Shown in pieces: positions 1 through 64,000 of a stretch of 64,000 nucleotides of DNA (positions are counted from its first letter, which is position 1; each line of letters begins with the position of its first letter). Both the position numbers and the translations under genes were made by a program. This DNA is from Marinobacterium stanieri. GTDB taxonomy: Bacteria > Pseudomonadota > Gammaproteobacteria > Pseudomonadales > Balneatricaceae. Where the stretch lies: the NCBI RefSeq assembly GCF_900155945.1, contig NZ_FTMN01000003.1, positions 434,001 to 498,000 of the forward strand. The letters run 5' to 3'. The notes below the pieces were generated by a model, which worked only from the letters and a program-made list of their open reading frames with translations, ran no database searches and was not told the origin of the DNA.

Positions 1-1083
1 TTTGGCCAGTTCGTTGACCTTGATCCAGGCCAGACCTTTGGCACCGTAGATGCCAACAAACTTGGTGTATTCGTCGATGATCTTACGGGTCAGCTGGGCG
101 CCACCCGGCACTTTCAGTGCTGCAACGCGGCCTTTCGGATCCTTGGCCGGACCAGCAAAGACCTTGAATTCGATATCCTGCAGCAGGTCGGCAACGTCAA
201 CCAGCTCCAGCGGAATACGCAGGTCAGGCTTGTCGGAACCGAAACGGTCCATCGCCTCAGAGTACGGCATACGCGGGAAATCACCCAGATCAACGTCCAG
301 GATCTCCTGGAACAGATCACGGATCATGCCTTCAGTCAGACCCATGATACCTTCCTCGTCCATGAACGAGGTTTCGATGTCGATCTGAGTAAATTCAGGC
401 TGACGGTCTGCACGCAGGTCTTCGTCACGGAAGCACTTGGCGATCTGGTAGTAACGGTCAAAGCCGGACACCATCAGCAGCTGCTTGAACAGCTGGGGTG
501 ACTGCGGCAGAGCGAAGAAGCTACCCTCATGGGTACGGCTTGGTACCAGATAGTCACGCGCACCTTCAGGGGTCGCACGGGTCAGAATCGGGGTCTCGAT
601 ATCGAGAAAGCCGTTTTCTTCCAGGTAATTGCGGATGTTATGCGTAATCTTGGAGCGGAAACGCAGTTTGCGCTGAATCTCAGGACGGCGCAGATCGATG
701 TAACGATGGCGCAGACGCACATCTTCACCCACCTGCTGGTGCTCGTCCAGCTGGAAGGGAGGCGTTTCAGCCTTGTTCAGGATAACCAGCTCTTTGCCCA
801 GCACTTCAATTTCGCCAGTGCCCATTTCGCTGTTGATGGTGCCTTCCGGACGCGCACGCACGGTGCCACGCACTTCGACAACAAACTCGTTACGAACGCT
901 ATCGGCCAGATTGAAGCTCTCTTCGCGATCCGGGTCAAACACGACCTGGGCGATACCTTCGCGGTCACGAAGGTCGAGGAAGATAACCCCACCGTGGTCA
1001 CGACGGCGGTGAACCCAGCCGCTCAGGGTAATGTCTTCTCCGATATGTTCTGCTCTGAGGTCGCCGCAATAATGGCTACGCAT
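1..1083 (-). CDS. aspS: Aspartate-tRNA ligase, N-terminal part (runs off window)
   Basis: Charges tRNA-Asp with aspartate in the cytoplasm. Reading the minus strand from the ATG at 1081-1083 gives an open frame of 361 codons to the window edge with no stop. It starts [20 protein letters not shown], followed by the OB-fold anticodon-binding domain ([20 protein letters not shown]) and the bacterial class II core ([13 protein letters not shown], motif 2 region [19 protein letters not shown]). The frame is far more protein-like than the several plus-strand ORFs lying over it. A Shine-Dalgarno-like AGGACAG precedes the ATG. The C-terminal catalytic part lies outside the window. Identification is firm; whether it is the discriminating or non-discriminating enzyme cannot be decided here. 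Confidence 0.97.
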
Positions 1084-1131
1084 ACTGTCCTGTTCCTGTA
1101 TCTGGGTGCAACATGGAATTCAAAGGCGGGG

Positions 1132-1159
1132 ATTATAACCGATTTAGCCGGACCTGACA
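1132..1159 (-). promoter_or_regulatory. Putative sigma70 promoter of aspS
   Basis: On the minus strand a perfect TATAAT -10 (plus-strand ATTATA at 1132-1137) lies about 50 nt before the aspS start. A weak -35 candidate TGTCAG (plus CTGACA, 1154-1159) is 16 nt upstream of it. The -10 is convincing, the -35 is not. Confidence 0.5.
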
Positions 1160-1356
1160 GGCCCGGCGACAGGCAATGCCGGGATAGAAGAATGCTGACC
1201 TTCGAAAGGCCCTGAATTGTGTCCACCTGATTAGGTAGACTAACGGATATTCGACCAGGGGACTGGCCTCCCACAGGTTAATGTCAGCCCCCGGCAACCT
1301 GGTCAGCACCTCTCTATGAGAGAGCACCCTGGGAGCACACTGTGGCAGCGGTCAGC

Positions 1357-1404
1357 GGGAGCGCTTTGTGGGAGCGCTTTGTGGGAGCGCGCTCCGCGCG
1401 CGAA
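1357..1404. repeat. REP-like GC-rich palindromic element with tandem 13-mers
   Basis: Two tandem copies of GGGAGCGCTTTGT (1357-1369, 1370-1382) run into a third that continues as a palindromic GGGAGCGCGCTCCGCGCGCG core (from 1383). The GTGGGAGCG...CGCGAA pattern is that of Pseudomonas-type repetitive extragenic palindromes. It lies in the 340-bp gene-free stretch between aspS and the HIT gene (1084-1423); apart from the aspS promoter and this element I see nothing else there. It could also help terminate the HIT transcript. Confidence 0.6.
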
Positions 1405-1423
1405 CCCGACTCTCATCGATCAC

Positions 1424-1870
1424 TCAATCATGCGGCTCGAACGCCAACTCCCCATCCAGTAACACTTCCAGTTTGCTGCGTACGCGCGCCAGCTCCTCAG
1501 GTGCATAAGGCACTGCAGGCACCTTACCCCAAACAGGCCCTGGCCAGGCAGGATCAGACTCCTTGCGGGCAATGACATGCATATGCAGTTGAGGCACCAT
1601 GTTACCCAGTGTTGCCACGTTCATTTTGCGCGCCTGAAACAGGTCGGCCAGCGTCTCCGACAACTCACTGGCCTCGTGAATCAACTGCTGTTGTTCATTG
1701 GCCGGCAGGTGGTACAGCTCGGTCACACCAGCACGGCGCGGCACCAGAATAAACCAGGGGTACTGACTGTCGTTCATCAACAGCAAACGACAGAGCGGGA
1801 AGTCGCCAATCGCGATAGTATCAGTGACAAGACGGGGGTCCAGCTCAAATTCCAGCTCCAACTCGTCCAT
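1424..1870 (-). CDS. HIT-family nucleotide-binding protein
   Basis: A histidine-triad family protein of about 148 aa, expected to hydrolyse or transfer nucleotides (AMP-lysine, ApnA-type substrates) in the cytoplasm. The triad appears near the C-terminal third as QLHMHVIARK (LHMHV, the HxHxh signature with its first histidine replaced by Q). The N-terminal part (LCRLLLMNDSQYPWFILVPRR) matches the HIT nucleotide-binding strands. I start it at the ATG at 1870, which has a GGAG ribosome site, rather than at the longer upstream ORF start at 1891. It is divergent from the DUF482 gene (53 bp between starts). Loss of the first triad histidine is common in this bacterial subfamily. Substrate unknown. 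Confidence 0.88.
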   Translation of the reverse strand: MDELELEFELDPRLVTDTIAIGDFPLCRLLLMNDSQYPWFILVPRRAGVTELYHLPANEQQQLIHEASELSETLADLFQARKMNVATLGNMVPQLHMHVIARKESDPAWPGPVWGKVPAVPYAPEELARVRSKLEVLLDGELAFEPHD

Positions 1871-1923
1871 TAACGGCTCCTTCGATATCAATCCAAATGG
1901 TGACAGGATTAGTATAGGTCAGC

Positions 1924-3060
1924 ATGTATAAAGTCAATCTCCACCCCGGCATCGATGCAATTCCCGCTGATCTATGGGACAGCCTCTGCGGTACAGATTA
2001 CCCCTTCCTTCGCCATGCATTTCTGCACACGCTGGAAAAGACAGCCAGCGTTGGCGAAGGCACCGGCTGGCAACCCTTGCATGCCCTGGTGACCGATAAC
2101 AACGACCATCCGGTGATGGTCATACCGCTGTACATCAAATCGCACTCCTGGGGTGAATATGTATTCGACTGGGCCTGGGCCGATGCCTATCAACGCAACG
2201 GCCTGCCCTACTATCCCAAGCTGGTCAATGCGATCCCGTTTACACCGGCCACAGGACCAAGATTTGGCACATCACTTCCTCTAGCGACGGCCGTTGAGCT
2301 GCTACCGGGAATTCTCGATCAGATCATGCAGGAAGTGGGTGCTTCATCCTGGCATTGCCTGTTTCCGCAACCTGGTGTGATTGAAACCGCACCCAGTGCA
2401 ACACACCCTCGCCTGGGCAGCCAGTATCACTGGTTTAACCAGGGGTATGAGAACTTTGACGATTTCCTCGCCCGCTTTAATTCACGCAAACGAAAATCCG
2501 TGCGTCGTGAGCGCCGCAAGGTAGCGGAACAAGGCATTCAACTGAACGCATTAACCGGTGAAGCTATTCAGCCACAGCATCTGGAGCAGTTTTATCGCTT
2601 CTATCAGGCCACTTACTTGAAGCGTGGCCGGCAAGGCTACCTGGCGCCAGATTTTTTCCACCAGTTGCACCAGCAGATGGCTGACCAGATGCTGCTGATC
2701 ATGGCAGAAGATCAAGGACAGGCAGTTGCCGCCGCATTGTATTTCATCGGTAAAGATTGTCTTTATGGCCGCTACTGGGGCTGTCTCGAGCATTACGACA
2801 GCCTGCATTTTGAAGCCTGCTATTATCAGGGGATCGACTATTGCATCCAGCAAGGACTGGACCGCTTTGACCCCGGTGCTCAGGGGGAGCACAAAATTCA
2901 GCGCGGCTTCGAGCCGGTCAGAACCTGGTCATTGCATCGCATGGCCCACCCGGACTTCAATCGCGCAGTAGGAGAGTTTGTGCGTGAGGAACAGCAGCAT
3001 ATGGAGCTGCAGATTGAGGAGCTACGCACCTGGCTGCCGTTCAAACAGCCAGACACGTAG
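1924..3060 (+). CDS. DUF482 (FemAB/GNAT-like) acyltransferase-family protein
   Basis: A 378-aa protein matching the DUF482/COG3146 family, a duplicated GNAT-like fold related to FemAB peptidyltransferases. Typical features are the N-terminal PFLRHAFLHTLE stretch, the central FDDFLARFNSRKRKSVRRER segment, the HFEACYYQGIDYCIQQGL helix and the closing GAQGEHKIQRGFEP motif. All are recognisable here. No signal peptide or membrane segment is visible, so it is cytoplasmic. The biochemical substrate of the family is not established. It is divergent from the HIT gene and convergent with the antiporter gene, with 11 bp between their stop codons. Confidence 0.88.
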   Translation: MYKVNLHPGIDAIPADLWDSLCGTDYPFLRHAFLHTLEKTASVGEGTGWQPLHALVTDNNDHPVMVIPLYIKSHSWGEYVFDWAWADAYQRNGLPYYPKLVNAIPFTPATGPRFGTSLPLATAVELLPGILDQIMQEVGASSWHCLFPQPGVIETAPSATHPRLGSQYHWFNQGYENFDDFLARFNSRKRKSVRRERRKVAEQGIQLNALTGEAIQPQHLEQFYRFYQATYLKRGRQGYLAPDFFHQLHQQMADQMLLIMAEDQGQAVAAALYFIGKDCLYGRYWGCLEHYDSLHFEACYYQGIDYCIQQGLDRFDPGAQGEHKIQRGFEPVRTWSLHRMAHPDFNRAVGEFVREEQQHMELQIEELRTWLPFKQPDT

Positions 3061-3071
3061 TTTTACAGAAC

Positions 3072-4388
3072 TTAAAGCACCATTGCCGCAGCCCAGCCTG
3101 CCAGCAACAGCGGCAGGTTGTAGTGCAAGAAGGTGGGAACAACTGTATCCCAAATATGGTGGTGCTGACCGTCAACATTCAAGCCTGAAGTCGGGCCCAA
3201 TGTTGAATCAGAGGCCGGCGAACCGGCATCACCCAGCGCACCTGCTGTACCCACCAATGCCACAATTGCCAGTGGACTGAAGCCCAGCGACAGGGCCAAA
3301 GGCACATAGATAGCCGCAATGATCGGAATGGTTGAGAACGAAGACCCTATACCCAGGGTCACCAACAAGCCAACCAGCAGCATCAGCAGTGCCGCCAACG
3401 CCTTGTTGCCTCCGATCAGATCGCTTGTCCCGCTCACCAGTGTTGCGATTTCACCGGTTTCACGCATGACTTCGGCAAAACCTGCCGCGGTAATCATGAT
3501 GAAACCGATCATCGCCATCATTTTCATGCCGTCAATCAGCACGCCATCCGCCTGCTTCCAGCGGATGATGCCCGTCAGGGTACAGACCATATAGCCGGCC
3601 AGGGCACCCAGCACCATGGAGCCGCTCCAGAGCTGAATTCCGAACGCCGCCAGAATCGCAACCACGACTGATGCCAGGCGTGCCGCACTATAGTTGACCT
3701 CAACCCGCTCGGCCGCCTGCAGACGCTCCATGTCGTACTGGCGCGGCTTGCGATAATTGAACAGTGCCAGCAACAGCCCCACCAGCATGCCCAGTGCGGG
3801 AATCCACATGGCCGCCATAACATTCAGGTTATCGGTTGCCAGGCCATTGTCGGCCACATTCTGCAGCAGAATATTGTTCAGGTAGATGCCGCCAAAACCG
3901 ACGGGCAAAAACATGTAGGGTGTCACCAGGCCAAACGTCAGCACACAGGCAATCAGTCGACGGTCCAGCTGCATTTTGCTCATCACCATCAATAGAGGCG
4001 GTACCAGCAACGGGATAAAGGCGATATGTATAGGGATCAGGTTCTGTGATGAGATGGCTACCGCAATCAGCGCCAGAATCAGAGCGTACTTGACGGTACG
4101 GCTGGCGGCACCCTGCGTGGCCCCCAGTTTGCGCTGGACCATATCCGCCATGGCATGCGGCAGGCCCGACTGGGCAATCGCAACGGCAAAACCACCCAAC
4201 ATGGCATAACTGAGCGCGACTTCAGCGCCGCCGCCAATACCACCACTGAACACATCCAGCGTGTGCTCCAGCCCCATTCCGGACAGCAGACCTGCGGTTA
4301 ACGCGCCAGCGACCAGCGCCACGACCACAGGGGTACGCAACAGACTTAATACAAGCATCACGACAACAGCCGCGAGTACAGCGTTCAT
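3072..4388 (-). CDS. Na+/H+ antiporter family inner-membrane protein
   Basis: A polytopic inner-membrane protein of 438 aa with about 11-12 hydrophobic segments. It matches the Na+/H+ antiporter family represented by Bacillus YuiF (COG2056). Supporting stretches are [20 protein letters not shown] in the middle and [20 protein letters not shown] near the C-terminus, a conserved polar re-entrant-like segment. I chose the ATG at 4388 (GGAGAAAAAGG ribosome site) over the longer 4424 start, whose extra residues ([12 protein letters not shown]) are not typical. Ion and substrate specificity is inferred from the family only. Members have also been annotated as amino-acid or carboxylate transporters. 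Confidence 0.85.
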
Positions 4389-4471
4389 CCTTTTTCTCCT
4401 CCAAGACTGAGCTTGGCCAGACACAAAAAAGCGCGCACTCTGCAGCAGTCGTCAGGATAAGTCAAACAGGC

Positions 4472-5089
4472 CTAGGGACGCTGAACCCGGAACACTTGAT
4501 CCAGGCTGGCGTATTCAGCTCCACCCAGTCGGGCCAGCGGTTTTATTTTCTCGGCATCAAAGCGTACCCGCCCTTTGCCATCGTTGAAGCAAACTTCATC
4601 ATCCACCCAGATATGCTCCACCTCCACCAACAGAAGGTTTTGCGGCTTATTGCCAACTTCGAGATGCTGATGCAACCGACAAGCCAGGGCCACTGGCACC
4701 TGACGCAGACGTTGCATCGATGTGCCGTTGAAGTCGACAAGCTCCAGCTCGGTGCCTTCAAGCTCAGATTCACCTAAGTTCAGTTCTCTGGCGCTATCGG
4801 ATACCTGGGCAGCCTGTGCATCCTGGGCAATGTGAATGACACACCTCTGTCGCTCCAGCAAATTACGGCAACTGTCTTTAAGTGTTCCGTCAGATTTATT
4901 CCCCATCGACAGCATCAGGATGGGAGGATCACTGCACACCACGTTAAAGAAAGAGAAAGGTGCCAGGTTCAGGCTTTCGGCATTAGTGTCGTTCGGACTC
5001 AATACCCATGCAATGGGTCTGGGTATTATGATCTGCGTCAAGGCATGATAAATATCCGTGGGCGACATCTGATCGGGGCTAAGATCCAT
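4472..5089 (-). CDS. Flavin reductase-like FMN-binding protein
   Basis: A 205-aa protein of the flavin-reductase/DIM6-NTAB family, with the split-barrel FMN-binding fold. It opens IYHALTQIIIPRPIAWVLS, the classic PRPIAWV segment, followed by NLAPFSFFNVVCSDPPILML, the family hallmark (NlAPfSfFn...pP). No signal peptide. It is transcribed leftward behind its own 5' region. The physiological reductase partner or substrate cannot be told from sequence. Confidence 0.88.
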   Translation of the reverse strand: MDLSPDQMSPTDIYHALTQIIIPRPIAWVLSPNDTNAESLNLAPFSFFNVVCSDPPILMLSMGNKSDGTLKDSCRNLLERQRCVIHIAQDAQAAQVSDSARELNLGESELEGTELELVDFNGTSMQRLRQVPVALACRLHQHLEVGNKPQNLLLVEVEHIWVDDEVCFNDGKGRVRFDAEKIKPLARLGGAEYASLDQVFRVQRP

Positions 5090-5316
5090 TATTGCTCCTG
5101 CTCAATCATTGCAAAGCAAGCAGGATAACACCTGCACCAAAGAACCGGCATTCCTGTTAGCAAATGCAGCATGAGCAGGAGTACACCAATCCCGAAACTG
5201 TATGAATATTATACAGCCAGAAAGACTCGATAATTACCCATCTACCCCTAAACTGAGAGGCGTAGATTCCTGGTTCAAAGTCAAACCACCCCCAAAATAA
5301 CGACAGGAGGAGCGGT

Positions 5317-5592
5317 ATGTTGACCTATGAAGAGTGCCTGGAAATGAGTGAACTATCGGCTGATGAAATTGCCGCTATTGCAGAACATGAACACATGGAC
5401 CCCATGATTGCGGTCGCTTTGGGCCATTACCTGATCACCCATGACGGTGAACAGCGTATTCAACGCTTTATAATTGATGATATTGAACGCGCCAAGCGTT
5501 GCGGTGACCGTGAAAAACAGGCGTTGCTGAACAGTGCACTGCAGCACTTTATCGCAACCCATCCCACTCACCAGACACAACAGGCGTCCTGA
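5317..5592 (+). CDS. Small conserved hypothetical protein
   Basis: A 91-aa acidic protein preceded by a strong ribosome site (CAGGAGGAGCGGT then ATG). The N-terminus (LTYEECLEMSELSADEIAAIAEHEHMDPMIAVALGHYL) is predicted helical with an HEH motif near residue 29. I recognise this type of small protein from other marine gammaproteobacteria but know no function. No signal peptide, cysteines limited to two. It has its own terminator downstream. The 227-bp stretch before it (5090-5316) is AT-richer and presumably holds its promoter; I could not single out convincing boxes. Confidence 0.75.
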   Translation: MLTYEECLEMSELSADEIAAIAEHEHMDPMIAVALGHYLITHDGEQRIQRFIIDDIERAKRCGDREKQALLNSALQHFIATHPTHQTQQAS

Positions 5593-5651
5593 GCTCGGGA
5601 GCGCCGATCAAGGGAAGGTAAGCTGCCGTTATACGAGACAGCGAAATAATT

Positions 5652-5678
5652 GGCCACGGCATATGCCGTGGCCTTTTT
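5652..5678 (+). terminator. Rho-independent terminator
   Basis: Perfect inverted repeat GGCCACGGC-ATAT-GCCGTGGCC followed directly by TTTTT. It ends the rightward small hypothetical gene, 13 bp before the etfA stop codon of the facing operon. Confidence 0.92.
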
Positions 5679-5690
5679 CATTGCAGCGTC

Positions 5691-6620
5691 TTAGAGAGAC
5701 TCGTCCAGCTCCGGCAGGGCCGTGAACAGGTCCGCTACCAGACCATAGTCCGCTACCTGGAAGATAGGAGCTTCCTCATCCTTGTTGATCGCTACGATCA
5801 CCTTGGAGTCCTTCATGCCAGCAAGATGCTGGATGGCACCGGAGATACCCACGGCAACATAGAGCTCAGGGGCAACAATCTTGCCGGTCTGACCAACCTG
5901 CATATCGTTGGGTGCAAAACCGGCATCGACGGCCGCACGCGAAGCACCCACGGCAGCGCCCAGCTTGTCTGCGACTTTTTCCAGCAAGTGGAAATGTTCG
6001 CTGTCGGCCATACCACGACCACCGGAAATCACCACACGCGCCGAGGTCAACTCAGGACGGTCGGACTTGGCCATCTCTTCACTTACATAACGGCTCAGCC
6101 CGGTATCTTCAACCTGGCTCAGAGCTTCAACAGCTGCATTGCCACCCTCGGCAGATACCGCATCAAAGGCCGTACCACGCACGGTAATGACCTTGACTGC
6201 ATCCAGTGACTGCACGGTCGCAATGGCATTACCGGCGTAAATCGGACGCGCAAAGGTATCAGCCGATTCCACTTTAATGATGTCAGAGATCTGGCCCACA
6301 TCCAGCAACGCCGCAACACGTGGCATGAAGTTCTTACCATTGGCTGATGCCGGTGCCAGGATATGCGTGTAACCTTCGGCCAGCGACTTGATCAGCGCAG
6401 CCATATTCTCGGCGATTTCATGGTCATAGGCCGGGTTATCTGCCAGCAAAACCTTGGCCACACCCTCTGCCTTGGCCGCGGCATCACCTGCTGCCGCACA
6501 GCCGTTGCCAGCCACCAGCAGGGTCACGTCACCACCAATCTGGGCAGCCGCTGCCAGCGTGCTCAGAGTAGACGGCTTAAGCGCCTGATTGTCATGTTCA
6601 GCAATAACCAGAATACTCAT
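5691..6620 (-). CDS. etfA: Electron transfer flavoprotein alpha subunit
   Basis: FAD-carrying subunit of ETF, which takes electrons from acyl-CoA dehydrogenases and passes them to ETF-ubiquinone oxidoreductase. 309 aa, the usual length. The C-terminal FAD domain has the signature stretch [10 protein letters not shown] (around residues 195-205), [16 protein letters not shown], and [29 protein letters not shown] with [13 protein letters not shown]. Its ATG overlaps the etfB stop (ATGA), showing translational coupling in an etfBA operon. Confidence 0.97.
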
Positions 6621-7369
6621 CAGATCACCTTCGCCTCGTTTTTCAGTTTATCGACCAGCTCAGCCACATCTGCCACTTTGATACCGGCAGAACGCTCTGC
6701 AGGCGGCTCAACCTTCAGCAATTTGGTATTGGCCTTAACCTCAACACCCAGATCAGCCGGTGTCAGAGTTTCCAGCGGCTTGCGCTTGGCTTTCATGATG
6801 TTGGGCAGGGATGCATAACGCGGTTCATTCAAGCGCAGGTCGGTTGTCACGACCGCTGGTGTGCTCAGCTCAACCGTCTGCAGACCACCATCGACTTCAC
6901 GCGTCACCTGAACCTTGCCATCTTCAACCTTGACCTCGGAGGCAAAAGTACCCTGCCCCATGCCAGTCAGTGCAGCCAGCATCTGACCCGTCTGGTTGTT
7001 ATCGGAATCGATGGCCTGCTTACCCATCAACACCAGATCCGGCTGTTCTTTCTCAACAACCTTGGCCAGCAGCTTGGCTACCGACAGGGATTCCAGATTT
7101 TCGTCACTCTGCACCAGAATGGCGCGATCGGCACCCAGTGCCAGAGCGGTACGCAGCTGTTCCTGAGCCGCCTGCGGGCCCAGTGAAACCACAACAATCT
7201 CGGTCGCCGTGCCCGCTTCTTTCAGTCGAACGGCCTCTTCAACCGCAATCTCGCAGAAAGGGTTGATCGCCATTTTCACATTATTCAGATCAACATCCGT
7301 GTTGTCGGATTTGACCCGCACCTTGACGTTGTAATCGATAACTCGCTTTACCGTTACCAGAACCTTCAT
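6620..7369 (-). CDS. etfB: Electron transfer flavoprotein beta subunit
   Basis: AMP-binding beta subunit of ETF, 249 aa. It starts [20 protein letters not shown], the standard family N-terminus, so I place the start at the ATG at 7369. The upstream in-frame extension to 7465 is spurious. The family signature [23 protein letters not shown] and a C-terminal helical arm ([18 protein letters not shown]) are present. It is the first gene of etfBA and is divergent from etfD across 231 bp (7370-7600), which must contain both promoters. In that spacer I see AT-rich tracts but no clear operator. Confidence 0.97.
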
Positions 7370-7600
7370 TGCCTTACCCTTTGCTTGTGTATTGTTGGCT
7401 CTACAGGGCCTCGCAGCCTGCATCATAACCAGATAATACGAATACGCAAAATCCCCTATTTTCAATGACCCGCAGCCCCTCTGACAGGGATCAAGCTTTA
7501 CAAATAAGGGTTTTTACTTATGATGGTATTTTACAGACATGTCATACGATGTGGTTCAACATAATAAGAGCACAGCATCCACACCGATGGAGGAACAACC

Positions 7601-9250
7601 GTGAATCGTGAATCGATGGAATTTGATGTAGTCATCGTCGGCGCAGGCCCCGCTGGCCTTTCAGCCGCTTGCCGCCTGATGCAGCAGGCCCAGGCTGCCG
7701 AGCAGGAACTGACCGTCTGTGTGGTAGAAAAAGGCTCCGAAGTCGGCGCACATATTTTGTCCGGCGCTGTAATGGAAACCCGCGCCCTGGACGAACTCTT
7801 CCCCGACTGGAAAGAGCAAGGTGCCCCCCTGAAGACACCGGTGACTGAAGACCAGGTATTCATGCTGAAGGATGCCAACAGCGCAGCCAAACTGCCCAAC
7901 GCCTTCGTCCCCAAAACCATGCATAACGATGGCAACTATATTGTCAGCCTCGGCAATGTGACCCGCTGGCTGGGCGAACGCGCTGAAGAACTGGGCGTTG
8001 AAGTTTTCCCCGGTTTCGCCGCTGCCGAAGTACTGTACAACGAAGATGGCAGCGTTAAAGGCATTGCCACAGGTGACATGGGCGTGACCGCCGCTGGCGA
8101 GCAGGGCCCCAACTACATGCCCGGCATGGAGCTGCATGCCAAATACACCATTTTCTCCGAAGGCTGCCGTGGCCACCTGGGCAAACAGCTGATCGAAAAG
8201 TTTGCCCTCGACAAGGATTCCGACCCACAACACTACGGTATCGGCATCAAGGAACTCTGGGATATCGATCCGGCCAAGCACAAACCAGGCCTGGTCGTGC
8301 ACGGTTCAGGCTGGCCGCTGAGTGATGGCGCCAGTGGCGGGTTCTTCCTTTACCATGCTGAAGATAACCAGGTAGTCGTCGGTCTGATCATCGACCTGAA
8401 CTACTCCAATCCTTATCTCAGCCCGTTCGATGAGTTTCAGCGCATGAAACACCACCCCGAGATCAAACAGTATCTTGAAGGTGGCAAGCGCGTTTCCTAC
8501 GGCGCTCGTGCGATCACCAAGGGCGGCTTCAACACCCTGCCCAAGATGACCATGCCCGGTGCGCTGCTGATCGGCTGTGATGCCGGCACCCTGAACTTCT
8601 CCAAGATCAAGGGCATCCACACCGCCATGAAGTCTGGCATGCTGGCGGCAGAAGCTATTACTGATTCACTGGTCGCCGGTGACGAGGGCGGCAAGGACCT
8701 GAGCGGCTTCACCGACGCCTATACCTCTTCCTGGTTGTATGATGAGCTCTATCGCGCCCGCAACTTCGGTCCGGCCATGCACAAGTTCGGCCCCTATCTT
8801 GGCGGTGCGTTCAACTACATCGACCAGAACTGGTTTGGTGGCAAGATACCGGTTACCTTGCATGACGAGCACAAAGACCACGAGCAGCTAAAACCGGCCA
8901 GCGAATGCCAGGAGATCCAGTATCCGAAACCGGATGGCGTGCTTTCTTTTGACAAGCTGTCCTCGGTTTTCCTCTCCAACACCAACCACGAAGAGGATCA
9001 GCCCTGCCACTTGCAGCTCAAGGACGCCAGCATCCCGATCAGCCAGAACCTGCCCAAATTCGCCGAACCGGCACAGCGCTACTGTCCGGCGGGTGTGTAT
9101 GAGGTGGTTGAAGGCGATGATGGCCCACAGTTCCAAATCAATGGACAGAACTGCGTCCACTGCAAAACCTGTGACATCAAGGACCCGGCTCAGAACATTA
9201 CCTGGGTGGTACCTGAGGGTGCAGGCGGACCTAACTACCCGAATATGTAG
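7601..9250 (+). CDS. etfD: Electron transfer flavoprotein-ubiquinone oxidoreductase
   Basis: Membrane-associated flavo-iron-sulfur protein (ETF-QO) that oxidises reduced ETF and reduces ubiquinone. 549 aa, full length. The FAD dinucleotide-binding motif GAGPAGLSAACRL is at residues ~12-24, followed by the ubiquinone/FAD domain. Cluster ligands for 4Fe-4S lie at the C-terminus (CPAGVYEV, then NCVHCKTCDIKDPAQNITWV). The start is GTG at 7601 with a well-placed GGAGG; an in-frame ATG at 7616 is the alternative. It is divergent from etfBA and ends at a clear terminator. Confidence 0.97.
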   Translation: MNRESMEFDVVIVGAGPAGLSAACRLMQQAQAAEQELTVCVVEKGSEVGAHILSGAVMETRALDELFPDWKEQGAPLKTPVTEDQVFMLKDANSAAKLPNAFVPKTMHNDGNYIVSLGNVTRWLGERAEELGVEVFPGFAAAEVLYNEDGSVKGIATGDMGVTAAGEQGPNYMPGMELHAKYTIFSEGCRGHLGKQLIEKFALDKDSDPQHYGIGIKELWDIDPAKHKPGLVVHGSGWPLSDGASGGFFLYHAEDNQVVVGLIIDLNYSNPYLSPFDEFQRMKHHPEIKQYLEGGKRVSYGARAITKGGFNTLPKMTMPGALLIGCDAGTLNFSKIKGIHTAMKSGMLAAEAITDSLVAGDEGGKDLSGFTDAYTSSWLYDELYRARNFGPAMHKFGPYLGGAFNYIDQNWFGGKIPVTLHDEHKDHEQLKPASECQEIQYPKPDGVLSFDKLSSVFLSNTNHEEDQPCHLQLKDASIPISQNLPKFAEPAQRYCPAGVYEVVEGDDGPQFQINGQNCVHCKTCDIKDPAQNITWVVPEGAGGPNYPNM

Positions 9251-9267
9251 GTGCCCTGGAGTTCTTA

Positions 9268-9292
9268 AGCCGGTGTTCGCACCGGCTTTTTA
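9268..9292 (+). terminator. Rho-independent terminator of etfD
   Basis: Stem AGCCGGTG / CACCGGCT with a UUCG tetraloop, followed by TTTTATT. It sits 17 bp after the etfD stop. Confidence 0.93.
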
Positions 9293-9309
9293 TTGCACAT
9301 TCCTAATAA

Positions 9310-10056
9310 TTAGCATCGTCCATTTCTGAGCTGTTCGGCCAGAAACGCCTGGCCCGCCGGTAACAGGGCAAAACCATCATGCCCCGCTCCCTCAACCTCT
9401 TGGCGGCAAACATTCACGCCTAAAGCTCCCAGCGCATCAGCCAACATCTGCAACAGCTGCGCCCGGCCCAAGCCCATCTCCAGCCCAGAACGCTCAGTAC
9501 CACGATCCTCACTGCCAATTACCAACTGCACCGGCACCTGCCGCATGGCATGCAATGCCTCCTCACTCTGGGGTGGGAGACATACCTGGCCAGGCGCATG
9601 AGCTGACAGCCCTTTTATACGTTGAGGGTGAAGATAATAAAAACGGTGCGCAAACTGGGCACCACCGGAAAAACCGTACAACAAAAAATCACGCTCCGTA
9701 TGAAATGCCTGCGCGACTTCATCCACCATTGCCAGTAACAGATGATCGTAGGCATAACCGCGTGGTGGCTGCAGCTTGTAACCATCTGAACTTTCAGCAG
9801 CCACTGCGCCGATCGGAAACAACGGTGCCAACACCACGCACCTTTCCCGTTCTGCAAACTCTACAAAGGCGTCGCGAAAGCTTTCAGCGGTACGTGCAGA
9901 GCCGTGTACTACTACCAATAGCGGCGCTGTCTGTTCAGGATAGTTCTGATGGCATTCAGGCACGTACAGGCAATAGGAAAAACGCGGATCCTGGCGACAG
10001 GCGGTAAAAGGAATCCGTCCTTTCTGATAGCGTTTTTGCAGGTCCCTCACTTTCAC
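9310..10056 (-). CDS. Cytoplasmic alpha/beta hydrolase in the iron-uptake operon
   Basis: 248-aa alpha/beta-hydrolase resembling esterase/PHB-depolymerase-type enzymes. The oxyanion region is VVVHGSARTAESF. The nucleophile elbow is GFSGGAQFA (GxSxG). A candidate acid follows in IGSEDRG, and the histidine is in GAGHDGF near the C-terminus. No signal peptide, so it is cytoplasmic. It begins 3 bp after the ABC ATPase stop and is therefore the last gene of the fecB-C-D-E operon. By analogy with Fes/IroE-type esterases it may open an imported ferric siderophore, but that is inference from context only. Confidence 0.8.
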   Translation of the reverse strand: MKVRDLQKRYQKGRIPFTACRQDPRFSYCLYVPECHQNYPEQTAPLLVVVHGSARTAESFRDAFVEFAERERCVVLAPLFPIGAVAAESSDGYKLQPPRGYAYDHLLLAMVDEVAQAFHTERDFLLYGFSGGAQFAHRFYYLHPQRIKGLSAHAPGQVCLPPQSEEALHAMRQVPVQLVIGSEDRGTERSGLEMGLGRAQLLQMLADALGALGVNVCRQEVEGAGHDGFALLPAGQAFLAEQLRNGRC

Positions 10057-10059
10057 TTC

Positions 10060-10863
10060 CTATTCCACCCCTGTGCGCTGAATGGCTTTCATCGAACTCA
10101 ATGCCTGGCTGTACGGCTTGCCATCAGCCTGCTCGCTGACCTGAGCATTCACGCTAAACACACGTGCCAGCATCTGGGAATCAATAACCTCTGCTGGTGA
10201 GCCATGCTCAACCAACTGTCCTTTTTCCATAACCAGTATTCGGTCAGCAAACTGTGCTGCCTGGTTAAGATCATGCAGTGACATTACAACTGTCAGTTGC
10301 TGTTCCTTGTTCAACCGGGCCAGCAACTCCAGCACTTCCAGCTGGTGCCCCCAATCAAGAAAGGTTGTGGGTTCATCCAGCAATAGAATGCTGGACTGCT
10401 GCGCAATTGCCATGGCAATCCAGACCCGCTGCTGCTGCCCACCTGAAAGTGCTTGCACCTGCTTATCTGCAAGGTTTGCCACGCCTGTCTGCTCCATCGC
10501 CCAGGCCACTACTTCCCGGTCTTCCGCACTGGCACCGCGCAGCAGACCTTGATAGGGGAAACGACCATATTCAACCAATTCACGGACGCAAACCCCTTCA
10601 GGCGCCAGCGGCTTCTGGGGGAGCATAGCCACCTCCAGTGCCAACTTATTCCGTGCCCAGGAGTGTAACGACTCGCCTCGCAAAGACACTCGGCCATCAA
10701 TAGGCTTCAGGAGGCCTGCCAACCCCTTCAGCAAGGTGCTTTTGCCACACCCATTGGGGCCAATCAATGCTGTTATCCCATGCGGGCATATCTGGACACT
10801 GAGTTGTTCAACAATCGCGCGCCCGTCATATCCCAGACACACCTGTTCAGCTATCAGGCTCAT
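10060..10863 (-). CDS. Iron-siderophore ABC transporter ATP-binding protein (FecE/FhuC type)
   Basis: ATPase of the FecBCDE-type importer, 267 aa. Walker A is GPNGCGKST, the Q-loop is MLPQKPLA, the ABC signature is LSGGQQQRVWIAMA, Walker B is ILLLDEPTTFLD and the switch histidine is in SLHDLNQA. All are intact. Start at the ATG at 10863 (MSLIAEQVCLGYDGRAIVEQ); the extension to 10923 would overlap fecD. It follows fecD by 16 bp. Because the prophage interrupts fecD upstream, expression now depends on any promoter reading out of the phage left end or an internal one. Confidence 0.93.
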   Translation of the reverse strand: MSLIAEQVCLGYDGRAIVEQLSVQICPHGITALIGPNGCGKSTLLKGLAGLLKPIDGRVSLRGESLHSWARNKLALEVAMLPQKPLAPEGVCVRELVEYGRFPYQGLLRGASAEDREVVAWAMEQTGVANLADKQVQALSGGQQQRVWIAMAIAQQSSILLLDEPTTFLDWGHQLEVLELLARLNKEQQLTVVMSLHDLNQAAQFADRILVMEKGQLVEHGSPAEVIDSQMLARVFSVNAQVSEQADGKPYSQALSSMKAIQRTGVE

Positions 10864-10879
10864 TGTGTATTTTCCTGTG

Positions 10880-11594
10880 TCATCCAGGCTGTCGCCGCAA
10901 TAAATATAGAAAAGCCGGTACACCTAATAGCGCACACAAAACACCGACGGGCAGCTCAAAAGGCTGCACCACTACACGACCGACCAAGTCTGCCAGGGAT
11001 ACCAACAGGCTTCCGATCACAGCCGCCACCATCAATTGACCTGGCAAGAACCCGGCGACCAAACGGCGCGCCATATGCGGCACCACCAAACCGACAAATC
11101 CGATGGGGCCAGCCACAGCAACTGCACTGGCCGCCAACAGCGTGGCCAACAGGAGTATTGCGGCACGCCAGCGCCCCAGATTAAGCCCCAGCCCCAGCAC
11201 CTGCTCATCGTTGAGCCGTAACAAACTCAGCGGTTTCAGCACCAGAACCGCACCCAGCAATCCAGCCAGCGACCAGGGCATAATCACCTCCAGGTGCTGC
11301 CAGCTTCTTCCATGAAGACTACCCGCCAACCAGGATACGAGAGTCTCCGTATGCGCCTGCCCCCATAACGCCAATACGCCGGTTACCAGGGCGCTGAGAA
11401 TCGCGGCGCAGATCACGCCGGTCAAAATCATGCGCAAGGGTGTCAGCCGACTGCCACCACTCAGGGTATAAACCAGCAGCGCTGCCAAAAAACCGCCCGC
11501 ACAAGCACCTAAAGGCAGCCAGTTCAGCAATTGATCGCCCTGCCAATACAGTCCAGTAGCTGCAGGCAAAAAAGTACCTGCCACTACCATCAAC
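10880..11594 (-). pseudogene. FecCD-family permease, 3' part (disrupted by prophage)
   Basis: C-terminal ~237 residues of a FecD-type iron-siderophore permease, from MVVAGTFLPAATGLYW to the stop. It contains the family hallmarks LVAGFLPGQLMVAA and GLVVPHMARRL, and the closing ELPVGVLCALLGVPAFLYLL. The gene is cut at 11594 by the prophage left end; its 5' part lies at 48724-49046. Joining both parts and removing one copy of the ATCAAC repeat gives 344 codons (343 aa) in frame. The visible ORF continues into phage DNA to a fortuitous start at 11662, which is chimeric. FecD crosses the inner membrane and pairs with FecC. Confidence 0.93.
11589..11594. repeat. Left target-site duplication (attL side), ATCAAC
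   Basis: ATCAAC immediately precedes the phage left terminus TGTTTAGAGG. The same six bases follow the right terminus at 48724-48729. Both lie in the reading frame of the split fecD gene, which is restored when one copy is removed. A length of five bases is possible if one terminal base belongs to the phage, but TG...CA termini favour six. Confidence 0.9.
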
Positions 11595-11601
11595 TGTTTA
11601 G

Positions 11602-11688
11602 AGGTGAGATAAATATCCAGGGAATGTGAGAAAAATGTGGGACGGACAGGGATAGGATGCAACGGGGCGGGATGAGAAATTGAAAAGG
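11602..11688. promoter_or_regulatory. Candidate transposase-binding sites of the left end
   Basis: Three imperfect copies resembling the right-end site GCGCGAAAATTGGAACC occur at about 11602-11620 (GGTGAGATAAATATCC), 11625-11645 (TGTGAGAAAAATGTGGGAC) and 11671-11688 (GATGAGAAATTGAAAAGG). Mu has three such L sites with uneven spacing. The match is partial and judged by eye. The 126 bp between the terminus and the Mor gene hold no ORF. Confidence 0.5.
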
Positions 11689-11715
11689 AGTTTCAGAATA
11701 CGGAAGGTCCGGGGA

Positions 11716-11744
11716 CCGGATCAGAACAGCGTATGCTGATCCGG
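11716..11744 (-). terminator. Stem-loop at the end of the leftward early operon
   Basis: Perfect 9-bp stem CCGGATCAG / CTGATCCGG with an 11-nt loop, overlapping the Mor stop codon. A second small palindrome (GGTCC-GG-GGACC) lies just beyond. There is no U-run, so intrinsic termination is uncertain. It may instead stabilise the mRNA 3' end. Confidence 0.4.
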
Positions 11745-12071
11745 GTCGCCCTTGGCTCGGATGCGTTTGATGACTTTATATATGCCTCGAACGCTCATGT
11801 TGAATTTGCGGGCTAGCACGTGGTGATTGCGGCCATCAAACTCAGCATAGATCTCCTGGTCGCGCTTGCTGACACGATAGTGGTGATCCATCGGGATTGT
11901 AAAGTTCTGACCGCCCCAGTTCTGAGCCAGATGGTCTGCCAAGGCACACCCGACCTGGTCGGCGACCGCTTCATCAATACCAAGCTCCTGCATGACCGTC
12001 GCTGTCTGCGCGTGTACGTCCTCCAGGAGTTCATGGCGTCGGCCTTCCATTACTGATCCATCACGAGACAT
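11721..12071 (-). CDS. Mor-family transcription activator
   Basis: 116-aa homologue of the Mu middle/late activators Mor and C, which bind DNA as dimers and recruit RNA polymerase to promoters lacking a good -35. The protein has a helical dimerisation part (LLEDVHAQTATVMQELGIDEAVADQVG) and then the family core NFTIPMDHHYRVSKRDQEIYAEF with a C-terminal helix-turn-helix (HVLARKFNMSVRGIYKVIKRIR). It has a strong GGAGG ribosome site. It is the last early gene, nearest the phage left end. It is the obvious candidate to act at the three repeated elements upstream of the late operons. Confidence 0.92.
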   Translation of the reverse strand: MSRDGSVMEGRRHELLEDVHAQTATVMQELGIDEAVADQVGCALADHLAQNWGGQNFTIPMDHHYRVSKRDQEIYAEFDGRNHHVLARKFNMSVRGIYKVIKRIRAKGDPDQHTLF

Positions 12072-12072
12072 G

Positions 12073-12636
12073 TCACACCTCCTTCACATTCAGCAGAGTG
12101 AGCAGTTGTTGTAACGCTTTGCGGTTTCGCTTCCAGCCCTTGCGTGGTTTATAGTCACGTTCGATATCGGCCTCACTAATACCCAGTCGCTTCATTTCCC
12201 GTTCGACGCCTTGCCACAGAGCCCGCTTTTCTTGCTCTACGTGTAGCGCAGCGATGACCGCATCGAAGTGTTCACGGCGTTTGAGCCAGGCCACTCGCTC
12301 TATATTGAACTGTCGCTTGGCGATCGCATCGGCGTAGCTCCAGGGCAACTGCATATCAGCCAGCTGCGCTTCTATTTTCTGAAGCATGGGTGTTGAATCC
12401 AGGTTGTTCGGCTTGCCTGGATGAGTACCTACCTGCTGGCGTGGTTTGCGCTGAAACCCCAGTTTGCCGAGGTTGCTTAATACCAGGCCGCGCTCGCGAG
12501 CATTGAGATCCGCAGCACTGCGTTTGCCGGTCCAGCTCTCCAGCATGTCTCGGTAAGTGTCATCATCCATGGCGAGGTCGCGCTTGGCAGCATGTATCGC
12601 TGCCAAGTCACGTGTACGCGCAGCGTTCTTACTCAT
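12073..12636 (-). CDS. GemA/Gp16-family phage early protein
   Basis: 187-aa protein of the GemA (Mu gp16, DUF1018) family, which in Mu modulates host gene expression and DNA topology. The N-terminal motif RDLAAIHAAKRDLAMDDDTYRDML, then WTGKRSAADL, is diagnostic. The C-terminal half (HFDAVIAALHVEQEKRALWQ...RKGWKRNRKALQQLLTLL) is basic and helical. It overlaps the preceding wHTH gene by 4 bp, consistent with one early operon. The precise role in this phage is unknown. Confidence 0.88.
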   Translation of the reverse strand: MSKNAARTRDLAAIHAAKRDLAMDDDTYRDMLESWTGKRSAADLNARERGLVLSNLGKLGFQRKPRQQVGTHPGKPNNLDSTPMLQKIEAQLADMQLPWSYADAIAKRQFNIERVAWLKRREHFDAVIAALHVEQEKRALWQGVEREMKRLGISEADIERDYKPRKGWKRNRKALQQLLTLLNVKEV

Positions 12637-13154
12637 TGCGGCACCAACTGCTGGTCCAGTGTATTAATCGCACGGATAGTCCCTTCAAGCTCAGGCGCTG
12701 AGGAGTGGAAGATCAGGGACTTCCACAGCACGATGATTGCTTCTTTATTCAACCTCAGCTCTGCTCCTTCAGGGAGCCTTTCTGCTAGGTCTGTTAGAAG
12801 TTTTCCGGGGTTAATATCCTGTTTATCTGACGCTGGATGTGCAGGAGCCTTGGACGGCGCTTTGGCCGTTTGTTTCTTCTGTGGCGCGGGGTTCTGAACA
12901 GGTGCGCTTTTCAGCCTACTGGCGGTTGCTGTTCCGGCCACTTCAAGTGCCAAACCCTTCGCGTCTTTCAGCACGCACCACTGTCCGTTTGATTGAAACT
13001 TGACGAGTTCCTTCTCAGCCAGGTTTTTCAAAAGCTGTTTTAACTGAGCCTTAGATTCCAAACCATCCACGTGAATCATGATGGTTGAAATGCCTGCAGG
13101 GCCGTGATCGTTCAATGCCCAAATGACGCTGGTTTCAAGTGTTGAGAGCTGCAT
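12633..13154 (-). CDS. Winged-helix-like early phage protein
   Basis: About 173 aa. The N-terminal ~65 residues (MQLSTLETSVIWALNDHGPA...AQLKQLLKNLAEKELVKFQSNGQWCVL) read as a winged helix-turn-helix. A low-complexity A/P/K linker follows, then a C-terminal helical part (LLTDLAERLPEGAELRLNKEAIIVLWKSLI). I start it at the ATG at 13154; the longer frame to 13169 is possible. It is probably a DNA-binding regulator of the early operon. No specific family could be named. Confidence 0.65.
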   Translation of the reverse strand: MQLSTLETSVIWALNDHGPAGISTIMIHVDGLESKAQLKQLLKNLAEKELVKFQSNGQWCVLKDAKGLALEVAGTATASRLKSAPVQNPAPQKKQTAKAPSKAPAHPASDKQDINPGKLLTDLAERLPEGAELRLNKEAIIVLWKSLIFHSSAPELEGTIRAINTLDQQLVPQ

Positions 13155-13347
13155 AATCACCACCCACATTTATATGTTGTTCTGAGCGCTCGAAAAGACC
13201 AGGCACTTTGTTCAGGCGTATTTCGATTTCGCAGCCCTGGACCCGAATCAAACAGCTTGGGTCATCGCCTTTATTAAGAAGCACACCAAAGTTTTCGATG
13301 TGATCGGCAACCCAGTCTTTGGCAGGTTGTTCCAAGTCATGAATCAT
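13135..13347 (-). CDS. Hypothetical early phage protein
   Basis: 70-aa ORF starting MIHDLEQPAKDWVADHIENF, soluble, with two cysteines. It is packed between the DUF2786 gene (4-bp overlap) and the wHTH gene (20-bp overlap). That spacing matches the operon and argues it is translated. I do not recognise it. Confidence 0.6.
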   Translation of the reverse strand: MIHDLEQPAKDWVADHIENFGVLLNKGDDPSCLIRVQGCEIEIRLNKVPGLFERSEQHINVGGDYAALNT

Positions 13348-14027
13348 GCCCCACCTCCGATTCTCATCTGCTCCTCAGCGTGGCCACTCATACCATGATG
13401 AAGGTTCGCTTTACGGCCTTGGACACGTCCTGCCAGGGCTGATGCCATATCCCGCTTATTGGTCTTACTTTCTCGGCCTTCGGTAGTGGTCAGGTTGGAG
13501 AACTCACGTTCTTTAAAGGTCTCGATCAGCTGACAGGTGCGTTCAGACATCGCCATTTTCTGAACTTTGGCATATACCGCATGCACCCAGTGCAGGGCGA
13601 ACAGATCACCACGCCGGGTCTTAGTTGATGGCTTAAGGCGTTTGCCCAAGCTGCGTACATGGGCTGTGCGATCGGCGCTGACTTGGCGGTAGAGAACGGT
13701 ATAGGCGTAACTGGCAATTTCCGGTTGGCTGCCGGGGCCGATAAATGACACATCGCAGCCCTTGAATTTGCCCATCAACACGGCTTCAACGCCAAACGCT
13801 TCTCCGACAATGGATACCAAGTGGCATACCCACTTGGATGGGGTTTGCGCTGGGCATCCGAATACTTCCGCACGCTGGATTTCACTCAGTTCCAAATCAT
13901 CGCCAGTAATCCCATGTTCAGCCATCAGCTTCTGCGCTTGTCGCAAGGCTGTTGCTGCTTCATTCGCGTTGTTGGACTTCGCTAACGCCAGGCATTTCTT
14001 GATCTTATCCAGGATCTTCTTATCCAT
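13344..14027 (-). CDS. DUF2786-domain early phage protein
   Basis: 227 aa. Residues 1-45 (LDKIKKCLALAKSNNANEAATALRQAQKLMAEHGI) are the DUF2786 domain seen in many phage and prophage proteins. The rest contains a conserved FIGPGSQPEIASYAYTVLYRQ stretch and a basic C-terminus. The domain's function is not established; its presence in early operons of Mu-like phages is typical. It overlaps the HU-like gene upstream by 8 bp. Confidence 0.83.
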   Translation of the reverse strand: MDKKILDKIKKCLALAKSNNANEAATALRQAQKLMAEHGITGDDLELSEIQRAEVFGCPAQTPSKWVCHLVSIVGEAFGVEAVLMGKFKGCDVSFIGPGSQPEIASYAYTVLYRQVSADRTAHVRSLGKRLKPSTKTRRGDLFALHWVHAVYAKVQKMAMSERTCQLIETFKEREFSNLTTTEGRESKTNKRDMASALAGRVQGRKANLHHGMSGHAEEQMRIGGGA

Positions 14028-14283
14028 GACTCAACACCTCCCGTACGCTGTTGTGCTGTCGGAACCGGATGGCTGGCTCGCCGTTGGGTTTATGACCTTT
14101 ATCGAACATGCCAAAGCCTTCGATCTGGACAGCCTTATCCTGGGCGACAGCGGTCACTACAATGTGGCCGAACGCCCGCAGGGCTTGGTAAGCTTGGTGC
14201 TCTGTCATCTGTACCTGGAAGGCCAGAGTTTTAGCCAAGTCCTCAAGGGTGATGACACCCGCATATTGACTGTTCTGAGTCAT
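14020..14283 (-). CDS. HU/IHF-like DNA-binding protein, phage encoded
   Basis: 87 aa from the ATG at 14283 (MTQNSQYAGVITLEDLAK). The upstream in-frame extension to 14424 overlaps DUF3164 and looks non-coding. The fold pattern is that of HU: helices LEDLAKTLAFQVQMTEHQAYQALRAFGHIV, then the beta-arm entry VQIEGFGMFDKG and IRFRQHNSVREVL. Mu transposition needs host HU and IHF to shape the transpososome, so a phage-borne HU-like protein in the early operon is plausible as a DNA-bending aid. That role is inference. Confidence 0.75.
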   Translation of the reverse strand: MTQNSQYAGVITLEDLAKTLAFQVQMTEHQAYQALRAFGHIVVTAVAQDKAVQIEGFGMFDKGHKPNGEPAIRFRQHNSVREVLSHG

Positions 14284-14291
14284 CACGCCTC

Positions 14292-14921
14292 CTACAACTT
14301 CGCCATATCCAGAGGGATCGCCTGCCACTGATCGGACTCGCCGACGCGTTTGTGGAGGCGGATATAGGTCTGGCTGCCGGTCACCTGGATGGAGTCGGCG
14401 ATTGCCTGCATGGCTTTCTGCCACTCGTCATCCTGGATATCCAAGCGCCGCAGCCCCAGTACACGTGCAGTGGAGATGTTGCCTTCCTTATCTACCTGGA
14501 AAGCATGTTCAACCAGAGCTTTGATCTCCTCGGCCGAGCCCTGAGCCCAGCGGTGGATGCAGTTGTCGATCAGTGCCTTCGCAGCTTTCAGGCGCTCATC
14601 GAATGACAGCTGGTCCTGAATGGAGCGTGTCAGGCGATACTTGCCATCAAAGCTGGTCAGCTGGACGTTGCCTTTGCGGCCGCCGATCTGCACGTCGTAT
14701 TTTTCAGCCGACAGCTCCACAAATGCCTGAACATCGCCCAGAGCACTGAGTTTGAAGTCACGCATCTTCTCCTGCAGCTGCTCGGCGCGAGCAACGAACT
14801 CAAGCACCAAATCATTGCGGGCCATATCGATATCTTTGATGGTGCTGACCGGTACCAGGTGCCCGGCCGCGTTCATCAGGTAACCTTCAGGGATGTGAGG
14901 CTGAACAGTAGTGTCGGTCAT
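14292..14921 (-). CDS. DUF3164-family early phage protein
   Basis: 209 aa, matching the DUF3164 family that is near-universal in B3/D3112-like transposable phages, directly downstream of the transposition genes. Hallmarks are IPEGYLMNAAGHLVPVSTIKDIDMARNDLV at the N-terminus, then YDVQIGGRKGNVQLTSFDGKYRLTRS and the C-terminal VTGSQTYIRLHKR. Some homologues are mis-annotated as sulfate transporters; there is no membrane segment here. Molecular role unknown. Confidence 0.88.
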   Translation of the reverse strand: MTDTTVQPHIPEGYLMNAAGHLVPVSTIKDIDMARNDLVLEFVARAEQLQEKMRDFKLSALGDVQAFVELSAEKYDVQIGGRKGNVQLTSFDGKYRLTRSIQDQLSFDERLKAAKALIDNCIHRWAQGSAEEIKALVEHAFQVDKEGNISTARVLGLRRLDIQDDEWQKAMQAIADSIQVTGSQTYIRLHKRVGESDQWQAIPLDMAKL

Positions 14922-15193
14922 GCAATCATCTCCTCTTCATGGGGTTCGGGGCGGCCATGCAGCAGTGCCATCAGATCCCCTGTGTGTTGGTGGATAGTGC
15001 TGCGCAAGACAGCACGGGTGGTTTCACCGTTGTCATACAGCTCGGTATCGCCGTTCACGACCTCTTCACTGAAAACAACAGCATTCCCGGCGGCCGGGGT
15101 CGCCGAAGCGCCCAGGCTTCGGCTCATGAACATCACCTGGTTAGCCTCTCGCGTGGCCTTCAGGTCAACGATGTAATATCCCGGCAGGCTCAT
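14918..15193 (-). CDS. Hypothetical early phage protein
   Basis: 91 aa beginning MSLPGYYIVDLKATREANQV, acidic C-terminus, no membrane segment. It overlaps both neighbours by 4 bp (ATGA junctions), so it is part of the early operon. Unrecognised; homologues of similar size occur at this place in B3-like phages. Confidence 0.65.
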   Translation of the reverse strand: MSLPGYYIVDLKATREANQVMFMSRSLGASATPAAGNAVVFSEEVVNGDTELYDNGETTRAVLRSTIHQHTGDLMALLHGRPEPHEEEMIA

Positions 15194-15462
15194 GAGCGTT
15201 CCTCCCAGCTAACCTGGCACTCAGCGACCAAGGCGACTTTTTCAGTAAAACGGAGACCGTTCTTAATGGAACGAGTGATCCACCCGGTACGAAGCTGCTC
15301 GCAGCCTTTCCCAGGCAGGATGCGGATGCGGGGTCTTTCACCAATTTTGTCGATGCTCAACACCGTGAGGTGGAGTGCCTGCAATGTATTGACGGCTAAC
15401 TGTGTTTTGCTCAGCTGCTCTGTGATCAATTGGTTTTGCAGGTCTTTATTCTTGTGCGACAT
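15190..15462 (-). CDS. Hypothetical early phage protein
   Basis: 90 aa starting MSHKNKDLQNQLITEQLSKT, helical at the N-terminus and beta-rich after residue 30. It lies one base after the ATPase gene and overlaps the next by 4 bp. No family recognised. Confidence 0.65.
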   Translation of the reverse strand: MSHKNKDLQNQLITEQLSKTQLAVNTLQALHLTVLSIDKIGERPRIRILPGKGCEQLRTGWITRSIKNGLRFTEKVALVAECQVSWEERS

Positions 15463-15463
15463 G

Positions 15464-16636
15464 TCACACCCCCTTGATGAGGTCAGCGGTCAGTTTTGGG
15501 ATGCCGAGTTGAGCTGCTTCATTCAATGCAGCCGTTACGACGTTATGAACCGCCAGGGGGTACAGCGCAGAGAACCCCTGTCCGGTGAGTTTGGTGCGCA
15601 GTGCTTCGATAGCGTTGGCGTCCATGAGCTTGCTGAGGTCCGCGCCGGCAATCTGGAAGCGGTGTTGCAGATAGCCTTCCAGATGTGAATCCAAGGGGCG
15701 CAGCGTGACGACTTCACAGCGCTGCACGATCTCACGCACACGCGGGTTGCGTTCATCCAGACGGCGACCCAGCTCGGTCTGGCCAATCAGGATGATGGAG
15801 AGCAGTTTGTTGAAGCCGTCTTCCAGCTCATAGAAGCGTTTCAGGTGTTTGAGGGTGGCGATTGGCATGCCGTGGGCCTCCTCAATGATCAGCACATGGC
15901 GGTTGCCGGCACGGAAACTTTCCAGCAAAGCCTCATGACACTGGCGGAAACGAGCTTCAGAACTGGCTTTGATCTTTTCGCCTGGGGCTACCGAGCGCAT
16001 GATGGATTCAGCGATATGGCCTGATTTCAGCGTCTTGCCGCGCTCGTCCGATTCCTCCATACCCAGCACGTAGGGCTCGATCAGGATGACCGGGTCATGC
16101 TCATTGGCTGCCCAGGTAGCCAGATCCTTACGCAAGGTCGATTTACCAGCACCTGACTCCCCAACAATCGCCATGAACGTGCCGAACTTGGCACCCGAGC
16201 GCATGGACTCACGCACATAGCGAATATCGTGTGTCAGATACACCTCTTCAGCAGCACGCACCTCCGCGAACGGGTCGCGGAACAGCCGGAAGGTGCGTTT
16301 GGTCTCTGGTTTGAGGGTCTGTTTGCGTAGTAGCATCAGGTTCTCCAAGTTATGGTCTTGCTCAGCGTTTGGGTTATGGCTTGGGGCCGTCCTCTGGGTT
16401 GGAGCCAGAGGGCGGGCTTCAAATTCGAACAATCCTTTCTCCTGATATGGCTGCAGGCCATTGGCGCGCAGGATGTCGATAATCTCGGCCTGGAAATCTT
16501 CAACGGTGCGTGACTTCGGCCACTTGTTGTAACGAACCAGCTGCGTAATCGTTGCCGGGGACAGATGTACCTGGCGGGCAAGATCGGATTTCGTGAAATC
16601 CAACGACGTCAGTACCCGATCAAGACGCATAGACAT
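15464..16636 (-). CDS. Transposition protein B (MuB-like AAA+ ATPase)
   Basis: 390-aa AAA+ ATPase that should bind target DNA, deliver it to the transposase and confer target immunity. An N-terminal helix-turn-helix is visible at residues ~14-37 (SDLARQVHLSPATITQLVRY). Walker A GESGAGKST is at 159-167, Walker B HVLIIEEAH at 247-255, and the sensor region IILIGQTELG follows. It is longer than Mu B (312 aa) and of the ExeA/TniB-like type found in B3-group phages. Its start overlaps the transposase stop, so A and B are coupled. Confidence 0.93.
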   Translation of the reverse strand: MSMRLDRVLTSLDFTKSDLARQVHLSPATITQLVRYNKWPKSRTVEDFQAEIIDILRANGLQPYQEKGLFEFEARPLAPTQRTAPSHNPNAEQDHNLENLMLLRKQTLKPETKRTFRLFRDPFAEVRAAEEVYLTHDIRYVRESMRSGAKFGTFMAIVGESGAGKSTLRKDLATWAANEHDPVILIEPYVLGMEESDERGKTLKSGHIAESIMRSVAPGEKIKASSEARFRQCHEALLESFRAGNRHVLIIEEAHGMPIATLKHLKRFYELEDGFNKLLSIILIGQTELGRRLDERNPRVREIVQRCEVVTLRPLDSHLEGYLQHRFQIAGADLSKLMDANAIEALRTKLTGQGFSALYPLAVHNVVTAALNEAAQLGIPKLTADLIKGV

Positions 16637-18399
16637 TACTCACCTCCAACCGCTTTCAGCGTCGTGGGTTTCATGCGGCGCATAGCGGCTTCAATGCTGG
16701 GCAGGTCATCTTCGGTGACACCCTCGGGATAACGCTGAACCAGCCAGTTGTAGTGTTCACCCGTCCATTCATCCCCAAACTTCGGACGCAGGCGGCGGGC
16801 GATATCGATATGGTTCAAGCGAATGGCCTGAACAGTGGGTGCCTGCACATCAAGCTCAGTACCGCGCTTGGGCAGGTAATCCGGTAGCTGGGTATCGGTG
16901 ATGGGTTTCATCGGGTCCAGCTCACCGGCAAATGGAGTTGCACCACGTTTGCGCTTCTCGGCAGCATCCGTGTCGGTGTCAGCGCCCATAGAAAGGCGTT
17001 CCACCTCTTTGCGGTTTGTATCCAGGGCCGTATCAGCGTGGCTGCGGAATGTTTCGCCAATCACAGGCGCATCCACCGGGAAGCCGTACTCATTCATTTC
17101 CTGAGCCTGAACCAGTTGCATGACTTCACGGCCGTCTTCGTCCTTGTAAAGCACACCTGCCACATCGTCATGCCAGGGGTTACGAGTGACTTCCAACTGC
17201 ATGCCAACCTGAACGCCAGGAATATTGGCCACGGAGTAGGTGCGGCTGCGGAAGCTGACTTCCAGCTGTACTGTTACTTTGCGCACTTCCGGCTTGCTCA
17301 TTGCCACCGCGCGGATTACCTGGGCTTCAGGTGCAATGATCAACTGATCGGCTCGGATCGTCTGCCAAACCGCATAACGGGTTTTGCCGGTGCGGCTGTG
17401 TGTTTTAGTGCCGTTGAACCAGGTCATCCAGTGCTCAACAGCGGCATTCAGCTCGTCCAGACTGGTGGGCGGCTGTGCCAGAAACTTCAGTCGATGTTCA
17501 AAGGAGCGTTCGACAATATCGTTTGCTTTTTCCACCTGGCCTTTTGCCCAAGGTTGACCCGGCACATTCACCTGAAGGTGAATGCCCAGCGCTCGACACG
17601 CGTTGCGAAACACCGCACCGGTGTTGGCGCTGCCAGGGTCGACCATCACCACTTGAGGGATACCGTGGAAGGGATCGCCATCACGCTTAATGGCGGCGTG
17701 AATAAAAGCGGTCAGCAGGTTGATACCGCTCTCAGCCCCCAGCACGTAATGCACGAAGATCACGCCACTGGTGTGGTCGGTAATCACGTAACGCCAGACA
17801 CGCTCCTTTTCGATGCGACGGATGTTGCCCGGTTTGTTTTTGTAGAACTTCGCCTCATCCATCACCTGGAGCGCTTCACCGGCCTTGGTGGGCAGGTAAT
17901 AGAGCACGCACAGTGACGGGTCGATCTGCCACACGTGGTTCGGATGCTTGCTGGCCAATACCTGCTTGGGTGTCGGGCGGCGTAGCTGCTCCGGGTGCAG
18001 GTTGTACTGGTAAAGCGCGCGATTAATAGCCGACAGCGATAGTGGGCAAAACTCACCGGTCTCGTCATCAATCCGCCCAGCCTCGATTTCACCGTTAGAG
18101 CGCAGAACATCCACGGCATCCTCCAGGGATGACAGCCGCTTATTATTCTTGCGGCGGCTGTCCATCATGTAGGCCGATATCTTCTTTGCATCATTACGGG
18201 ACAGCGCACTCTGCCCGGCGTCTTTACGGCGTTTACGATTGCTTGGGCGGATCTCCGACAGTTGGCGCAGCAGTGTATGGATGCTCACGCCTAGTTGTTC
18301 GGCAGCAGAAGCGTAAATCTCTTTCTTGCCGCCATGACCGGCCTGATCGGCACGTTGTGCCACGTCGAGCAGGAACTGCCCCTGTGCCAAGGTATTCAT
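16636..18399 (-). CDS. Transposase A (MuA-like DDE recombinase)
   Basis: 587-aa transposase of the rve/Mu family that cleaves the phage ends and joins them to target DNA. The catalytic acids are visible: D160 in HVWQIDPS, D254 in VVMVDPGSANT, and E290 in AKGQVEKAND. The beta-barrel domain follows the core (around VTVQLEVSFRSRTYSVANI). An N-terminal helical DNA-binding region precedes the core. The C-terminal tail (DDLPSIEAAMRRMK) may contact the ATPase. It is shorter than MuA (663 aa) and lacks an obvious separate enhancer-binding domain. It overlaps both neighbours by 1-4 bp in the early operon. Confidence 0.95.
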   Translation of the reverse strand: MNTLAQGQFLLDVAQRADQAGHGGKKEIYASAAEQLGVSIHTLLRQLSEIRPSNRKRRKDAGQSALSRNDAKKISAYMMDSRRKNNKRLSSLEDAVDVLRSNGEIEAGRIDDETGEFCPLSLSAINRALYQYNLHPEQLRRPTPKQVLASKHPNHVWQIDPSLCVLYYLPTKAGEALQVMDEAKFYKNKPGNIRRIEKERVWRYVITDHTSGVIFVHYVLGAESGINLLTAFIHAAIKRDGDPFHGIPQVVMVDPGSANTGAVFRNACRALGIHLQVNVPGQPWAKGQVEKANDIVERSFEHRLKFLAQPPTSLDELNAAVEHWMTWFNGTKTHSRTGKTRYAVWQTIRADQLIIAPEAQVIRAVAMSKPEVRKVTVQLEVSFRSRTYSVANIPGVQVGMQLEVTRNPWHDDVAGVLYKDEDGREVMQLVQAQEMNEYGFPVDAPVIGETFRSHADTALDTNRKEVERLSMGADTDTDAAEKRKRGATPFAGELDPMKPITDTQLPDYLPKRGTELDVQAPTVQAIRLNHIDIARRLRPKFGDEWTGEHYNWLVQRYPEGVTEDDLPSIEAAMRRMKPTTLKAVGGE

Positions 18400-19397
18400 T
18401 GAACTGTCCTCTCCGCATCAACGACCTGACCGTCCCATTGCTCGCCATCCAGATCCGGGTCGGTAGATGGCTGCCAGGAGACCATGCCCAATTGCTCACG
18501 CAGGTACTCGGTTGCCTCGCTCAGCTGATCCAGCTGACCGCGCAACCAATGACCGATATCGATTCCGTGTTCTGTTGCATGACTGACAACCTGTTCCAGG
18601 GGCTGAGCAAGCTGCCGAATGGACGTTTCGGCATCAAACAGCAGACTGTTCGCTTCTTCCCGAAGGTGCTGGCTTTCTTCATCAGGGGGTAGGCGTTCCA
18701 GGCGCTTGCGGCTGACCTGCTTTTCCAGCTCATCAATCTTGCTGGACTTGTCTGCGAGTACCTGGTCGACAGCTGCTTTATCAGCCTGGGCGTCGTCGCG
18801 CTCTTTGGTGAGTTGTTCTTTATCTTGAGCGAGCTGTTGCTTCTCTCTGGCGTGTTTGCTCACTAAGCTGTCGACCAGCTCCGCGATTTGGTCCTTGTCA
18901 TCGCACTCGCGGGCCTGCTGAATCAGCGCAATATCGTCATCTGGAAGCTTGCGCAAGGTCCGCATCTTTCCAGGACCAATGCCGACCTGACGCATCGATT
19001 CAAACAGCTCTTCGCCGAATGCATTGAGGTTCTGCAGATCGAGGTCGATGGATTCGACGGAACGCCCTTCAACTACCCGGCAGTAGTCGGCCCAAGTCGT
19101 AATATTGCGAGTTTCCCCATCAATGCTGACCTGTAACCCTTTGTATTCCTTAGATTCCTTTATTTTTTGAAGATCAACCAGATTCGTAACGTTACTGATT
19201 TTCTCAAACATGGTGAGAATCTGCCGGCGACCAATACGCTGGTTTACAACCGCGTTCTTGTGCTGCTGTTCCTCGCTGAAAGCGCTCTGCAATGCCGCAT
19301 TTTTGTTCTGCAGCTCATGCACTGCCTGCACGGACTGAGAATCAAGCTCCAGCTCGTGGTTCTCTTCTTGTGTTCCAATTGAGCTATCGCGATCCAT
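18396..19397 (-). CDS. Coiled-coil early phage protein
   Basis: 333 aa. The first 60 residues and a central stretch (SKHAREKQQLAQDKEQLTKERDDAQADKAAV) form strong coiled coils. Between them is a globular part (ITTWADYCRVVEGRSVESIDLDLQNLNAFGEELFESMRQVG...LRKLPDDD), a module I have seen in other phage early proteins without a known function. It precedes the transposase gene with a 4-bp overlap. Probably structural or DNA-associated; no enzyme motif seen. Confidence 0.7.
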   Translation of the reverse strand: MDRDSSIGTQEENHELELDSQSVQAVHELQNKNAALQSAFSEEQQHKNAVVNQRIGRRQILTMFEKISNVTNLVDLQKIKESKEYKGLQVSIDGETRNITTWADYCRVVEGRSVESIDLDLQNLNAFGEELFESMRQVGIGPGKMRTLRKLPDDDIALIQQARECDDKDQIAELVDSLVSKHAREKQQLAQDKEQLTKERDDAQADKAAVDQVLADKSSKIDELEKQVSRKRLERLPPDEESQHLREEANSLLFDAETSIRQLAQPLEQVVSHATEHGIDIGHWLRGQLDQLSEATEYLREQLGMVSWQPSTDPDLDGEQWDGQVVDAERTVQ

Positions 19398-19398
19398 A

Positions 19399-19728
19399 TC
19401 AGTGCACCTCCACGCCGGGTTCGGTCAGTTCCATATAGCGGTCCAGAAGTCCGTCTATGCGCATTGTTTTCAATGACTGAGTGGTCGTTTTCCCTTCACG
19501 GATCAATGATTCAAAACGATCAGCAATTTGAATCAGCAGTGCACTCAGCAAAGGGTTTTTAAACTCAGGGTTATGTTCGGCCAAAAACGGAATGTCATGG
19601 TTTTTGGCCATTTCACGCACCGGGTTGCCTTGCATCACCAGCGTCATCATGTGCTGGTTAAAGGCTGCCTCGGCCATGCCTAGAATCTGCATGGCTTGGT
19701 CTTGAGGTGATTCGCTCTTTGTTTTCAT
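19399..19728 (-). CDS. Hypothetical early phage protein
   Basis: About 109 aa from the ATG at 19728 (MKTKSESPQDQAMQILGMAE), with AAGGA upstream. The longer ORF start at 19776 would overlap the next gene by 38 bp. It is helical and acidic, with a conserved-looking EHNPEFKNPLLSALLIQIADRFESL. Unrecognised. Confidence 0.6.
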   Translation of the reverse strand: MKTKSESPQDQAMQILGMAEAAFNQHMMTLVMQGNPVREMAKNHDIPFLAEHNPEFKNPLLSALLIQIADRFESLIREGKTTTQSLKTMRIDGLLDRYMELTEPGVEVH

Positions 19729-19738
19729 TGCCCCGTCC

Positions 19739-20044
19739 TTATCGACTGCCAGCCGCAATGCGCTGGGTAAGTTCATTTATCCGATCAGCGCCATTGCTCA
19801 GCTCGTTGGCCGTCCGTTGCGCTATCTGAAGCAGCGCCACGCTGGGGGCAAATCGGCCGTTATCCAGTTTCACCGCAAATCCCTCGGCGATCAGGGTGGC
19901 CATAATGCGGGTGACGCCACTGGCTGGGACATTAAGCGCCTGAGCCAGCTCGGTATTGCTGACGCCATCCAGGGTGTGGCCTGACAGCGCTTTGATGGCT
20001 CTTAAGTGCTTGACGCCGGTATTACTGACGTAGGTCTCTGACAT
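19739..20044 (-). CDS. IclR-like winged-helix regulator, small
   Basis: 101 aa consisting essentially of one winged helix-turn-helix resembling the IclR N-terminal domain: KHLRAIKALSGHTLDGVSNTELAQALNVPASGVTRIMATLIAEGFAVKL. A short helical tail (ELSNGADRINELTQRI) could mediate dimerisation. No ligand domain. It is one of three small DNA-binding proteins at the head of the early operon and is a candidate for a Ner- or Cox-like role. Confidence 0.75.
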   Translation of the reverse strand: MSETYVSNTGVKHLRAIKALSGHTLDGVSNTELAQALNVPASGVTRIMATLIAEGFAVKLDNGRFAPSVALLQIAQRTANELSNGADRINELTQRIAAGSR

Positions 20045-20046
20045 CG

Positions 20047-20514
20047 TTAAAACTCCAGTTGTGGTTGCGCGTGTTGCTGCACGTTGCCCCTGTGCCAGGC
20101 CAGTGCTTCCATGGCGTTCTGAATACCGGCCAGCGTGTCTTCAGCGCCGGTCTTGCCTGCATGAAACTTAATCAGCAGCCCCGTAACGGCGTTCAACTGC
20201 TCCTGCAATTCCTGAATATCTTCGGCTTCTGCCTGGCGCCCGGATGGAATATCAACCAGCAGCTTGCCGGTATGGGCCGCTACCCAGCGAGTGACCAGGT
20301 TGATACCGCAAGCCCTCTCGAACGGGATGATCTGTGTGGCCGGGATGCGTCCTGTCTGGATCCATTTGTAAAGAACCCAGTGATCTTCCAGCCCCATCTC
20401 GGTTGCAATGCGTTCGACGCTCAGGTTATGGCGCTCTCGCGCAAATTCCTTACACCCCTCAAGGGCGCGACGGATGTTGCTGGGCTGATAGTGTTTCCAA
20501 CGCCGGGAAGTCAT
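20047..20514 (-). CDS. Phage regulatory protein with HTH (CII-like)
   Basis: 155 aa from the ATG at 20514, which has a strong GAGGAG site; the frame is open to 20553 but without a better start. Residues ~10-70 (NIRRALEGCKEFARERHNLSVERIATEMGLEDHWVLYKWIQTGRIPATQIIPFERACG) read as a helix-turn-helix typical of phage CII/Cro-type regulators. The C-terminal half is helical (IQELQEQLNAVTGLLIKF). It is the first gene of the block after the opposed small gene, and its upstream region contains an inverted repeat. Confidence 0.68.
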   Translation of the reverse strand: MTSRRWKHYQPSNIRRALEGCKEFARERHNLSVERIATEMGLEDHWVLYKWIQTGRIPATQIIPFERACGINLVTRWVAAHTGKLLVDIPSGRQAEAEDIQELQEQLNAVTGLLIKFHAGKTGAEDTLAGIQNAMEALAWHRGNVQQHAQPQLEF

Positions 20515-20628
20515 TGGAACTCCTCTTTTTGCTGCGACTGTTGCCGCTTCCAAACAAATTTTGTTTTTGCTATAGGTAAATCAATTTCAAAAGCGCTAGG
20601 CTCTTCGGTACATTGATCAACCGAGGAC
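20515..20628. promoter_or_regulatory. Divergent regulatory region with AAACAA-ATT-TTGTTT inverted repeat
   Basis: The 114 bp between the leftward HTH gene and the rightward 81-aa gene is AT-rich. It holds a perfect inverted repeat AAACAA-ATT-TTGTTT at 20552-20566. It may carry promoters for both directions and an operator for one of the small regulators. No unambiguous -35/-10 pair was picked out. Confidence 0.45.
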
Positions 20629-20874
20629 ATGGCTATGACGACTGATGAGCGTTTACTGAAACTAGAAGGCCAGGTGCAGGCGTTAGCCCAAGCGTGGCTT
20701 CATCTTGCGTCGGCCTCTGAGACTGGCGGCGGCCATGGCCTAAATGGATTGAGCAACGCGCTGAGCAAGCAACGATGGCCCGATACGGCTTTCGAGCCTT
20801 ATGCGCAGGCGATGTTGTCGGGGTTGGTCGAGCAGCTTGAGCTGGCACAACGTCACCGATCACTGGAGCATTAA
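20629..20874 (+). CDS. Small hypothetical protein, antisense to the early operon
   Basis: 81 aa, MAMTTDERLLKLEGQVQALA, with a helical N-terminus and GGA before the start. It is transcribed rightward between two leftward early genes. The opposite-strand ORF covering the same span (96 aa, low-quality composition) looks like a shadow, so I favour this strand. A rightward transcript here would run against early-promoter transcription. Unrecognised. Confidence 0.55.
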   Translation: MAMTTDERLLKLEGQVQALAQAWLHLASASETGGGHGLNGLSNALSKQRWPDTAFEPYAQAMLSGLVEQLELAQRHRSLEH

Positions 20875-20919
20875 CGGGGAAACCGAAGGTGTTGAAGAAA
20901 GTGGTCATAGCGGCGCACC

Positions 20920-21189
20920 TCAAGCAACGGCATATTCTTGATGAGCGTGGTTTTTTAACCCGCGAGCAACCGCATCCAGCGATAGCTTCATGCCCAGCTT
21001 GACTGCAATGTCGTGGGATGCACCGCGAGAGCCCTTAAACTGACCATTGATGACCATGTAAACCTTGCGGCGGTCGTAGTCATTGGCTTCGGCCCAAGTA
21101 GAAATCGGCACACCGGCAGCCTCGAATAGGGCTTTGACTTCGGCCCCGGTGTAAGGAGTTGTTTTAGGCAGCGGATACGGAATATTCAT
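20920..21189 (-). CDS. BcepMu gp16-family DNA-binding protein (Ner/Cro position)
   Basis: 89 aa. The core TGAEVKALFEAAGVPISTWAEANDYDRRKVYMVINGQFKGSRGASHDIAVKLGM matches the BcepMu gp16 family of small phage HTH proteins. It is the first gene behind the early promoter, with a CAGGAG ribosome site, the position of Ner in Mu and Cro in lambda. It is therefore the likely lytic repressor of the switch; that role is inferred from family and place. Confidence 0.82.
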   Translation of the reverse strand: MNIPYPLPKTTPYTGAEVKALFEAAGVPISTWAEANDYDRRKVYMVINGQFKGSRGASHDIAVKLGMKLSLDAVARGLKNHAHQEYAVA

Positions 21190-21224
21190 AGGGCGCTCCT
21201 GCGTCTTAGAAGTGTGTGAATCAG

Positions 21225-21253
21225 TTGTAGCGTGTGTGTGACTTAAATATAGG
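21225..21253 (+). promoter_or_regulatory. Putative rightward repressor promoter
   Basis: TTGTAG (21225-21230), 17-nt spacer, TATAGG (21248-21253). Transcription would begin near 21260, inside the palindromic operator, leaving about 26 nt before the repressor ATG. This arrangement implies autoregulation. Confidence 0.55.
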
Positions 21254-21275
21254 AGTACTGAGTACTCCTAGTCAA
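21246..21275 (-). promoter_or_regulatory. Leftward early promoter
   Basis: Minus-strand -35 TTGACT (plus AGTCAA, 21270-21275), 18-nt spacer and -10 TATATT (plus AATATA, 21246-21251). The spacer is almost exactly the palindromic operator. This is the best sigma70-like promoter in the phage and faces the early operon. Confidence 0.8.
21251..21269. promoter_or_regulatory. Palindromic operator of the lysis-lysogeny switch
   Basis: Perfect 19-bp palindrome AGGAGTACTGAGTACTCCT. It fills the spacer of the early promoter and overlaps the -10 of the repressor promoter. An extra half-site GGAGTACT recurs at 21292-21299 within the first codons of the repressor gene. Confidence 0.82.
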
Positions 21276-21285
21276 GGGTATTTTT

Positions 21286-21879
21286 ATGTCTGGAGTACTT
21301 TCGGCTCAGCTGAAGGAGTTAATGACGGCTGTTGGGTGCAAGCAGAAAGGCTTGGCTGAAGTCATGGGCGTGAGTGTGGATCGCGTAAAAAACCTGACTC
21401 GCGGCAGAGCTTTGAATCTTACGCGGGAAGAAAATGAAGCATTGATCCGCAAGCTCAATGTTCGTGCGGAATGGCTCGCAACAGGGGAAGGTGAAATGTT
21501 CCGCTCTGATGGTGAGAAGGAGTTAGAACGTCGGCTGGGTGCTGTGGCGAATGCAACTGAAAAGGCCCAAATAACAGGCTTGGATACAGAGGCCCAGACT
21601 CGTGTGCAGATGCTACTTACTGGGCTGGAGATCGGTAATGCCGACTTGGTGATGGAGGCTTTGAACGTTCTGTCGGTTGATGAGCAGCAATTGATCGACT
21701 GCTACCGACAAAGCGCTCCTGAAGGCAAAAAAGCCCTACGTTCAACTGCCAGCGTGTTTGCCAAGAGCGGTGGCAGAGTGTCAAACAAAGGCAGCATCAT
21801 TGATAGCGGGGGCGATACGTCTTTTAGCGTTTCCGGTAATGGCAATACTGTAGCGGGGCGCAATTTCATCAAGAAGTAA
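21286..21879 (+). CDS. Prophage repressor (XRE-type HTH)
   Basis: 197-aa repressor expected to keep the early promoter silent. The N-terminal HTH is LKELMTAVGCKQKGLAEVMGVSVDRVKNLTRGRALNL, followed by LNVRAEWLATGEGEMF, a common phage-repressor continuation. The middle part is helical (VNVLSVDEQQLIDCY-like). The C-terminus is a short beta-repeat tail (SFSVSGNGNTVAGRNFIKK) rather than a LexA-like peptidase domain. No Ser-Lys autocleavage dyad is apparent, so induction is unlikely to be by RecA-stimulated self-cleavage. It heads a rightward run of genes reaching to 24240. Confidence 0.88.
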   Translation: MSGVLSAQLKELMTAVGCKQKGLAEVMGVSVDRVKNLTRGRALNLTREENEALIRKLNVRAEWLATGEGEMFRSDGEKELERRLGAVANATEKAQITGLDTEAQTRVQMLLTGLEIGNADLVMEALNVLSVDEQQLIDCYRQSAPEGKKALRSTASVFAKSGGRVSNKGSIIDSGGDTSFSVSGNGNTVAGRNFIKK

Positions 21880-21892
21880 GGATGGATATGAC

Positions 21893-22342
21893 ATGGAATT
21901 GGACGTTGATGGAATCAACAACCGGGTGGCCGGAAGGGACTTTTACCAAATACATAATGCACATGGCCGGCTGCTTACCAAAGATGAACGCAAGGAGCTT
22001 AATGACCGAGTTCAAGCGTTGTTCCTGCAATATGAGGAGCCGCCGTGGGAGACCTGGCGCACGATCCACCGGGTAATCGGTGTCGAAGGTGCAGCTGAGC
22101 TTCGCCTGGATCACCGTGATCAAGTTGGGTTCATCCTTGATCTGTTGGAAGAACGTGGTGATCTAAAGTCTCGGTTGAATGTTACTGCCGAGCCTGAATC
22201 ACATTTGCGGAGCGAATCTGAAACACCAGAACACACAGTTTCAAGGGGGGGAGTCATCTCTTGGATGATGGAATTCCCCGAATATTCGGGGCTTCTGTTC
22301 ATAGCGGGTATCACCTTTGGGGTTGTCCTGGGCATGGTCTAA
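21893..22342 (+). CDS. Hypothetical lysogeny-region protein with C-terminal membrane helix
   Basis: 149 aa, starting at the ATG at 21893, 13 bp after the repressor stop. The N-terminus (INNRVAGRDFYQIHN) repeats the VAGRxF motif at the repressor C-terminus. The middle (LLTKDERKELNDRVQALFLQYEEPPWETWRTIHRVIGV) is helical. The last ~25 residues form one membrane helix (YSGLLFIAGITFGVVLGMV). Function unknown. Position suggests expression with the repressor in the lysogen. Confidence 0.7.
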   Translation: MELDVDGINNRVAGRDFYQIHNAHGRLLTKDERKELNDRVQALFLQYEEPPWETWRTIHRVIGVEGAAELRLDHRDQVGFILDLLEERGDLKSRLNVTAEPESHLRSESETPEHTVSRGGVISWMMEFPEYSGLLFIAGITFGVVLGMV

Positions 22343-22351
22343 GGAGGGAAA

Positions 22352-22636
22352 ATGATTCGTGTAATTTTGTTATTGGGCTTTATGGCTTTTGCGCTCTACG
22401 TCCTGTTTGGTGGCAAAGGTGAAAGTGGCAGCAATACGGTAATGGGTGGTGAGTTCCGTTCTTTGCGTAGCTGCTTGACTAATATTGAAACCAGCTCCGG
22501 TCTTGGCTTGGATGTAATCATAGATAAACCTGACAATGTGACGGGGCGTCTGGAAGGCACCAAGAGAAACTTTGCCTGCACGAAAAAGGAGACTGGCACC
22601 AAGGGTGTCTACTGGGATGGCTGGTACGAGCCGTGA
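22352..22636 (+). CDS. Small membrane-anchored hypothetical protein
   Basis: 94 aa with an N-terminal membrane segment or uncleaved signal (VILLLGFMAFALYVLFGG), then a small soluble domain with two cysteines (RSLRSCLTNIE, RNFACTKKETG) that could pair outside the cytoplasm. GGAGGG precedes the ATG. Unrecognised; lysogeny-region accessory gene. Confidence 0.65.
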   Translation: MIRVILLLGFMAFALYVLFGGKGESGSNTVMGGEFRSLRSCLTNIETSSGLGLDVIIDKPDNVTGRLEGTKRNFACTKKETGTKGVYWDGWYEP

Positions 22637-22665
22637 AGTGACTGTTAACAACTGGACACTTTAGG

Positions 22666-22815
22666 ATGCAGATTTTTAAAGCTTTTGCTGGCCGAATGCT
22701 CTGCTTTATCGTAGGCCACCGCTGGAAGTTCCAGGCAAAAAACGAATGCGGAAAGGTGTTCAAGTGCGAGCGCTGTGGGGTTGTGTACGGCACGAATGTT
22801 GGTCGCATTAGATGA
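22666..22815 (+). CDS. 49-aa zinc-ribbon-like phage protein (DUF1660-like)
   Basis: Short ORF: MQIFKAFAGRMLCFIVGHRW, then KFQAKNECGKVFKCERCGVV and YGTNVGRIR. The GHRW...CGKVFKCERCG pattern, a hydrophobic start followed by a CxxC-type ribbon, resembles the small prophage proteins of family DUF1660. A TTAGG ribosome site precedes the ATG. It is too short for standard ORF cutoffs but its composition and context support it. Function unknown. Confidence 0.6.
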   Translation: MQIFKAFAGRMLCFIVGHRWKFQAKNECGKVFKCERCGVVYGTNVGRIR

Positions 22816-22863
22816 GACTGAAAAACGTGCTTTGGGATAGCAGATAGCTTTAAGGAGAAAAGG

Positions 22864-23784
22864 ATGCCTGTAAATGTTAAGCGTGTGTGGTGTGATTTTT
22901 TTCAATGTCAGATCATTAACAGTCGTGCTGACCTGCCTGCACGCACTATGGAGCAAGTGTTTGAGCAGCTACTGACCCAGCACCGTTCCCCTGATCAAAA
23001 CACCGTTCGCGAACTTGGAGGGAAAGCTTATGAGCTTCGGGATATAGAAACCACTAGCACGGGTTACCGTGGTGTAATAGCCAAATATAAGAAAGCCGAT
23101 CTGCCCCATGCGGCGATTCCCGGAGGAGAGGAGCGTGAGCTTGACTTGGCGGAGGATGAGCAGCTTCTTGATAAGACGTTTTTCTCATATTACTCGGACT
23201 ACGCCCTCATTATCCTCCAGCGAAACCGCTTTGCTATCAATCCAATGAGGTTTGGCCGTTATCTCTCGCAAGGTGGATATAATGTCAGCCTCAACCCGAT
23301 CATTGAGGCTGCTGATCTACGCCGGCTTATGGCTGATGATGTAAATATCCGTGTGGCTGAAATTTCAATTGCTCGCCCAACCAATCCAGCTTTGTTTGAA
23401 GGTTTGGAACACAACTTCAATAACTCAATCATGCAAAGCCTTGGTGTATCCAATGCAGCTAAAATAAATTTAACCATGCGGGGAGATGGACATTCCGACA
23501 GTCCAGAACAGCGCTATCTAGACTCTGGGCTTAAGCGTGCATTCTTAGAAATGAAAGACAGGTTTGACGTATCAAAGGCTCAGCTTGAGCTGGAAGATGC
23601 TGGAGGAGTCGTTCACCCTCTTGATCTAGTAACAGACCGGCTGGTATACGATGAAGTGATAGAGTTTGATGGGCGTTATCCTTCTGCCAGTCGAATGCAA
23701 GAGGTCATAGACAACGCCCGGAACGTGAAAGAGCCTGAGATACTCAGTTACTTTGGCGCCCTTGATGAGACACGTATAGGCTGA
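22864..23784 (+). CDS. RexA-like phage-exclusion protein
   Basis: 306 aa (lambda RexA is 279), soluble, with a strong AAGGAG site. Compared by eye with lambda RexA from memory, the centre aligns: LAEDEQL at 95-101 with RexA LADDESL, an FF...D pattern then a YL..GG segment (133-138) with its FLIGKG, ADDV at 157-160 followed by I.R.T (169-173), and a shared F..I...LG segment (185-194). C-terminal residues include PLDLVTDRLV and GRYPSASRMQEVI. In lambda RexA senses infecting-phage DNA complexes and activates RexB. The neighbour downstream is RexB-like and the pair follows the repressor, as in lambda. Similarity is remote; a Kiwa KwaB-type protein is the main alternative. Confidence 0.6.
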   Translation: MPVNVKRVWCDFFQCQIINSRADLPARTMEQVFEQLLTQHRSPDQNTVRELGGKAYELRDIETTSTGYRGVIAKYKKADLPHAAIPGGEERELDLAEDEQLLDKTFFSYYSDYALIILQRNRFAINPMRFGRYLSQGGYNVSLNPIIEAADLRRLMADDVNIRVAEISIARPTNPALFEGLEHNFNNSIMQSLGVSNAAKINLTMRGDGHSDSPEQRYLDSGLKRAFLEMKDRFDVSKAQLELEDAGGVVHPLDLVTDRLVYDEVIEFDGRYPSASRMQEVIDNARNVKEPEILSYFGALDETRIG

Positions 23785-23790
23785 ATTGTA

Positions 23791-24240
23791 ATGAAACAAA
23801 TTGTCATCGTTGTTGGTGTTGCTTTCGCCAGCGGCATAGCTTATCTGAGCTGGCAAGTTGTCCCAGGGTTTGGGCGAGATGTAATTCAGCCTATTGCATC
23901 AACCATGGCGAGCGTTGCGGGGGTATTATTCGGTTTTGTTTTGGCCTCTCTTACTATTCTGGCTTCAGCAAGCGGGAACAAGCTGGTCGAGAATACAAAG
24001 AAAACGAAATATTTTGAAAAACTTGTACACAGGCTGCACGTTAGCATGGGGCTATTGATTCTTGTGTGCTTGAATTTCTTGGCTGTTTTGTTTGTGCCTG
24101 AATCGGTGATGGCTCCTTTCATGACTGAAACCAAGTTGCTTTCGCTGGTCTTGGTGAGTGGTGTGTTCTTTTTTTCTATGGCTCTATTCGTTTTTTTAGC
24201 TGTCTGGCACGAGTTTTCCCAATTCACCAAAAATATGTAA
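23791..24240 (+). CDS. RexB-like four-helix membrane protein
   Basis: 149 aa (lambda RexB is 144) with four hydrophobic segments at about 2-21, 38-60, 82-103 and 115-139. Between the second and third is a basic cytoplasmic loop (NKLVENTKKTKYFEKLVHRL). The second helix reads SVAGVLFGFVLASLTIL and matches RexB (SYAGTMIAILIAALTFL) in the AG....LA.LT pattern. It starts 6 bp after the RexA-like stop with a poor ribosome site, implying translational coupling. RexB is an inner-membrane effector that depolarises the cell. KwaA of Kiwa has a similar four-helix plan and is the alternative. Confidence 0.6.
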   Translation: MKQIVIVVGVAFASGIAYLSWQVVPGFGRDVIQPIASTMASVAGVLFGFVLASLTILASASGNKLVENTKKTKYFEKLVHRLHVSMGLLILVCLNFLAVLFVPESVMAPFMTETKLLSLVLVSGVFFFSMALFVFLAVWHEFSQFTKNM

Positions 24241-24282
24241 ATTACTGGCTACAAGCCAAAGCAATTTGACGGCCTGAACTGA

Positions 24283-24307
24283 TTTTGCCCCCGTTCAAAT
24301 TACTCCC
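24283..24307 (+). promoter_or_regulatory. Late-operon element, copy 1 (lysis operon)
   Basis: TTTTGCCCCCGTTCAAATTA followed by CTCCC. The same 25-bp block, with one change each, recurs at 32260-32284 and 38455-38479, always 45-85 nt before the first gene of a rightward late operon. Candidate binding site of the Mor-type activator or part of the late promoter. Confidence 0.7.
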
Positions 24308-24316
24308 CCGTAGATA

Positions 24317-24358
24317 GGCGTCATTCTCTGACTGTACCCACAACAGTCAGAGGACGCC
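24317..24358 (+). other. Strong stem-loop abutting the holin start codon
   Basis: GGCGTC, bulge ATT, CTCTGACTGT, loop ACCCACA, ACAGTCAGAG, GACGCC: a 16-bp stem with a 3-nt bulge. It ends 3 nt before the ATG at 24362 and includes the only ribosome-site-like sequence (AGAGGAC). It may control translation or protect the 5' end of the lysis mRNA. Confidence 0.7.
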
Positions 24359-24361
24359 GAC

Positions 24362-24715
24362 ATGCTGCAGAACTTCCTTTCTAAACTCCCCATTCCACGC
24401 CTGGTTGTCTGGCTGATTGTCAGTGTGGCACTGCTGGCAGGCATCGCCCTGGTCAGCCCTCAGCAGCTGCCCGTGGTGCTGTATAAGATTGCGCTGGTCA
24501 CTATCGCAGCGGTGCTGGCGTACTGGCTGGATCGCACGCTGTTTCCCTATGCCCGACCTCATGAGCTCTTTGATCAAGCGACTCGTCGCCAGGAAGGCTA
24601 TACCCAGCATGACTGTGAACGAGGCTCGACGATCCGTTGGTCAGCTAACATCGCTACCCTTCGTCGCGCTCTAATCGTCCTCGCCTGTGTGCTGGGCCTG
24701 ACGCTGGGGCTGTGA
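24362..24715 (+). CDS. Putative holin
   Basis: 117-aa small membrane protein with three hydrophobic segments (LVVWLIVSVALLAGIALV, VVLYKIALVTIAAVLAYWL and IVLACVLGLTLGL). It resembles the 2/3-TM holins of Mu-like and Pseudomonas phages. It is the first gene of the lysis module, followed at once by the transglycosylase and the spanins. It is thought to permeabilise the inner membrane at the end of the lytic cycle. Confidence 0.78.
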   Translation: MLQNFLSKLPIPRLVVWLIVSVALLAGIALVSPQQLPVVLYKIALVTIAAVLAYWLDRTLFPYARPHELFDQATRRQEGYTQHDCERGSTIRWSANIATLRRALIVLACVLGLTLGL

Positions 24716-24717
24716 CC

Positions 24718-25368
24718 ATGAAGGACTTCATCAATCACATCTTTGGCACCCGCGTGCCCACGCCCATTGTGTGGGTGGTCATCATCCTGACTCTGCTGGT
24801 GAGCTGCTGGGCGTCAGCATCCAGCATTCCCGTTGCAGCCAAACAGTACCAGCGCACGCTTATACGCAGTGCCCATGCCTATTGGGGACTGAATGCGCCG
24901 ATCGCCACATTTGCGGCTCAGGTTCACCAGGAGTCCCGTTGGATGCCGAAAGCGGTGTCTCGGGTGGGTGCTCAGGGCATGGCGCAGTTCATGCCGGCCA
25001 CGTCGTCCTGGATCGCCGAGATCTACCCCGATGCACTGGGCAGTAACCAGCCGCTGAATCCCGGATGGGCGCTGCGTGCATTGGTGATCTATGACCGTTG
25101 GATTCTGACGCGGGTAACCGCTGCAGATAACTGCAATGCCGTTGCCATGATGCTGTCTGGCTATAACGGCGGACTGGGCTGGGTACACCGTGATCAACGC
25201 CTGGCGTCGGCTTCTGGGGCCGATTCTGCCACGTGGTTTGACAGTGTTGAGCAGTACACCAGCCGTGCGGATTGGGCGCGCCGGGAGAACCGCCGGTATG
25301 TGCGCTTGATTCTGCTGCGCTGGGAGCCGCTGTATGAAGCCGCAGGCTGGGGAGCTGGATCATGCTAA
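24718..25368 (+). CDS. Phage lytic transglycosylase (endolysin, SLT type)
   Basis: 216 aa with an N-terminal signal-anchor (PIVWVVIILTLLVSCWA) then a Slt domain: catalytic Glu in AAQVHQESRWMP, the GAQGMAQFMPATSSWI motif and MMLSGYNGGLGWV. It should cut peptidoglycan glycosidic bonds. The anchor suggests a SAR-type or membrane-attached endolysin that can reach the periplasm without passing through a holin hole. Start ATG at 24718, 2 nt after the holin stop; a GTG at 24712 is an alternative. Confidence 0.9.
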   Translation: MKDFINHIFGTRVPTPIVWVVIILTLLVSCWASASSIPVAAKQYQRTLIRSAHAYWGLNAPIATFAAQVHQESRWMPKAVSRVGAQGMAQFMPATSSWIAEIYPDALGSNQPLNPGWALRALVIYDRWILTRVTAADNCNAVAMMLSGYNGGLGWVHRDQRLASASGADSATWFDSVEQYTSRADWARRENRRYVRLILLRWEPLYEAAGWGAGSC

Positions 25369-25781
25369 TGCCCAGCGCAACCAGTATCTCCCTGGCCTTG
25401 GCAGCTCTTATCACCGGTGCAGCCGGTGGCTATTGGATGGGGCTGGATCACGGCGCACTGCAAGTCCGTGCAAGCACCGACAGCCAATCTGTAGCCGTAC
25501 TCTCCGAACTCATCGAATCGCAGAAGACGCTGACCGATGAGGCCAACAAGGCCAGTCAGCAGATCAATACCCTGGTTGCCGAACGTCAGCGCCACGATTA
25601 CTCAACCACACGAACACTCAAGGAGGTGCTGAATGAAACGGCTGCTCTGCGTGTTGATTGCCGCTTTGATGACCGCGTCATGCGCGAACTCACCGAAGCC
25701 CGTAACCGCGCCGCCCGAGCCGTTACCAGCGGCCTTGATGGTGCCTTGCCCGACACCGGTAACGCCGGTGGACAACAGTGA
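25362..25781 (+). CDS. i-spanin (Rz-like)
   Basis: 139 aa with an N-terminal signal anchor (SISLALAALITGAAGGYWMG) and a long periplasmic coiled coil (VLSELIESQKTLTDEANKASQQINTLVAERQ), the Rz plan. It contains the Rz1-like gene in another frame. Together they fuse inner and outer membranes at lysis. It overlaps the transglycosylase stop by 7 bp. Confidence 0.85.
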   Translation: MLMPSATSISLALAALITGAAGGYWMGLDHGALQVRASTDSQSVAVLSELIESQKTLTDEANKASQQINTLVAERQRHDYSTTRTLKEVLNETAALRVDCRFDDRVMRELTEARNRAARAVTSGLDGALPDTGNAGGQQ

Positions 25782-25887
25782 CAGTGCAGCCGTCGTTGCA
25801 CTGAAGGAATTGTACGACCAGTACGGCACCTGCGGCGGTCGTCTGTTCGAGCTGATACGCCGCATACAGGGAGAAAGGGATGATTGA
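25633..25887 (+). CDS. o-spanin lipoprotein (Rz1-like), embedded in Rz
   Basis: 84-aa lipoprotein: signal MKRLLCVLIAALMTASC with the lipid-modified Cys at 17, then a proline-rich stretch (SPKPVTAPPEPLPAALMVPCPTPVTPV) typical of Rz1. It starts within Rz in the +1 frame behind AAGGAGG and runs 106 bp beyond its stop. A classic nested spanin pair. Confidence 0.88.
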   Translation: MKRLLCVLIAALMTASCANSPKPVTAPPEPLPAALMVPCPTPVTPVDNSDSAAVVALKELYDQYGTCGGRLFELIRRIQGERDD

Positions 25888-26239
25888 GCTGCGAGAAGTC
25901 ATTGGCCTGATTGCCATCGTATTGACGATTATCGCGGGGTACTGGGCGCTGGCGAAGTATGTAGGGAAGCTGTTTACACAGCAGCTGGATAGCAAGTTCG
26001 AGGCCTTGAGCCAACGATTGGAAAAGATTGAGGAAAGCGAGCAGCGCAATCATCAAGCCGTTACCAAGGTAGAGCGGGATCTGATGGAGCTGCGTGCCCA
26101 ACTGCCCGAGAAGTACGTGCGCAATGAGGATTACATCAGTGGGCAGAGCCGCCTGGAAGCAAAACTGGATAGCCTGGCCACCAGGCTGCAAACCGCACCC
26201 GTGCATGGGCTGGTAGGAGGTCAACATGCAGCAGATTGA
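25880..26239 (+). CDS. Mu gp25-like membrane/coiled-coil protein (DUF2730 type)
   Basis: 119 aa with one N-terminal membrane helix (VIGLIAIVLTIIAGYWALA) and a coiled coil (LDSKFEALSQRLEKIEESEQRNHQAVTKVERDLMELRAQL). This matches the small DUF2730-like protein between lysis and terminase genes of Mu-like phages. Role unknown. Confidence 0.72.
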   Translation: MIELREVIGLIAIVLTIIAGYWALAKYVGKLFTQQLDSKFEALSQRLEKIEESEQRNHQAVTKVERDLMELRAQLPEKYVRNEDYISGQSRLEAKLDSLATRLQTAPVHGLVGGQHAAD

Positions 26240-26537
26240 TATGGAACGTGTCCGCCGTGAGTCCATGCGTTGGCTGATCTTGCTGACGTTGAACAACGCC
26301 CGCCCGATCGGAGCATACGAGAACCTGGTGTTGTCGGTTGTTCGTAGTGAGTACCCGGATGCCACCCCGTTGGAATTGCGTAAAGAGATCGATTACCTGG
26401 GTGATCGCAAGATGGTTGAGATCGACAAGAAACCGGACGGCCGCTGGCATTGTGACCTGACCAGCCTGGGTACCGATATCGCCGAATACACGGTCGAGTG
26501 CCGCGCGGGTATTGCACGGCCTGAGAAGTATTGGTGA
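26226..26537 (+). CDS. Mu gp26-like winged-helix protein
   Basis: 103 aa reading as a winged helix (RWLILLTLNNARPIGAYENLVLSVV...LRKEIDYLGDRKMVEIDK), as in Mu gp26-family proteins found before the terminase genes. It overlaps the previous gene by 14 bp. Probably DNA-binding and perhaps packaging-related. Confidence 0.75.
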   Translation: MQQIDMERVRRESMRWLILLTLNNARPIGAYENLVLSVVRSEYPDATPLELRKEIDYLGDRKMVEIDKKPDGRWHCDLTSLGTDIAEYTVECRAGIARPEKYW

Positions 26538-26542
26538 GTGCC

Positions 26543-27145
26543 ATGAGTGAGCAGGATGATTCCCTACCGTTGATTGCGCGCCCTGGTCGCTCCTCTGTGG
26601 CCCGCTTACCGGATGATGTGAAGCGCCATCTGGAGAAGCGCCTGGTTGAAGACCGCATGACGCTGGATGAGCTGATTGCGGACCTGAAGAACCGATTCCC
26701 GGAGCATGCCGAAGAGCTGCCCAGCCGCAGCGCCGTCCACCGGTACGGCCAGAAGCTGGATAAACGCCTGGCAGCAATCCGGGCCAGTACCGAAGCGGCC
26801 AAGATTATTCGTGCCCATGCCGGAGATCGTGAAGATGCCCGCTCAGAAGCCCTGACAGCGATGATTCAGTCTGAGCTGTTCGAGTCGATTATGTCGCTGC
26901 AGGAAGCGGATGACGAAGACGTCGATATCGCTCAGCGGATAGGCTTGCTGTCGGATGCGGCCAAGAATATCGCCACCCTGACGCGCTCCAGCGTAACTCT
27001 GAAAAAGTACCAGGAAGATATTGCTGAAGCCGCACGCCAGGAACTGCTGCGAGAGCAGAAAGAAAAACTGGCAGCCATGCCGAGCAAAGGCGGTGTCACC
27101 GAAGACACCAAACAAGCTATTCGCGAAGCGCTGGGGATTAGCTGA
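26543..27145 (+). CDS. Terminase small subunit-like (Mu gp27, DUF3486)
   Basis: 200 aa. The N-terminal SSVARLPDDVKRHLEKRLVEDRMTLDELIADLKNRFPE, followed by SRSAVHRYGQKLDKR, is the DUF3486 signature, a DNA-recognition HTH-type domain thought to serve as terminase small subunit in Mu-like phages. The rest is helical with a basic-acidic coiled coil. It shares one base with the large-subunit gene. I start at the ATG at 26543; a TTG at 26531 is possible. Confidence 0.88.
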   Translation: MSEQDDSLPLIARPGRSSVARLPDDVKRHLEKRLVEDRMTLDELIADLKNRFPEHAEELPSRSAVHRYGQKLDKRLAAIRASTEAAKIIRAHAGDREDARSEALTAMIQSELFESIMSLQEADDEDVDIAQRIGLLSDAAKNIATLTRSSVTLKKYQEDIAEAARQELLREQKEKLAAMPSKGGVTEDTKQAIREALGIS

Positions 27146-28584
27146 TGGCTACGCCGTTCAAGGGTAATGCGAAGATGCTACCTGCCGATCCTGAGGCTAT
27201 CTTCCTGCCATACCAGTCCAAATGGATCACTGACTCCAGCCGCTTAAAGCTGATGGAAAAAGGCCGTCAGATCGGTCTGTCCTGGTCCACTGCGTATGCC
27301 GCTGATGAACGCACTGCCGCTCAAGGTGCGCGCTTCGATCAGTGGGTCAGCAGCCGTGATGATCTACAGGCACGTCTGTTCATCGAAGATTGCAAGATGT
27401 GGGCAAAGATTATGGACATGGCGGCCAATGACTTAGGTGAGGTTGTGGTTGACCAGGAGAAGCGGATCTCCGCCTATGTGCTGGAATTTGCTAGCGGTCG
27501 CCGTATTCACAGCATGTCGAGTAACCCGGATGCTCAGGCCGGTAAGCGCGGCAGCCGTGCCCTGGATGAATTTGCCCTGCACCCGGACCCGCGCAAGCTC
27601 TGGTCAATCGCCTATCCGGGTATTACCTGGGGCGGCATTCTGGAAGTCATTTCCACACACCGAGGTTCGCACAACTTCTTCAACCAGCTGATTCGCGAGA
27701 TTACAGAAAACGGCAACCCCAAGGGCATAAGCCATCACCGGGTTACGCTGCAGGATGCACTAGATCAAGGCTTCCTGTTCAAGCTGCAGCAGATGCTGCC
27801 TCAAGATGATGAACGCCAGGAAATGGATGAGGCTGCGTACTTTGATTTCGTGCGCTCCGGCTGTGCTGATGAAGAGTCCTTCCAGCAGGAGTACATGTGC
27901 AATCCGGCTGATGATGATGTTGCCTTCCTGGAATATGACTTGATTGCGGCGTCTGAATATCCCGGAGGTACCGACTGGCAGCAGTTCGAAGGTGGCCGCT
28001 TGTTTATCGGCGTCGATATCGGCCGCAAGAAAGACCTGACCGTTCTCTGGGTAATCGAAAGGTTGGGCGATGTGCTCTACACCCGCCACGTTGAGTGCCT
28101 GCAGAACATGCGTAAATCAGAGCAAGAAGCCGTGCTCTGGCCCTGGTTCGCGAAAGCCGATCGCATTTGTATTGATGCCACCGGTTTGGGCATTGGCTGG
28201 GCTGATGATGCCCAAGATCAGTTTGGTACTTACCGAGTTGAGGCCGTGACCTTCACCGCCGGTGTCAAGGAGCAGCTGGCCTATCCGATTCGTTCCAGCA
28301 TGGAAGACAGGCGTGTGCGTATCCCTCATGACCCTAAGATCCGCGCAGACCTGCGCCAAGTCACCAAACAAGTCACCGCTGCTGGCAATGTGCGCTTCAC
28401 CGCTGAACGGACCCCTGACGGCCACTCAGACCGCTTCTGGGCGTTGGGACTGGCCATTCATGCGGCCAGTGGCCCAGTTACCAATATTGAATTCACCCCA
28501 GCCCCACCGTCCGGTCGCTGGTCATCCATTAATGACTGGGACGAAGACGATGATTACACAGTACAAGGAGGCCGAGCATGGTAA
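27145..28584 (+). CDS. Terminase large subunit (Mu gp28-like)
   Basis: 479 aa packaging motor and nuclease. The ATPase region shows a degenerate Walker A-like KGRQIGLSWSTA near residue 40 and a Walker B-like GSRALDEFALHPDP near 135-145. The RNase H-like nuclease domain begins at GGRLFIGVDIGRKKDLTVLWVI, a first acidic residue in VDIG, followed by ICIDATGLGIGW. Headful packaging from the inserted prophage ends is expected from the Mu model. Confidence 0.93.
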   Translation: MATPFKGNAKMLPADPEAIFLPYQSKWITDSSRLKLMEKGRQIGLSWSTAYAADERTAAQGARFDQWVSSRDDLQARLFIEDCKMWAKIMDMAANDLGEVVVDQEKRISAYVLEFASGRRIHSMSSNPDAQAGKRGSRALDEFALHPDPRKLWSIAYPGITWGGILEVISTHRGSHNFFNQLIREITENGNPKGISHHRVTLQDALDQGFLFKLQQMLPQDDERQEMDEAAYFDFVRSGCADEESFQQEYMCNPADDDVAFLEYDLIAASEYPGGTDWQQFEGGRLFIGVDIGRKKDLTVLWVIERLGDVLYTRHVECLQNMRKSEQEAVLWPWFAKADRICIDATGLGIGWADDAQDQFGTYRVEAVTFTAGVKEQLAYPIRSSMEDRRVRIPHDPKIRADLRQVTKQVTAAGNVRFTAERTPDGHSDRFWALGLAIHAASGPVTNIEFTPAPPSGRWSSINDWDEDDDYTVQGGRAW

Positions 28585-30170
28585 AGGTTCCTGGGTTTGT
28601 ACGCCGTCTGTTCGGCGATAGTCAGCAAGCATTGAAAGAGCAGCAAACCGGCGATGCCCGTGTGGCCCAGCTGAAACGCGAGTTCGCCGAACACCCCAGC
28701 CGGGGCCTGACGCCCGCACGCCTGCATGAAATTCTGGAAGCCGCCGAGCAAGGCGACCTGAAGGCGCAGAGCGAGCTGTTTGAGGATATGGAAGAGCGCG
28801 ATACCCAGATCGGTGCCGACATTGCCAAGCGCCGCCAGCTGGCCGCTGAGCTGGAGTGGCAGATCGTACCCCCGGATAACGCCAGTCGTCAGGAAAAGAG
28901 AGCTGCCGACCAGGCCGCCGAAGCCTTTGCGGGCCTTGAAGTTGAAGATCTGATCATCGACTTGGGTGCCGGCATTGGCCACGGCTGGGTTAACTTGGAA
29001 CAGTCTTGGTCACTGGATGGCAGTCTGCGCTTTGTGGAACAGCCAGAGTTGCGTCCACATAGCTGGTTCCGTTTGCACCCGGATGATCAAAACCTGATTA
29101 CGCTTCGCGATAACAGCGCCCAGGGCGCTGACCTTTGGCCGTTAGGATGGGTGCAGCACCGTCACCGTGCCAAACCGGGCTATGTTGCCCGCAGCGGCCT
29201 GCACCGTCAGTTGGCCTGGCCGTATCTGTTCAAGCACTTCTCAGTCTCTGACCTGGCGGAACTGCTGGAAATCTATGGCCTGCCGGCGAGGGTCGGCAAA
29301 TACCCCAGTAACGCTAAACCGTCCGAGAAAGCTACCCTGTTACGAGCTGTCACCAGTTTGGGGCACAACGCGGCAGGCATCATTCCCGAGGGCATGAGCA
29401 TCGAGTTCATGACGGCGGCCGGGGCCGCTGGCGGTGCCGATATGTTCAAGCTGATGCTGGACTGGTGCGAACGCTCTATCGCCAAATCGATCCTGGGCGG
29501 TACGCTCACCAGCGGTACCGGTGAAGGCACTAACACTAACGCACTGGGCAATGTGCATGAGCGTGGCCAAGCCAGCTTAATCCGGGCCGATGCGCGCCAG
29601 TACGCCGGTACTATCAAGCGCTGCATGCTCTGGCCTATGGCCGCCATGAATTTCGGCATTGACGATATCCGCCGGGCGCCTCAGTTCTATCTGGAAACCG
29701 AAGAGGCCAAAGATTACGCCGCGCTATCTCAGTCGCTGCCGACCTTTGTCGATATGGGCATGCGGATACCCGCCTGGTGGGTTCATGAGAAAACCGGTAT
29801 TCCCGAAGCCACCGAAAAAGATGAAGTGCTCCAGCCAGCAGCCACCCAGCCTATGCCAGTTGAACCTATGGCTTTGAGTGCCGCCCGCCAGGCCTCCATC
29901 GCGGCCCTGCGATCGGGCACATCACCAAGTGCGCAGCCACCCGCACAGATGCAGGAACAAGCGCGTGCAGCAGCCGAACCCGCGCAGAATGAATGGATCA
30001 ATCAAATCCGCACATTGGCCAGCGAAGTGGACAGCCTGGAAGAGCTGCGTGATCGGTTGCTGAAGGTATACCCCAACATGTCCCTTGATCGGTATGCCGA
30101 GGCCTTGTCTGAGGCCGGTGTGGCAGCCCACCTGGCCGGTATGAATGAGATCAAAGAGGAACAAGCCTGA
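28578..30170 (+). CDS. Portal protein (Mu gp29-like, DUF935)
   Basis: 530 aa. Signature stretches of the DUF935 portal family are ERDTQIGADIAKRRQLAAEL, HSWFRLHPDDQNLITLRDN, KHFSVSDLAELLEIYGLPARVGKYPS, and SILGGTLTSGTGEGTNTNALGNVHE. It forms the dodecameric DNA gate of the capsid. Its C-terminal ~100 residues are A/P/Q-rich then helical. It overlaps both neighbours by a few bases. Confidence 0.95.
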   Translation: MVKVPGFVRRLFGDSQQALKEQQTGDARVAQLKREFAEHPSRGLTPARLHEILEAAEQGDLKAQSELFEDMEERDTQIGADIAKRRQLAAELEWQIVPPDNASRQEKRAADQAAEAFAGLEVEDLIIDLGAGIGHGWVNLEQSWSLDGSLRFVEQPELRPHSWFRLHPDDQNLITLRDNSAQGADLWPLGWVQHRHRAKPGYVARSGLHRQLAWPYLFKHFSVSDLAELLEIYGLPARVGKYPSNAKPSEKATLLRAVTSLGHNAAGIIPEGMSIEFMTAAGAAGGADMFKLMLDWCERSIAKSILGGTLTSGTGEGTNTNALGNVHERGQASLIRADARQYAGTIKRCMLWPMAAMNFGIDDIRRAPQFYLETEEAKDYAALSQSLPTFVDMGMRIPAWWVHEKTGIPEATEKDEVLQPAATQPMPVEPMALSAARQASIAALRSGTSPSAQPPAQMQEQARAAAEPAQNEWINQIRTLASEVDSLEELRDRLLKVYPNMSLDRYAEALSEAGVAAHLAGMNEIKEEQA

Positions 30171-31420
30171 TGCCCAGTGTGTCCTACGGATCGGTACCGT
30201 TCCCGCAGCAGATCGATTTCATTCGGCAGAAGCTGAATATACCGACGCGCCACTGGACCGATATCTACACCCAGGAACATGACTGGGCGTTCATGGTTGC
30301 CGGCGCTAACCGCAATGCGATTGTGTCGGACTTCCGGGAGTCCATCGAACGCATGATCGAAAATGGCCGCACCCTGGAAGACTTCCGCAAGGATTTTGAC
30401 AACATCGTTTCAAAACACGGCTGGGATTATAACGGGGGCCGCAACTGGCGCAGCCGGGTGATCTATGAAACCAACCTGTTCAGCAGTTACAACGCGGGCA
30501 GGTTTGAGCAGCTATGGAACGACCGCGACACACTGCCGTACTGGCAGTACCACCACAATGACGCCGTGACCCACCCGCGTGAACATCACCTGGCCTGGGA
30601 TAACCTGGTACTCAAAGCAGACGACCCTTGGTGGAAGGCCCACTTTCCACCGGGTGGCTGGGGCTGCCAATGCTATGTTACGGGCCTCTCTGAATACGAC
30701 CTGCAGCAACAACAGCTGAAGCTGGGCAAGGCTCCGGCCGAGAACTGGCAGACCGTTGAGATAGGCCAGCGCAGCCCTAGCGGCCCCCGCACTGTGCAGG
30801 TACCCGAGGGGATCGATCCCGGCTTCGAGTACACGCCCGGTAGTGCGCGCCTTCAGAGTGCTATCCCGCCTGAGCGCCCTGAGCCACCGATATCCGGCTC
30901 GGCTGGTGGCCAGGGCCTGCCCAATACCCGCCCAAATGCACCACTGCCTGAGCCACGCCCGGCCAGCCCAGACCAGCTGCTGGCTGAGGGGCTTACGCAA
31001 GAGGAATATGCACGCACCTTCCTGCAGCCCTTTGGCGCTGATTTGGATAAGCCTGCAATCTTCCGCGATGTGATTGATGAACGCCTGGTCATGGGGAAAG
31101 AGCTTTTCATGGATCGCCGCTCAGGCACCTTGAAAGCCGACAAGCGTGGCCGTGGTCGCTACTTGCCGTTACTGGCTCAAGCCGTGATTGACCCGGATGA
31201 GATATGGGTACGCCTGGAATGGCATCACAGTCAGAAGAAAGCCATGATTCGCCGCCGTTACCTTGCTCAGTTCAGTCTGCCTGATCAGGTCTTGCCCGCA
31301 TTGGCGGTATTCGAGATTGCAGCCGATGGGTGGAGTGGAATCACCGTTTTCCAGCCTGATGCGCATGACATCGAAGATATGCGTGTCGGTGTAAGGCTAT
31401 ACAGCAGAAGTGAGGAGTGA
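30170..31420 (+). CDS. MuF head protein fused to a PBECR2-like nuclease domain
   Basis: 416 aa. Residues 1-~170 are the Mu F/SPP1 gp7-like minor head domain (WRSRVIYETNLFSSYNAGRFEQ, YWQYHHNDAVTHPREHHLAWD, PPGGWGCQCYVTGLS). A proline-rich linker follows (~225-265). The C-terminal ~150 residues (KPAIFRDVIDERLVMGKELF...GRYLPLLAQAVIDPDEIWVRLEW...RRYLAQF) match the phage-Barnase-EndoU-ColicinE5/D-RelE-like nuclease class, type 2, that is often fused to MuF. The tail domain may be delivered or act in head maturation; its activity is not established here. Confidence 0.88.
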   Translation: MPSVSYGSVPFPQQIDFIRQKLNIPTRHWTDIYTQEHDWAFMVAGANRNAIVSDFRESIERMIENGRTLEDFRKDFDNIVSKHGWDYNGGRNWRSRVIYETNLFSSYNAGRFEQLWNDRDTLPYWQYHHNDAVTHPREHHLAWDNLVLKADDPWWKAHFPPGGWGCQCYVTGLSEYDLQQQQLKLGKAPAENWQTVEIGQRSPSGPRTVQVPEGIDPGFEYTPGSARLQSAIPPERPEPPISGSAGGQGLPNTRPNAPLPEPRPASPDQLLAEGLTQEEYARTFLQPFGADLDKPAIFRDVIDERLVMGKELFMDRRSGTLKADKRGRGRYLPLLAQAVIDPDEIWVRLEWHHSQKKAMIRRRYLAQFSLPDQVLPALAVFEIAADGWSGITVFQPDAHDIEDMRVGVRLYSRSEE

Positions 31421-31487
31421 CCGCAGGCCGGCACCTGCGGCCCCGCGATGTTTGGCGGCCCAATTGCCGGGGGCGTATCCATCGCGG
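31421..31487 (+). other. Structured intergenic spacer between F and G genes
   Basis: Two hairpins in the 91-bp gap: CCGCAGG-CCGGCA-CCTGCGG (31421-31440) and CCGCGATG ... CATCGCGG (31443-31450 with 31480-31487), the latter enclosing smaller CGGC/GCCG pairs. There is no U-run. It could be a processing or attenuation element within the late transcript. Confidence 0.55.
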
Positions 31488-31511
31488 TTACCCCGATTAT
31501 AGGAGAAAACC

Positions 31512-32084
31512 ATGGCCGGTGCGCACATAGAGATCAACCTGAACAACCAGTCTGCCAGCAGCTCCCTCAGCACAGCAGTAGAAGCGCTGGAAAATCCCAG
31601 GCCGCTATTGGCCAATATTCGCGAGCACCTGACGCGCATACACCGCAAGCGCTTCAGTGAACAGAAGGCGCCCGACGGAACACCCTGGGCACCGCTCTCG
31701 CCTCGGTACCGTAAGCGCAAGCGACAGAACTCTGACAAGATCCTGGTACTGCGTGGCTATCTGATGAACACGTTGCGCGGTGTGATCGATGACGACGGTT
31801 TGGCATTCGGTACCGACAGGGCTTACGGAGCCGTGCAGCACTTTGGCGCACAGATCCAGCACCAGGCACGTGACACCACCCTGTACTTCAAACGTAACCG
31901 GGATGGCTCCGTTGGGAATCGCTTTGTGAAATCGGGCCGGTCTGACTTTGCGCAAGATGCGAAGGTGGGCGCACATACCACCGAGATACCTGCACGCCCC
32001 TGGTTGGGCACCAGTGATGAGGATGATCGTGATTTGTTGGCTCTGGCGCGTGACTACCTCGCCAAGGCCACTTCAGGTCGATAA
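31512..32084 (+). CDS. Virion morphogenesis protein (Mu gpG-like)
   Basis: 190 aa. The family motifs FSEQKAPDGTPWAPLSPRYRKRKRQ and ILVLRGYLMNTLRGVIDDDGLAFGTDRAYGAVQHFGA are typical of Mu G/P2 S-type proteins that help complete tail or head-tail joining. The C-terminus ends with RPWLGTSDEDDRDLLALARDYL, as in homologues. It closes the first late operon before a large gap. Confidence 0.9.
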   Translation: MAGAHIEINLNNQSASSSLSTAVEALENPRPLLANIREHLTRIHRKRFSEQKAPDGTPWAPLSPRYRKRKRQNSDKILVLRGYLMNTLRGVIDDDGLAFGTDRAYGAVQHFGAQIQHQARDTTLYFKRNRDGSVGNRFVKSGRSDFAQDAKVGAHTTEIPARPWLGTSDEDDRDLLALARDYLAKATSGR

Positions 32085-32097
32085 ATTTGCCAAGGCT

Positions 32098-32132
32098 CTG
32101 AGCGCCTCTCTAAGCCCCTGAGAGGTGCTCAG
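32098..32132 (+). terminator. Stem-loop after the gpG-like gene
   Basis: CTGAGCGCCTCTC / GAGAGGTGCTCAG, a 13-bp stem with one G-U type mismatch and a 9-nt loop, 13 bp after the gene stop. It has no U-run; a terminator or 3'-end stabiliser. The rest of the 283-bp gap (32085-32367) contains late element copy 2 and another hairpin. Confidence 0.5.
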
Positions 32133-32259
32133 GGCTACAACCACTGCCACCCGCACCTGAAAACGCCGCCACAGGCCCATTTCCGCTTTTATAAAAAGGA
32201 TTGCTTGCCTGTCCTTGCCTGCATTTCCCGCTTTGCCTCCGAAATCCTTCCAGAACAAG

Positions 32260-32284
32260 TTTTGCCCCCGTTCAAATTACACCC
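32260..32284 (+). promoter_or_regulatory. Late-operon element, copy 2 (head operon)
   Basis: TTTTGCCCCCGTTCAAATTA followed by CACCC, identical to copy 1 except one base. It lies 83 nt before the protease/scaffold gene, the start of the head operon. Confidence 0.7.
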
Positions 32285-32291
32285 GCTCCGC

Positions 32292-32363
32292 TGGCTCTTA
32301 GTCTGAGATCGAACAGCAACAGAACCCTGTTTGAAATCTTCAATTCAGAACCGAGAAGAGCCA
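32292..32363 (+). other. Long imperfect stem-loop before the protease gene
   Basis: TGGCTCTT (32292-32299) pairs with AAGAGCCA (32356-32363). Inside, TCTGA pairs with TCAGA and GAACAG pairs with CTGTTTG-side bases, giving a long interrupted stem. The 3' arm ends 4 nt before the ATG at 32368, so the ribosome-binding region is inside the structure. Confidence 0.5.
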
Positions 32364-32367
32364 TGAA

Positions 32368-33426
32368 ATGAAAACTCAACTGATCGCCGCCTGCGCATTG
32401 CAGGTCACTTCCAATACCGATGTGGTGCGATTGATGCCGGGGGGACGCTTCGAAGCTCCTCGTGGAGCATTGGCAGGCTCGGGGCCTTGGAGTCTGACCG
32501 AAGAGCGTGCGCGGCAGATCATGTCACTGGCAGCCGCTCGCAGTACCGATATTGCCATTGACTACGAACATCAAACGCTGCTGGCCGACCAAAACGGCAA
32601 GCCGGCTCCTGCTGCTGGCTGGGTCGATCCTAAGACCCTGGTGTGGCGTGACGATGGTCTCTATGGCCAAGTGAAATGGACCGCTGCAGCAAAGCAAGCG
32701 ATCGAAGCGGATGAGTATCGCTACCTTTCCCCCGTTTTCCCTTATGACAAAAACGGCGAGCCGCTGGACATCCTGCATATCGCCCTGACTAACACCCCGG
32801 CTATTGATACTGCTGTACCCGCTCTGGCGGCAGCTCGCATGGCCGCAACCGAATCCATCGAACCCGAGGAGGACAGTATGGATAAAGCGAAATTGCTCAA
32901 GGCACTTGGGCTGGAAGACAGTGCCACCGATGAGCAAATCGAACAGGCCATAGAGGCTCTGACTGCCTCCGCCAGCATGGTTGAACAGGTTCGCAAGGCT
33001 CTGGACATGAAAGAGGACGAAGCGGTTGAAGATAAAGTCGCTGCTCTCAAAGCCGGTGCCCAGCCCGACCCTTCTCAGTTCGTGCCTGTGGCTGTACTCA
33101 ATGAAGCCCAGGAACAGTTGGCTGCCCTCAAGTCTGGTAGTGAAACCGCTGAGTTGGATGCGCTCATCAAGGAAGGCTTGGCAGATGGTCGTATTCCTGG
33201 TCAGGCAACAGCCGACTGGCTCAAAAAGCAAGGTCTTGCAGCCTGTAAAAACCATTTGCAGGACGCGCCATCCATTGCCGCCTTGAAGGGGGCGACTCAA
33301 ACCCGAGGCAAGGAGCCTGAGCCTGATAATCAGGATCAAGCCACCGATGCAGAAGTGGCGGTATGCAAAAACATGGGACTTTCCCTGGATGCATACCGTG
33401 CTGCCAACTCAGACCAGGCCCAGTGA
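32368..33426 (+). CDS. Head maturation protease with scaffold (Mu gpI-like)
   Basis: 352 aa. The N-terminal ~165 residues are the Mu I protease domain: DIAIDYEHQTLLADQNGKPAPAAGWV and DEYRYLSPVFPYDKNGEPLDILHIALTNTPAID are its signatures. The C-terminal ~180 residues are helical and acidic scaffold (LKALGLEDSATDEQIEQAIEAL, KAGAQPDPSQFVPVAVLNEAQEQLAAL). In Mu, I cleaves scaffold and itself during head assembly. An internal start at 32878 probably yields the scaffold alone. Confidence 0.92.
   Translation: MKTQLIAACALQVTSNTDVVRLMPGGRFEAPRGALAGSGPWSLTEERARQIMSLAAARSTDIAIDYEHQTLLADQNGKPAPAAGWVDPKTLVWRDDGLYGQVKWTAAAKQAIEADEYRYLSPVFPYDKNGEPLDILHIALTNTPAIDTAVPALAAARMAATESIEPEEDSMDKAKLLKALGLEDSATDEQIEQAIEALTASASMVEQVRKALDMKEDEAVEDKVAALKAGAQPDPSQFVPVAVLNEAQEQLAALKSGSETAELDALIKEGLADGRIPGQATADWLKKQGLAACKNHLQDAPSIAALKGATQTRGKEPEPDNQDQATDAEVAVCKNMGLSLDAYRAANSDQAQ
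32878..33426 (+). CDS. Internal in-frame scaffold protein (Mu gpZ analogue)
   Basis: ATG at 32878 in the frame of the protease gene, preceded by GAGGAGGA with 4-nt spacing, the strongest ribosome site in the gene. The product, 182 aa from MDKAKLLKALGLEDSATDEQ, is exactly the helical scaffold part. Mu encodes its scaffold Z in the same way, within I. No separate scaffold gene exists nearby, which supports use of this start. Confidence 0.78.
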   Translation: MDKAKLLKALGLEDSATDEQIEQAIEALTASASMVEQVRKALDMKEDEAVEDKVAALKAGAQPDPSQFVPVAVLNEAQEQLAALKSGSETAELDALIKEGLADGRIPGQATADWLKKQGLAACKNHLQDAPSIAALKGATQTRGKEPEPDNQDQATDAEVAVCKNMGLSLDAYRAANSDQAQ

Positions 33427-33437
33427 GGAGGTGATCC

Positions 33438-33845
33438 GTGACTGCGCTAACTAAAGAACGTAATACCCCAACCCGCTTGAGCAAGCGTTTCAGTGACCCG
33501 GTAGCGGCTTCGGCGGTGATTTTTGCCGGTGCATTGGTTGTGTTGGATGCCAGCGGAAATGCCGCCAAGGGGACAACGGCAACCGGCTTGACTGCGCGTG
33601 GCGTTGCGCAGGCAACCGTTGATAACAGCAATGGCGCTGCGGCTGATAAGACCGTCGAGACTGAAGCGGGAACACACCGCTTTGTGAACGATGGTACCGA
33701 CACTATCGATCGCACTGATATTGGTGGCACGGCTTACATTGTGGACGACCAAACAGTGGCGGCTACCGATGGGACCGGCACTCGCAGTGCGGCGGGGAAA
33801 ATTGTGGATGTCGATGATCTCGGCGTCTGGGTTGAAATCGGCTAA
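33438..33845 (+). CDS. Capsid decoration/head-fibre-like protein (DUF2190 type)
   Basis: 135 aa, GTG start behind GAGGAGG. The beta-rich sequence with small residues (AAGALVVLDASGNAAKGTTATGLTARGVAQ-like, ending KIVDVDDLGVWVEIG) resembles the decoration or head-fibre proteins that sit between protease and capsid genes in Mu-like phages. Assignment rests on position and composition. Confidence 0.7.
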   Translation: MTALTKERNTPTRLSKRFSDPVAASAVIFAGALVVLDASGNAAKGTTATGLTARGVAQATVDNSNGAAADKTVETEAGTHRFVNDGTDTIDRTDIGGTAYIVDDQTVAATDGTGTRSAAGKIVDVDDLGVWVEIG

Positions 33846-33859
33846 CCGAGGAAATAACG

Positions 33860-34762
33860 ATGGATCTGACATCTGCAAATTTGAACGCGCTTTTCAAAGC
33901 GTACAAAACTCACTTCCAGCAGGGTTTTGATTCCCTGGGTGATGACGGTGCTCTGTTCCAGCTGTTTTGTACAGTTGTGCCGTCAACCACAGCCGTGGAA
34001 GTGTACCCCTTCCTGAAATCGTTGCCGCGCATGCGTGAATGGCTGGGCGATCGTGTCATCCATTCCCTGGAAGGCGGTGACTTCAGCATTAAAAACCGCA
34101 AATTCGAACTCACCGAGGGCGTTGAGCGTGATGCCATCGAAGATGACACCTATGGCCTTTATGGCCCGGTGTTTAACGAGTTCGGTCGCTCCAGTCGCGA
34201 GCATCCCAATGAGCTGGCCGTAGAGGTTTTGGAAAATAACCCTGATTGTTTTGATGGTCAGCCCCTGTTCGATACCGATCACCCGGTGCTGGATGCGGAT
34301 GGTAAAGAGGTTTCCGTCAGCAACGATATGGGCGGTTCTGGTGATGCCTGGTATGTGATGGACCTGAGCCGTGCGATCAAGCCGATGGTGTTCCAGAAGC
34401 GTCGTGATTATGACTTCCGTTCCATCACCAACCTGAACGACAGCGAAGTGTTCATGAAGGACAAGTTCCTTTTCGGTACCGATGCGCGTGTGAATGCGGG
34501 ACCGGGGCTGTGGATGTTGGCGGTGCGTTCCAAGCAGGAACTCAATGCGGCCAATTACAAGGCCGCCCGTGAACGTCTGCAGGCGATGAAGGGTGATTAC
34601 GCACGCCCGCTGGCATTGCGGCACACCCACACCATGGTGCCGTCCACCATGGAAGGCGCTGCCCGCAAGGTGGTGCAGAACCTGTTGGCCGCTGGTGGTG
34701 AAACCAACGAATGGGCCAACACTTCTCAGCTGATTGTTAACCCCTGGTTGGCGACCGCGTAA
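33860..34762 (+). CDS. Major capsid protein (Mu gpT-like)
   Basis: 300 aa, the usual length of the Mu T major head subunit. Motifs are NLNALFKAYKTHFQQGFDSL at the N-terminus, YPFLKSLPRMREWLGDRVIHSLE, FELTEGVERDAIEDDTYGLY, and C-terminal ANTSQLIVNPWLA. HK97-type fold expected. No N-terminal propeptide is evident, as in Mu. Confidence 0.95.
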   Translation: MDLTSANLNALFKAYKTHFQQGFDSLGDDGALFQLFCTVVPSTTAVEVYPFLKSLPRMREWLGDRVIHSLEGGDFSIKNRKFELTEGVERDAIEDDTYGLYGPVFNEFGRSSREHPNELAVEVLENNPDCFDGQPLFDTDHPVLDADGKEVSVSNDMGGSGDAWYVMDLSRAIKPMVFQKRRDYDFRSITNLNDSEVFMKDKFLFGTDARVNAGPGLWMLAVRSKQELNAANYKAARERLQAMKGDYARPLALRHTHTMVPSTMEGAARKVVQNLLAAGGETNEWANTSQLIVNPWLATA

Positions 34763-34797
34763 GCGGCGCCTGCCTGGTAGGACAGGAGGACTGATTA

Positions 34798-35307
34798 ATG
34801 ACAGCCCCTAAACGCACACAACGCAGCAAACCGGCCGCCAAAACCGATGCCAAGACTGCAGCCCCAAAACCCAGCGAAGAGAACCCGGCCAAGGATGCGC
34901 CGGAGACGGACGCAGCGGCGGAGGCGGTCCCGCCGGAAGTCGAGTCCGGAAAGGATGGAGATCACGCTCAGGGTGAGCAGGCAACAATGGATACCAATGA
35001 ACAGGCGCAGGATGCGCCGGCCTCTCCAGCGCCAGGTGATGACGCAGCGGATACCACCAAGTCCGAAGGCTCACCGGACCAAGGTGAGGCTGAGGCGGAC
35101 ACGGCCAGCCATGACCGGGATGAGATTGAAGGCATTTGGGTTCGATCAGTTAAACCCAGCTTTCGACGCTGTGGCGTACGTTTCACTCGTGAAGGCTTCG
35201 GTATTGCACTGGATGTCCTTGAGGACGGGCAGCTGGAGATCTTGGAAAAGGACCCGAATCTGGTCGTTGAGCGCATGACTTTTTCAGATGAGCAGGCTTC
35301 TCAATGA
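34798..35307 (+). CDS. FluMu_N/HI1506-like head-region protein
   Basis: 169 aa. The first ~110 residues are a low-complexity A/P/E/D-rich segment, probably disordered. The last ~50 (IEGIWVRSVKPSFRRCGVRFTREGFGIALDVLEDGQLEIL) match the FluMu N-terminal-domain/HI1506 family of Mu-like prophages. In most phages the domain is nearly alone, so the long acidic arm is unusual. Role unknown. Confidence 0.75.
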   Translation: MTAPKRTQRSKPAAKTDAKTAAPKPSEENPAKDAPETDAAAEAVPPEVESGKDGDHAQGEQATMDTNEQAQDAPASPAPGDDAADTTKSEGSPDQGEAEADTASHDRDEIEGIWVRSVKPSFRRCGVRFTREGFGIALDVLEDGQLEILEKDPNLVVERMTFSDEQASQ

Positions 35308-35807
35308 GCTATATCACCCATGAACAGCTCGCCAAGCGGCCGGGTGTCAGAGAGCTGGCCCAGGTCGCGACTCCTGAGCATGAATCCATCGTTGATTCAG
35401 AACTGATGGAAGCAACGCTGACCGGTGCGGATCGAAGTGCCTGGAGCATTGAGGACATTGAGGTTGCAGATGAAGCCCTGAGTGCGATTGAAGACGCCAT
35501 GGTTGATGCCAAATCAGTGATTGATGGTTTCTTGTCTCGCCGTGGCTATCTGCCCCTTACTTCAGTGCCTCCCATTGTGAATACCTGGGCTCGTGTGATC
35601 GTGCGCTACATGTTGCACAAAGACCGGATTGGCGACAGCAAGGATGACCCGATCGTGCGTGACTACCAGGACGCTATGAAGCTGCTGCAGCTGACCGCCG
35701 ATGGCAAATTCAGTTTGGGTGCGGATGATCCCACTCAATCTAATGGTGCCGATCTGGATGTGCAGTTCATGTCTGATGGTCGTGTATTTGGACGGGGCCT
35801 GGTATGA
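35304..35807 (+). CDS. Head-tail connector-like protein (Mu gp36, DUF1320)
   Basis: 167 aa; YITHEQLAKRPGVRELAQVATP at the start and AIEDAMVDAKSVIDGFLSRRGYLPLTSVPPIVNTWARVIVRYML are diagnostic of DUF1320. It overlaps the preceding stop (ATGA). Thought to act at the head-tail joint. Confidence 0.9.
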   Translation: MSYITHEQLAKRPGVRELAQVATPEHESIVDSELMEATLTGADRSAWSIEDIEVADEALSAIEDAMVDAKSVIDGFLSRRGYLPLTSVPPIVNTWARVIVRYMLHKDRIGDSKDDPIVRDYQDAMKLLQLTADGKFSLGADDPTQSNGADLDVQFMSDGRVFGRGLV

Positions 35808-36256
35808 ACGAGCCATTCGACACCCTCCCGATTGAAACCCGCCTGATAGAACAGGTGGATGCTCTTCAGTGTGTCGAAGGTGCTGCTGAATATGCGGCGG
35901 TTAAATCCATTCGTGATTTTCGCCATGGTAGTGCCTATGTGGTACTGGCCAAGGAAATGAATCCGAATGACCCCAACAGCCCCGCAGGCAGTCGCCAACG
36001 GGGACGCCCTCAGGCGGTGTGTACCTTTGGTGTGATCACCGCTTCCCGCAATTACCGCAGCCGTTCAGGGGCTGATGCGTTGCGGGATGCACGCCCGCTA
36101 ATTGGTGCCGTTCGTACGGCCCTGATCGGTTGGGTACCTGAAAAACCATTGCAACCGATTACCTGGATACAGGGTGACGTTATGGAGTACGACGCCAACA
36201 CGCTGCTCTGGATCGATGTATTTACCACAACCCACTATCTCGGAGGCACTGCATGA
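35804..36256 (+). CDS. Mu gp37-like tail terminator/completion protein
   Basis: 150 aa, matching the Gp37 family: SIRDFRHGSAYVVLAKE, then FGVITASRNYRSRSGADALRDARPLIGAVRTALIGWVP and MEYDANTLLWIDVFTTTHYL. By gene order it is the tail-terminator or head-tail completion protein. Four-base overlaps on both sides. Confidence 0.85.
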   Translation: MNEPFDTLPIETRLIEQVDALQCVEGAAEYAAVKSIRDFRHGSAYVVLAKEMNPNDPNSPAGSRQRGRPQAVCTFGVITASRNYRSRSGADALRDARPLIGAVRTALIGWVPEKPLQPITWIQGDVMEYDANTLLWIDVFTTTHYLGGTA

Positions 36257-36453
36257 GCATCCCCAAGAAGCCGGTACCGGCAACCGTTGAAGTGACCCTG
36301 CTGAAGGAGCACACCCACAACGGCCAGAAGCTGCAAAAGGACGCGAAGATCAAGGTAACTGCCTCCCAGCGGAAATTCCTGATCGACCGTGAAATCATCG
36401 CCGCAAACAGCCCTGAACCGGCTAAGGCGACCACCACTAAAGCCAAGGGCTAA
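36253..36453 (+). CDS. Small tail-region protein (DUF7210/Mu gp38-like)
   Basis: 66 aa: VEVTLLKEHTHNGQKLQKDA followed by KIKVTASQRKFLIDREII and a basic A/K/T-rich tail. This type of small protein precedes the tail tube gene in many Mu-like phages. Function unknown. Confidence 0.7.
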   Translation: MSIPKKPVPATVEVTLLKEHTHNGQKLQKDAKIKVTASQRKFLIDREIIAANSPEPAKATTTKAKG

Positions 36454-36464
36454 GGGGGTAACCA

Positions 36465-37220
36465 ATGAAAGACTTTTCACTGCAGGGCAAAGTGCTCCTG
36501 GCTGAAAATGTGAACGGCAAACCCCTAGCGGCTCGCTGGGTGGGTGATGCCCTGGTAAAGGCACAGTTCACGGCAAACGAGGAGAAGCGCCAGGAGTCAT
36601 ACTCCGGTACTCGTCGTACCAGCGCAACGATGCAAACCGGTGTTGAAGGCACGTTCACCATTACGTTCAACCATGGCACGCCCGAAAACTTTGCGATCGG
36701 TCTGGGTGGCTCAGTAACCGATGTGGCCGCTGCAAGTGTGACCGGTGAAGCCTTGCCGGCTGACTTGGCTGCTGGCGACTACATTGCTCTGGAGCATGTT
36801 GATCTCAGTAGCCTGGCACTGGAAGACAGCGATGCGACCCCTGTGGCCCTGACTGAAGGCACCCACTACCGGATTGACGATGCCAAGGGTGGCGTTATTG
36901 AGATCCTGGACCCGGCAGCACTGGTTCAGCCGTTCAATGCTGATTACGATTACGGCGCTCGCAAGGACATTGCTGTCGCAACAGAGCGCTCTATCGTGCG
37001 TTATCTGATTGTTGTGGCCGAAAACACTGTCGACGGTGCCGAAGATCATGCGCGCATGGAGTTCTACCGTGCCAAGTTCAACATGGCCAATGAAATTGAT
37101 TTTCACGCTACCACCCTGAGTGGCCTGGAAGTCAGCGGTACTCTGTTGAACGACCCCAATAACGAGGTTGATCCTCAGTTGGGTGGTTATGGTCGACTGC
37201 GGATGCCGGAGGCCGTCTAA
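36465..37220 (+). CDS. Major tail tube protein
   Basis: 251 aa, beta-rich, just before the tail assembly chaperone and tape measure genes, where siphoviruses encode the tube subunit. No sheath gene follows, so the tail is non-contractile, as in phage B3. Recognisable stretches are QGKVLLAENVNGKPLAARWV at the start and FYRAKFNMANEIDFHATTLSGLEVSGTLL near the end. Its end overlaps the next start by one base. Confidence 0.82.
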   Translation: MKDFSLQGKVLLAENVNGKPLAARWVGDALVKAQFTANEEKRQESYSGTRRTSATMQTGVEGTFTITFNHGTPENFAIGLGGSVTDVAAASVTGEALPADLAAGDYIALEHVDLSSLALEDSDATPVALTEGTHYRIDDAKGGVIEILDPAALVQPFNADYDYGARKDIAVATERSIVRYLIVVAENTVDGAEDHARMEFYRAKFNMANEIDFHATTLSGLEVSGTLLNDPNNEVDPQLGGYGRLRMPEAV

Positions 37221-37732
37221 TGGCAAAGCGGATCGAGAAGCCCCAGCAGGATGAGGACCACCAGGATGACCTGGAGGTTCTCAACCCAGAACGTGAGCTG
37301 ACAATTCAGGGCGAAGTAATCACAGTCCGTGAATACGGGTTTGTGGAAGGGCTTAAGATCCGCCCGATCGCACAGCCCTTTATCGAATCCCTCAACCAGG
37401 TATTCAAGGCAGGCGACCTATCAACTGAAGCGGTCCTGATGGCCGTGGGTGAGCATGTTGATGCAGTGCTGCAGCTGGTTGCCATTTCAGCAGACGTGGA
37501 ACTGGAGTGGGTTCATCAACTCGGCGATAGCGATGGTCAGAACTTGTTGATGACCTGGTGGGGTGTGAATGGCCCTTTTTTCGTTCGCGCGCTTCAAACT
37601 CGCGCGATCACGGAACTCATGGAAGCGCAGCGAAAAGCAAACCGACACTCAGATGGGCCGACATCTACGCCGACCTCATCGACTGCGGCCATGACGTCGA
37701 CCGAATCGGACGCTACACCGAACGACAATTAA
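37220..37732 (+). CDS. Tail assembly chaperone, G-type short product
   Basis: 170 aa. The core (LTIQGEVITVREYGFVEGLKIRPIAQPFIESL, MTWWGVNGPFFVRALQTRAITELMEAQRK) is a phage tail chaperone. The last ~30 residues become S/T/P-rich and non-conserved-looking, right where a second open frame begins. This is the expected short form when ribosomes do not shift frame. Confidence 0.82.
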   Translation: MAKRIEKPQQDEDHQDDLEVLNPERELTIQGEVITVREYGFVEGLKIRPIAQPFIESLNQVFKAGDLSTEAVLMAVGEHVDAVLQLVAISADVELEWVHQLGDSDGQNLLMTWWGVNGPFFVRALQTRAITELMEAQRKANRHSDGPTSTPTSSTAAMTSTESDATPNDN

Positions 37733-37857
37733 TCCTTCACCACAATGCCGCCTTGCGTCTACATCGACGCAGGCGCGCCGACAGGCTTGTGGATACCAAT
37801 CTGGCAACCTGTGGCGGTGATGAGGCTAAGAAGCTGCTGAAGGAGTTGAGGCAGTGA
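37220..37857 (+). CDS. Tail assembly chaperone, G-T frameshift fusion
   Basis: An ORF in the -1 frame, open to 37857, encodes RWADIYADLIDCGHDVDRIG and LHHNAALRLHRRRRADRLVD, protein-like sequence with no good start of its own. A -1 shift at A-AAA-G (37633-37637) joins ELMEAQRK directly to SKPTLRWADIYADL, giving a product of about 212 aa. A canonical heptamer C-CCT-TTT (37573-37579) also lies in the overlap. It is less likely because the -1 frame just after it reads as non-protein (RSRASNSRDHGTHG). Programmed frameshifting here is conserved in long-tailed phages. Confidence 0.72.
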
Positions 37858-37892
37858 AGCTAAAGGGCTTGTAAATATTAAAGGTGATTACA

Positions 37893-38222
37893 ATGGCATT
37901 TGACATTGAACCGAAGAACCCCAAAGCCGGTGTATATGGATTCCCTAACGGTTTCTGGAACGCGTTCTGCGTAGAAACGCCGGTATCTCAAGTTATTGGT
38001 TGTGAATATACCGATAGAGGCACCATTAAATATGAGCATGATGGCTATATGGGTGAGAAGTGGTTCAGTGAAGAGGAAGCATTAGAAATGCACCGTCTGC
38101 TGGTCGAGTACGTAAAAACGCCAGAGTATGAGAAGCACCGATACTTTGCAGAGCGTCAAAACCAGATGGAATACATGCTGGATTTCCTGCCGGTGTGTGG
38201 TGGATTCAAAAAGGGTTTCTGA
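37893..38222 (+). CDS. Hypothetical moron-like protein
   Basis: 109 aa from the ATG at 37893, with AAGGTG as ribosome site. Sequence: GVYGFPNGFWNAFCVETPVS, CEYTDRGTIKYEHDGYMGEK, EEALEMHRLLVEYVKTPEYE. Soluble, aromatic-rich, AT-richer than the tail genes around it. It lies between chaperone and tape measure, where a tight gene junction is usual, so it looks inserted. No family recognised. Confidence 0.65.
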   Translation: MAFDIEPKNPKAGVYGFPNGFWNAFCVETPVSQVIGCEYTDRGTIKYEHDGYMGEKWFSEEEALEMHRLLVEYVKTPEYEKHRYFAERQNQMEYMLDFLPVCGGFKKGF

Positions 38223-38449
38223 TGTATACCGTAGGTTTTTTTTATGTAAGCGGCATCGTTTTCTGGGCGTTTATTCTCTGGAAAGCTGGTGCTCTCATTG
38301 GATATATAATTACGGCGTCTGTGATCAAGGCAGTTGAAGTGTATCGATATTGTCGGCGCTTTAGGGTGAATGGTGAGTTCAAGTACTCACGGCTTCGCTG
38401 CCTGAAAGCTGCTACTAAAAGATTCTTTAGTGCCATGTGGAGTGGCTGA
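38222..38449 (+). CDS. Small membrane protein, moron-like
   Basis: 75 aa starting at the ATG that overlaps the previous stop by one base. Two hydrophobic segments (GFFYVSGIVFWAFILWK and ALIGYIITASVIKAVEV) are followed by a strongly basic cytoplasmic tail (YRYCRRFRVNGEFKYSRLRCLKAATKR). It appears coupled to the upstream moron. Function unknown; a membrane effector or superinfection factor is one possibility. Confidence 0.6.
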   Translation: MYTVGFFYVSGIVFWAFILWKAGALIGYIITASVIKAVEVYRYCRRFRVNGEFKYSRLRCLKAATKRFFSAMWSG

Positions 38450-38454
38450 CTCCT

Positions 38455-38479
38455 TTTTGCCCTCGTTCAAATTACTCCC
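38455..38479 (+). promoter_or_regulatory. Late-operon element, copy 3 (tail operon)
   Basis: TTTTGCCCTCGTTCAAATTA followed by CTCCC, one change from copy 1. It lies 44 nt before the tape measure gene. Confidence 0.7.
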
Positions 38480-38495
38480 CGCGTGACCAGTGCCA

Positions 38496-38520
38496 CCATC
38501 ACCCTATAACCAGGTGATGG
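38496..38520 (+). other. Stem-loop abutting the tape measure start
   Basis: CCATCACC, 9-nt loop, GGTGATGG, ending 3 nt before the ATG at 38524. The GGTGATGG arm contains the only ribosome-site-like sequence. Same placement as the hairpins at copies 1 and 2 of the late element. Confidence 0.65.
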
Positions 38521-38523
38521 ACT

Positions 38524-41500
38524 ATGGCCGACAAAAACCTCGAACTCGCACTCAAAATCAAGGCAGACCTCCAGCAGGCAATCCAGCAGGTAAGCCAGCT
38601 GGAAGAAGCTCTGGATAAAACAGTTGCCACCGCTGGCAGTGCTGGTGGCGCCAGTTCTAATGCTGCCAGAGGTATTGGTACCCTTGGAGCTGCTACTGCC
38701 AGTACTGCGCGCCAAACCGCAAATGCCGCTACCAGTACTCGGCGTTATGATGCGGCCTTAGATCAAGCTACTTTGTCTGCTCATCAAATGACGCAGGCAA
38801 ATCGCCAGGTTGGCGGTGGGTTCACTTCCTTGGCTGCGTCGGTCAAAGCGGCCACTTTAACCGTTGCGGCTGGGTTCGGTCTTAACCAAATCATCACTAC
38901 AGCTGATGCCTGGACCGCCTTTCAAAACCGCCTGCGCCTGGTGACTGATACCCAAGAAGAGTTGGGACAAGTTACTCAGGATGTATATGGTGTAGCACGC
39001 TCCACCAGCCAGCAACTTGATTCGACGGCGGCTATTTATCAGCGTTTCGCGCAAAACGCTGATCGATTAAATATTACCCAAGAGCAGACCGCTGCACTGA
39101 CGCTAACAGTAAGTCAGGCCGTTGCAATATCCGGTGGTTCTGCGGCCAGTGCGGAAGCCGCCATGGTCCAATTCGGGCAGGCACTGGCATCAGGAGTCTT
39201 GCGTGGTGAAGAATTCAATTCAGTCATGGAACAAGCGCCGGGTCTTGCTCAGGCATTGGCTGATGGCTTGGGTAAAAATATTGGCCAGCTTCGAGAAATG
39301 GCGAATGCGGGTCAGTTGACGACCGACGTGCTGGTTCAGGCATTGGAATCGGCAGCTGAGGGAGTGACTCAGCAGTTTGGGACCCGTGTAAAACAGGTCT
39401 CTCAATCGGCTACTGAGCTGCATGAGGCACTAACTCGTTTGGTCGGCACACTGAGCACCGAAGCTGGCTCCAGTGAAGGTTTGGCAGATGGCATCACACT
39501 GCTGGCGGATGGGGTCGACCGGCTTACGGAGGGGCTGGATATATTGGGTGTGGCTTTGCAAGTGGCACTCATACTATCAGTTGCACGAGGCGCAGCTGCA
39601 CTTAAAGGTTTATCTGAATCCACTCTGGATAATATCGCCAAGACGCGCGCCAATACTCTGGCGGTTGCTGATCATGCTAAATCACTTGAAGGGGTGGCTG
39701 TCTCGGCCAATCGCGCTGCAGTCGCTGAATTGGAAAGATCAAAAGCTGCTGTAGTGAGTGCACAAGCTGATGTGCAGGCAACCGCTGCTGAAGCGAAACG
39801 TGCTGCTGCGCAGGCGCAAGCAGCCCGAGGTTTGGGGACTCAAGCCGCTCTTGAAGCAAAAGCCACACAAGCAGCCAATGCTCATGCCGCAGCACAAGTG
39901 CGCCTGGATGCGGCTTTGGAAGCTCGGACGGTTGCAACAGGCAGGGCTGCGGCAGCAACTGCTACCCTCACGCAAGCGACCCATGCCAGCACAGCAGCAG
40001 CCACGCAGGCACGTATTGCGAATAGCCTATTCCTTTCCACTCTGAATCGATTGAAGGCGGCAGGTGCCAGTGTTGCCGCTGCCTTGGGTGGTCCTTTTGG
40101 GATAGCTGTAGCGGTTGGTTTATTAGCTACATCGTTCATTGATTTTGGCGCTGATGCTGAAGCGGCTACTCAACGAGTGGAACGGGCGCTGGAAGACCTC
40201 CAGGCACCCTTGGATAAAACGCTCGCCAAACTGGAAAAGATTTCCAAACTGGAGCAGAACCAGGCGCTAAAAAGTATGGCGACTGGCATTGAGCAAATTC
40301 AGAATGAGCGGACAAAATCGGCTCAAGAATTGGCCCAGTTGGCAACTCCTGATGGTGATGCGGGCGGTTGGTTGGGCTCATCTGGACGGGGTGTTCAGGC
40401 AACTGGTTGGTCGACCGAAACCAAAGCGTTACTACTGGAGGTGCGCCAAGCAGCAGCAAAAGCTGCTCAGGGCATACAGGTAGATTTTGACCAGCTGGGG
40501 GAGGCTGTAGAAAGTTCGGGGGACCTCTCAGAACAGACCAAAACAAAGATGCTTGGGCTCATGGAAGCCCTGATCAAAGATGGTCGAAAAGCAGCTGACC
40601 TGACTGGTCGACTGAATGAGCTTAAGGGGGCATTAGACGGCACCGGTGACTCTGCTCAGAGCCTGGCCGCAATCGGTCCATCCGCTGATGCTTTGAAAGC
40701 AGCAGATCAGTACTTGAGTACGCTCCAGCGTCAGTTTGAAGGTTTACAAGACTTAAGTGCTCGCGAACAAGCCTTAGCCTTCCTCCGTAAAAATCAGATC
40801 GACGTCAATTCGGATCTGGCTCAAAACATCCTGGCACTGGCGACTGCCAATGATGCTCTACGTGAATCGCGCGGTACCAGCGAAGATGACTTGAGCCGTG
40901 CTGATCGCATGTCGAAGGTGAATACCGAGCTGGATAACCAGTTGGCGCGCCTTTATATGCTCAAGCCTGAGCGTGAAGCCCAGGTGCAGTTTGACCGCAT
41001 TGAAGAGCAGCTGCTGGGCAACAAGATCACGTTGAGCCAGCAAGAAGCTGCAGCCCTGCAGCAGAAAATTTCACTGATCCGCCAGGCCAACCAGGTGCAG
41101 TCTGAAATGGACCGCATCTATAACGAAACAATCGGCCTGCAGACCCGGTACAACGCTGCTCAGTCGGCTGCCGATCGTCTTCTGTCTCGGGGTGTGATTA
41201 CCCAGGCGCAGTACAACCGTGAGCTGGTAAAGGCCAAGGAAGGCTACCTCAACCAGATCGACCCCATGCGCCAGATAAACCGCCAGATTCAGGACCAGGC
41301 GCGCCTGCTCAAGCTCCCCCAGAAAGAGCGTGAGATCGAAGCCCAGATGATTCAGCTGACCAACCAGCTGCTGCGTGAGGGTATCGATCTGCGTGAGGAT
41401 GAGGCTGCCGCCACTCGACTGCGTGCCCAGCTAGAGAGCAACCAGGCAGCCGGCGAAGCCTATCAGCAACGTGAAAGCATTCGTGCTCTGGTTGAAGGTA

Positions 41501-42534
41501 TGCCGGGGTTCGACCGTCAGATGGACTTCCTGGAGAAGTTTGCCGGTGAGCTGCGCCGCCTATGGGAAGAGACCAATGGTGCTTTGTTGGGTATGGCTGG
41601 CCGCTTGTATGCACTGAACTCGGCTTTTGAGTCAGGCGCCCTGACGGCTGAGTATTACAACAACCAGATTGCACGCCTGAACGTTGAATCCGCAGAGCTA
41701 CTGAACACGCTGGGCTTTGGCAACAATGAGACTGTCTGGGTCGAAGCCCTGGGCCATGTACTGGACGACTTCACCACGATGGCGTCAGGTTTGGCCGATA
41801 TCTTGGGTCGAGGCATGGGCGGCTGGGTGGACGGTCTGGCCGATGGCCTTGCCCGTGCTGCCATTGAAGGTAAAAGCCTGCGCGAAACCCTGGGTGAAGT
41901 CGCACGCACGGTTGCCGTTGATATGCTCCGGGCACTGATCAAACTGGGCATTCAGTGGATGATCAACCGAACACTGGCTGATGCGTCATTAACTGCCAGT
42001 GTTGCCAAGCAGGTGGTTGCGGCCGGCCAAGTTTCCAGTGCCTGGTCACCAGCTGCAGCCCTCGCATCCCTGGCAACCTCCGGTGCTAACGCGACCAGCG
42101 CCAACGCCGCCATTGTCTCCACTATGGCGGTGACCAGCGGCATGGCAAGTCAGGCATTTGCCGAGGGTGGCTACACAGGCCCCGGCAGCAAATATCAGCC
42201 AGCGGGTATTGTGCATGCCGGTGAGTACGTGCAACCCCAGGAACGTATGCGTGAGCCTGGCGCGATGGCGTTCATGGAAGCGTTCCGCCGTGATGGTATG
42301 GACGCACTCCAGCGCTTCCAGGGCTATGCCGACGGCGGTGCTGTATCGGCCGCTACCCTGGCCACACCACCTTCACAAGCTGCCGGGCGTACCCGCGACA
42401 CGATTCAGGTCATCAATGCCATCGACCCGGATGATATGGCGCAAACAGCGCTGTCGACGCCTACGGCTGTACGTCAGATCAAGAACATCGTTAAGGCGGA
42501 AAAGAGCAGCTTCCGCGCGATCCTGGAGAGCTGA
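38524..42534 (+). CDS. Tail tape measure protein
   Basis: 1336 aa; sets tail length and is ejected with DNA. The N-terminal tape-measure domain (residues ~100-310) is recognisable from TTADAWTAFQNRLRLVTDTQEEL, GQALASGVLRGEEFNSVMEQAPGLAQALADGLG. A central alanine-rich coiled coil follows (~380-510), then a hydrophobic segment (~525-545). The C-terminal part has the lambda gpH-like motif AFAEGGYTGPGSKYQPAGIVHAGEYV. At roughly 1.5 angstrom per residue this predicts a long flexible tail, consistent with siphovirus morphology. Confidence 0.94.
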   Translation: MADKNLELALKIKADLQQAIQQVSQLEEALDKTVATAGSAGGASSNAARGIGTLGAATASTARQTANAATSTRRYDAALDQATLSAHQMTQANRQVGGGFTSLAASVKAATLTVAAGFGLNQIITTADAWTAFQNRLRLVTDTQEELGQVTQDVYGVARSTSQQLDSTAAIYQRFAQNADRLNITQEQTAALTLTVSQAVAISGGSAASAEAAMVQFGQALASGVLRGEEFNSVMEQAPGLAQALADGLGKNIGQLREMANAGQLTTDVLVQALESAAEGVTQQFGTRVKQVSQSATELHEALTRLVGTLSTEAGSSEGLADGITLLADGVDRLTEGLDILGVALQVALILSVARGAAALKGLSESTLDNIAKTRANTLAVADHAKSLEGVAVSANRAAVAELERSKAAVVSAQADVQATAAEAKRAAAQAQAARGLGTQAALEAKATQAANAHAAAQVRLDAALEARTVATGRAAAATATLTQATHASTAAATQARIANSLFLSTLNRLKAAGASVAAALGGPFGIAVAVGLLATSFIDFGADAEAATQRVERALEDLQAPLDKTLAKLEKISKLEQNQALKSMATGIEQIQNERTKSAQELAQLATPDGDAGGWLGSSGRGVQATGWSTETKALLLEVRQAAAKAAQGIQVDFDQLGEAVESSGDLSEQTKTKMLGLMEALIKDGRKAADLTGRLNELKGALDGTGDSAQSLAAIGPSADALKAADQYLSTLQRQFEGLQDLSAREQALAFLRKNQIDVNSDLAQNILALATANDALRESRGTSEDDLSRADRMSKVNTELDNQLARLYMLKPEREAQVQFDRIEEQLLGNKITLSQQEAAALQQKISLIRQANQVQSEMDRIYNETIGLQTRYNAAQSAADRLLSRGVITQAQYNRELVKAKEGYLNQIDPMRQINRQIQDQARLLKLPQKEREIEAQMIQLTNQLLREGIDLREDEAAATRLRAQLESNQAAGEAYQQRESIRALVEGMPGFDRQMDFLEKFAGELRRLWEETNGALLGMAGRLYALNSAFESGALTAEYYNNQIARLNVESAELLNTLGFGNNETVWVEALGHVLDDFTTMASGLADILGRGMGGWVDGLADGLARAAIEGKSLRETLGEVARTVAVDMLRALIKLGIQWMINRTLADASLTASVAKQVVAAGQVSSAWSPAAALASLATSGANATSANAAIVSTMAVTSGMASQAFAEGGYTGPGSKYQPAGIVHAGEYVQPQERMREPGAMAFMEAFRRDGMDALQRFQGYADGGAVSAATLATPPSQAAGRTRDTIQVINAIDPDDMAQTALSTPTAVRQIKNIVKAEKSSFRAILES

Positions 42535-42535
42535 T

Positions 42536-43744
42536 ATGCCGCTACCCGAAAACATCGCCGCCATTTTCCCGTATCCGGCCAGCTGGACTGATTCCATTAC
42601 AGAGGGCCGCGAGTACAAAACAGACATCATGCGTAGCCGAGATGGTAAGGAACAACGCCGTGCACTGCGTTCCAAACCGCGTAAAAGTCTTTCATTTGAT
42701 GTGCTCCTGGAAGGCACCGAAGCGTCCAACTTTGATTACCTGATGACAGGATTGCAGCCTCACCGCTGGTTATTGCCGATGTGGCAGCGGCCGCGTCGTT
42801 TGACGACTGCCGTATCAGCCGGCGGCAATACACTCCAGTTCGCGGCCCCGGTGTCGTATGAGCTTCGATCAGGTGATTACCTGGTACTGCATCGCGAGGG
42901 TGCTGAGCCCGAAGCCCAGCAGGTTGATACTGTTTCTGGCGATCGCCTGTCGGTGACTCTGACCGATGTGCTTGAGGCCGATTGGCCAGCACATAGCCAT
43001 GTGTATCCAACGGAAGCGGCTCAGCTGCATAAAGGGAATAGCGGCCGTTACATCACATCTGGCGTGCTCAGAGCCAACATGAATTTCAATTGCCTGGTGG
43101 ATGCACGTGCACCGGTTGAGCCTGAGCTGACATTTGATCTGATGATCGGAGCTTTGGAGGTGCTGACCCATCCCATCAACTGGGTCAACTCACTGGACGT
43201 AGGGTATGACTGGGAGCCGGTGTTGATCGATGCCGATATCGGTCCGACTGCTTATGAAACCGATGGTGACCTGGCATCCCAAACCCGCAAGTGTGAGGTT
43301 CTGACTGAAACCAGCGATGAGGTTGATTGGTGGTTCGCATTTTTCGACCGCTGCCGTGGCCGCCAGGTGCCGTTCTTGATGCCCACGTGGGTCGACTTGG
43401 GTCTGGAAGCACCGGCATCACCGGGTGCCACCTTTGAAGTGCCGGGCACCGCGCTAGGTCTCTACCTGCTGGATAACCCGACCTACACCCATCTGATGCT
43501 ACGCCTCCATAGTGGCAACCAGGCGTATTACGAGATCCAGGCTGTGGCCCCTGACTTCGAGTTAGGTGTCACTGTTATCACCACGGCCGAAAGCTGGGGC
43601 GAGGCTTACAACCCTTGGGAGTGTGTGCAGGCCTGCCTGGTTAACACCTGCAGGCTGGCCAGCGATCGCATGGAAATTAGCTGGGTCACTGATGAAGTGG
43701 CCAAGATCACCTTTGCCGTGAAAACCGTGGAGGACGTGGTGTGA
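42536..43744 (+). CDS. Distal tail protein-like component
   Basis: 402 aa from the ATG at 42536, just after the tape measure stop; the longer open frame starting at 42158 lies inside the tape measure gene and is not coding. Stretches such as IFPYPASWTDSITEGREYKTDIMRSRDGKEQRRALR and the later WDWWFAFFDRCRGRQ-like region resemble the tail protein following the tape measure in B3-type phages. By position it is the distal tail or hub component. Confidence 0.78.
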   Translation: MPLPENIAAIFPYPASWTDSITEGREYKTDIMRSRDGKEQRRALRSKPRKSLSFDVLLEGTEASNFDYLMTGLQPHRWLLPMWQRPRRLTTAVSAGGNTLQFAAPVSYELRSGDYLVLHREGAEPEAQQVDTVSGDRLSVTLTDVLEADWPAHSHVYPTEAAQLHKGNSGRYITSGVLRANMNFNCLVDARAPVEPELTFDLMIGALEVLTHPINWVNSLDVGYDWEPVLIDADIGPTAYETDGDLASQTRKCEVLTETSDEVDWWFAFFDRCRGRQVPFLMPTWVDLGLEAPASPGATFEVPGTALGLYLLDNPTYTHLMLRLHSGNQAYYEIQAVAPDFELGVTVITTAESWGEAYNPWECVQACLVNTCRLASDRMEISWVTDEVAKITFAVKTVEDVV

Positions 43745-44568
43745 GTCATTCTGAGTATTCAGCCACAGGTTATGGCAGCCGCCCGGCTGAACTCTATGAG
43801 TTCCGCTACAGCGATAACCCTGCCGATATCATCCTGTTCACCAGTGCCGACCATGACATCACGATCGGTACCGACACCTATACCTCAATCGCGATTGAGC
43901 GTGACAGCTTCAGTGATGATGGTAACCCGGATGACGGCAACACCCTGAAACTGAGCCTGCCGCGTATCAACCCACTGGCAGACCTCTACCGCATCCAACC
44001 CCCGGAGAAAACGGTCACGGTGAAGATCCGCGCCGTGCAGCTGGATGACCCGGCGCAGCAGCGTCTGAGCATTTGGTCTGGCCGGGTGGTTGCCGTGAGC
44101 TGGGAACATCCAACGTCTGAGGTCGCATGTGAGCGCATTGCTACCTCACTGAAGCGCACCGGTGTCCGTGCCCGGTACCAGCGCCACTGTCGCCACTGCC
44201 ACTATGGCCCAGGTTGTGGCCTCGATCGGGCGACTTATGAAGTACCTGATGTGGTGTCTGCCGTCAGTAATCGCACCTTGCTCACACTACCGGCCGCAGC
44301 GGGCCATGCTGATGGCTACTTCAATGGCGGCATCTTGGCGATCGGAGGCGTGATGCGTCTGATCATTCAACATACCGGTGACCAGGTGAAGGTCAACCGC
44401 CCGATCGTTGGCTTGGATGCGGGGACAGCAGTGTCTCTTTATCCAGGTTGTGATCGATCCGCAGCCACGTGCAAGGACAAGTTCAACAACGTCGAGAACT
44501 ACGGCGGGTTTGATTTCATCCCGACAGACGGCCCCTTCGACGGCAACAACATCAATTCAATTGTGTAG
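43741..44568 (+). CDS. DUF2163/BR0599 tail protein (lambda gpL-like)
   Basis: 275 aa. The C-terminal domain carries the family cysteine pattern: YQRHCRHCHYGPGCGLDRATYEV, then YPGCDRSAATCKDKFNNVENYGGFDFIP. These cysteines correspond to those of lambda tail-tip protein L, which holds a 4Fe-4S cluster. The N-terminal DUF2163 part (ITIGTDTYTSIAIERDSFSDDG...) is intact. Part of the tail tip hub. Confidence 0.9.
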   Translation: MSHSEYSATGYGSRPAELYEFRYSDNPADIILFTSADHDITIGTDTYTSIAIERDSFSDDGNPDDGNTLKLSLPRINPLADLYRIQPPEKTVTVKIRAVQLDDPAQQRLSIWSGRVVAVSWEHPTSEVACERIATSLKRTGVRARYQRHCRHCHYGPGCGLDRATYEVPDVVSAVSNRTLLTLPAAAGHADGYFNGGILAIGGVMRLIIQHTGDQVKVNRPIVGLDAGTAVSLYPGCDRSAATCKDKFNNVENYGGFDFIPTDGPFDGNNINSIV

Positions 44569-44575
44569 GTGAACC

Positions 44576-44809
44576 ATGGGACTGTGGATTCAGTTTGTAA
44601 TCACCTTGGCCATGATGGCGGTCAGCTACATCCTGACGCCCAAGCCCTCACAGCCGAAGATTAACCCGGAAGAGATCTCCAACATCCCAACCGTCCAGGA
44701 AGGCGAAAGCATCCCTGTCCTGTTCGGTACCCGGAACATCAAAGGCGCATCCGTCACCTGGTACGGCGACCTCAGAACCAAGGCAATCAAGGAGAAGACA
44801 GGTAAATGA
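44576..44809 (+). CDS. Small tail-tip protein with N-terminal membrane segment
   Basis: 77 aa: a hydrophobic N-terminus (IQFVITLAMMAVSYILTP) then PQKINPEEISNIPTVQEGES-like and IPVLFGTRNIKGASVTWYGD. It is characteristic of the short protein preceding the large tip protein in B3-like phages. It may plug or tether the tail tip; function not established. Confidence 0.72.
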   Translation: MGLWIQFVITLAMMAVSYILTPKPSQPKINPEEISNIPTVQEGESIPVLFGTRNIKGASVTWYGDLRTKAIKEKTGK

Positions 44810-45000
44810 AGACTGAGCCCGTCGTGACATTCAAGCACCTGCGCGCCTTGAAATACTGCGCTGCCAGCGTGAAGCGTTGGTGTGATCAGCACGATATCGA
44901 CATCCGCCGTTTCCGCGAGGGTGTGCCTATTTCTGAGGTGCGTGCGACGGGCTGCCCCATGGCCATCGCAGCCGCTGATAAAGCTGAGCAGGAGGCTTAA
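44806..45000 (+). CDS. Small tail-region hypothetical protein
   Basis: 64 aa, MKTEPVVTFKHLRALKYCAA, basic with four cysteines and an HTH-like look (VKRWCDQHDIDIRRFREGVP). Four-base overlap with the previous gene and 2 nt before the large tip gene. Conserved position in B3-like phages; function unknown. Confidence 0.65.
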   Translation: MKTEPVVTFKHLRALKYCAASVKRWCDQHDIDIRRFREGVPISEVRATGCPMAIAAADKAEQEA

Positions 45001-45002
45001 CG

Positions 45003-47840
45003 ATGGGTAGCGGGGGTAAGGTTACTACGGGCTACAAGTATTACCTGGGCGTGCACTTCGTGCTGTGCCATGGGCCGATCGACAAGGTTGTGCGGATCGA
45101 AGTTGGCGGCAATGAGGCCTGGCTGGGCGAAGCCGACGCCAGCACGGCCGCGCCGACACGTATCACCATCAACAAGCCAAAGCTGTTCGGCGGTGAGAAG
45201 CGCGAAGGCGGTATCGCCGGCGATATCGACCTCCTGTCAGGCCACCCTGACCAGGCACGAAACGAGTACCTCCTGGATAAGATCGGCTCGGCACTGCTCT
45301 CGGCTTACCGTGGCGTGACCTCTGTAGTGCTGCGCCAGTGTTACCTGGGCGTGAACCCGTACCTGAAGCCCTGGAAGTTTACGGCGCAGCGTATTCATAC
45401 CCGTGGGGATGGGAGTGCGCAGTGGTATGACGAGAAGGCAGCGATTGGAGCGTATACCGACTCAAATACAGATCTTTCTTACTCAGACTCACTGAATTCA
45501 CTTCAGGAGTTTTCCCTCAACAGCGGAACTTGGTCTGCCTTTGATACTCAAGGCGGTATCCTTAACATCATTCCGGTCACCGGGCATGAAACTTCTATCA
45601 TTTCCAAGCCTGTAGGCCCTTACGATGCATTGCTCGGATTCAGGGTTCAATTCAGGGTTAACAGCATAGGGACTGACGATGCAGGCCAGGTAACTATAGG
45701 CCCTATTAATCTCATTCCTTCCCGGCAACTGTATTACGACTCACTGCAGAGAATTACCATAGGCGCTAACTACGCTGCAGCGAGTATTCCTCTTTTAAGT
45801 GGTCCCCCTGAGGTTGGGAAATGGTATGAAATTGAAAGCATGGTGGATGAAGGTGGAAACTCCCAGACAGTAATTTTGCGAAGCGACGGCTTGGAGTTGG
45901 ATCGAGCTGAAAACGTTCCTTATGCCGCCGTAGGCTTCAATTCAATTGTTTTTGGTATGGAGAACACTGGAAACGGAGGTGGCAGCTCTTCGTTTAGGGA
46001 CTTGCAAATATGGGCAACCGTCGATACCTCCTACTCAGACATGAATCCAGCGCATATCATCCGCGAATGTTTGACTGACGGCGTATGGGGCCGAGGCTTA
46101 CCGGAGTCAGAGATCGGGCCATCCTTTGCAATTGCAGCAGATCAACTGTTCGATGAAGGACTCGGGCTGTCATTTTTGTGGTCAGAAGAAGCACCTGTGG
46201 AAGAGTTTGTGAGCGAGGTGCTGCGTCACATCGATGCCGTTCGCTATGAAGACCCTGAAACAGGTTTGCAGGAACTCAAGCTTATCCGTGGTGACTACGA
46301 TATCGGCACCTTGCCGGTACTGGATAGAAGCAACTCGAAGATCACCAAATTTGAAATACCTGCGCTCTCAGAACTGACAAACCAGGTAACGGTAAAGTAC
46401 CACAAGGTAGCGGATGATAACGATGCAGCCATCACTGTTCAGGATACTGCCGCAATCACCATGGCGGGCACGATCATCAACCAAACATATGAGTATCCTG
46501 GAATCACCAACGACACTGTTGCATCTATGGTGGCCCAGCGTGACTTGGCAGCGAACAGCCGACCATTTGCTCGGGGAGCCGTGACAACCAACCGAACAGT
46601 CGCAGACCTAAAGCCAGGCGATGTATTCATCCTTAACGACCCTGATTATGGTGTTGATGCCATGATCTGCAGGGTGGCGAAGCGAAAAGACAACGGCGCA
46701 CTCAATGGGGAGATAGCGTTGGAGTTTGGCGAAGACGTGTTTGGCACTGAGTATTCCATTTTCACCCAGCCCCCAGCTTCTGGTTGGACAGACCCGATCG
46801 GCACTGCAGAAAACTTCCCCCAGCAAACAGCCTTTGAGCTTCCGTATGTTCATCTTGTGCGCAGGCTTGGTGACAGCTACGTATCGGATGTACCTGAAGG
46901 TATTGGCTATGCTGCATTCGTCGGATCTGAACCAACCGCAGTGAATCATATCAACTACGAGCTGTTTATATATCCTACCGGTGCCAACCCTTTGACACAG
47001 GAAGACGAGGCCATTGTTGGTGACTTTGCAGAGGTTGCTTTTGTAACTACAACTGCCTCTCCGATAGAAACGGATGTATCGATTGAGCCGTTCTCTGGGG
47101 TAGAGTCACATTCTGCTGGCGAGTTCGTATTGATTGGTAATGCGGCGGATTCTGCGCGAGAAATAGCAGTGTTAGCTACCGATTTGGACCCCGGTGACAC
47201 CCTGGTTTTTTTGGATCGAGGGACCGCTGACACCAGTCCCAGGGAAATATCTGCAGGCACCGCTCTATATCTCTTCAATGAGGACTATACGTACTCAACC
47301 GAAGAGTTTGCTACAGGGGAATCTGCCAGTGCGTATGCTCTCCCTTCTACAGGGAGAGAGGATTACCAAGGACCGTACACGTACCACCATGTGGATATAG
47401 CCAGTCGCGTACACCTTCCTTACCCTCCCGCGAATGTGAAAGTCGATGGAGTTTACGGATTCACCCCTATTGAAATCAGCAGCAATCAAATTGTGCTGAC
47501 CTGGAATCATCGTGATCGGGTTTTACAATCAAATCTATCGGTCCATTGGTTCATTGAATCTGACTACGGCCCTGAAGCCGGCACCACGTATCGTGTGGAA
47601 GTCGATGCAGTTGATGCCGAAAACAACATACTTCAAGCATCCTATATAGATAGAGACCTCGGTACTGTTTCGACCGAAACTATAGACTTGACAATCGATG
47701 TACCCCCGGCAGGTACACAGTATTTGCATATTCGGCTTTACTCCGTCCGGGGTGGGCTAGATTGCTTGCAGCCTTATGAAACTCAGGTTTCCGTCTTTGA
47801 AGCACCCTTCAACCTAACAGCTGTAAATGTAGGCGCGTAG
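45003..47840 (+). CDS. Large tail tip/receptor-binding region protein with lectin-like insert
   Basis: 945 aa. The N-terminal ~150 residues (GSGGKVTTGYKYYLGVHFVLCHGPIDKVVRIEVGGNEAWLG) and the part from ~345 (MNPAHIIRECLTDGVWGRGL, then phage-tail hub sequence) belong to the B3-type tail tip protein. Between them (~160-345) lies a beta-rich segment with LamG/concanavalin-like features (LNSGTWSAFDTQGGILNIIP, GKWYEIESMVDEGGNSQTVILRSDG, SSSFRDLQIWATVD). The C-terminal ~250 residues are FN3-like. The 3' half is AT-richer than its neighbours, consistent with host-range exchange. Confidence 0.82.
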   Translation: MGSGGKVTTGYKYYLGVHFVLCHGPIDKVVRIEVGGNEAWLGEADASTAAPTRITINKPKLFGGEKREGGIAGDIDLLSGHPDQARNEYLLDKIGSALLSAYRGVTSVVLRQCYLGVNPYLKPWKFTAQRIHTRGDGSAQWYDEKAAIGAYTDSNTDLSYSDSLNSLQEFSLNSGTWSAFDTQGGILNIIPVTGHETSIISKPVGPYDALLGFRVQFRVNSIGTDDAGQVTIGPINLIPSRQLYYDSLQRITIGANYAAASIPLLSGPPEVGKWYEIESMVDEGGNSQTVILRSDGLELDRAENVPYAAVGFNSIVFGMENTGNGGGSSSFRDLQIWATVDTSYSDMNPAHIIRECLTDGVWGRGLPESEIGPSFAIAADQLFDEGLGLSFLWSEEAPVEEFVSEVLRHIDAVRYEDPETGLQELKLIRGDYDIGTLPVLDRSNSKITKFEIPALSELTNQVTVKYHKVADDNDAAITVQDTAAITMAGTIINQTYEYPGITNDTVASMVAQRDLAANSRPFARGAVTTNRTVADLKPGDVFILNDPDYGVDAMICRVAKRKDNGALNGEIALEFGEDVFGTEYSIFTQPPASGWTDPIGTAENFPQQTAFELPYVHLVRRLGDSYVSDVPEGIGYAAFVGSEPTAVNHINYELFIYPTGANPLTQEDEAIVGDFAEVAFVTTTASPIETDVSIEPFSGVESHSAGEFVLIGNAADSAREIAVLATDLDPGDTLVFLDRGTADTSPREISAGTALYLFNEDYTYSTEEFATGESASAYALPSTGREDYQGPYTYHHVDIASRVHLPYPPANVKVDGVYGFTPIEISSNQIVLTWNHRDRVLQSNLSVHWFIESDYGPEAGTTYRVEVDAVDAENNILQASYIDRDLGTVSTETIDLTIDVPPAGTQYLHIRLYSVRGGLDCLQPYETQVSVFEAPFNLTAVNVGA

Positions 47841-47842
47841 AT

Positions 47843-48637
47843 ATGAGCATTCGACTGGACTGGGAAGAGAACAATATTGCCGAGGAAGGCCACCGGGTTT
47901 ACCGTTCAACGTCTCCCTTGGACCCTCTGAATCTGCCTACACCCCTAGCGTCTCTCGGAGAGAACGTAACGTCCTATATAGATGACACCGTGGTAACTGG
48001 CACGCTTTACTATTACAGGGTGAGTGCTTATCGGGGGGCTGCGGAGCGGGTCAGCGAGGAAGTCAGCATACAAGCCGCGTCCACGACTTCTGATAGCTTT
48101 GACCCCGCAGCTATTTCCGCTTCACGCGTATCACTAAGTGACTCAAATAGGACGGTCACCAGTACCACCAACTCATTTTTTGGGGCTCAATCCTCCTTCT
48201 CCTACAGCACGGGCAAAGTATATGTTGAAGGCGTCTGCCCCAGCCTTTCGAACCAGAACGTTATGCTAGGGTTGGCTAGTCCTACGGCGGGTTTCTCCGC
48301 CTCAAGTAGCGACTTGGACGATACGCGATGCTTGGTTTACTACGGACAAGTAGGCGGGTATTGGTGCGACACCACTGTAACTTCAGGACTCGCAACCGCC
48401 GGCCCTGGAGATGTAATCGGCTTGGCAATTGACTTTGATGCGGACACCATGTGGTTTTCAGTGAACGGTGTATGGCAGGACGGAGACCCTACAGGTGACA
48501 CTGGTGGTATCACTATCAGCAACTACATAACCGGCCCTTACCTCATAGTCGGGTGCACATATCACTCAGGCGAGTCTCTGCAATTGAACTTCGGACAGGC
48601 AGCCTATTCGTACCCCCCGCCGACAGGTTTTGCTTAA
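47843..48637 (+). CDS. Tail fibre-like protein with FN3 and SPRY domains
   Basis: 264 aa. Residues ~1-80 form a fibronectin-type III domain (YIDDTVVTGTLYYYRVSAYRGAAERVSEEV). Residues ~110-260 match a SPRY/B30.2 domain: GKVYVEGVCPS, GDVIGLAIDFDADTMWFSVNGVWQ and LQLNFGQAAYSYPPPTGF are characteristic. SPRY domains bind protein surfaces, so it may contact a host receptor. It is the last gene before the right terminus, where fibre genes often lie. No chaperone gene or invertase is present. Confidence 0.8.
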   Translation: MSIRLDWEENNIAEEGHRVYRSTSPLDPLNLPTPLASLGENVTSYIDDTVVTGTLYYYRVSAYRGAAERVSEEVSIQAASTTSDSFDPAAISASRVSLSDSNRTVTSTTNSFFGAQSSFSYSTGKVYVEGVCPSLSNQNVMLGLASPTAGFSASSSDLDDTRCLVYYGQVGGYWCDTTVTSGLATAGPGDVIGLAIDFDADTMWFSVNGVWQDGDPTGDTGGITISNYITGPYLIVGCTYHSGESLQLNFGQAAYSYPPPTGFA

Positions 48638-48675
48638 AACTTTGAAATTCAGTTGGCGATATTGAAAATGTTTTT

Positions 48676-48714
48676 GGTTCCAATTTTCGCGCAAACCGGT
48701 TCCAATTTTCGCGC
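48676..48714. promoter_or_regulatory. Right-end transposase-binding sites (R1/R2-like)
   Basis: GGTTCCAATTTTCGCGC occurs at 48676-48692 and again at 48698-48714, a perfect 17-bp direct repeat at 22-bp spacing. Mu R1 and R2 are adjacent 22-bp sites with the same spacing. The outer copy runs into the terminus GGCGCTACA ending at 48723. Confidence 0.85.
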
Positions 48715-48723
48715 GGCGCTACA

Positions 48724-48729
48724 ATCAAC
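48724..48729. repeat. Right target-site duplication (attR side), ATCAAC
   Basis: ATCAAC follows the right terminus and is the second copy of the duplication at 11589-11594; see that entry for the frame argument. Confidence 0.9.
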
Positions 48730-49046
48730 ACAGCAGCAAGGCTGGCCCCTGCACTGATCCCGAGCACACCCGCATCGGCAAGCGGGTTTCGGCTCAGCGT
48801 TTGTAGCAGGTATCCCGACACGGCAAGGTGCATCCCAACCAGCACAGCCAGCAGTGCACGAGGCAGGCGCAACTCCCATATTACTCTGCGCGCGTGCTCA
48901 CTCCCCTCACCAGCCAACACCGACAACACTTCCGGTATGGAAATAGAGGTTGCACCCAAAGCCAGACTTAAGGCCTGCACGACAGCCAGCGCCAAGAAGA
49001 ATAAAAACAAGCCGGCCCATAGCGGCATCAAAATCTTTGTTTTCAT
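48724..49046 (-). pseudogene. FecCD-family permease, 5' part (disrupted by prophage)
   Basis: N-terminal ~107 residues of the permease whose 3' part is at 10880-11594: MKTKILMPLWAGLFLFFLAL, then IPEVLSVLAGEGSEHARRVIWELRLPRALLAVLVGM and NPLADAGVLGISAGASLAAVL, all family signatures. Its reading frame now runs about 60 codons into the phage right end (to 48543), so the lysogen would make a truncated hybrid with three membrane helices. Its ATG overlaps the fecC stop. Confidence 0.93.
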
Positions 49047-50017
49047 ACCGACCTCCCCATGCCGCTGCGAATCAGGCTAAGCAGCCAGGGACCTCCCAAT
49101 AGAGCCGTCATTACGCCCAGAGGTATCTCCTGCACGACCGGCGGCATGCGTGCCAGCACATCCGCGGCCAGCAACAGCAAGGCGCCCAGCAGTGCGTTCA
49201 TTGGCAACCAAAAAAGGGACTGTGCAGACAAAAATCGACGTGTAATGTGCGGCACAACAAGGCCAACAAACCCAACGGGGCCGGCAACGATGACCGTTGC
49301 AGCTGTCATCACCACAGCCAGTACCATAAAACCCAGGCGCCACGCCGAGACATTGGCGCCAAGACTTCGGCCGATGGCATCATCCAGCAGTAACAACCTG
49401 TAGTGACGGCTCAGCAAAAGCACCAGCAGTAATGGCGCTATAGCCCACCAAAGAACAGAATTTAGCTGCTGCCAGCCACGGCCACTCAAGCCTCCGGCCA
49501 GCCAGAAAAAAAGCTCTCCCGCTTCAGCCCCGGAAAACACCAGCAAGCCGGTCATCACCGCTACACACACCGAACTCATGGCAACACCGGCCAGAACAAC
49601 TCGTATTGGCATCAAACCGTTTTTCCAGGCCAGAGCAAAGGTCAAACCGCCAATCAGCAGCCCACCACTGATGCCTGCCAGCGGATACCAACCGGCATCC
49701 ATTGAAAACAACGTTGACAGTATGACCACCATACAAGCTGATCCAGCGACAACACCGGTCAGGTCCGGGGCGGCTAACGGGTTTCGAGTCACCCCTTGCA
49801 TGACGCCACCCGCTGTAGCCAGCGCCGCACCGACCAACAGCGCAATCAGTGTACGCGGCAAACGCAATTCCCAAAGCACAATTATCTGCACCCGATCACC
49901 CTGCCCCAGCAGAATCTGCCAAAGGTCCAAGGGCATCAACACCTGCGCACCCAGCATTAGAGACAGCAGGAGCATCAGGGCAATTGCCAACACTCCGGCA
50001 GCGATTTTAAATTTCAT
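49043..50017 (-). CDS. Iron-siderophore ABC transporter permease (FecC type)
   Basis: 324-aa inner-membrane permease with about 9-10 helices. FecCD signatures are ELRLPRTLIALLVGAALATAGGVMQGVTRNPLAAPDLTGV near the N-terminus and GPVGFVGLVVPHITRRFLS later, which includes the ATPase-contact loop. It would pair with the FecD-type permease to form the channel for a ferric siderophore. It is translationally coupled to fecD (ATGA overlap) and follows fecB by 8 bp. Intact, but its partner is broken by the phage. Confidence 0.94.
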   Translation of the reverse strand: MKFKIAAGVLAIALMLLLSLMLGAQVLMPLDLWQILLGQGDRVQIIVLWELRLPRTLIALLVGAALATAGGVMQGVTRNPLAAPDLTGVVAGSACMVVILSTLFSMDAGWYPLAGISGGLLIGGLTFALAWKNGLMPIRVVLAGVAMSSVCVAVMTGLLVFSGAEAGELFFWLAGGLSGRGWQQLNSVLWWAIAPLLLVLLLSRHYRLLLLDDAIGRSLGANVSAWRLGFMVLAVVMTAATVIVAGPVGFVGLVVPHITRRFLSAQSLFWLPMNALLGALLLLAADVLARMPPVVQEIPLGVMTALLGGPWLLSLIRSGMGRSV

Positions 50018-50025
50018 CTGCCGGC

Positions 50026-50967
50026 CTAGTGGTAGGGGCGACTGCGCAGATGTTCTGGCAGAGACGGCATGTCGAAAAGTTGCGGGTAGAGACGATGAGC
50101 CATCTCCTGAAGCACCAAATCACGTGCGATTGGGCCGGCGGCTTCTTTCCAGTGCTGACCCACTTCGTATACACGCCCTTCGCGAACGGCTGACAGATAG
50201 GGCCAGACAGGATTGTGGGTGAAGGCTCGCTCCTTGTTGGAGGCAAACAGAAAAATCACATCCGGATCTTGCCTGAGCAGGTCCTCCAAGCGCATGCGGT
50301 AGCCAAGCGGCAAGCCCTGGTCAGCCTGTTCCAGTGCTCCTCCCAGGTTCTCCACGCCCAAACGTTCCAGCAATTCGGCAGTTAGAAAGTGGTCGTAGTA
50401 TATGAACGGCGCCTCAGCACCGGTAACCAAAAGCGCGGCCGTCAGCCCCCCAGGGGCTTTACGTTCATATTGGTCGAGCCGCTGTAAAAAACGATTATTC
50501 AGAGCCATTGCCTGCTCAGGCTTGCCCAGTAGTTCGCCCGCCAGGGTCACCGCCCTGAGGCTGTCATCAAGCGAGACCAGGTTCAGTGCCGCATAGGCCG
50601 CAATCTCATCAAAACGCTCTGAATCCATTTCCGTATAACGGCGAATAGCCAAAATAAGATCCGGATCAACTTGAGATAACAGCTCCATATTGACCTGCGA
50701 GCGGCTGCCTATCACGGGCACGCCGGTCAGCCCATCTGCCAGATAATCCGCTTGTGTGAATGGACCAAATCGTGTGACTGCAGCGGGCTTGATATCCAAC
50801 GCCAACAACACATCCGCTCCAAAGGTTGAAATACTGGCGACCCTCTCGGCAGGTGCGGCAAGCTTTACAAGGACACCTCGGTCATCCCTGGCCTCTACAG
50901 CCACGGCGCCTGCCGACACCAACAGAAGACAGCAACCCAGCACTCGCGGTAAAATGGATAGCATCAA
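50026..50967 (-). CDS. Periplasmic iron-siderophore binding protein (FecB type)
   Basis: 313 aa with an N-terminal signal peptide (ILPRVLGCCLLLVSAGAVAVEA, cleavage near AVA-VEA). The class III binding-protein core follows: RVASISTFGADVLLALDIKPAAVTRFG, VNMELLSQVDPDLILA, LLVTGAEAPFIYYDHFLTAELLERLGVENLGG and LLRQDPDVIFLFASN. It delivers the ferric chelate from the receptor to the permease. First gene of the operon, divergent from the GntR gene (137 bp between starts), where an imperfect Fur-like stretch (AATCGAAATCATT, ~50979-50991) is visible. Confidence 0.92.
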   Translation of the reverse strand: MMLSILPRVLGCCLLLVSAGAVAVEARDDRGVLVKLAAPAERVASISTFGADVLLALDIKPAAVTRFGPFTQADYLADGLTGVPVIGSRSQVNMELLSQVDPDLILAIRRYTEMDSERFDEIAAYAALNLVSLDDSLRAVTLAGELLGKPEQAMALNNRFLQRLDQYERKAPGGLTAALLVTGAEAPFIYYDHFLTAELLERLGVENLGGALEQADQGLPLGYRMRLEDLLRQDPDVIFLFASNKERAFTHNPVWPYLSAVREGRVYEVGQHWKEAAGPIARDLVLQEMAHRLYPQLFDMPSLPEHLRSRPYH

Positions 50968-51104
50968 TAAAGCCTAATCGAAATCATTCACATTTGAGCG
51001 GCGCATTATGTCATAATTGGCGCCAAAATCGATCCCTATTTCTCGTGATCATTGCCTTGGCCCCGCCCGCCGCTCAATACAAGGGTTCAACTGCAGGGAG
51101 TGGC

Positions 51105-51761
51105 ATGAGCAACACAGGTAAATCTCTTTCCGACCAGGCCGTGCAGGAACTGGTGGCAAAACTCAAACAAGCGATTGCCACCGGCACCTACCAACCCGGT
51201 GAATGGCTCAAGCAGATTGATGTAGAACGCAGCTATAACGTCAATCGGTTTACCGTCCGCTCAGCATTAAGTGAACTGCACAGTAACGGTTTCCTCCAAC
51301 ACGTTCCCTACAAGGGCTACAGGGTCACCGAACACTCACTGCAGGAACGTATTGCCATTACTGAAGCACGCGAGCTGATCGAGTGCGCTGCCGCGGCACG
51401 TGTTATTGCCAACATGGATTCACCCGGCCTGCAGCGCCTGGAATCACTGGCGCTTGAATTTCGAGATGCTCTTAATGCCGAAGACAGGCCGCGCATGATG
51501 AAAGTCAATTTCGCATTTCACCGCTGCTTTAATGACTATTGTCGAAACCCTCACCTATCGCGCATGGTCGATGAGCTGCGAGAGCGTGGTGTCGGTAATG
51601 CCAACCGCGGCTGGACCAAGCGCAGCACCCAGGAGGCCAGTGCCCAGGACCACCTGGACATGGTCGAAGCCCTGCGAGATAAAAACCTTGTGCGCCTTCA
51701 GGCCCTGATTCATATCCATCTAAATCGCTGGCGGCAGGGCTATGACAGCCTCAGCAGCTAA
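51105..51761 (+). CDS. GntR-family regulator with FCD domain
   Basis: 218 aa from the ATG at 51105 (GGGAG upstream); the open frame to 50826 overlaps fecB. The N-terminal wHTH is GTYQPGEWLKQIDVERSYNVNRFTVRSALSELHSNGFLQHVPYKGYRV. The FCD domain follows (ITEARELIECAAAARVI, FAFHRCFNDYCRNPHLSRMV, AQDHLDMVEALRDKN), with the metal-binding Asp/His set largely present (H in FAFHRCF, H in QDHLDM, H in HIHLNRW). It sits between the uptake operon and the receptor gene and may control them. Ligand unknown. FecI/FecR partners are absent. Confidence 0.87.
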   Translation: MSNTGKSLSDQAVQELVAKLKQAIATGTYQPGEWLKQIDVERSYNVNRFTVRSALSELHSNGFLQHVPYKGYRVTEHSLQERIAITEARELIECAAAARVIANMDSPGLQRLESLALEFRDALNAEDRPRMMKVNFAFHRCFNDYCRNPHLSRMVDELRERGVGNANRGWTKRSTQEASAQDHLDMVEALRDKNLVRLQALIHIHLNRWRQGYDSLSS

Positions 51762-51810
51762 CAACAGCCCCTCTCACAAGCGCCTGCCCTGATCGATACA
51801 ATAAACTTAG

Positions 51811-51829
51811 TGATAACTATTATCATTCT
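51811..51829 (+). promoter_or_regulatory. Fur box upstream of the TonB receptor
   Basis: TGATAACTATTATCATTCT agrees with the 19-bp Fur consensus (GATAATGATAATCATTATC) at most positions, notably GATAA...ATTATCATT. It lies 148 bp before the receptor start in a 216-bp gap (51762-51977). Confidence 0.72.
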
Positions 51830-51977
51830 GTTGTATTGGCGCCAATTTGCATTTATGATCCCGCTCCAGATCGTATTAAGTCGCATTACCACGACGGCAC
51901 ACCCCTCATTCAACTGCCTGCGCCTGGTTCTGACTGCTTGATACCGACACATTCACTCAACACGGGACCGCAGTTAA

Positions 51978-54059
51978 ATGAAGATGTCGCACACACCCGC
52001 CGCCCAGCGTTTTGCCCGCAAAGCCCTCTATTCGAGCTGCCTGCTGGCCACGTTTTCTTCGCTGGCTCATGCCAATACCAGTGAACAGCAGACAATGGTT
52101 ATTACCGCAGACTGGCTCGGTAAAGCGACCGAAGAAGAAGTCAAAATCTATCCAGGGTCGCGTGATCTTCTGACCGAAGAGGAACTGCATGAACGTGGCG
52201 CCCTGAACCTGGAAGATGCGCTGCGCTCAACCCCGGGCCTTCAGGTCCTTGATGAAACAGGTACCGGCATCCTGCCCAACATCGGTGTGCGTGGCATGAA
52301 CCCGCTTCGTAGCGAGCGGGTACAATTTCTGGTCGATGGCTACCCCATTGCTATTGGCCCCTACACAAATGTGGGCGTATCTCTATTCCCGGTCACCTTC
52401 CCCAGCATCCAGAGCATTGATGTCGTTCGCGGTGGCGCTGCCGTACATTACGGTCCCAACAACCTGGGTGGTGTCATCAACTTGCATAGCCGAGCCATTC
52501 CCCATGAACTGTCACAGACGGTTCGCGAACAGGTTACTGTGAGTGAGGAAACCGGCAACCTGTTCAATGATTTCTACTACCGTGCCGGTGGTGCCGTCAG
52601 CGATCAACTGGCCCTGCAGATGCAGGTAAACCTGCAAAACGGAGAAGGTGCCCGTGATCACTCCGACACCGATGTCAGCAATTTCATTTTTGATGCGCGT
52701 TACACACCCAACCTGAACCATGAGATTGCAGCCCAACTGCAATACTATGATGTTGAAGCCGAGCTGCCAGGCGCCCTGAGTCCTTCAGCTTTCGCTGATG
52801 ACCCCACCCAATCACAACGCCCATACGATGCATACAATGCGGACATGTTGCGCGGCACTCTGACCTGGACTTACACCCCCAATGATGATGTTGAAGTTCA
52901 ATGGCGCAACTTTGCCCATGATGCCGACCGCACATTCTACTTCGGCCAGCGCCTGGGTACTGGTGACAACTGGGCGGACCCATCTCTGGACTCAACCCAT
53001 ATTGCCGACTCCCCAAGACTGTTTACGGTTTATGGCAGCGAGCCCAGACTGACATTGCGCCAGGGCATTCACACCCTGACGCTGGGTACCCGCTTTATTC
53101 GTGAAGAAGTTGATTTCGACGTAAACCGACTGGAACTATCCAGCAACAATTATGGCAATGTGCGTGATTGGCATTTTGAAACCGATGCCTGGTCGGCCTA
53201 TGCCAGTGACACGTTAAGCCTGCTTGGTGGCCAACTGGAAGTAACGCCAGGCATTCGATATGAGCACGTCAAGACCAGCTACAATGACGGCATTTCCGGT
53301 ACAGAAGACCGCAATACTGTCAGCGAATGGCTGCCCGGTTTGACCCTTGGATACCAAGCCAACTCCAAGCTGTTCTTGTTTGCCAATGCACAACGCTCTT
53401 TAGTGCCAGTACAAACCGCCCAGGTCACCAAGCCGGGAGAAGTTGGAAACGAATTGGCCTGGAACTACGAACTGGGTGGACGCCTACAGGCAACACATGC
53501 CTTGTCCGTCGGTGCTACCGGCTTCCTTATCGATCACGAAGATCTGATCCAGTATGACAAGGCGAGCAACACCTACCTGAACCTGGGTGAGTCACGCTCG
53601 CAGGGGATTGAGTTGGATGCCGACTGGCAGGCCAATGACTCGCTTCAACTGGGCCTGAGCTACACATTCCTGGATACCGAACAGCGCAGCGGTGCCAATC
53701 AGGGTAACGATTTCCCCAACGCTCCTCGCCATCACTGGGGCGCTGAAGCTGTATACAGCCATCAGCAATGGCAGGGCAGCCTGACCGGAACCTATGTCAG
53801 CAACAGCTTCAGCGATGCGGCCAATACCCATCAGGAAACAGACAACGGCAGCGCTGGCCAATTGCCCAGCTACACGCTCGTCAATGCACGCATTGCCTGC
53901 GACGTTAACTTGGGTAGCAACAAGCAACTGCAGCTGGCCTTCTCGGCCAACAACCTGCTGGATGAGGAATATTACTTCCGCGGCGCAGATGTCAGCCCGG
54001 TGGGCCGACTGCCGAGCCCTGGCCGCTCATTCATTTTGAGTGCGCAGCTGGACTTCTAA
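51978..54059 (+). CDS. TonB-dependent outer-membrane receptor, FecA family
   Basis: 693 aa. The signal peptide (ALYSSCLLATFSSLAHA-NTS) is followed by a TonB-box-like TMVITAD, the plug domain (LNLEDALRSTPGLQVLDETG, VQFLVDGYPIAIGPYTNVGVSLFPVTFPSIQSIDVVRGGAAVHYGPNNLGGVIN) and a 22-strand barrel ending in aromatic F. The DGYPIAIGPY...SIDVVRGG segment is closest to the ferric-dicitrate receptor FecA. The N-terminal signalling domain of FecA is missing, in line with the absence of fecIR. Imports a ferric chelate, citrate-type or related, for the adjacent ABC system. Start ATG at 51978 or 51984. Confidence 0.92.
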   Translation: MKMSHTPAAQRFARKALYSSCLLATFSSLAHANTSEQQTMVITADWLGKATEEEVKIYPGSRDLLTEEELHERGALNLEDALRSTPGLQVLDETGTGILPNIGVRGMNPLRSERVQFLVDGYPIAIGPYTNVGVSLFPVTFPSIQSIDVVRGGAAVHYGPNNLGGVINLHSRAIPHELSQTVREQVTVSEETGNLFNDFYYRAGGAVSDQLALQMQVNLQNGEGARDHSDTDVSNFIFDARYTPNLNHEIAAQLQYYDVEAELPGALSPSAFADDPTQSQRPYDAYNADMLRGTLTWTYTPNDDVEVQWRNFAHDADRTFYFGQRLGTGDNWADPSLDSTHIADSPRLFTVYGSEPRLTLRQGIHTLTLGTRFIREEVDFDVNRLELSSNNYGNVRDWHFETDAWSAYASDTLSLLGGQLEVTPGIRYEHVKTSYNDGISGTEDRNTVSEWLPGLTLGYQANSKLFLFANAQRSLVPVQTAQVTKPGEVGNELAWNYELGGRLQATHALSVGATGFLIDHEDLIQYDKASNTYLNLGESRSQGIELDADWQANDSLQLGLSYTFLDTEQRSGANQGNDFPNAPRHHWGAEAVYSHQQWQGSLTGTYVSNSFSDAANTHQETDNGSAGQLPSYTLVNARIACDVNLGSNKQLQLAFSANNLLDEEYYFRGADVSPVGRLPSPGRSFILSAQLDF

Positions 54060-54074
54060 CGGCGGCATACCGAC

Positions 54075-54098
54075 AGGGGCCTCCTGAGGGAAGCCCCT
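54075..54098 (+). terminator. Possible terminator between fecA-like and galE
   Basis: AGGGG-CCTC-CT-GAGG-GAAG-CCCCT: nested stems AGGGG/CCCCT and CCTC/GAGG, followed only by TCAATC. Weak, but well placed between the two convergent genes. Confidence 0.4.
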
Positions 54099-54129
54099 TC
54101 AATCACCTACTGCTGGCAGTTCCCGCGGG

Positions 54130-55170
54130 CTAAGAGCATCCGCGCAACGGTGTGCCATACGCCGTCGAGCTACACCACCAACGCCAGTAATCCTCAACCA
54201 TCTGGTTGAGTCCACGATGCGCCTGCCAGGCCAGCGCATGACGACTTAGTTCAACGGATGCATACAAGCACCCTATATCCCCAGCTCGCGCAGGTGCCAT
54301 TTCAAACGGCACAGGTTGCCCTGTTACTTGTTCAAAGGCAGCTATTACCTCCAACACCGTGTAGCCCTTTCCCGTCCCCAAATTGTAAGTCTGGCAACCT
54401 GGTTGCTGCCTGCTCAAAGCGCTGAGATGCCCCTCTGCCAAGTCCTGAACATGGATAAAATCACGCACACCGGTGCCATCTTCAGAAGCATACTGCTGAC
54501 CAAGCACCTGGAAGGGACCGGCCTCACCCGCGATGGTCTGCGCCAGCTGCGGGAACAGATTACTCAAGGGGTATCGAGGCGACTCACCAAGCTGCCCACT
54601 GGGATGAGCACCAACTGGATTAAAGTATCGCAAAATCGTCAAACACCACTGAGGCTCGGCACTGGCAATACTCCTGAGCACCTGTTCCACCATCAGCTTG
54701 GAGTGCCCATAGGGGCTTTTGGGTAGCGCTGGACAGACTTCCGTAACAGGGACTGCCTGAGCATCCCCATAGACTGCCGCAGATGAACTGAACACCATCC
54801 GATGGCAACCGTGCTCACCCATGGCTCGAACGAGATTCAGGGTCGCTTCAACATTCTGCTGGTAATACAGCATCGGGTTTTGCATAGACTCTGGCACACT
54901 CTTACGCCCGGCAAAATGGATCACGGCCTTAATCGAGTATTCCAGAAACAGGCGATCGAGCAATTTCCGGTCCAGCAAATCGCCCTCGACAAACCTCAGG
55001 GTGCTGGTTTTGGCAAACCCTTGCAGTCTATCAATCGTGGACCGGAAACTATTACTGAGGTTATCCAGTATCAGAATGTCATGGCCAGCATCAAGCAAAC
55101 AGCTTGCAGTATGCGAACCGATGTAACCGGCCCCGCCTGTGATGAGGACCATACCTGCTTTGCTGGGCAT
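54130..55170 (-). CDS. galE: UDP-glucose 4-epimerase
   Basis: 346 aa from the ATG at 55170 (GTG at 55200 and ATG at 55152 are alternatives). Extended SDR fold: VLITGGAGYIGSHTASCLLDAGHDILILDNL at the N-terminus, VIHFAGRKSVPESMQNPM, catalytic SSSAAVYGDA and SPYGHSKLMVEQVL (YxxxK), and RYFNPVGAHPSGQLGE. It interconverts UDP-glucose and UDP-galactose for surface glycans. It follows the small lipoprotein gene by some 60 bp on the same strand and could be the end of the pigment operon or separate. Confidence 0.94.
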   Translation of the reverse strand: MPSKAGMVLITGGAGYIGSHTASCLLDAGHDILILDNLSNSFRSTIDRLQGFAKTSTLRFVEGDLLDRKLLDRLFLEYSIKAVIHFAGRKSVPESMQNPMLYYQQNVEATLNLVRAMGEHGCHRMVFSSSAAVYGDAQAVPVTEVCPALPKSPYGHSKLMVEQVLRSIASAEPQWCLTILRYFNPVGAHPSGQLGESPRYPLSNLFPQLAQTIAGEAGPFQVLGQQYASEDGTGVRDFIHVQDLAEGHLSALSRQQPGCQTYNLGTGKGYTVLEVIAAFEQVTGQPVPFEMAPARAGDIGCLYASVELSRHALAWQAHRGLNQMVEDYWRWWCSSTAYGTPLRGCS

Positions 55171-55233
55171 AGGTGTGGAATCTTCAGAATGGATTGGCAC
55201 AAACGCCGCAGCACTTTTCAGCTGTCTGCATGC

Positions 55234-55689
55234 CTAACCGTAAAATCGATAAAAGAGCGCAGCCGTCTTAATATTCAACAAGGCTTCAACAAGCTCATTT
55301 ACCTTGGTTTCCGCGTCAATGAACTTCCCCATATTTGCTCCACCGCGTGTCGAATCATAAAGTGCCTTACCCTGAAGAGTGCCATCCTTGTGGATCTGTA
55401 TTTCGGCATAAGACATATACAGCGCCAGATCCCAGCTCCAGCGCGCGGTGTACGACGCCGTCCATTGGCAATTGGCAGGAATGGCAGCGGCATTCACCAG
55501 GCGGTACTGCACGCCCTTGGTCTGTAGTGCGGTCTTGAATGCACTCAGGAACCCGGGACGCACATCCATATTCTCAATCACACAAAGCGTTGTTCCCTGC
55601 TCAATATGAGCCGTATCCACATTCTGCTGGATTGAGCAGCCGGTTACTCCGGCCGCGAGCACGGCTATAGCCGCTGTTTTCTTGATCAT
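55234..55689 (-). CDS. Lipoprotein of the Sbal_3080 type
   Basis: 151 aa with lipoprotein signal MIKKTAAIAVLAAGVTGC (Cys 18) and a compact domain (GTTLCVIENMDVRPGFLSAFKTALQTKGVQYRLV, WTASYTARWSWDLALYMSYAEIQIHKDG). It matches small lipoproteins annotated as Sbal_3080 family. Known only as a family; function unknown. It lies 34 bp after the last ketosynthase gene, likely in the same transcript. Confidence 0.75.
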   Translation of the reverse strand: MIKKTAAIAVLAAGVTGCSIQQNVDTAHIEQGTTLCVIENMDVRPGFLSAFKTALQTKGVQYRLVNAAAIPANCQWTASYTARWSWDLALYMSYAEIQIHKDGTLQGKALYDSTRGGANMGKFIDAETKVNELVEALLNIKTAALFYRFYG

Positions 55690-55723
55690 TCCTGTCTTCC
55701 TTGTGCGTTGTCAGGTTCCCGGT

Positions 55724-56950
55724 TCAGCTCCAGCGCTTGAATATCAGCGACGTATTGATACCACCAAAGGCGAAGTTATTACTCATGACGTATTCCGTCT
55801 CGAAATGACGCCCTTCATGCATCACGTAGTCAAGATCAGCACACTCAGGATCTACTTCTGTCAGATTGAGAGTCGGTGAAAACCAGCCCGCATTCATCAT
55901 TTCAATGGCGGTCCAGGCCTCCAAAGCGCCACAGGCGCCTAATGTGTGGCCGGTGTAGCTTTTCAGAGAACTGATCGGTGTAGTACCGCCGAACACGGCA
56001 TGTGTCGCCTGGCTCTCGGCAATATCGCCACGGTCGGTAGCCGTACCATGCGCACTGACATAGCCAATCTCACTGGCAGGCAGATCCGCATTCTGCAGGG
56101 CCTGGCGAATGGAAATTTCCATGGTGTCAGCACTGGGCTGGGTCACATGGCTACCATCAGAGTTGGTGCCAAAGCCGATAATTTCGGCATAGATAGTGGC
56201 GCCACGGGCCTGCGCATGCTCCAGTTCTTCAAGGATCAAGGCGCCACCGCCTTCACCAATAACCAAGCCATCACGATGGCGGTCGAAGGGGCGTGGAGAT
56301 AGCTCCGGAGTATCATTTTTGACACTGGTGGCATACAGGGTATCGAACACAGCCGCTTCCGTGGCACAAAGCCCCTCACTGCCACCCGCAATCATTACAT
56401 CCTGAGTGCCGAACTTGATCGCTTCATAGGCATAGCCAATGCCCTGACTGCCAGACGTACAAGCACTGGATGAAGGGATCACACGGCCTCGGATACCGAA
56501 ATACACTCCAATATTGACCGGTGCCGTGTGCGACATCATCTTGATATAGGAGTTGGCATTGAGACCATCAGACGAGCAGTTCATCAACATATTGCCGAAA
56601 TCGACAAAGGCACGGGTATCCCCAGCTGAGGAACCAAAGGAAATACCGGCACGCCCGTTGCCCAGTTGATCCCAGCCCAGCAAGCCTGCATCATCAAGGG
56701 CACGCTCCGTAGCATAGACACCAAACTGGGCTACTCGCCCCATGCTTCGCAGCGCCTTGCGATTGTAATGCGACGGCATTTTAAAATCCGAGACCGGTGC
56801 TGCCAAACGCGTGTTGAGCCCATCATATCGGTCCCAATCATCCATTTTGACAATGCCACTGCGTCCTGCGGCCAGATTTTCCCTGATTGTGGCCCAGTCA
56901 TTACCGATGGGTGAGAACCCGGCCATACCCGTTACAACAACACGCTTCAT
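55724..56950 (-). CDS. apeR: Beta-ketoacyl-ACP synthase (ApeR-type)
   Basis: 408-aa condensing enzyme. Catalytic C164 in SSACTSGSQGI, H301 in VSAHGTATDRGD, K330 and H335 in LKSYTGHTLGAC are all present. FabF-like with a complete triad, so an active ketosynthase. Last biosynthetic gene of a leftward operon whose order (KS, dehydratase, ketoreductase, KS) equals apeO-P-Q-R of aryl polyene clusters. Overlaps apeQ by one base. Gene name follows from order. Confidence 0.82.
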   Translation of the reverse strand: MKRVVVTGMAGFSPIGNDWATIRENLAAGRSGIVKMDDWDRYDGLNTRLAAPVSDFKMPSHYNRKALRSMGRVAQFGVYATERALDDAGLLGWDQLGNGRAGISFGSSAGDTRAFVDFGNMLMNCSSDGLNANSYIKMMSHTAPVNIGVYFGIRGRVIPSSSACTSGSQGIGYAYEAIKFGTQDVMIAGGSEGLCATEAAVFDTLYATSVKNDTPELSPRPFDRHRDGLVIGEGGGALILEELEHAQARGATIYAEIIGFGTNSDGSHVTQPSADTMEISIRQALQNADLPASEIGYVSAHGTATDRGDIAESQATHAVFGGTTPISSLKSYTGHTLGACGALEAWTAIEMMNAGWFSPTLNLTEVDPECADLDYVMHEGRHFETEYVMSNNFAFGGINTSLIFKRWS

Positions 56951-57675
56951 CAGAACATACCACCGTTCACCGAAATCACCTGGCGGGTTATATATCCGGC
57001 ATCCTCAGACATCAGAAAACTGACGGTCCCAGCCACTTCTTTCACCAACCCCACGCGCTGCATGGGGATCATTTTCAATGCTTCATCCAGCGGAAGCTGT
57101 TCGGTCATCTCGGTTTCAATCAGGCCAGGGGCCACGCAGTTCACGGTAATCTTGCGCTTGGCCAGCTCAACAGCCAGTGCCTTGGTTGCCCCAATAATTC
57201 CGGCCTTGGCCGCACTGTAGTTGACCTGCCCACGATTACCCATTTCGCCTGACACCGAGGACAGTGTCACGATACGTCCCGGCTGGCGGCGGCGAACCAT
57301 CGGCATGGTCAAGGGGTGCAATACATTGTAGAAACCATCCAGATTGGTTCTCAGTACCAGATCCCAATCTTGTTCCGGCATGGCAGGAAATGCATTGTCA
57401 CGAGCAATACCGGCATTACATACCACACCGTAATAGGCACCATGGGTCTCTACATCCTGCTCCAGCACCTCTCGGCACTGTTCACGATCGGCAATATCCA
57501 TCTGCAGGATACGCACCTGTCGCCCCAGCCCTTCAATCTCGCTTGCGACCTGCTGTGCAGCCCCCAATCCGGAACGGCAGTGCAGCACAATATCGTAACC
57601 ATCTTCTGCCAGACGCAGTGCGATTCCCTTACCGATACCGCGACTGGAGCCGGTTACTAAAACTGTTTTACTCAT
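56950..57675 (-). CDS. apeQ: 3-oxoacyl-ACP reductase (ApeQ-type, FabG-like)
   Basis: 241-aa short-chain dehydrogenase. NADPH-binding GSSRGIGKG at 9-17, NAG at 87-89, catalytic S140 and Y153xxxK157 (NYSAAKAG), and the C-terminal TVNCVAPGLIETEM and VISVNGGMF. It reduces the ketoacyl intermediate of the polyene chain. Overlaps apeP by 4 bp. Confidence 0.88.
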   Translation of the reverse strand: MSKTVLVTGSSRGIGKGIALRLAEDGYDIVLHCRSGLGAAQQVASEIEGLGRQVRILQMDIADREQCREVLEQDVETHGAYYGVVCNAGIARDNAFPAMPEQDWDLVLRTNLDGFYNVLHPLTMPMVRRRQPGRIVTLSSVSGEMGNRGQVNYSAAKAGIIGATKALAVELAKRKITVNCVAPGLIETEMTEQLPLDEALKMIPMQRVGLVKEVAGTVSFLMSEDAGYITRQVISVNGGMF

Positions 57676-58124
57676 TGCTTGGCATCCCGTAAAAACTGGT
57701 TTGCATCGTCTGGCTGAAAAATATTCAGACTCGCCTCTGATGTGAAACCCTCGCCTCTCAATTCACAATCAAAGGCGCAAAGCCCATTTTCCGCCTGCAT
57801 GTTCTTGGTCACTTTCACCTGAATGCGAGAACCCAGCGAAAAGTACGGCACGTCGACACTGAACTTGCGCGTACCCAGCAGAAAGCCAACCTTGGGCTCT
57901 TCACCTTTCTGGCGTTCCTGCAAACCGGCAAAGGCGCCAATGGCTTGTGCCATATACTCCAGCCCAACCCAGGCGGGTACGCCCTTATCATCGGCGAACA
58001 TGGAGCTCGAGGAGATATCAACCACTGCAGACAGCCAGTCTTCGCCATAGCCCGTTATATCCGACAACAGGCTCATCTGCCCGGTATGCGGCACCAGTTC
58101 ATCGACACTGAACTCAGCCTTCAT
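57672..58124 (-). CDS. apeP: ApeP-type hotdog 3-hydroxyacyl-ACP dehydratase
   Basis: 150 aa. The pattern ELVPHTGQMSLLSDI at the start (catalytic His in PHTGQM), SSSMFADDKGVPAWVGLEYMAQAIGAFAG and FLLGTRKFSVDVPYFSLGSRI is that of ApeP/FabZ-like dehydratases of aryl polyene clusters. Forms the trans double bonds with its cluster partners. Overlaps both neighbours by 4 bp. Confidence 0.87.
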   Translation of the reverse strand: MKAEFSVDELVPHTGQMSLLSDITGYGEDWLSAVVDISSSSMFADDKGVPAWVGLEYMAQAIGAFAGLQERQKGEEPKVGFLLGTRKFSVDVPYFSLGSRIQVKVTKNMQAENGLCAFDCELRGEGFTSEASLNIFQPDDANQFLRDAKQ

Positions 58125-59293
58125 ACTACTCGTCTCAAAATCAGTGAAATATTATTGCCCCCGAACGCGAAGGAGTTGCTCAACGCACAGGACAATTCAG
58201 TATTCGGTTGCGACGCTGTTATCAGATCCAGAGCCGGCAAATCAGGATCAGCCTGACCATCCCAAACGTGTCGCGGAGCGCCGCCCCCCTGCAAGGCCAA
58301 CCAACAGATGGCGGCTTCTACGGCACCGGCTGCTCCCAGAGTGTGCCCCGTAAAAGGCTTGGTGGAGCTACAGGGAACACCAGCCTCACCAAACACCTTT
58401 GCCAGCGCGCGCGCTTCCATCTGGTCATTCAACGCCGTTGCCGTGCCGTGCAAATTCACATAGTCGACCGCATCCGATGCAATGCCGGCATCTCTAAGGG
58501 CTGACTGCATACAACGGACCGCTCCGGCACCACTGGGATCTGGTGCTGAAATGTGATGCGCATCAGAGCTTTCACCGACACCGGCCAGTTCAACTTCACC
58601 GGGCTCCCTGCTAATCAGAAACAGACCGGCTCCCTCGCCAATATTAATGCCCTTGCGGTTATGGCTGAACGGCACACAAGGTGAGTCACTGACCGCCTCC
58701 AATGCGGAAAACCCCTGCACGGTGAGGTGGCACAAAGTATCAACGCCACCGGCTATAACGGCATCACAAAGCCCGGCTCGCAACAATCGACGTGCCGACG
58801 CCAACGCCTTGGCACCCGAAGAGCAAGCCGTAGAAATAGCAAACACAGGTCCAGACACGCCCAGTTCTGCAGCGAGATATGACGCTGTTGCACCCATTTC
58901 CTGCTGTCGATAATCAAATTCCGGCGGCAATTCACCCGTATTGACGCGCTGCTTCAGGTCGGTTTCCGAGTCACTGATACCCGAAGTCGATGTCCCCACC
59001 ACCACACCGATACGGTGCGGCTTGAAGCGTGCGATGGCAGCCTCTGCCTGAGGGCGGATTTGTTCCAGCGCCAGTAGTGCCATTTGATTATTACGGCTAT
59101 GCCAGTGACGCTCAGGCAACTGGATGACCGGCAACTCACCGGTAAACAGACCCAGTGGCAAAGTATCCTCAGGGCTGAATGAGTGAGAAGTGCTTAGTGC
59201 AGGAGCACCCGCGGTCAACTGCCGGTAAGCGGCCTGTGGGCAATCCCCCATGGCGCTCACCATGGCCATGGCATTCAAGTAACACCGGGTCAC
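58121..59293 (-). CDS. apeO: Beta-ketoacyl-ACP synthase (ApeO-type)
   Basis: 390-aa condensing enzyme. C157 in ISTACSSGAKA, H282 in VNLHGTATALND and H317 in KPFTGHTLGAAG complete the catalytic triad. More divergent at its N-terminus than FabF. In aryl polyene pathways ApeO is the elongating ketosynthase. Overlaps the DUF3261 gene upstream by 4 bp and apeP by 4 bp. Confidence 0.82.
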   Translation of the reverse strand: MTRCYLNAMAMVSAMGDCPQAAYRQLTAGAPALSTSHSFSPEDTLPLGLFTGELPVIQLPERHWHSRNNQMALLALEQIRPQAEAAIARFKPHRIGVVVGTSTSGISDSETDLKQRVNTGELPPEFDYRQQEMGATASYLAAELGVSGPVFAISTACSSGAKALASARRLLRAGLCDAVIAGGVDTLCHLTVQGFSALEAVSDSPCVPFSHNRKGINIGEGAGLFLISREPGEVELAGVGESSDAHHISAPDPSGAGAVRCMQSALRDAGIASDAVDYVNLHGTATALNDQMEARALAKVFGEAGVPCSSTKPFTGHTLGAAGAVEAAICWLALQGGGAPRHVWDGQADPDLPALDLITASQPNTELSCALSNSFAFGGNNISLILRRVV

Positions 59294-59847
59294 TGCTGTA
59301 AATCCTTTCGCTCTATTGTGGTGATGCTGACGTCATAACTATCCGGGTAATGCGTAACCTGAATGTGCTCACCCGAGAAGGTGAGATCCAGAATCAGCGC
59401 GCCATGATGCCACAACTGACGTCGCTTGGCCTCTAGACTTAACGACCACCCGGCTCCACGACCATAGTGCTGCCGCAATGCCGCCTCTGGCCACTCGGCA
59501 AACTGAATCATTGCCAGTATGTCCTCAACCGGCAGTTGTACGGGTATTTTCACCTGCTGCTCAAGCTGTTCGCCATCATACTCAAGCAACATAATCGGCT
59601 GACCCGTAGCCAATAATGCCGCCAACCGCGTACGTTGCGACTCAAAGCGGCTAACCAGCATGAAACTGACGGCTTCGCCTCTGGCATTGATTACAACCCG
59701 CTGCTTCAACAGGGTTGCATCCGGCCCAAAAAACGGTGCCAATAAGGGTAACGCCGGTACAGCTACAGGCTCTGTCCGAAACAGCGAGCACCCTGCCAGC
59801 AGGCCCAAACAGAACAGTATCAGCAGTCGTGTGAATCCCCTCGCCAT
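59290..59847 (-). CDS. DUF3261-family lipoprotein
   Basis: 185 aa from the ATG at 59847, which overlaps the previous stop in the usual ATGA form; the GTG at 59859 is an alternative. Lipoprotein signal FTRLLILFCLGLLAGC, then the DUF3261 domain (VSFMLVSRFESQRTRLAALLATGQPIMLLEYDGEQL). A constant member of aryl-polyene/xanthomonadin clusters, presumably acting at the envelope in pigment export or anchoring. Exact role unknown. Confidence 0.83.
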   Translation of the reverse strand: MARGFTRLLILFCLGLLAGCSLFRTEPVAVPALPLLAPFFGPDATLLKQRVVINARGEAVSFMLVSRFESQRTRLAALLATGQPIMLLEYDGEQLEQQVKIPVQLPVEDILAMIQFAEWPEAALRQHYGRGAGWSLSLEAKRRQLWHHGALILDLTFSGEHIQVTHYPDSYDVSITTIERKDLQQ

Positions 59848-61079
59848 CAAGAACGACACAGCTCTGCTAATGTCGACAACCGGGCCGGCTCACTGACATA
59901 CGGGTTACGTGTATCCCAGGCATAGCCCGCCAGAATGGAGCTGATCATGGCTTTTACCGGGTCACTCTTGTCGTGGGCAAAGATGACATCCTGCAAGCGA
60001 CCGTCATACCAGCCTTCAACAAAGGCTCTGAAGGTATCAATGCCCGTTTTAAGTGGCTGCGCATACTCCTGCTCCCAGTCCGGGGATTGTCCCTGTAATT
60101 GTCGGTGCACGGTTGCGGCTGCCAGGGTGGCTGATTTGAGCGCGATGGTTACCCCGGATGAAAAAACGGGGTCCAGGAATTCACCGGCATTGCCCAACAG
60201 GGCAAAACGGTCACCGTAGAGACTTTCCACATCACAGGAGTAGCCATCCAGGGTCCTGATGGCCGTATCAAAATGGGCCTGGTTCAATACGTCACTGAGT
60301 ATACCGCCTTCACGGATATACTCTTGCAGGGTTTCCAGTCGGTCCATGTTACTGTCGTCAAACCGTTCACGGGGCAACACAACGCCGACAGACGCACGCC
60401 CATCACTGAAGGGAATCAACCAGTACCAGATTTCAGCATGTTCAGGATGAACGGTAATCAGAATCTTGTTGCGATCAAAACGACGGTCGCTGATGTTGTC
60501 TTCAATATGCGTGAAGAGAGCGATACGTGACCCCAGTTGCGAGGCCTTTTCCAGATTCAAGAGGCGCGGCAATACACGCCCAAAGCCACTGCCGTCCAGT
60601 ACAAATTCAGCCTTGGCCTGATAGGGCTGACCTACCTCGGGCTCCACATCCACACCGACACCGGATGCGCTCTGTTGGATCGCCGTAACCGTCTGACCAT
60701 ACCGCACCTCGGCACCCCGCTCGGCAGCACAATCTGCAAGCGTTTTATCAAACTGTGCCCGCTGCACTTGGTAGGTCGTCCCCCAACCAGTTGAGAATTT
60801 TTGCCGAAAATCGAAGTAGTCATACTCCTGTCCACGGCAGAACGCGGCACCGTTCTTGTACTGGAAGCCAGCCTCAACGACTGCCTGCAGCATGCCAGCC
60901 TGTTCGAGAAACTCCATACTTTGCGGTAACAGGCTTTCACCGATGGAAAAACGGGGAAAATGCTGCTGCTCCAATATCAGCACCTTATAGCCCTGATTCG
61001 CCAGTATGGTTGCGGCGACGGATCCCGACGGGCCTGCACCAATCACGATCACATCATAACGTCCCTGTGGATCAGCCAT
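59847..61079 (-). CDS. FAD-dependent oxidoreductase, tryptophan-halogenase-like
   Basis: 410 aa. FAD motif VIVIGAGPSGSVAATILANQGYKVLILEQ at the start, then FPRFSIGESLLPQSMEFLEQAGML (typical of halogenase-like/geranylgeranyl-reductase-like flavoproteins), and LLGNAGEFLDPVFSSGVTIALKSATLAA. The WxWxIP motif of true halogenases was not found; a related WYWLIPFSDGRASVG occurs. Start at the ATG at 61079 behind GGAG. Found in most aryl polyene clusters; likely modifies the head group or chain. Confidence 0.85.
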   Translation of the reverse strand: MADPQGRYDVIVIGAGPSGSVAATILANQGYKVLILEQQHFPRFSIGESLLPQSMEFLEQAGMLQAVVEAGFQYKNGAAFCRGQEYDYFDFRQKFSTGWGTTYQVQRAQFDKTLADCAAERGAEVRYGQTVTAIQQSASGVGVDVEPEVGQPYQAKAEFVLDGSGFGRVLPRLLNLEKASQLGSRIALFTHIEDNISDRRFDRNKILITVHPEHAEIWYWLIPFSDGRASVGVVLPRERFDDSNMDRLETLQEYIREGGILSDVLNQAHFDTAIRTLDGYSCDVESLYGDRFALLGNAGEFLDPVFSSGVTIALKSATLAAATVHRQLQGQSPDWEQEYAQPLKTGIDTFRAFVEGWYDGRLQDVIFAHDKSDPVKAMISSILAGYAWDTRNPYVSEPARLSTLAELCRS

Positions 61080-63393
61080 GATCTGTTTCTCCTGTAGAAA
61101 ATTCACGCATAAGCGGTGCCAGCAGCCAAGTCAGTAGCAGGCCGGGCAAAACGATGACACCGAAGTGATAAAGAACGGGGGTTTGGCTCAAGGCAAGCAA
61201 GCCGAAAGCCAACAAACTGCTGGCGGACGATAGCGTCACGGCCAACCAGGTGTGTGCGCTCTCCCTGGTTTCATTGAGGAAAATTCCCATATCCAATCCA
61301 ATGCCCAGCACCAGCATCAACGCAATCAGATTGAACAGGTTATAACCGTCGTGGAGCAGCAGAAATGCGGCAAAACTGATCAATGATGCCAACAGTGGCG
61401 GTAACAGTATCCGCCAGCTGGCAAACCGGTAACGCAACACCAACAGCACAAGCACGCAGGCATACGCCAGCAACAGCCAATTCGAAATCTCCGCGCGATA
61501 GCGCTCGAGCAACTCGGTCATACTGCCCAGACTGTCGACGAACACCACATTGGGCAAAGGTTCGGCAAGCGCCATCAATTGCTGCTTCAACTCACTGCTC
61601 AGTCGCCCCTGCAGCTGAATCACAGTTGCCACATCCCCGGGTTCACTGCTGACAATATTGGCTGTCCAGGTCTGACCCAAGGTCATTGCCTGCCAGGCCT
61701 GAGGCGTTAATCGACCCCGTGTCGATTCATACATGCTTTCCAGAGCCGCTGATCGTTGCCGTTGTGAAAGATTCAGCAGATCAGCCATTGAATGCCATTT
61801 CGCGTCATATAATGCCCGCACATGTTGGCTGTTTTGCTCCTGGCGTTGCAGGGAAGGTAATACCTGAGACAAGGCTCTATATCCCTGCAATTGATTATCC
61901 GCGATTAATGATCCCAAAGCGGCCTGAAGCCCCTCTTCGGTCTGCAAAACCTGTTCAAAGCTGTCACCTGACACCAGCAAAAAAGCTGTACTGCTGCCAT
62001 TGCCAAGCAGGCTTTGCACCTGACGATCTTCCGCCAGCAGATCAGCGGAGGAGGTTTGCAGTAGTGCAACCTGGTCCCGTGCACTGCCCTGAAACACGAC
62101 CGCTGCACTGCAGACACCCAATACAATCAGCACCAGTGCCAACCGCGGTGACTGCGTGATATACGGATATTGCATACGCCAGCGATCCAATGTAGCAGCC
62201 GCCGGTAGCGGCCCGGTTGAACGCCGTGTAGATAACAGCGGCAGCCAGAGCAACACGGTCAACCAGGCGGCCACTAGGCCAACCGCCGAGAAAATTGCCA
62301 TCTGGCGAAGCCCTGGAAAAGGTGCCAGAGCAAGGCCTGCATAAGCCAACACGCTGGACATCAACCCCAGCACCAACCCGGGCAACAGCCTGCGAATGAC
62401 CTGTTGCCGAGGAACAACACGCACCTCACAGAGAAAATGCATGGCATAGTCCACGGCCACGCCCACCAGACCAGCACCGAAGGCAATCGTGATCATGTGA
62501 ATACGCCCAAACAGCAACAGAGTGACGGCCATGGCCACCAGAGCACCCGTTGCTACCGGGATCATGACGTGCAGTATCGGTACAACACTTCGAAAAGCCC
62601 AGAGAATCAACAGCAGGATACCCAGTATCGACCCCAGACCAATGGTCGAAATCTCCGCTCGGGCTTGATCGGCTCCTGCAGACGCATGCAACAGCAGACC
62701 CGAGCGATAGACACTTAGTCCACGTTGCTGCAACTCGTCCAGCAGCGGGTTTAACACTGCATTAACTCGCGCCTGAACGCTGATGCTAAAAGGATCATCC
62801 AGCAGTTCCAGGCGCACCAGATAAGCAGGCATTTCGGAGGCAATCAGGCGCAACAGGCCCTGATCCGCACCAACAGGCAGCTTCGATTGCTGTGCCATCG
62901 CCAGATCGACAAAGAGACTGAAAGGATCTTCAAGAGGTTGCTGTGAAAAGCCCGATACCGGATTAAACAATCGTTGCAGGGCCAGCTGGTATTGCGCTGA
63001 GCCGCCCTCCTGCTGCAACCGCTCGCGTACCGTTTCAGACAACACCGTGAACCTATAGGGATATAAATCCTCTACCAGGGCCTCAGCCCCCTGTGCATGC
63101 CAGGTCAGATTGACCAAGCCCGCGAGGGCAGCCAAACGCTCAGCAGCGTGCCGAGCACCCTCGGCAGCCTCGGCAGCCGTTTGGCCACGTATGACCAACA
63201 GCAAACTGTTGGCATAGGCATCCGCCTGATGATCCGTGGCCCGTTTAATATTCGGCTGCTGCTCGTCCGCCGGCAGCAGGGCCATGACGCTGGTATCAAC
63301 AACCGGCCCCTGGCGCCAGGCGCTGAAAAGAAGTATGGCCACCAACAGCAGCCAAATCGCGGCCGCCAGGCGATTGATGTAAAGACCATTCAT
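61072..63393 (-). CDS. MMPL/RND-family exporter (xanthomonadin exporter-like)
   Basis: 773-aa inner-membrane transporter with two halves: a helix, a large periplasmic loop, then five to six helices, repeated. The first half has GLVGVAVDYAMHFLCEVR and the second LGIGLDMGIFLNETRES, each with the conserved acidic residue of RND helix 4 (D in VDYAMH, D in LDMGIF). Such MMPL proteins are named xanthomonadin exporters in pigment clusters. Works with the LolA-like carrier next to it. Ends by overlapping the FAD gene by 8 bp. Confidence 0.9.
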   Translation of the reverse strand: MNGLYINRLAAAIWLLLVAILLFSAWRQGPVVDTSVMALLPADEQQPNIKRATDHQADAYANSLLLVIRGQTAAEAAEGARHAAERLAALAGLVNLTWHAQGAEALVEDLYPYRFTVLSETVRERLQQEGGSAQYQLALQRLFNPVSGFSQQPLEDPFSLFVDLAMAQQSKLPVGADQGLLRLIASEMPAYLVRLELLDDPFSISVQARVNAVLNPLLDELQQRGLSVYRSGLLLHASAGADQARAEISTIGLGSILGILLLILWAFRSVVPILHVMIPVATGALVAMAVTLLLFGRIHMITIAFGAGLVGVAVDYAMHFLCEVRVVPRQQVIRRLLPGLVLGLMSSVLAYAGLALAPFPGLRQMAIFSAVGLVAAWLTVLLWLPLLSTRRSTGPLPAAATLDRWRMQYPYITQSPRLALVLIVLGVCSAAVVFQGSARDQVALLQTSSADLLAEDRQVQSLLGNGSSTAFLLVSGDSFEQVLQTEEGLQAALGSLIADNQLQGYRALSQVLPSLQRQEQNSQHVRALYDAKWHSMADLLNLSQRQRSAALESMYESTRGRLTPQAWQAMTLGQTWTANIVSSEPGDVATVIQLQGRLSSELKQQLMALAEPLPNVVFVDSLGSMTELLERYRAEISNWLLLAYACVLVLLVLRYRFASWRILLPPLLASLISFAAFLLLHDGYNLFNLIALMLVLGIGLDMGIFLNETRESAHTWLAVTLSSASSLLAFGLLALSQTPVLYHFGVIVLPGLLLTWLLAPLMREFSTGETDHG

Positions 63394-63968
63394 TGTGGCA
63401 ATTCAGAAAACCGGATGCGGGTCCAGTCCCCTCCTGCCTCATGCAGAATAATCTCACGCAGATAGCGATCACCCTGGAGCTCAACCCGTGACACGATGGA
63501 TTCCACTTCATGCGCTCTGGGTGTCAGAACCGCGTGCCAGTTTGCACCCGCCACCCAGGATTCCATTTCGAAATGGTGTTCAAGCCGCTGCCAATCGGCC
63601 GTCATGACTCCAAAAAAAATATCACTGAACAAACTGACTATTGGATTACTCTGGGCATCCAGCCTGGACAGTACTTTCCCATCCTGCTCACTGAGAATGC
63701 CGCGTGATGTCAATGTCAGCAAATTTTCAATGGGTTCCCGGGTATGCCAGCGAATCGCCTTATCATGCTCGTATTCAAAGCGACCCGAGGAGCTAATTTC
63801 AGCTTCAAGCGCTGCCAGATATTTCACCTGATCAAAGCGTCCCTGCAGTGAGGAATGGGAATCCATCAGTGCACTGATCTCCGCATATACAGCAGATGAG
63901 GGTGAAGTTGTGTCTGCAAGTACAGAGGGCGCATGCAGAGACAAAATCAGGCATAGCAAACGGATCAT
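63390..63968 (-). CDS. LolA-like outer-membrane lipoprotein carrier homologue
   Basis: 192 aa with a signal peptide (LLCLILSLHAPSVLA-DTT). The LolA-type half-barrel follows: LQGRFDQVKYLAALEAEISSSGRFEYEHDKAIRWHTREPIENLLTLTSRGI. Clusters of this type carry a dedicated LolA-like protein beside the MMPL exporter, perhaps to carry the lipidic pigment across the periplasm. It is not the housekeeping LolA, which is normally next to ftsK. Overlaps the exporter gene by 4 bp. Confidence 0.85.
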   Translation of the reverse strand: MIRLLCLILSLHAPSVLADTTSPSSAVYAEISALMDSHSSLQGRFDQVKYLAALEAEISSSGRFEYEHDKAIRWHTREPIENLLTLTSRGILSEQDGKVLSRLDAQSNPIVSLFSDIFFGVMTADWQRLEHHFEMESWVAGANWHAVLTPRAHEVESIVSRVELQGDRYLREIILHEAGGDWTRIRFSELPQ

Positions 63969-64000
63969 GGCTCCAGCCCCAGCTTGCTCAACAATACCGG
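63965..64000 (-). CDS. C-terminal end of the next cluster gene (partial)
   Basis: The last 11 codons (PVLLSKLGLEP, then stop) of an ORF entering from beyond the window, overlapping the LolA-like start in an ATGA junction. Too short to identify. In comparable clusters a glycosyltransferase/acyltransferase or thioesterase-type gene is found here. Confidence 0.5.
   Translation of the reverse strand, partial: PVLLSKLGLEP

Follow-up and report, generated by a model that had tools for sequence, protein, structure and literature searches.

A probable RexAB-type exclusion pair behind the repressor of a B3-like prophage in Marinobacterium stanieri

Rex systems and the prophage that carries the pair

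Lambda Rex was the first abortive-infection (Abi) system to be tied to anti-phage defence, and the 2026 report on RexABpp of Pseudomonas putida calls its activation unexplained and counts only five described Rex-type systems (PMC12894663). In RexABpp, according to that report, both genes are needed for defence and RexApp binds DNA. When RexApp is overexpressed, part of the population stops growing and its membranes become permeable, both in a RexBpp-dependent way and without depolarisation as followed by DiSC3(5); in the experiments it describes, two-hybrid assays gave no RexApp–RexBpp binding, and RexApp supplied in trans did not restore defence (PMC12894663). As for transposable phages, a study of Mu-like phages cites rexAB to illustrate accessory genes (PMC4378225), and the B3-like phage Fc02 is known to have exclusion genes of other types.

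The window, the whole stretch of 64 kb analysed here, holds a B3-like (Mu-like) transposable prophage. Its transposase shares 49–52% identity with transposases from phages of Pseudomonas, Klebsiella and Escherichia, JBD25 for example (best 20 of 58 matches), and an IMG/VR contig with the same locus covers window positions 10880–49046, as mapped by coordinates. The features of interest are the following:

15464–16636, leftward: DNA-transposition protein (phrog_296)
16636–18399, leftward: transposase (phrog_310)
20920–21189, leftward: Ner/Cro-like HTH protein (phrog_925), the nearest gene of the divergent leftward run
21286–21879, rightward: CI-type repressor with HTH, which opens the rightward run
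21893–22342, rightward: 149-aa protein, second gene of the run, with a phrog_5825-like N-terminus and, by eye, one C-terminal hydrophobic segment
22352–22636, rightward: 94-aa protein, third gene of the run, with an N-terminal hydrophobic segment by eye
22666–22815, rightward: 49-aa ORF with the look of a CxxC zinc ribbon, between the third gene and A (weak phrog_2670 match, E 2.5e-4)
22864–23784, rightward: gene A, 306 aa, RexA-type, phrog_7651/DUF6731-like, the proposed sensor
23791–24240, rightward: gene B, 149 aa, RexB-type membrane protein, the proposed effector
24319–24359, no strand: inverted repeat with 17-nt arms (82% complementary), a 7-nt loop and no T run
24362–24715, rightward: holin (Holin_2-3), start of the lysis genes and outside the A–B cassette

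The principal reading, to which we assign a probability of about 0.7, is that A and B form a RexAB-type abortive-infection (superinfection-exclusion) system of this prophage, from a lineage outside the Pfam families RexA and RexB.

The gene layout described in the first-pass annotation was confirmed. Two rightward ORFs, one of 306 aa and soluble, the other of 149 aa with four predicted membrane helices, lie 6 bp apart, and they close a run of genes in which the CI-type repressor comes first: the rightward order is repressor, three small ORFs, A, B, holin and lysis genes, and head and tail genes, with the holin gene starting 121 bp downstream of B. The repressor matches phrog_2328, a repressor family, at 8.8e-9; its Pfam HTH matches are below the cut-offs, and no S24 protease domain was found in it by Pfam. 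The 94-aa protein has no family match in the Pfam or PHROG scans, and the 49-aa ORF is additional to the genes given at first pass. A short motif is common to the C-terminus of the repressor (GNGNTVAGRN) and the N-terminus of the 149-aa protein that follows it (NNRVAGRD).

With a G+C content of 46.3%, against 54.9% for the prophage, the pair fits the picture of an accessory cassette. Other annotated genes occupy this slot, from the repressor region to the lysis genes, in JBD25 and PhiKM, and the six phage records matched by A or B (E ≤ 0.01) are absent from the best 20 of the 58 transposase matches. A consensus scan of the + strand from 20900 to 24800 returned no promoter-like site, and the terminator-like sites on that strand, at 22276 and 23735, are no more than shuffled sequences give. 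The inverted repeat between B and the holin gene is a possible boundary or regulatory site; three other loci (L011, L017 and L092) likewise have inverted repeats where B ends or behind it. At the right end of the prophage lies a leftward gene of 324 aa (49043–50017) that matches phrog_12197 (1.5e-66), a family without assigned function.

The two proteins beside RexA and RexB

A matches phrog_7651 at 1.6e-59 and B matches phrog_8552 at 4.8e-26, which places the pair beyond chance; both families are without an assigned function. The frame of A was stop-free in 0 of 2,000 base shuffles, and the gene is preceded by TTTAAGGAGAAAAGG. Against DUF6731 (PF20505), A scores 24.6 and 24.1 bits in two scans, under the Pfam cut-off of 27, which is passed by seven of the eight relatives scanned (AUS531phi, cdtI, 733R5, L015, L056, L058 and L059); the eighth, the Vibrio copy, gives no Pfam match to DUF6731. 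A has no NCBIfam match.

For B, the predicted helices recur in the AF2 model, which also has four (pLDDT 90.1). Pfam RexB (PF15968) is not matched. Among 5,027 PADLOC defence models, RexB is the sole one matched by B at E up to 10 (5.5e-4), and this model is matched by three of five B proteins, namely those of the window, AUS531phi and the Vibrio phage but not those of cdtI and 733R5. Alone, this match would be thin, because B also draws weak, chance-like NCBIfam matches to transporter models (0.0028), far below cut-off.

Profile searches in both directions go further. An HMM of 12 RexB sequences, none from A–B loci, was run against 3,954 ORFs (all loci collected by then, plus the window). After 18 RexB ORFs, 35 of the 53 partner-B ORFs ranked before the first unrelated ORF, near-duplicates being included in the counts of this and the reverse ranking; E-values were 6.9e-7 to 0.11 for these 35, 0.004 for window B and 0.13 for the first unrelated ORF. 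In reverse, an HMM of partner-B proteins placed 15 of the 18 RexBs before the first unrelated ORF (0.097). With an HMM built from eight lambda-like sequences alone, an unrelated ORF came at 0.82 and then window B at 1.0; since lambda-like RexBs by themselves rank window B behind an unrelated ORF, the divergent RexBs (L060, L112–L114) act as a bridge. Profile–profile alignment by hhalign gives 54.5/53.8 for B and RexB (E 8.4e-9), against 19.4/20.2 for reversed profiles and at most 18.1 in 100 shuffles, and the crossed controls score 11.4 (A–RexB) and 13.7 (B–RexA). One further family, phrog_17119, is touched by both B (6.1e-7) and lambda RexB (0.034). The RexB motif seen by eye at first pass, S.AG followed by six residues and [LI]A.LT.L, and after it the basic loop that joins helices 2 and 3, proved to be in register with RexB. 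On these profile comparisons, B is homologous to RexB.

The structural search of BFVD with B gave no match at E ≤ 0.001. Its first row comes from phage ctylc9, which also supplies the best BFVD match of A (E 2.6e-17), and in third place stands a Sbash protein of 165 aa (probability 0.98, E 0.15), probably gp31 to judge by length among the Sbash genes compared within 23–32 kb. The basic loop of B (residues 57–80) holds five lysines and two glutamates and, by the positive-inside rule, should be cytoplasmic; in Sbash gp31, the central cytoplasmic loop is reported as needed for defence (PMC6426596).

The link between A and RexA appears significant but remote, and weaker than that between B and RexB. 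Pfam RexA (PF15969) is not matched by A at E up to 1, PADLOC RexA is matched by none of five A proteins (window A at E up to 10), and in plain hmmsearch neither the A HMM nor the RexA HMM recovers the other family at E below 1 (best 1.3). With hhalign, profiles of 40 A-type and 13 RexA-type sequences score 43.2/44.3 over 257/253 columns (E 1.6e-5 to 2.7e-5), in an alignment that spans nearly the whole protein length; reversed controls score 16.5/15.6, and 99 shuffles at most 22.6. Smaller profiles (26 and 5 sequences) give 36.9, and any shuffled control at either profile size stays at or below 22.8. The wider A profile leaves out the truncated L097 and L099, duplicates or doubtful-start frames (L079, L081, L086, L088 and L090) and near-duplicates. 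Adding actinophage RexAs to the five-sequence RexA profile brings the signal of A down to chance (E 0.096); lambda-type and divergent RexA/B were chosen as seeds because the actinophage proteins weaken the signal.

The RexA motifs proposed at first pass fared unevenly. LA[DE]DE.L is in register, and so is I...LG in one alignment, whereas DDV and I.R.T are out of register with lambda RexA in profile and pairwise alignments and are therefore weak evidence.

In the AF2 model of A (pLDDT 88.8, pTM 0.83), seven strands run up to residue 145, residues 161–268 form four longer strands, one short strand and four helices, and the C-terminal helix is broken at 289. The published RexA is described as having a globular domain that is split and carries a seven-stranded sheet, a dimerisation domain of four strands and four helices, and a kink in its last helix (PMC11077077). 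Model and description thus appear to agree in element order, a comparison made without superposition. In Foldseek, the best PDB rows for A are RdgC, CENP-L, Iml3 and CENP-N (best 50 of 436), with E from 1.7e-3 upward, none at E ≤ 0.001, and TM of about 0.2–0.3 (RdgC about 0.3); the authors of the RexA structure report RdgC, IML3 and CHL4 as relatives of RexA (PMC11077077). RexA 8twq, present in the PDB, is absent from those best 50 of 436 rows. Another structural match of A (E 7.4e-5) is BFVD entry A0A482MSH0, the "Exonuclease" of Escherichia phage PTXU04, whose annotation may merit checking.

Would such a protein bind DNA? A is acidic (pI 5.0, against 8.6 for lambda RexA), which disfavours it. 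The actinophage RexA-type proteins Sbash gp30 (pI 6.1) and CarolAnn gp44 (pI 5.6), though acidic, are reported to bind DNA (PMC11077077), and six positions of A (K6, K74, K76, K104, R163 and K224) are basic in 31–39 of 40 relatives, K76 in 39 of the 40 and both K104 and K224 in 38. These acidic DNA-binding proteins and conserved positions would temper the point against DNA binding.

Relatives, distribution and the place behind the repressor

Viral contigs, GTDB genomes, sampled genomes and phage records yielded 59 A proteins in 42 clusters at 90% identity, a count made without the IMG/VR copy of the window, 18 of the 45 IMG/VR loci (L027, L031–L043 and L048–L051) and L119. By comparing HMM matches with positions, a partner-B ORF was found to adjoin A in 40 of the 42 clusters; in the other two (L023 and L097), the contig ends 0 and 52 bases after A. 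Co-occurrence of the two genes in other genomes, on which the first-pass reading had been made to depend, is thus the rule. The carriers are transposable, lambdoid and tailless phages, together with apparently chromosomal loci, and the 21 loci of one genome scan include Nitrosomonas, Idiomarina, Pseudomonas, Halomonas, Enterobacter, Serratia, Stenotrophomonas and Marinobacterium.

Named phages carry the pair as well. In the Pseudomonas aeruginosa phage AUS531phi, the order is repressor–A–B; in the E. coli phages cdtI (orf54/53) and 733R5, A–B lies on the opposite strand, with Q to one side and lysis-side genes to the other; and in Vibrio phage PE001, classed in Tectiliviricetes/Vinavirales, a tailless group, it lies beside an annotated integrase (L005:1389–2896). 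Families (phrog_7651 and phrog_8552) and gene order are as in the window in all four. Their B proteins have four helices like window B, that of AUS531phi only if its start is moved upstream of the annotation, and the pairs of cdtI, 733R5 and the Vibrio phage lie away from a repressor, unlike that of the window. Identity to window A is 30% for AUS531phi, 16–18% for cdtI, 16% for 733R5 and 17–19% for the Vibrio protein.

Per genome, the A family is sparse, as the low counts in genus, class and phylum samples indicate. A homologue was found in one of eight genomes of the window's genus (its own), in two of 369 in the class sample and in seven of 398 in the phylum sample (both including its own), and in two of 298 in the genus of the P. 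putida locus (including that locus); plasmids gave no A homologue at E ≤ 1e-3. Pfam RexA was found in one of 229 genomes of the class, and the RexA profile in 0 of 298 in the genus of the P. putida locus, a figure that carries no weight on absence.

Three loci deserve mention in their own right, their neighbours being judged by eye. In Halomonas colorata (L083:3092–4815), UmuDC-like genes lie upstream of A–B; at L059:131–1036, a third gene of 301 aa follows A–B directly, near an alaS-like gene; and L060:888–2202 holds RexA (PF15969, 7.6e-63) and a RexB-like gene that overlaps it, with nothing that is obviously of phage origin within 3.7 kb.

How often does the pair stand behind a repressor? 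Upstream candidates were chosen by eye, and 20 were scanned with Pfam. Seventeen (10/10 and 7/10) were repressor-like, two of them at the RexA-type loci L112 and L113; the candidates of L011 and L024 are below the Pfam cut-offs, and that of L022 is an S24 fragment. The remaining three neighbours matched HSDR_N, DUF932 and a methylase, one of them (L081) at another AUS531phi-type copy. A repressor was found upstream in at least 16 of the 42 A clusters, the window included, with none identified in the other 26; 16 is a lower bound, because some clusters are short of upstream sequence and only part of the upstream ORFs was scanned. In ten of these 16, the repressor has an S24 domain, which is of the LexA type and self-cleaving. 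Between repressor and A there are zero to three genes; those of L092 include one that runs leftward and looks methylase-like by eye. Other copies of A–B have lysis genes as neighbours or an apparently chromosomal setting.

This placing, in the window and at least 15 other clusters, could also suit a different role, in which the Rex-related pair tunes the lysis–lysogeny switch, A binding operator DNA and B modulating it, with exclusion as a by-product. Lambda RexA is reported to bind DNA and, without needing RexB, to favour the lytic state; no correlation is reported between DNA binding by RexA and T4rII exclusion (PMC11077077). We nevertheless consider this role unlikely, given the copies seen away from any repressor (beside opposite-strand lysis genes or an integrase, or apparently chromosomal) and the report that rexABpp left repressor promoter activity unchanged in P. 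putida (PMC12894663).

Proposed working and comparison with known systems

The first-pass claim of a diverged Rex-type system in a B3-like prophage is supported by the reciprocal RexB profiles, the A–RexA alignment, the pairing and the repressor-linked place. From this kinship we infer exclusion of phages by the pair. Both proteins would be made in the lysogen, from the distal part of the repressor transcript. A would be a two-domain protein of the RexA/RdgC type that forms a clamp by dimerising at its four-stranded domain, and might be triggered by DNA or DNA–protein structures of a superinfecting phage, as its fold, lambda RexA and RexApp suggest. Activated A would then contact B, probably at the basic cytoplasmic loop, and B would oligomerise or open in the inner membrane, so that the cell ceases to grow before the superinfecting phage is able to multiply. 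A RexB-dependent membrane effect has been described by others for related systems such as RexABpp (PMC12894663); because permeability arose there without DiSC3(5) depolarisation, membrane damage with growth arrest is favoured here over simple depolarisation.

The roles could be reversed, with A as the antiviral or toxic protein that B holds at the membrane until infection, a logic described for gp30/gp31 of mycobacteriophage Butters (PMC12894663); gene layout alone fits either arrangement. The reversal seems improbable for A–B, in that RexABpp, CarolAnn and Sbash are reported to require both partners, with the membrane protein as effector as in lambda (PMC12894663), and the basic loop of B resembles the defence-essential loop of Sbash gp31 (PMC6426596).

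Less probable again is an unrelated moron, in which an RdgC-like DNA-binding protein and a small membrane protein, such as a holin-like one, came to resemble the Rex layout by chance. The remote similarity of A to RexA and the position of B, 121 bp upstream of a holin gene, would agree with it; the reciprocal B–RexB ranking speaks against it, as does the fact that A and B each match their own Rex partner and not the other (11.4 and 13.7 in the crossed alignments). Kiwa-type defence (KwaA membrane protein with KwaB), named at first pass as the competing reading for its superficially similar layout, in which a soluble protein of ~300 aa neighbours a four-helix membrane protein, was rejected and is very improbable: neither A nor B matches a KwaA or KwaB model in PADLOC at E up to 10, where the RexB model is matched instead, or DUF4868, which we take to be KwaB, in Pfam at E up to 1.

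Taking the RexAB-type reading beyond this prophage, we think it somewhat more probable than not that phrog_7651/DUF6731 and phrog_8552 together form a branch, widespread but unrecognised, of a RexAB superfamily in which lambda RexAB would be a single twig; such systems would be built from an RdgC/CENP-type DNA-clamp sensor and a four-helix membrane effector. The literature searched yielded no mention of DUF6731 or of cdtI together with orf54, and among the matches listed, judged by title or the start of the abstract, no assignment of the A–B family to Rex, PMC12894663 (RexABpp) aside. How new A–B is depends on whether RexABpp, compared by description only, belongs to the same family. If the pair is Rex-type, some 40 unannotated pairs become comparative material on how RexA senses and RexB acts, among them pairs from E. 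coli phages, open to testing in laboratory strains, and the slot between repressor and lysis genes of B3-like phages would be a place for defence genes.

Among known proteins, RdgC, CENP-L/Iml3 and CENP-N, the best PDB rows for A, may share the fold of its domains but are cellular recombination and kinetochore proteins, and no RexB-like partner is known for them. The actinophage systems Sbash gp30/gp31 and CarolAnn gp44/gp43 are two-gene prophage exclusion systems, as proposed for A–B; their Rex proteins have no Pfam match at E up to 1. RexABpp (PP_5643/PP_5644 of P. putida prophage P1) is likewise a pair from a Gram-negative prophage, behind a CI-like repressor with two genes between, and as described it combines a four-helix membrane effector with a RexA-type partner, DNA-binding in its case; RexBpp, of at least 181 residues (mutant Y181H) against 149 in B, is like B by description only (PMC12894663).

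Unlike lambda Rex, A–B stands outside PF15969/PF15968 (lambda RexA and RexB are in other Pfam families and in PHROGs 12654 and 14878), A is acidic, three small ORFs follow the repressor, and the carrier is a transposable B3-like phage. What the two share is the order of a soluble and then a membrane protein, of similar sizes (RexA 279 aa and four-helix RexB 144 aa; A 306 and B 149), the place behind a cI-type repressor, apparently the domain order and, in the model of A, a C-terminal helix that breaks.
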